Part shown: one piece after another, positions 1 through 11,678 of the stretch | Numbering within the stretch: position 1 is the stretch's first letter | Layout: every line of letters starts with the position of its first letter | Assembly (NCBI GenBank): GCA_019247135.1 | Contig: JAFAPL010000353.1 | Span: 1-11,678 of the forward strand | From: Chloroflexota bacterium | GTDB lineage: Bacteria > Chloroflexota > UBA6077 > CF-72 | Direction of reading: 5' to 3' | Length of the DNA stretch: 11,678 bases | The notes under the pieces: generated by a model | What the model saw: the letters and a program-made list of their open reading frames with translations, nothing else | Told to the model about the DNA's origin: nothing | Databases searched by the model: none | Position numbers and translations under genes: made by a program

Positions 1-71
1 TGGCGAACCGCGCCGAAATGGATATCCGCTGGCAGCGAGTCGAGGAAGATCTCACAGCGCACCAGGCGTGA
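1..71 (+). CDS. C-terminal end of an unidentified protein (partial)
   Basis: Reading from base 3, 22 sense codons (ending ...WQRVEEDLTAHQA) run to a TGA at 69-71. The composition (acidic, amphipathic, no rare residues) looks like the helical end of a real protein, but it is too short to name. Its stop overlaps the GTG start of the ankyrin gene as GTGA (68-71), the usual arrangement for translationally coupled neighbours, which is the main reason to believe both ends. The rest of the gene lies left of the window. Confidence 0.45.
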   Translation, partial: ANRAEMDIRWQRVEEDLTAHQA

Positions 72-742
72 GCGGAGCGAACTCAGGACCGGCGGAGTCC
101 ATGCCGGCGCGCACAACCGACGCCGACCTCATGGCGCTGGCACGTGCCATCGCGGCTGGTGATTCGACCAGCGCCATACGCTTGCTCACCAGGTCGCCGG
201 CGTTGGCCAGCGCACGCTTCGAGGTTGGGGCAACCCGTCAAATAGAGAGGCCGTACTACCTCGAGGAGATCGGCCGCCATTTGTACGCCGGCGACACTGG
301 ATTACATATCGCCGCGGCGGCGTACCGGACCGACCTCCTCCACGAATTGCTGGTCAGAGGCGCGAACGTCCGTGCGAAGAATCGCCGCGGTGCCGAACCA
401 CTGCATGTTGCTGTCAGCGGGCAACCGGGCTCCGCCAGATGGAATCCATCCGCGCAAGCAGCGACCATCGCTTGCCTCATCGACGCCGGCGCGGATCCAG
501 ATGCCGTAAACCAGGACGGGGTGGCTCCGTTGCACATAGCCGCACGCACGCGGTGCGCCGCCGCGGTCGGCGCGCTCCTCGCCGGCGGGGCCGACGTCCA
601 GCGCAAAAACAAAAACGGCTCCACGCCAATGTGGCTTGCGACACACAGCACCGGGCGAGGCGGCAGCGGCTCGGCTGAGGCGAAAGCGGAGCAAGCTGAG
701 ATCGTCCGTCTGCTTCAGCAGTACGGCGCGTGCGCACCGTGA
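68..742 (+). CDS. Ankyrin-repeat protein
   Basis: A 224-residue protein with about four ankyrin repeats, probably a cytoplasmic protein-protein interaction module. The repeats are recognisable at roughly residues 76-108 (DTGLHIAAAA...LLVRGANVRAKN), 109-149 (PLHVAV, then a loop insertion, CLIDAGADPDAVN), 150-182 (GVAPLHIAAR...LLAGGADVQRKN) and 183-219 (GSTPMWLAT...IVRLLQQYGA). Each has the TPLHxAA-like turn and the GADxxxxN beta-hairpin. Residues 1-75 are a variable leader whose part near 28-52 (AIAAGDSTSAIRLLTRSPAL) resembles a degenerate N-capping repeat. No signal peptide or membrane segment is visible. GTG at 68 is chosen because it overlaps the upstream stop as GTGA; an ATG at 101 (residue 12) is the alternative. 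The gene ends 16 bases before the convergent glycosyltransferase. Binding partner and role are unknown. Confidence 0.85.
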   Translation: MSGANSGPAESMPARTTDADLMALARAIAAGDSTSAIRLLTRSPALASARFEVGATRQIERPYYLEEIGRHLYAGDTGLHIAAAAYRTDLLHELLVRGANVRAKNRRGAEPLHVAVSGQPGSARWNPSAQAATIACLIDAGADPDAVNQDGVAPLHIAARTRCAAAVGALLAGGADVQRKNKNGSTPMWLATHSTGRGGSGSAEAKAEQAEIVRLLQQYGACAP

Positions 743-758
743 CCCTCGCGCTCTGACC

Positions 759-2243
759 TCATGCGAAGCTGCGCAGCTCAGGCCACGACTGGTCAAGCGG
801 AACAATTGGTCTCCGGCACAACATAATCGGTCTGCCGACTTCTTCGTTGAGCACATTGTCGACCGCTTGGATCGTTCCGACCAGCGTCGCGTCGGCGCAG
901 GCGCGGCGCACGCCCGCCTCGTCGAAGCCGACGGTGATCACGTTCGTCACCTGGAGGTGCGGCGGCTTCCAGAACCAGTACGTCAGGTGTGGACTGAGCG
1001 CATTCGGCAGACCAAGGCGTGGTCCGTACAGGTCGATTGCGCCAGCTTCGCCGTAATTGTGCGCCAGAATCACGGTGTCTCGTTGCTCCGCCGGACTGAT
1101 GTGCTGGTAGGCGGCAGCAACCTGGACCACGAGCTCGGGCCAGCCAACGGTGTCGGCGAAATCCTTGCGGAACTGGTCGAGCCCAAACCTATGTAACGAC
1201 GCCTGCGGCACCAGCGGCAGACCAATCGGTAACATCACCGCTGCCTGCAGCAGCATGGCACCGCCAGCGAGGAGACCAGCGCGGCGCCAGGCGAACCGGC
1301 TCGCAACTCGTTCCAGTTGAACGCAGCCGGCTGCCACCAGGACGGGGATGAGTGGCCCCGGATAGTAGGCCTTGCCAACTGCAAGGAAGAGCAGGAACGT
1401 GACCAGGGCTGCCACTCCCAGCGGCCGGTAGGCAGGTCGAGCAAAAAGGAAATACCAGCCCATGAACCACAACGGCAGCGTGAACGGGCCGATCAGAACC
1501 GGCTGAAGTGCGAGGAACGCAATCGGCCCACCACTGTCGAAGTTGATAGCGAAACCTCCCTGGACGCCCGACTGGATCACGTCGCTATGCGTCCGCAGGA
1601 ACTCCAGCGTGGGCCAGCCATTCAGTTGTTGCCACACGAGGTTTGGCGCGACGAGCGCCGTTGCGAGCAACAGACCCACCCATGGCCAGGGTGTGCGCAG
1701 ATGACTCCGGAGTCGGGTCACCAGCAGCGCGGCAGCCAGACCAACGCCCAGTCCGAAAATGGTCAGCTTGGTTTCAAGGCCGACTCCGAGTACAACACCG
1801 ATCAGCACCCAGAGTCGCACGTCGTTCGTGCGCAGCATCCGCGCGAAGACGAGTAACGCCACGATCCACCACAACTGGTCGAACGTGACCGTCTGGAATA
1901 ACCAGTTCGAGCCCAGCAGCACCGGGGAAATCGCCGTCGCCAGAGCGGTCAAGACCAGGGCGGTCCGCCGGCCGCCGAGCTCGCGCGCGACCAGCGTGAC
2001 CAGCAAAACCAGATTGGCGCCAACCAGCGATGGCAAGAGTCGCAGCGACCAGGGAGAGTTGCCCAGCAGCAGTGACTCCACCCCGGCCAGCAGTGGCGTG
2101 ATCGCCGGATAATCGACATATCCAGCGGCGGGGTGTCGACCGCTGGCGAGGTAGTACAGCTCGTCGCGGTGATAGCCATAGTTGCCGTTGGTCAGCAGGT
2201 GCAGACACAGCGTGGCAACGGCCAGCAATGTCGCGACCAGCAT
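759..2243 (-). CDS. GT39-like integral membrane glycosyltransferase (PMT/ArnT type)
   Basis: A multi-pass membrane protein of the dolichyl-phosphate-mannose-protein mannosyltransferase superfamily (PMT_2), which moves a sugar from a polyprenyl-phosphate donor to a protein, lipid or glycan on the outer face of the membrane. After a first membrane segment comes the hallmark luminal loop YHRDELYYLASG, whose Asp-Glu pair (residues 27-28 from this start) matches the catalytic acidic motif of the family, followed by GYVDYPAITPLL. About ten more hydrophobic segments follow, then GKAYYPGPLIPVL, common in this family, and a soluble C-terminal domain of roughly 150 residues. Start choice: ATG at 2243 lies directly before the first membrane segment. 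The frame stays open to an ATG at 2375, but that start would add 44 hydrophilic, poorly protein-like residues and overlap the divergent gene starting at 2360. A TTG at 2258 is also possible. Acceptor and sugar cannot be read from sequence. Confidence 0.85.
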   Translation of the reverse strand: MLVATLLAVATLCLHLLTNGNYGYHRDELYYLASGRHPAAGYVDYPAITPLLAGVESLLLGNSPWSLRLLPSLVGANLVLLVTLVARELGGRRTALVLTALATAISPVLLGSNWLFQTVTFDQLWWIVALLVFARMLRTNDVRLWVLIGVVLGVGLETKLTIFGLGVGLAAALLVTRLRSHLRTPWPWVGLLLATALVAPNLVWQQLNGWPTLEFLRTHSDVIQSGVQGGFAINFDSGGPIAFLALQPVLIGPFTLPLWFMGWYFLFARPAYRPLGVAALVTFLLFLAVGKAYYPGPLIPVLVAAGCVQLERVASRFAWRRAGLLAGGAMLLQAAVMLPIGLPLVPQASLHRFGLDQFRKDFADTVGWPELVVQVAAAYQHISPAEQRDTVILAHNYGEAGAIDLYGPRLGLPNALSPHLTYWFWKPPHLQVTNVITVGFDEAGVRRACADATLVGTIQAVDNVLNEEVGRPIMLCRRPIVPLDQSWPELRSFA

Positions 2244-2359
2244 CGGACGTTGTTTCAACTGCGGGATCAGGATCAGACAGCTCGCACGAGGGTTGTTGTT
2301 GTCGCGAACGGGGATGATAGCCTTCGCGCTGGCGGATTTAACGAAACAGGGGGGCCGTA

Positions 2360-2719
2360 ATGGCAAACGGAGCATTGTTCATTGGCTGGGGTGGTCCGGT
2401 GCGAGGTCGCGAAGCGAAGAGCCTCGAAGTCTTCAACGAGGGGATGCAGTATTGGACGCGGTTGCGACAAACAGGTCAGATTGAGAGCTTCGAGCCCGTT
2501 GCGCTCGAGCCACATGGTGGGGATCTATTTGGCTTCGTGCTTATCCGCGGCGATCGGGATAAGCTGAACCAGCTGCGCTACAGCGAGGAATGGATTCGGC
2601 TGAACGACCGCGCAGCCGCGGTGGTTGATGGGTTCGGACTCGTAACTGCATTCGTGGGTGAGGACCTGCAGCGTTTGTTTGCAAATTACCAGACCAATAC
2701 GTCGGACCTGACCGCGTAG
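2360..2719 (+). CDS. Small conserved protein, probable ferredoxin-like (dimeric alpha/beta barrel) fold
   Basis: A 119-residue protein without signal peptide or membrane segment. The order strand (ALFIGWGGP, 5-13), helix (GREAKSLEVFNEGMQYWTRLRQ, 16-37), strand (IESFEPVALEP, 41-51), strand (GGDLFGFVLIRG, 53-64), helix (RDKLNQLRYSEEWIRLNDRAA, 66-86) and strand (GFGLVTAFVG, 91-100) suggests a beta-alpha-beta-beta-alpha-beta sandwich like YCII or antibiotic-monooxygenase-like proteins. The fold is inferred from this pattern; I cannot assign a named family or activity. A purine-rich AGGGGGG (2348-2354) lies 5 bases before the ATG. The next gene, an HpaB-type oxygenase, starts 26 bases after its stop, so the two are probably cotranscribed. 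Confidence 0.7.
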   Translation: MANGALFIGWGGPVRGREAKSLEVFNEGMQYWTRLRQTGQIESFEPVALEPHGGDLFGFVLIRGDRDKLNQLRYSEEWIRLNDRAAAVVDGFGLVTAFVGEDLQRLFANYQTNTSDLTA

Positions 2720-2745
2720 CAACGCCGACTCTCAGAGGGAGCGGC

Positions 2746-4206
2746 ATGCGGAAGGGACGCGACTATATCCGGAGCCTGCGCGACGAGCGCGCGGTGTACC
2801 TGGGCGGTAAACGGCTGGCCGACGTCACGGAAGATCCGGCGTTCGCCGCCGCCGCGCAGGCGGTTGCAGGTCTGTACGATCTCGCGCAGGACCCAGCCGC
2901 GGAGATGGGCTATGCTCCGGTGGATAGCACCACTTCCGAGCCTGCCAATCGTGTCTTCTTGATTCCGCGCAGTCGGCAGGACCTTCAGGCACGGCGGATT
3001 GCCAGCACGAAGTGGGCGGAGGCGACCCACGGCTTCTTCGGCCGCGGCCCTGATCACGTGGCTGGATTCCTGGCGGGTTTCGCCAGCGCCCCCGAGGTGT
3101 TCGGCCAATTCGGCGATAACGTGCTGCGCTATTACAGATTCGTCCGCGACAACGACCTGTACGTCACGTACGTCATCATTCCTCCTCACGTGGATCGAAA
3201 TCGCATCAAGCGCGGCGAGCGGGACGCCTATATTCAGGTTGGTGTGGTGGAGGAGCGAGACGGCGGCATTGTCGTACGCGGGTCGCAGAAACTGGGGACC
3301 GGTACGGCGATTGCCGACGAACTGTTCGTCACGTGCATGGTGCCGCAAAAGGCGGGCGAAGAGGACTACGCGCTCTCCTTCGCGGTTCCAGTCCGCACCG
3401 AGGGTCTCAGGCTGTACCCGCGCCGCCCGTATGCGCCGGCGCAGACCAGCGCATACGACTACCCGCTGTCTACGCGCTTCGATGAGAGTGACTCGCTGGC
3501 CGTGTTCGACGACGTGTTCGTGCCGTGGGACCGGGTATTCGTGTACCGAGACGTCGAGCTGACTCGAAACCAGTTCTTCGCCACCCCCGCGCACATTCTT
3601 GGCAACACGCAAGCTCAGGTCCGCCTGGCAGTCAAGATGCAGTTCATCGCGGGCGTGGGGCGGAAGATCGCGGCGATGGCCAAAACGGACACCAATCCGC
3701 AAGTCGTGGATCTGCTGGGAGACCTGGCGTTTCTGGCCGCGTGCGTGGAGGGGATGGTGCTGGCAGCCGAGGCGAATTGCCACGTCGATGCGCGCGGTGT
3801 CGCCGTACCGGACCCTCGCTTCATGTATACGATCATGGGACAGCAGGCGGAGTTTTATCCGCGCGCTTTGCACATTCTGCGACTATTGACGACCAGTGGC
3901 GTCATTCAGTTGCCAGACTCGTACCTCGCATTCGAAAGCCCCGCAACGGCACCGGACATAACACGCTACGTGCGCTCGATCGAGTCCGAGGCCGAGGAAC
4001 ACATCAAGTTGTACCGATTGGCGTGGGATCTGATCGGTTCGGAATTCGCTAGTCGCCACCATCAATACGAGATGTTTTATGCAGGTGCGCCGTCGGTGAG
4101 TAAAGCGCACGCGGTACGGACGTACCGCTTCGACGAGGCGGTTGCGCAGGTGGACCAGTTCCTGAGTAGCTACGGTCTGCCGAGCGATGTGCCAGATCCG
4201 GCGTAG
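2746..4206 (+). CDS. HpaB-family flavin-dependent monooxygenase, oxygenase component
   Basis: Member of the 4-hydroxyphenylacetate 3-monooxygenase large-component family (HpaB/PvcC), which hydroxylates aromatic substrates with reduced FAD supplied by a separate reductase. The 486-residue length fits the single-subunit oxygenases of about 480-520 residues. The N-terminal region has the family pattern GRDYIRSLRDERAVYLGGKRLADVTEDPAF (4-33). The middle beta-rich domain contains VRGSQKLGTGTAIADELFV (177-195) and VFDDVFVPWDRVFVYRD (253-269). The C-terminal helical domain ends with IGSEFASRHHQYEMFYAG (430-447), the counterpart of the GxxFGxR...YExFYxG signature. The start is supported by GAGGGAG a few bases upstream. 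No flavin reductase (HpaC type) is seen in this window. Substrate is unknown; many HpaB-like proteins do not act on 4-hydroxyphenylacetate, so no gene symbol is given. Confidence 0.88.
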   Translation: MRKGRDYIRSLRDERAVYLGGKRLADVTEDPAFAAAAQAVAGLYDLAQDPAAEMGYAPVDSTTSEPANRVFLIPRSRQDLQARRIASTKWAEATHGFFGRGPDHVAGFLAGFASAPEVFGQFGDNVLRYYRFVRDNDLYVTYVIIPPHVDRNRIKRGERDAYIQVGVVEERDGGIVVRGSQKLGTGTAIADELFVTCMVPQKAGEEDYALSFAVPVRTEGLRLYPRRPYAPAQTSAYDYPLSTRFDESDSLAVFDDVFVPWDRVFVYRDVELTRNQFFATPAHILGNTQAQVRLAVKMQFIAGVGRKIAAMAKTDTNPQVVDLLGDLAFLAACVEGMVLAAEANCHVDARGVAVPDPRFMYTIMGQQAEFYPRALHILRLLTTSGVIQLPDSYLAFESPATAPDITRYVRSIESEAEEHIKLYRLAWDLIGSEFASRHHQYEMFYAGAPSVSKAHAVRTYRFDEAVAQVDQFLSSYGLPSDVPDPA

Positions 4207-4218
4207 CAGCAGAGGTCG

Positions 4219-4236
4219 CGGGGTGCAACAACCCCG
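4219..4236 (+). terminator. Weak hairpin after the HpaB gene
   Basis: CGGGGT (4219-4224) pairs with ACCCCG (4231-4236) across a six-base loop, 12 bases past the TAG stop. There is no T tract behind it, so if it ends transcription it does so weakly; it could equally protect the 3' end of the message. Confidence 0.25.
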
Positions 4237-4297
4237 ATCAACAAGACGTCCAACTACCGGACGCGCTTGTGTCCAGTTGGAGGCAACGAAGCTCGAA

Positions 4298-4579
4298 ATG
4301 AAAATCTTCTTTCGCATTGGAGCGCTGCGCGCGCTCTGGGGGTCGTCTCGACTCGCCTGGCGTCTCATGGGCGATCGCCGCACCCCACTGGGCGCCAGGC
4401 TGCTGCTCGGGCTCGCAGTTGCCCTGATCGTCTCGCCGATCAACTGGATCCCCAGCGCCATCCCAATTCTCGGCCAGATGGAAGACCTGGCGTTGTTGGC
4501 ACTCGCCCTCAAGCTGTTCTTCAAGTATGTTCCCGCCGAACTACGGCTCGAGCACCAGGCTGCGCTGAGCCGCACCTGA
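4298..4579 (+). CDS. DUF1232 / YkvA-family small membrane protein
   Basis: A 93-residue protein with the DUF1232 core LLLGLAVALIVSPINWIPSAIPILGQMEDLALLALALKLF (residues about 36-74): a hydrophobic helix, the SPxxxIPxxIPxLGxxxD turn and a second hydrophobic helix. The canonical motif is SPIDLIPDFIPVLGxLDD; here Asn replaces the first Asp and Ser replaces the second, so the acidic positions are partly lost. The family is found in membranes and has no agreed biochemical function. ATG at 4298 (MKIFFRIG) is preferred, with GGAGG at 4279-4283, 14 bases upstream, which is a long spacing. An upstream in-frame ATG at 4187 would overlap the HpaB gene and add an unlikely Arg-rich leader. Confidence 0.72.
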   Translation: MKIFFRIGALRALWGSSRLAWRLMGDRRTPLGARLLLGLAVALIVSPINWIPSAIPILGQMEDLALLALALKLFFKYVPAELRLEHQAALSRT

Positions 4580-4607
4580 TCCGCGGGTTTGACATCAGTC
4601 GAACCGG

Positions 4608-4636
4608 CTGACACGCGACTATACGCTCGGTATAGT
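4608..4636 (+). promoter_or_regulatory. Sigma70-like promoter overlapping a perfect palindrome
   Basis: CTGACA (4608-4613, five of six consensus bases) and TATAGT (4631-4636, five of six) are separated by exactly 17 bases, pointing at the regulator gene that follows. The -10 box forms the right arm of a perfect inverted repeat ACTATAC-GCTCG-GTATAGT (4618-4636). The arrangement suggests an operator through which a dimeric repressor or activator would act on this promoter. Box matches and symmetry are seen directly; promoter and operator function are inferred. Confidence 0.5.
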
Positions 4637-4677
4637 TCGAGCGCGGGAAGGGATGGGGACCAGCGCCCCACCCCAAC

Positions 4678-5499
4678 CTGACATCGAGTGCAGGCGATCG
4701 GCGCCGCCACAACCTGCCAGCCGACCCGAGCTCGTTCATCGGCCGTGCCGCGGAGGTGGCCGAGCTCGCCGATGTGCTGCGGCAAAACCGCCTTGTAACG
4801 TTGACCGAGGCTGGCGGAGTTGGCAAATCCCGCCTGGCGCTGCAGGTCGCCGGGCGTGTCCTGGACCAGTTCCCGGATGGTGTGTGGCTCGCCGAGCTCG
4901 CTCACATCACAGACGCGCGGCTGGTCGCATACGAGGTTGGCGCGGCGGTCGGTGTGCGGCCTCGGCCGGGACAGGACCCGCCAGGCGCGCTGGTCGTTGC
5001 TCTTCAGCGCCGCCACTTGTTAGTGCTCCTGGACAACTGCGAGCATCTCCTGAGCGCGTGTGCCGAGCTTGCCGTAAACCTCCTGCGGGGCGCGAACGAC
5101 GTGCGCATTCTGGCCACCAGCCGCGAGCTCCTGGGAGTGACTGGCGAGACGATCTGGCGCGTGGCCTGCCTGCCTGTACCGCCGAGCGGCCTGGTGCCGC
5201 GTCACCGCACGCTCCGCGCTGTGTTGGACTGGAGCTATGCACTGCTGTCCGAGCCAGAGCAGCAACTGTTCGAACGGCTGAGTGTCTTTGCCCGCGGCTG
5301 GTCGCTGCAGGCCGCCGAGGCCGTGTGTGCCGACGATTCGGCGCCCGAGCTCAGCCTGGCAGCGTGCTTGCGGCGGCTGGTGGCCACCTCGTTGGTCCAG
5401 GCTGAAACGACCGAAGACGGGACCGTGCGCTATGGAATGCTCGAAACGATCCGTCAGTATGCACGCGAGCGCCTGGTTGCTCGCGGTCAGGCGAGCTGA
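4678..5499 (+). pseudogene. NTPase (STAND/AfsR-like) part of a decayed LuxR-type regulator
   Basis: N-terminal part of a large predicted NTPase-TPR-LuxR regulator. Family sequence begins with HNLPADPSSFIGRAAEVAEL near 4708, followed by a P-loop at 4801-4830 (LTEAGGVGKS, where the usual first Gly of GxxGxGK[ST] is Glu), a Walker B strand LLVLLDNCEHLL near 5020-5052, and the downstream winged-helix block RTLRAVLDWSYALLSEPEQQLFERLSVFARGWSLQAAEAVCA. Lesions: the frame is closed by TAG at 4633 and then offers no ATG, GTG or TTG before GTG 4756, which is inside the conserved block (CTG 4678 is a nominal edge only). About 90-100 residues that normally lie between LPVPP and LPRHxTLR are missing near 5179-5193, removing the GxPLALELAA region. 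The frame ends at TGA 5497-5499 because one G is missing in 'caggcgagctg'. An intact copy would bind ATP/ADP as a signal switch; this copy should not work. Confidence 0.8.
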
Positions 5500-6448
5500 T
5501 CCGCGAGCGGCATGCGCGCTACGTGGTGGCCCTCGCTGAGGAGGCGGCGCCAGCGATGCGCGCCGCACCCGTGCTGTCGTGGCTGCGGCAGCTGCACGCC
5601 GAGCAGGACAACATCCGCTCGGCGCTGCGCTGGCTGATCGACTCGGGACAGGTCGAGCAGGCCCAGCGACTCGGCGCCGCGATCGGCGAGCTGTGGATGC
5701 ACCGCGGCCTGCTCGGGAGGGCCGCACCTGGCTGGCCGAGCTCCGTGCACTGGCCAGCAGTAGCACCAGACGCGAGGTGCGCGCTCGACTGGCCGGCGTG
5801 GCTGGCGTGCTCGCACTGGTCCACGGCGACCGCCCCGAGGCGTGGCAACTTCTGAATGACGCCCTGGCCGAGTGGCGCCAGCAAGACAGCCCGCGTGACC
5901 TTGCCTACGTACTCTTGAACCTGGGATTCGTGGCCGGCGACGCCGGTCGGCTGGCCGAGGCGCAGAGCTATATGGAGGAGGGGCTGGTCGCCAGCCGCGC
6001 GGCGGTCGACCAGGTGCTCGAAGCTTTCTGCCTCGAGCGGCTCGGACAATTCGCCTTGCAGCGTGGGGACACAGCCACGGCCGCGGAGTACCTGGATGAA
6101 TCAATCCGTCTGGCCACGGAGCGGGGCGCGCTGCGGGTGATCGGCTATGCGCGCCACACCCACGCCTGGCTGTGTTACGGCGCACACGATTACGGCGCCG
6201 CTCGCGCGGAGTTCGACGCCAGCCGCGAGGAGTTTGCTGCTCTCGATGAGCGCTGGGGCCAGACGCTCGGTCACGCGGGTTACGGGCACGCGGCGGCGGC
6301 CCAGGGTGACGTGGTGGTAGCCCGCGCTCGCTTTCTGGAGATCCTCGGTTCGGCCAGCGAGCCCGGGAATCCGCTGATCCCCTGCTTCGTGGTCGAAGGA
6401 TTTGCGCCTGGCACTGGTCGAGGGGCGGCCCGAAGAGGCGGATGGTGA
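5493..6448 (+). pseudogene. TPR/helical middle part of the decayed LuxR-type regulator (two frames)
   Basis: Continues the same ancestral protein. From 5493 the frame reads ELIRERHARYVVALAEE...WLRQLHAEQDNIRSALRWLIDSG...GELWMHRGLLG, then loses one G near 5715-5717 (GGGAGG where GGGGAGG is expected). From about 5717 the next frame reads EGRTWLAELRALAS... and a run of tetratricopeptide-like helices: LAYVLLNLGFVAGDAGRLAEAQSYMEEGL, AFCLERLGQFALQRGDTATAAEYLDES, YARHTHAWLCYGAHDYGAARAEFDAS. An extra T near 6400 shifts the frame again before [13 protein letters not shown] (to about 6440); the unshifted frame stops at 6448. In the intact family this region is the sensory or protein-binding superhelix between the NTPase and the DNA-binding domain. 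Confidence 0.78.
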
Positions 6449-6597
6449 CCGAGGGCAGGACGAATCGAGAGATCGCGGCCGAGCTGATCGTGAGCGAGCG
6501 GACGGTCGCCCGACACCTGGACTACATCCTGGCCAAGCTCGGCGTGCGGTCGCGCACGGCCGCCGCGGCGGTGCTTCTGCGCGCCGGCGTCGCCTGA
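6442..6597 (+). pseudogene. LuxR-type helix-turn-helix remnant of the decayed regulator
   Basis: A 51-codon segment reads [48 protein letters not shown] and ends at TGA 6595-6597. This is the second half of a GerE/LuxR C-terminal DNA-binding domain: the scaffold helix TNREIAAEL, the recognition helix [16 protein letters not shown] and the closing GVRSRTAAA. The preceding LTxREREVLxLV helix and the linker to the TPR region are absent; the sequence jumps directly from RPEEA (about 6440) into the motif, implying a deletion of several dozen codons. An ATG at 6442 could by chance start a tiny protein of this helix alone, but with one helix missing it is unlikely to fold as a DNA-binding domain. 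Confidence 0.75.
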
Positions 6598-6679
6598 GGC
6601 AACCCTCGATCCAAGGGGCATTCGAGATAGGGCGTTCTGCGGACGCGCGCCGGCTCTCAGTACGTCAGACTGCCTGCGA

Positions 6680-6700
6680 ATCGGCCGGTCCACGGCCGAT
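6680..6700. repeat. Perfect 8-bp inverted repeat upstream of the substrate-binding protein gene
   Basis: ATCGGCCG (6680-6687) and CGGCCGAT (6693-6700) are perfect inverted copies separated by GTCCA. The element lies 26 bases before the ATG at 6727 and just before the GGAGG ribosome binding site (6713-6717). It may be an operator or a leader hairpin. The rest of the 129-base gap between the dead regulator and this gene shows no clear promoter. Confidence 0.45.
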
Positions 6701-6726
6701 ATCCGTCGCCGCGGAGGATCGACGTC

Positions 6727-7806
6727 ATGTCCAGACCCGTAATCAGGGTGCCGGATCGGCTGCCCGGACGAGCGTGTGGGTGTCTCTTGCTCCGTGGGCT
6801 GCTCCTGGTGGGAGTCCTCTGGGCACTCACGCTGTCACCGGTCAACGCTCAGCCGAGCAGCAGCGGGCCGGCTCCCGCCCAGTTGCCCGCACTGCCGCGC
6901 ACCGCTCGCATTGGCGTCCTGACCCTTGGCACGCTCGACGCCCTCCAGCCGGGCTTGGGTTACTTCGTCCAGCGACTGGCCGAGCACGGCTATGTCGAGG
7001 GGCAGAATCTGACGTTCGAGCGACGCGCCGCAGAAGGCGACGCGACCCAACTGGCAGCCCTCGCCGGCGACCTGGTCGCGCAATCGCCGGACGTCATCTT
7101 CGCCGCGTTCACACCCGCGGTGCTCGCCGCCAAGCAGGCCAAGGGCACGATTCCGATTGTGATCCCCTTCGGCGGCGACCCGGTAGGGACCGGCCTGGTC
7201 GAGAGTTTCGAGCACCCCGGCACCAACGTGACAGGCATGAGCGACCCGTCGGCCCAGGTCATGCCGAGCCTGGTGCGCGTCTTCAGCCAGGCCATGCCCG
7301 GGGTCCACCGGGTCGCCATCTTCACACCGGCCGGCAATCCCGCCATCGAGCCAGGCCTGCAGGCCTCCCGAGCACTCGCGGCGCCAATGGGAATTCAGAT
7401 CCTGCGGGTCGACGTTGCCGGTCCAACCAACGATGCGCTCGACGCGGCGTTCGATACGGCGGCGGCGCAGGGCGCCGATGGGTTCGTGTTCTATTTCACG
7501 CCGACGACGCCCGCCCTCGATCGGCACGCGGCCGAAGCCGCCGCCCAACGTCACCTGCCGGGCATCTACGAGACCCGCGGGTCGGTGGACGCGGGTGGGT
7601 TGATGAGTCAGACCGTGGACTACAACGCCTCGTTCGCGCGGACAGCCGATTACGTCAATCGGATTCTGGACGGTGCGGACCCTGCCGACATGGCCATAGG
7701 TGTGCCCGAGCAGTTCAATCTGATCGTTAATCTGAAAGCGGCAACAACACAGGGCATCACGTTCCCACCTGACATCCTCGCCCAGGCGACTGAGGTGATT
7801 CAATGA
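6727..7806 (+). CDS. Exported ABC-type substrate-binding protein (PF04392 family)
   Basis: A 359-residue extracytoplasmic solute-binding protein of the ABC_sub_bind type, distantly like TrpX/LsrB-type periplasmic binding proteins. It has a clear Sec signal: a basic start, hydrophobic core CLLLRGLLLVGVLWALTL (19-36) and a signal-peptidase-I-like site VNA/QP (41/42), without a lipobox Cys. The mature protein begins with a Pro/Ser linker and then the family pattern RIGVLTLG (61-68), a helix ending QRLAEHGYVEGQNLTFERRAAEGD, DVIFAAFTPAVLAAKQAKGTIPIVIPFGGDPVGTGLVESFEHPGTNVTG in the first lobe, and HRVAIFTPAGNP, GADGFVFYFTPTTP and FNLIVNLKAATTQGITFPPDIL later. GGAGG (6713-6717) lies 9 bases before the ATG. 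No permease or ATPase is next to it, so it either serves a transporter encoded elsewhere or acts as a sensor. The ligand is unknown. Confidence 0.88.
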   Translation: MSRPVIRVPDRLPGRACGCLLLRGLLLVGVLWALTLSPVNAQPSSSGPAPAQLPALPRTARIGVLTLGTLDALQPGLGYFVQRLAEHGYVEGQNLTFERRAAEGDATQLAALAGDLVAQSPDVIFAAFTPAVLAAKQAKGTIPIVIPFGGDPVGTGLVESFEHPGTNVTGMSDPSAQVMPSLVRVFSQAMPGVHRVAIFTPAGNPAIEPGLQASRALAAPMGIQILRVDVAGPTNDALDAAFDTAAAQGADGFVFYFTPTTPALDRHAAEAAAQRHLPGIYETRGSVDAGGLMSQTVDYNASFARTADYVNRILDGADPADMAIGVPEQFNLIVNLKAATTQGITFPPDILAQATEVIQ

Positions 7807-7831
7807 TCCATTGATCGAATCGATCGATGGA
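7807..7831 (+). other. Hairpin in the gap between the two binding-protein-like genes
   Basis: TCCATTGATCG (7807-7817) can pair as RNA with CGATCGATGGA (7821-7831) over a three-base AAT loop: 11 pairs, one of them U-G. It begins directly after the TGA of the exported binding protein. No T tract follows, so it is not a standard terminator; it could stabilise the 3' end of the first message or reduce downstream expression. Confidence 0.45.
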
Positions 7832-7886
7832 AGTATCGATTTGCATCGGTTGTACTGTCCAAACGCCAGCAGTAGGCTCGAATCAA

Positions 7887-8780
7887 ATGGGGAAATTCGT
7901 GATCCAGCCGCACGTGCGGCTGCAGGAATGGGTGGCCGAAGAGCTGGGCTTCTTTCGTCAAGAGGGTCTCGACTACGAGTTCCAGGCCAACGGCTTTTCG
8001 GCGGCGAGCCTGACCACCGCCTCCGTGCAAACGACCGATCAGGCGCCGATGACCAGCCTGCAACGCGGCGCCCTCGAGGACATGTCGGCGGGTCGCTCGT
8101 GTGACGTGAGCTCGGCCTGTCACTGGGCGGTGAACGCCGCGGCGACCGCGCACCACGGCCGCATGTACGGGCACGCCTACTCGCTCAGCCCAGCGGGCAT
8201 CTTCGTAGCGCCGGACTCACCGTACCAGCGCCCGGAGGACCTGGCAGGTGTAGAAGTCGCGGTTGGCTACCATTCGGGCAGCCACTATTCGGCGATTCAG
8301 GCGCTCGAGCGTTTTCTGGAGCGCGACCAGATCAAGCTCCGTTTCGCCGGAACCCCACACGATCGAACCCGTCAACTGCTGGCGCGCAGTGTGCCGGCCG
8401 CCAATCTCTTCGGCGCCCAGTTCTACATCGCCGAGCAGTTGGGCTTCCGCAAACTTGTCGACGCGACGTTCATGATGGGCTTTCTGCTGTCCTCGCATGC
8501 GGATCTGGAGGACACGGACAAATACTTCCGCGCACTCCGCCGGGCACAGTGCGAGCTCGATATCGAGCCCGAACCCTACAAGCACTATTACATGCGCGAG
8601 CTGCCGCCAGATCTCGCCGAGCTGGTTGACGTGCGCCGATTCGGCCCTGGTGAACGCATCGTGTTCGAGCCGTACACGCGCGAGCTGTACGAACGCACGC
8701 AGCGCTGGATGCAGCTCTGGAACCTGTTGACGCCCGAAGACGCCGCGCAATCTCGATTCGAGGAGGCGGTGTTGGTGTAA
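7887..8780 (+). CDS. NMT1/SsuA-like periplasmic-binding-fold protein without signal peptide
   Basis: From ATG 7887 a 297-residue protein resembles the NMT1/THI5-like and SsuA-type two-lobed binding fold: VIQPHVRLQEWVAEELGFFRQEGLDYEF (5-32) is the typical first strand-helix-strand, followed by SAGIFVAPDS-like and PEDLAGVEVAVGYHSGSHYSAIQALERFL (116-144) and NLFGAQFYIAEQLGFRKLVDATFMMGFLL. There is no signal peptide, so it is probably cytoplasmic and may be an enzyme of this fold (4,5-dihydroxyphthalate decarboxylase is a known example) rather than a transporter subunit. The Cys-rich iron motif of THI5 is absent. An ATG at 7827 is in frame but falls in the preceding hairpin and adds an unconvincing Cys-containing leader, so 7887 is preferred; neither has a strong ribosome binding site. 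Its TAA directly abuts the ATG of the next gene, indicating coupled translation. Confidence 0.75.
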   Translation: MGKFVIQPHVRLQEWVAEELGFFRQEGLDYEFQANGFSAASLTTASVQTTDQAPMTSLQRGALEDMSAGRSCDVSSACHWAVNAAATAHHGRMYGHAYSLSPAGIFVAPDSPYQRPEDLAGVEVAVGYHSGSHYSAIQALERFLERDQIKLRFAGTPHDRTRQLLARSVPAANLFGAQFYIAEQLGFRKLVDATFMMGFLLSSHADLEDTDKYFRALRRAQCELDIEPEPYKHYYMRELPPDLAELVDVRRFGPGERIVFEPYTRELYERTQRWMQLWNLLTPEDAAQSRFEEAVLV

Positions 8781-9466
8781 ATGGCACGCATCTCCTACGT
8801 CGATCCTTCCAGCATCGACGATCCCGAAGTCCGGGCGTTCATCGACGAGGCCGAACGTGTCGGCACGCCGCGGCCTGAGATCCAGCTCATTCGCGCCCAC
8901 GTTCCCGCCGTGATCCGCAGCTTCGTGTATACCTGGCAGAGCGTCTTCAAGAGCGGGCTCGTCGAACACGAATTGAAGGAACTGCTGCGGCTGCGCGTGG
9001 CGACCTCGCTCGATTGCGCGTATTGAGCAGTTCAGCGCTCTGTCCGGTCCGGAGAGCAAGCAGTCGGCGAGGACAAGCTCTCGCAGATCAGCAATTATGC
9101 CGAGTCGCCACTTTTCTCGGAACGGGAGCGAGTGGCGCTGCGCTATGCCGACGCCATCACCTGGGATCCGAGCCTGGCAGATGACGCGCTCTGGGCCGAG
9201 CTGAAAGCCCACTTCTCGGAGCCGGAGCTCGTTGAAATGGGCTTCCTGGTCGGAGTATTCGCCGGCGGCCAACGCTGGATCCACACGCTGGATCTCAGGC
9301 ATGGAGAGGTGCCCGCGGCGTCCACCACCGGATATCGACCGGAGCTTGCGCCCAGTTCCAGGACCGCAACTGGGACTTCAGCCGTTTCGACGTCGGCGAG
9401 CGATTTTTCTACGAGCCGCTCGAACGCGATGAATTCGACGAGCTCGCACTTCCGATCGCGGTCTAA
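8781..9466 (+). CDS. AhpD/carboxymuconolactone-decarboxylase-like protein, candidate selenoprotein (in-frame TGA at 9024)
   Basis: Alkylhydroperoxidase-like family. Residues 1-81 (MARISYVDPSSIDD...LKELLRLRVATSLDCAY) end at TGA 9024-9026; the same frame continues AVQRSVRSGEQAVGEDKLSQ, then FSERERVALRYADAI and ELVEMGFLVGVFAGGQRWIHTLDLRHGEV, which match the family. The TGA falls on the second Cys of the redox CxxC motif (C79-A-Y-X82). Glu67 lies 12 residues before C79, as Glu118 does before Cys130 in M. tuberculosis AhpD. If UGA is read as selenocysteine the active site is CxxU. AGGAGG (8761-8766) and the abutting TAA-ATG support the start. Near 9350 the frame seems to lose one base: the +0 frame turns Ser/Thr-rich and runs to 9494, whereas the -1 frame gives a protein-like end (QFQDRNWDFSRFDVGERFFYEPLERDEF) with a TAA at 9464-9466, just before the next gene. 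With both events read through the product is about 228 residues. If neither recoding occurs this is a broken gene with an 81-residue product. Confidence 0.72.
9024..9057 (+). promoter_or_regulatory. Candidate bacterial SECIS element (UGA plus hairpin)
   Basis: After the TGA, GCTC (9037-9040) pairs with GAGC (9054-9057), then a two-base bulge U9041-G9042, then UCC (9043-9045) with GGA (9051-9053), closing an apical loop GGUCC (9046-9050). The E. coli fdhF SECIS has a bulged U at position 17-18 from the UGA, three pairs, and a GGUC loop from position 22. Here the bulged U is position 18, there are three pairs, and GGUC starts at position 23. The pairing is visible in the sequence; SelB recognition is inferred. 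Confidence 0.55.
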
Positions 9467-9475
9467 TGGCACACC

Positions 9476-10477
9476 ATGCTGCGAACAAGACTGACGGAGC
9501 TCCTGGGCATCGAACATCCAGTGGTGCTGGGTGGCATGGGCGGCGGCGCCACGGGCCACGAGCTGGTTGCCGCCGTGTCAGGTGCTGGTGGATTTGGGAT
9601 CCTGAGCGCCACCTGGTTATCGGCGGAGGAGCAGGCACATGAGGTCAACGCGATTCGTGCGCAGACCGATCGACCACTGGGCCTGAACCACCTGCTGTGT
9701 TTTCTGCACGAGGAGCGCTTTCAAGCCAGTCTCGAGCTGCAGCCGAATGTCATCTCGACCGCATGGCCGTGGAGCGCTCAGGACCTGAGCGGATATTGGA
9801 AACGCGCGCACGAGCGTGGAGCGCTGGTGATGCACATGGTTTCGAGCGTGCACGAAGCGGTCCGCGCCGCGGAGTCCGGTGCGGACATCATCGTCGCGCA
9901 AGGGACAGAAGGTGGCGGGCATGTCGGCTGGATGGGCAGTCTGGTACTGGTGCCGATGGTCGTGCGCGCAGTCGCGCCCATTCCGGTCGTCGCTGCCGGT
10001 GGCGTGGCCGATGGATCCGGCCTCGCGGCTGCCCTGGCGCTCGGAGCGGAGGGCGTCCTCCTCGGCACTCGCTTTCTCGCCACACCGGAATCGCCCGTAC
10101 CCGACGGTTTCAAACGGACGATCATCGAGAGTGACGGGCACGACACCCAGCTGACGGAGATTCCGGACATTGCCGCGGGGAGCGTCTGGCCCGGTGCCAT
10201 GTCACGTGTCCGCCGCAACCACTTCATCGAACGCTGGGCGGGTCGCGAATGGGAGCTGCGCCAGAAGCGTGATGTGGTGGGTCCCGAGCTGGCCCAGGCC
10301 CGCCGCCGCGACGACGTTGACGAGTACACGATCGGTACAGGCCAGACCGCCGGTCTGATCACCGACCTCAGGCCAGCCGCCCAGATCGTGCGTGAGACGG
10401 TCGAGCAAGCCGAAACCATCATCCGCCAACGTCTGGCAGCCGCGCTCGCGGAGTCAGTTTCGGCTGCAACCCGCTAG
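9476..10477 (+). CDS. Nitronate monooxygenase (2-nitropropane dioxygenase family, FMN)
   Basis: A 333-residue TIM-barrel flavoenzyme. NMO-family proteins use FMN and oxygen to oxidise alkyl nitronates such as propionate-3-nitronate; some relatives act on other substrates. Family features in order: TxLLGIEHPVVLGGMGG (7-23), the first FMN-binding strand; AAVSGAGGFGIL (32-43); GADIIVAQGTEGGGHVG (135-151), the QGxExGGH motif with His149 at the position of the catalytic base; VVAAGGVADGSGLAAALALGAEGVLLGTRFLATPES (171-206), the phosphate-binding region; and a C-terminal GTGQTAGLITDLRPAAQIV (287-305). Length is typical. It starts 9 bases after the preferred end of the AhpD-like gene (or overlaps the uncorrected frame of that gene), so it is the last member of the tight cluster. 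A clear ribosome binding site is not visible. The physiological substrate is not determined. Confidence 0.9.
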   Translation: MLRTRLTELLGIEHPVVLGGMGGGATGHELVAAVSGAGGFGILSATWLSAEEQAHEVNAIRAQTDRPLGLNHLLCFLHEERFQASLELQPNVISTAWPWSAQDLSGYWKRAHERGALVMHMVSSVHEAVRAAESGADIIVAQGTEGGGHVGWMGSLVLVPMVVRAVAPIPVVAAGGVADGSGLAAALALGAEGVLLGTRFLATPESPVPDGFKRTIIESDGHDTQLTEIPDIAAGSVWPGAMSRVRRNHFIERWAGREWELRQKRDVVGPELAQARRRDDVDEYTIGTGQTAGLITDLRPAAQIVRETVEQAETIIRQRLAAALAESVSAATR

Positions 10478-10540
10478 TCGAACAGCATTCGAGTCGCGCA
10501 CTACTACTGGCCGCACCGAGCACGCTTTCCCTCTCTCGGC

Positions 10541-11678
10541 TCAGCGACTTCTGTTCGTAGCTTCTGTAGGCGTTAGGGTCGGCGTCGGCGTGGCGCTCCG
10601 CTGTGGTGTCGGCGTCGCCGTGGCGGTGGGCGGCGTGGGCGTGGCCGTAGGCGGAGTCGGCGTGGCAACAGGCGGGGTCGCAGTCGCAAGCGGCGACGTC
10701 GCAGTGGCAGTCGGCGGAGCCGGTGCAACATTCGCTGCCGGCGCGAGCGCCGGCGCAGCGGCCGTGTGCGGCGCACCCGTGCCGATCGTCACCGTGTCGA
10801 ACGTCACCGTGCTCAGCGCGCCCGTGTTGTGCGACGTCACTGCCAGACCCGCCAGCACCGCCCCACTCATCGAAATCGACACACTCGAGCCCGCGATCGG
10901 TGCCCACGTCACGCCATCCGTCGACGTGTACGCCGTAAACGTCGTGCCTGAACGTGCCACCTGGACATACGCCGGCACGCCACCGCTGATCGTCGCCGCA
11001 CTCGCCGCCCCAGCTCCAGCCGTCGCCCGATACTGCACGTTGATGCCGCTGCCAGGCGTCACCAACACCGCGTAGTACGCCGCGCCGGGATCAGTGCTGT
11101 TCTGCCGCAGCATCACACCAGCTTTGGCCCACACATTGGTGTTCGTCTGCGCCGTCACGTGGCCACTCACGCTGCCGTCCGCCTGCAGCGACTGCCACAC
11201 GTAGTGGAACTGGTCGGCTGTGCCCCAGATGTCTCCACCAGCACCCTGCACCGTCCACGTGCCATTGCTGAGTGCCTGGCTACCAGCCAGCGCCGGTGCA
11301 CCGATGTCGCCACATGCCCACGCGCTCGGACACGTCGCCGCCGGTGTCGGCGTCGGTGTCGGCGGAACGGACGTGCCGATCGTCACCGTGTCGAACGTCA
11401 CCGTGCTCAGGTCGACCGTATTGTGTGAGGTGACAGCCAGACCCGCCAGCACCGTGCCAGTCATTGAGATGGTGACGCTCGACCCAGGCACCGGAGTCCA
11501 CGTGGTGCCGTCGCTGGACGTGTAAGCGGTGAATGTCGTGCCAGAGCGGGCTACTCGCAGATAGGCGGGCACAGCACCGCTGGCGCTCGCCGCCTGGCCC
11601 GCCTGCCCACCCGGCGTCGCGCGAAACTGAACCACGATGCCGTTGCTGGGCGTCACCAACACCGCGTAGTACGCCGCG
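10541..11678 (-). CDS. Secreted multi-module concanavalin/lectin-like protein with Pro/Thr-rich tail (N-terminus outside window)
   Basis: C-terminal part of a large extracellular protein; the frame is open through the right edge, and an internal GTG at 11662 is not a real start because the upstream codons (AYYA) match the repeat. The window holds the second half of one module (about 11678-11375), a linker TPTPTPAATCPSAWAC, and one full module (about 11320-10781). The module reads DIGAPALAGSQALSNGTWTVQGAGGDIWG, FHYVWQSLQADGSVSGHVT, KAGVMLRQ, YYAVLVTPGSGINVQYRA, PAYVQVARSGTTFTAYTSTDGVTWAPI, VLAGLAVTSHNTGALSTVTFDTVTIG. This all-beta pattern resembles DUF1349/concanavalin-A-like lectin-glucanase domains found at the end of bacterial surface and glycan-binding proteins. 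The tail is a repetitive Pro/Thr/Ala stretch ending NRSR. No sortase signal or membrane anchor is seen at the C-terminus. Glycan binding is inferred. The gene is convergent with the nitronate monooxygenase, 63 bases apart. Confidence 0.8.
   Translation of the reverse strand, partial: AAYYAVLVTPSNGIVVQFRATPGGQAGQAASASGAVPAYLRVARSGTTFTAYTSSDGTTWTPVPGSSVTISMTGTVLAGLAVTSHNTVDLSTVTFDTVTIGTSVPPTPTPTPAATCPSAWACGDIGAPALAGSQALSNGTWTVQGAGGDIWGTADQFHYVWQSLQADGSVSGHVTAQTNTNVWAKAGVMLRQNSTDPGAAYYAVLVTPGSGINVQYRATAGAGAASAATISGGVPAYVQVARSGTTFTAYTSTDGVTWAPIAGSSVSISMSGAVLAGLAVTSHNTGALSTVTFDTVTIGTGAPHTAAAPALAPAANVAPAPPTATATSPLATATPPVATPTPPTATPTPPTATATPTPQRSATPTPTLTPTEATNRSR
10629..10712. repeat. 21-bp minisatellite coding for the Pro/Thr tail
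   Basis: Four consecutive 21-base units (10629-10649, 10650-10670, 10671-10691, 10692-10712), each starting GGCG and having a GTCG/GTGG core, with degenerate copies on both sides. On the minus strand they encode 7-residue units such as TATPTPP and VATPTPP. The length is a multiple of three, so copy-number change would keep the reading frame. Confidence 0.7.
10781..11678. repeat. 594-bp tandem module repeat (198 residues)
   Basis: Matching stretches recur at a fixed spacing of 594 bases: a block beginning GCCGATCGTCACCGTGTCGA at 10781 and again at 11375, and one beginning ACCAACACCGCGTAGTACGC at 11061 and again at 11655. Between these conserved blocks the two copies have diverged visibly. The second copy is cut by the window edge, so the total copy number is unknown. 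Confidence 0.8.

Follow-up and report, generated by a model that had tools for sequence, protein, structure and literature searches.

We conclude that a gene beginning at position 8781 of a contig from a Chloroflexota bacterium (JAFAPL010000353.1) very probably encodes a selenoprotein of the AhpD/CMD fold, in which the UGA codon at positions 9024-9026 is read as selenocysteine (Sec) at the active site. The stretch of DNA analysed, 11,678 nucleotides in length, is referred to as the window.

Reading frame and predicted fold

The frame that opens with the ATG at 8781 runs for 81 codons to TGA 9024-9026 and then reopens until TGA 9492-9494, as read directly from the sequence. The first TGA is the sole stop inside this otherwise open frame and sits on the second cysteine of the AhpD/CMD CxxC motif; DCAY-TGA aligns with CxYC of relatives, and the interrupted site corresponds to Cys in 73 full-length relatives. 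The original prediction had placed a lone in-frame TGA at this cysteine and had the frame continue unchanged into family-matching sequence, and both claims are borne out by the frame, by the alignments and by the conserved C-terminal halves of relatives. On the forward strand, the gene comprises an N-terminal half of 81 codons (8781-9023) ending in SLDCAY, at the same residue as the N-terminal pieces matched in databases, the TGA corresponding to U82, and a C-terminal half (9027-9350) that extends to about residue 190 (...TTGYRPELA), as delimited by alignment with relatives, by C-half matches and by a model of the whole product. A candidate ribosome-binding site, GAGGAGG (8760-8766, same strand), lies 14 nt 5′ of the ATG.

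The G+C contents of the three codon positions are 0.65/0.42/0.80 in the N-terminal half and 0.71/0.47/0.73 in the C-terminal half, and resemble those of neighbouring genes. The read-through product (190 amino acids, until 9350) matches the Pfam CMD family PF02627 with 28.6 bits, above the gathering cut-off of 23, and neither half alone matched a family at E 0.001 in the Pfam search. Beyond the conserved enzyme there is a coding-like tail on the same strand (9353-9466), recognized by composition and reading frames, which uses another frame and ends in DRNWDFSRFDVGERFFYEPLERDEFDELALPIAV before a stop. An apparent frameshift had been suspected within the gene. The composition does change frame at about 9353-9463, but the proteins of relatives end shortly after TGYRPEL, which is in frame in the window, and the shift therefore spares the conserved enzyme. 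No Pfam family matched the tail. Over 22 residues it shows 41% identity to the C-terminal portion encoded by the upstream gene (E 0.59, a weak match); the tail may be a remnant of a second upstream-like gene, or may reflect a frameshift. Elsewhere in the window, a regulator gene (4756-6448) that weakly matches AAA/STAND and TPR families seems to be distributed over several frames (ORFs 4756-5499, 5523-5855 and 5579-6448), suggesting that this contig has undergone indels or decay.

The read-through product, with Cys substituted for Sec, was modelled confidently by AlphaFold (pLDDT 94.3), and Foldseek matches the model to AhpD-core structures, including 2prr (E 8e-6) and Bmp8 (6ohj, E 1.9e-5). 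The structures 2prr, 2gmy, 2ijc and Bmp8 debrominase (6ohi, 6ohj) share the fold at 18-27% identity, and C79/U82 align with the CxxC of 2gmy, 2ijc and Bmp8 (CAFC/CAYC/CMYC). Classical AhpD is defined by a Glu, the CxxC pair and a His located four residues after the second Cys. Glu67, 12 residues before Cys79, is kept in the window protein along with the C79/U82 pair, but the position of the His, which 2gmy and 2ijc retain, is occupied by Arg86. The product thus resembles redox enzymes that have the AhpD fold and a CxxC pair, but lacks one defining feature of classical AhpD.

Our model for expression of this gene is that SelB and tRNA-Sec would decode UGA 9024-9026 as selenocysteine, aided by a hairpin directly downstream, to yield a single chain, some 190-200 residues long, that adopts the AhpD/CMD fold and has an active site formed by Cys79-x-x-Sec82. 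In AhpD, the attack is made by the second cysteine of the CxxC motif, and the first acts as the resolving residue. By analogy, Sec82 would serve as the attacking selenol and Cys79 as the resolving thiol in the reduction of a peroxide, a disulfide or some other substrate.

Interrupted relatives and their cysteine counterparts

When the whole product was used as the query, full-length relatives showed at most 60% identity, and many pieces of roughly half the query length reached identities of up to 89%. With the N-terminal half as query, scoring was confined to the 7997 candidates that had the most words in common with it, and 1016 proteins matched at E 1e-5. Among the best 120 of these that were listed, 106 are exactly 81 amino acids long and 117 stop at residue 81, immediately before the TGA site, which is more than chance would produce. 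The C-terminal half retrieved a matching set of downstream pieces (best 120 of 3608 listed). Both kinds of pieces derive from metagenomes and from MAGs with several labels, including Chloroflexota (P0205, P0212), Mycobacterium (P0111), Anaerolineae (P0285), Burkholderiales (P0282), Gaiellaceae (P0310), Rhodospirillaceae (P0290) and Clostridia (P0230), these names being those of the source MAGs and possibly wrong. The Cys/Sec counts leave out the three N-terminal pieces with a different end point, as well as three long rows that aligned oddly (P0083, P0120 and P0241, the last a tandem protein that was the top-scoring row of the C-half search).

That ordinary gene callers would split such a gene had been anticipated, and 81-residue stubs and separate C-terminal halves are indeed abundant in databases. 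For 26 of 118 stubs, a C-terminal half exists from a contig with an identical number of bases, an agreement that could arise by chance near 1000 bases but hardly for contigs of 272,740 (P0223/P0096), 21,279 or 8,039 bases. The mean identity to the window protein in 23 joined pairs is 84% for the N-terminal half and 73% for the C-terminal half, indicating that both halves are constrained. There are 127 C-only pieces, 122 of which have nothing before the site, and the called starts of these 122 are spread over 14 positions from residue 83 to residue 118, a scatter that fits guesses by gene callers.

These pieces could alternatively represent a truly split gene, whose 81-residue protein and separately initiated C-terminal protein jointly form the enzyme. 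The gene callers do report both pieces, as in the 26 pairs from contigs of equal size, and they place the start at residues 94-95 in 73 of the 122 downstream pieces. We nevertheless judge this arrangement to be very unlikely, because the break hits the catalytic Cys itself, the called starts are dispersed as noted above, and Q85 and R86, which precede the commonest start, are each kept in all 19 C-terminal pieces that reach them. In addition, the 73 relatives with Cys at the site are contiguous, one of them being nested in the interrupted group, and the stop at the site is TGA in the relatives examined at the DNA level.

The nesting is seen in a tree from which residue 82 was omitted and in which 23 of the 26 pairs were used. 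The window protein, the 23 joined pairs, P0006 and the Cys form P0004 make up one group, separate from the remaining 73 Cys rows, and P0004 is the sole Cys protein within this interrupted group. The SH-aLRT value of the group is 84, which falls short of the starred 95 level (from a quick search run without bootstrap). The interrupted/Cys label, with P0006 scored as interrupted, requires three changes on the tree compared with 24.9 in shuffles. The distant CxxU protein of genome G422 joins the window group through a very long and unreliable branch, and the CxxU rows of G736 and G488 are placed elsewhere, on a long branch. The tree has the pattern of Cys/Sec exchange that characterizes selenoprotein families.

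A pseudogene or a sequencing error, in which the Cys codon TGC or TGT became TGA in the window contig alone, would need one substitution, and indel-like breaks are also present elsewhere in the window, in the tail and in the regulator. Of the 120 matches listed, 117 are distinct protein clusters with the identical break, and the second halves are conserved, which makes this explanation extremely improbable, short of a single error common to all those records. The single TGC-to-TGA change that the original prediction had weighed as an alternative is ruled out by this recurrence at the same residue, by the conserved C-terminal halves, by the tree and by the TGA codons of distant relatives.

TGA codons, selB and a candidate hairpin in distant genomes

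The DNA of distant relatives was found by searching sampled genomes with a family profile. The samples comprised 100 and 398 genomes from the phylum of G001, 385 from its class, 24 from the order of G582 and 368 from the class of G008; none of the 398 and four of the 368 matched at E 1e-20. DNA of close relatives was confirmed in none of three viral contig scans, plasmid and phage tblastn searches gave only matches below 60% identity, and one genome-contig scan returned a single relative at 22% identity. The best TGA-bearing match in the genome samples has an E value of 8.9e-35, such that none resembles the window's own clade; closer Cys forms occur in G582, G751 and G753 (E about 1e-75). The TGA codon was checked in the matches listed. 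Fifteen of the 16 TGA-bearing matches listed from the 385-genome class sample carry TGA exactly at the second Cys, as CSYU, CNLU, CPFU, CHFU, CAYU, CHYU or CFYU. In the sixteenth (G675) the TGA is the terminal stop, as is the sole TAA among the matches listed. Altogether, 22 TGA sites at the CxxU position were located in 18 proteobacterial genomes of distant relatives. The Sec reading in the window's clade is supported at the protein level by the break at the same site, and in distant relatives by the TGA codon itself. An alignment of close homologues had been proposed as a check, with Cys expected in most and TGA in others. Cys was found in the 73 relatives and TGA at the equivalent codon in distant relatives, the close relatives being compared as protein halves.

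Each of the 18 genomes with the TGA form carries selB, although these genomes are distant and lie outside the window's clade. SelB scores above its curated cut-off in 11 of 11 CxxU genomes and in five of 19 genomes without a listed CxxU (p = 9e-5, uncorrected for kinship), the latter being G675 and 18 controls chosen from the head of the match list rather than at random. The same 16 genomes that have SelB also contain a tRNA-Sec match of at least 67 bits. The threshold was set in the gap between 67.0 bits and the next best score, 53.5 bits or less, because the Rfam cut-off of 47 is passed by 26 of 30 genomes and does not discriminate. In the order of G582, selB is found in six of six CxxU genomes but also in 10 of the 14 that lack a CxxU match at E 1e-30, and thus selB alone is not specific. 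In the class of G008, G849 (CFLU) has selB and none of three tested Cys-only genomes does. Together with the breaks at the same residue and the tree, the TGA codons and selB of the 18 more distant genomes lend support to the selenocysteine reading of the original prediction.

Decoding of this UGA by another route, such as a natural suppressor, a Trp or Cys tRNA or an alternative code, can be given almost no weight. P0006 has Trp at the site, which may be the code-4 reading of TGA, or equally a real TGG. TGA is also the terminal stop of other genes in the window (e.g. 7804-7806), so that the genetic code is not simply changed, and both the location of the site at a redox Cys and the presence of selB in all 18 genomes with the TGA form favour selenocysteine.

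Several distant genomes carry more than one such gene. G422 has three different CxxU AhpD-like genes (CNLU, CHFU and CHYU; loci L043, L050 and L055) and G665 has two (CSYU and CFYU; L046 and L056), from which it appears that the AhpD-like superfamily has several Sec forms. In four genomes (L041, L042, L044 and L046), a CSYU gene adjoins a paralogue without the active-site Cys (DPYF, DSYS or DSHS), and the two possibly work together as a pair. At L042 (G488:C5:86000-93500), two CSYU selenoprotein genes are located on either side of a paralogue without the Cys pair and share 268 of 270 bases after the TGA and 182 of 240 before it, a difference suggestive of recent gene conversion in the second half.

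Bacterial SECIS elements are described as carrying a guanosine in a small apical loop that lies shortly after the UGA (PMC1088965). In the window, a candidate bSECIS-like hairpin of the bulged type, GCUC-(UG)-UCCG-GUC-CGGA-GAGC (9037-9057, forward strand), carries GGUC at its apex and a U in a bulge; its apical loop lies 24 nt beyond the U of UGA, a spacing shared with relatives. A hairpin with its loop 22-25 nt from UGA, as in the window, occurs at 19 of 21 tested CxxU sites and at 139 of 2835 neighbouring codon positions (4.9%), this rule having been set post hoc after inspection of the relatives. Eleven of the 21 sites belong to one CSYU/CNYU subfamily, and two sites fail the rule. A 22nd site (L071) has CCUUGC-GGUC-GCAAGG, but the loop lies at 21 nt and just misses the rule. 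Within four other window genes, the same rule is satisfied at 66 of 1399 codon positions (4.7%). An initial SECIS scan with wide limits was passed by 148 of 1566 codon positions and was uninformative. The 68-nt context of the window TGA folds no better than shuffles (z 0.52), and Rfam gave no SECIS family in the window, with only an unrelated match below threshold. Because the rule was tuned, the context is not unusually stable and no Rfam SECIS was matched, the hairpin is supportive only. It may resemble the SECIS of E. coli fdhF.

Known families, neighbouring genes and implications

The best curated match is NCBIfam NF053654 (GroundWater_YciW, 'YciW-related (seleno)protein'), to which residues 1-157 align with 92.5 bits; the equivalog cut-off of 310 is not reached, and hence the window protein is a relative of this family rather than a member. 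The score for TIGR01926 (peroxidase-related enzyme), 36.7 bits, also lies below its cut-off of 81.8. Cys-type CMD proteins, such as P0015 of Mycobacterium sp. Root265 (49% identity to the window product) and those encoded by the G582, G751 and G753 genes, have the same domain and a similar length, but carry CxxC-xxQR where the window has CxxU-xxQR and a Cys codon where the window has TGA.

AhpD-like selenoproteins with CxxU have been known since 2005, and AhpD-like or CMD forms are catalogued in several reports (PMC1088965, PMC2398784, PMC9312934, PMC13188914). Those of the Sargasso Sea and GOS surveys (COG2128/YciW, CMD PF02627; PMC1088965, PMC2398784) likewise have CxxU and belong to the AhpD/CMD superfamily, and their downstream SECIS may correspond to the candidate hairpin of the window, a likeness drawn from description rather than sequence; the GOS 'AhpD-like 2' is reported to be commoner in non-marine samples. 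The window clade may be one of these published families. Three selenoproteins were counted in Chloroflexi in another survey (PMC1794560). The name AhpD does not occur in the accessible text of PMC12013277, and the available passages of open-licence PMC texts, including PMC5029168, yielded nothing on the window clade.

The gene is flanked by candidates for a shared operon. The TAA of the upstream gene (7827-8780, forward strand) abuts the ATG of the selenoprotein gene, and its product is perhaps an NMT1-like solute-binding protein (PF09084, 19.4 bits, a weak match under the cut-off of 20.5). Downstream, on the same strand, is a gene of the nitronate monooxygenase family (9476-10477; PF03060, 188 bits). 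These neighbours suggest a possible catabolic or detoxifying operon. The Cys form of G582 has different neighbours (GST, flavin monooxygenase-like and hydrolase genes), and this comparison reveals no conserved neighbourhood.

A bolder proposal, which we consider rather unlikely, is that the window protein represents a large unrecognized selenoprotein subfamily in which C-x-x-U-x-x-Q-R replaces C-x-x-C-x-x-x-H. With the catalytic His of AhpD lost, its selenol might perform chemistry other than alkylhydroperoxide reduction, for example a Bmp8-like reductive removal of a leaving group, within a catabolic operon that includes the solute-binding protein and the nitronate monooxygenase.

If the selenocysteine reading is correct, more than 100 protein clusters in databases, with MAG labels of several phyla including Chloroflexota, would be halves of one selenoprotein. 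Where such clusters are named, they are mostly called 'hypothetical protein' (81 amino acids) or 'alkylhydroperoxidase family enzyme' (about 100 amino acids). The bacterial selenoproteome would gain one more redox enzyme, and the 81-residue stub ending in DCxY would provide a simple metagenome marker for Sec-decoding organisms.
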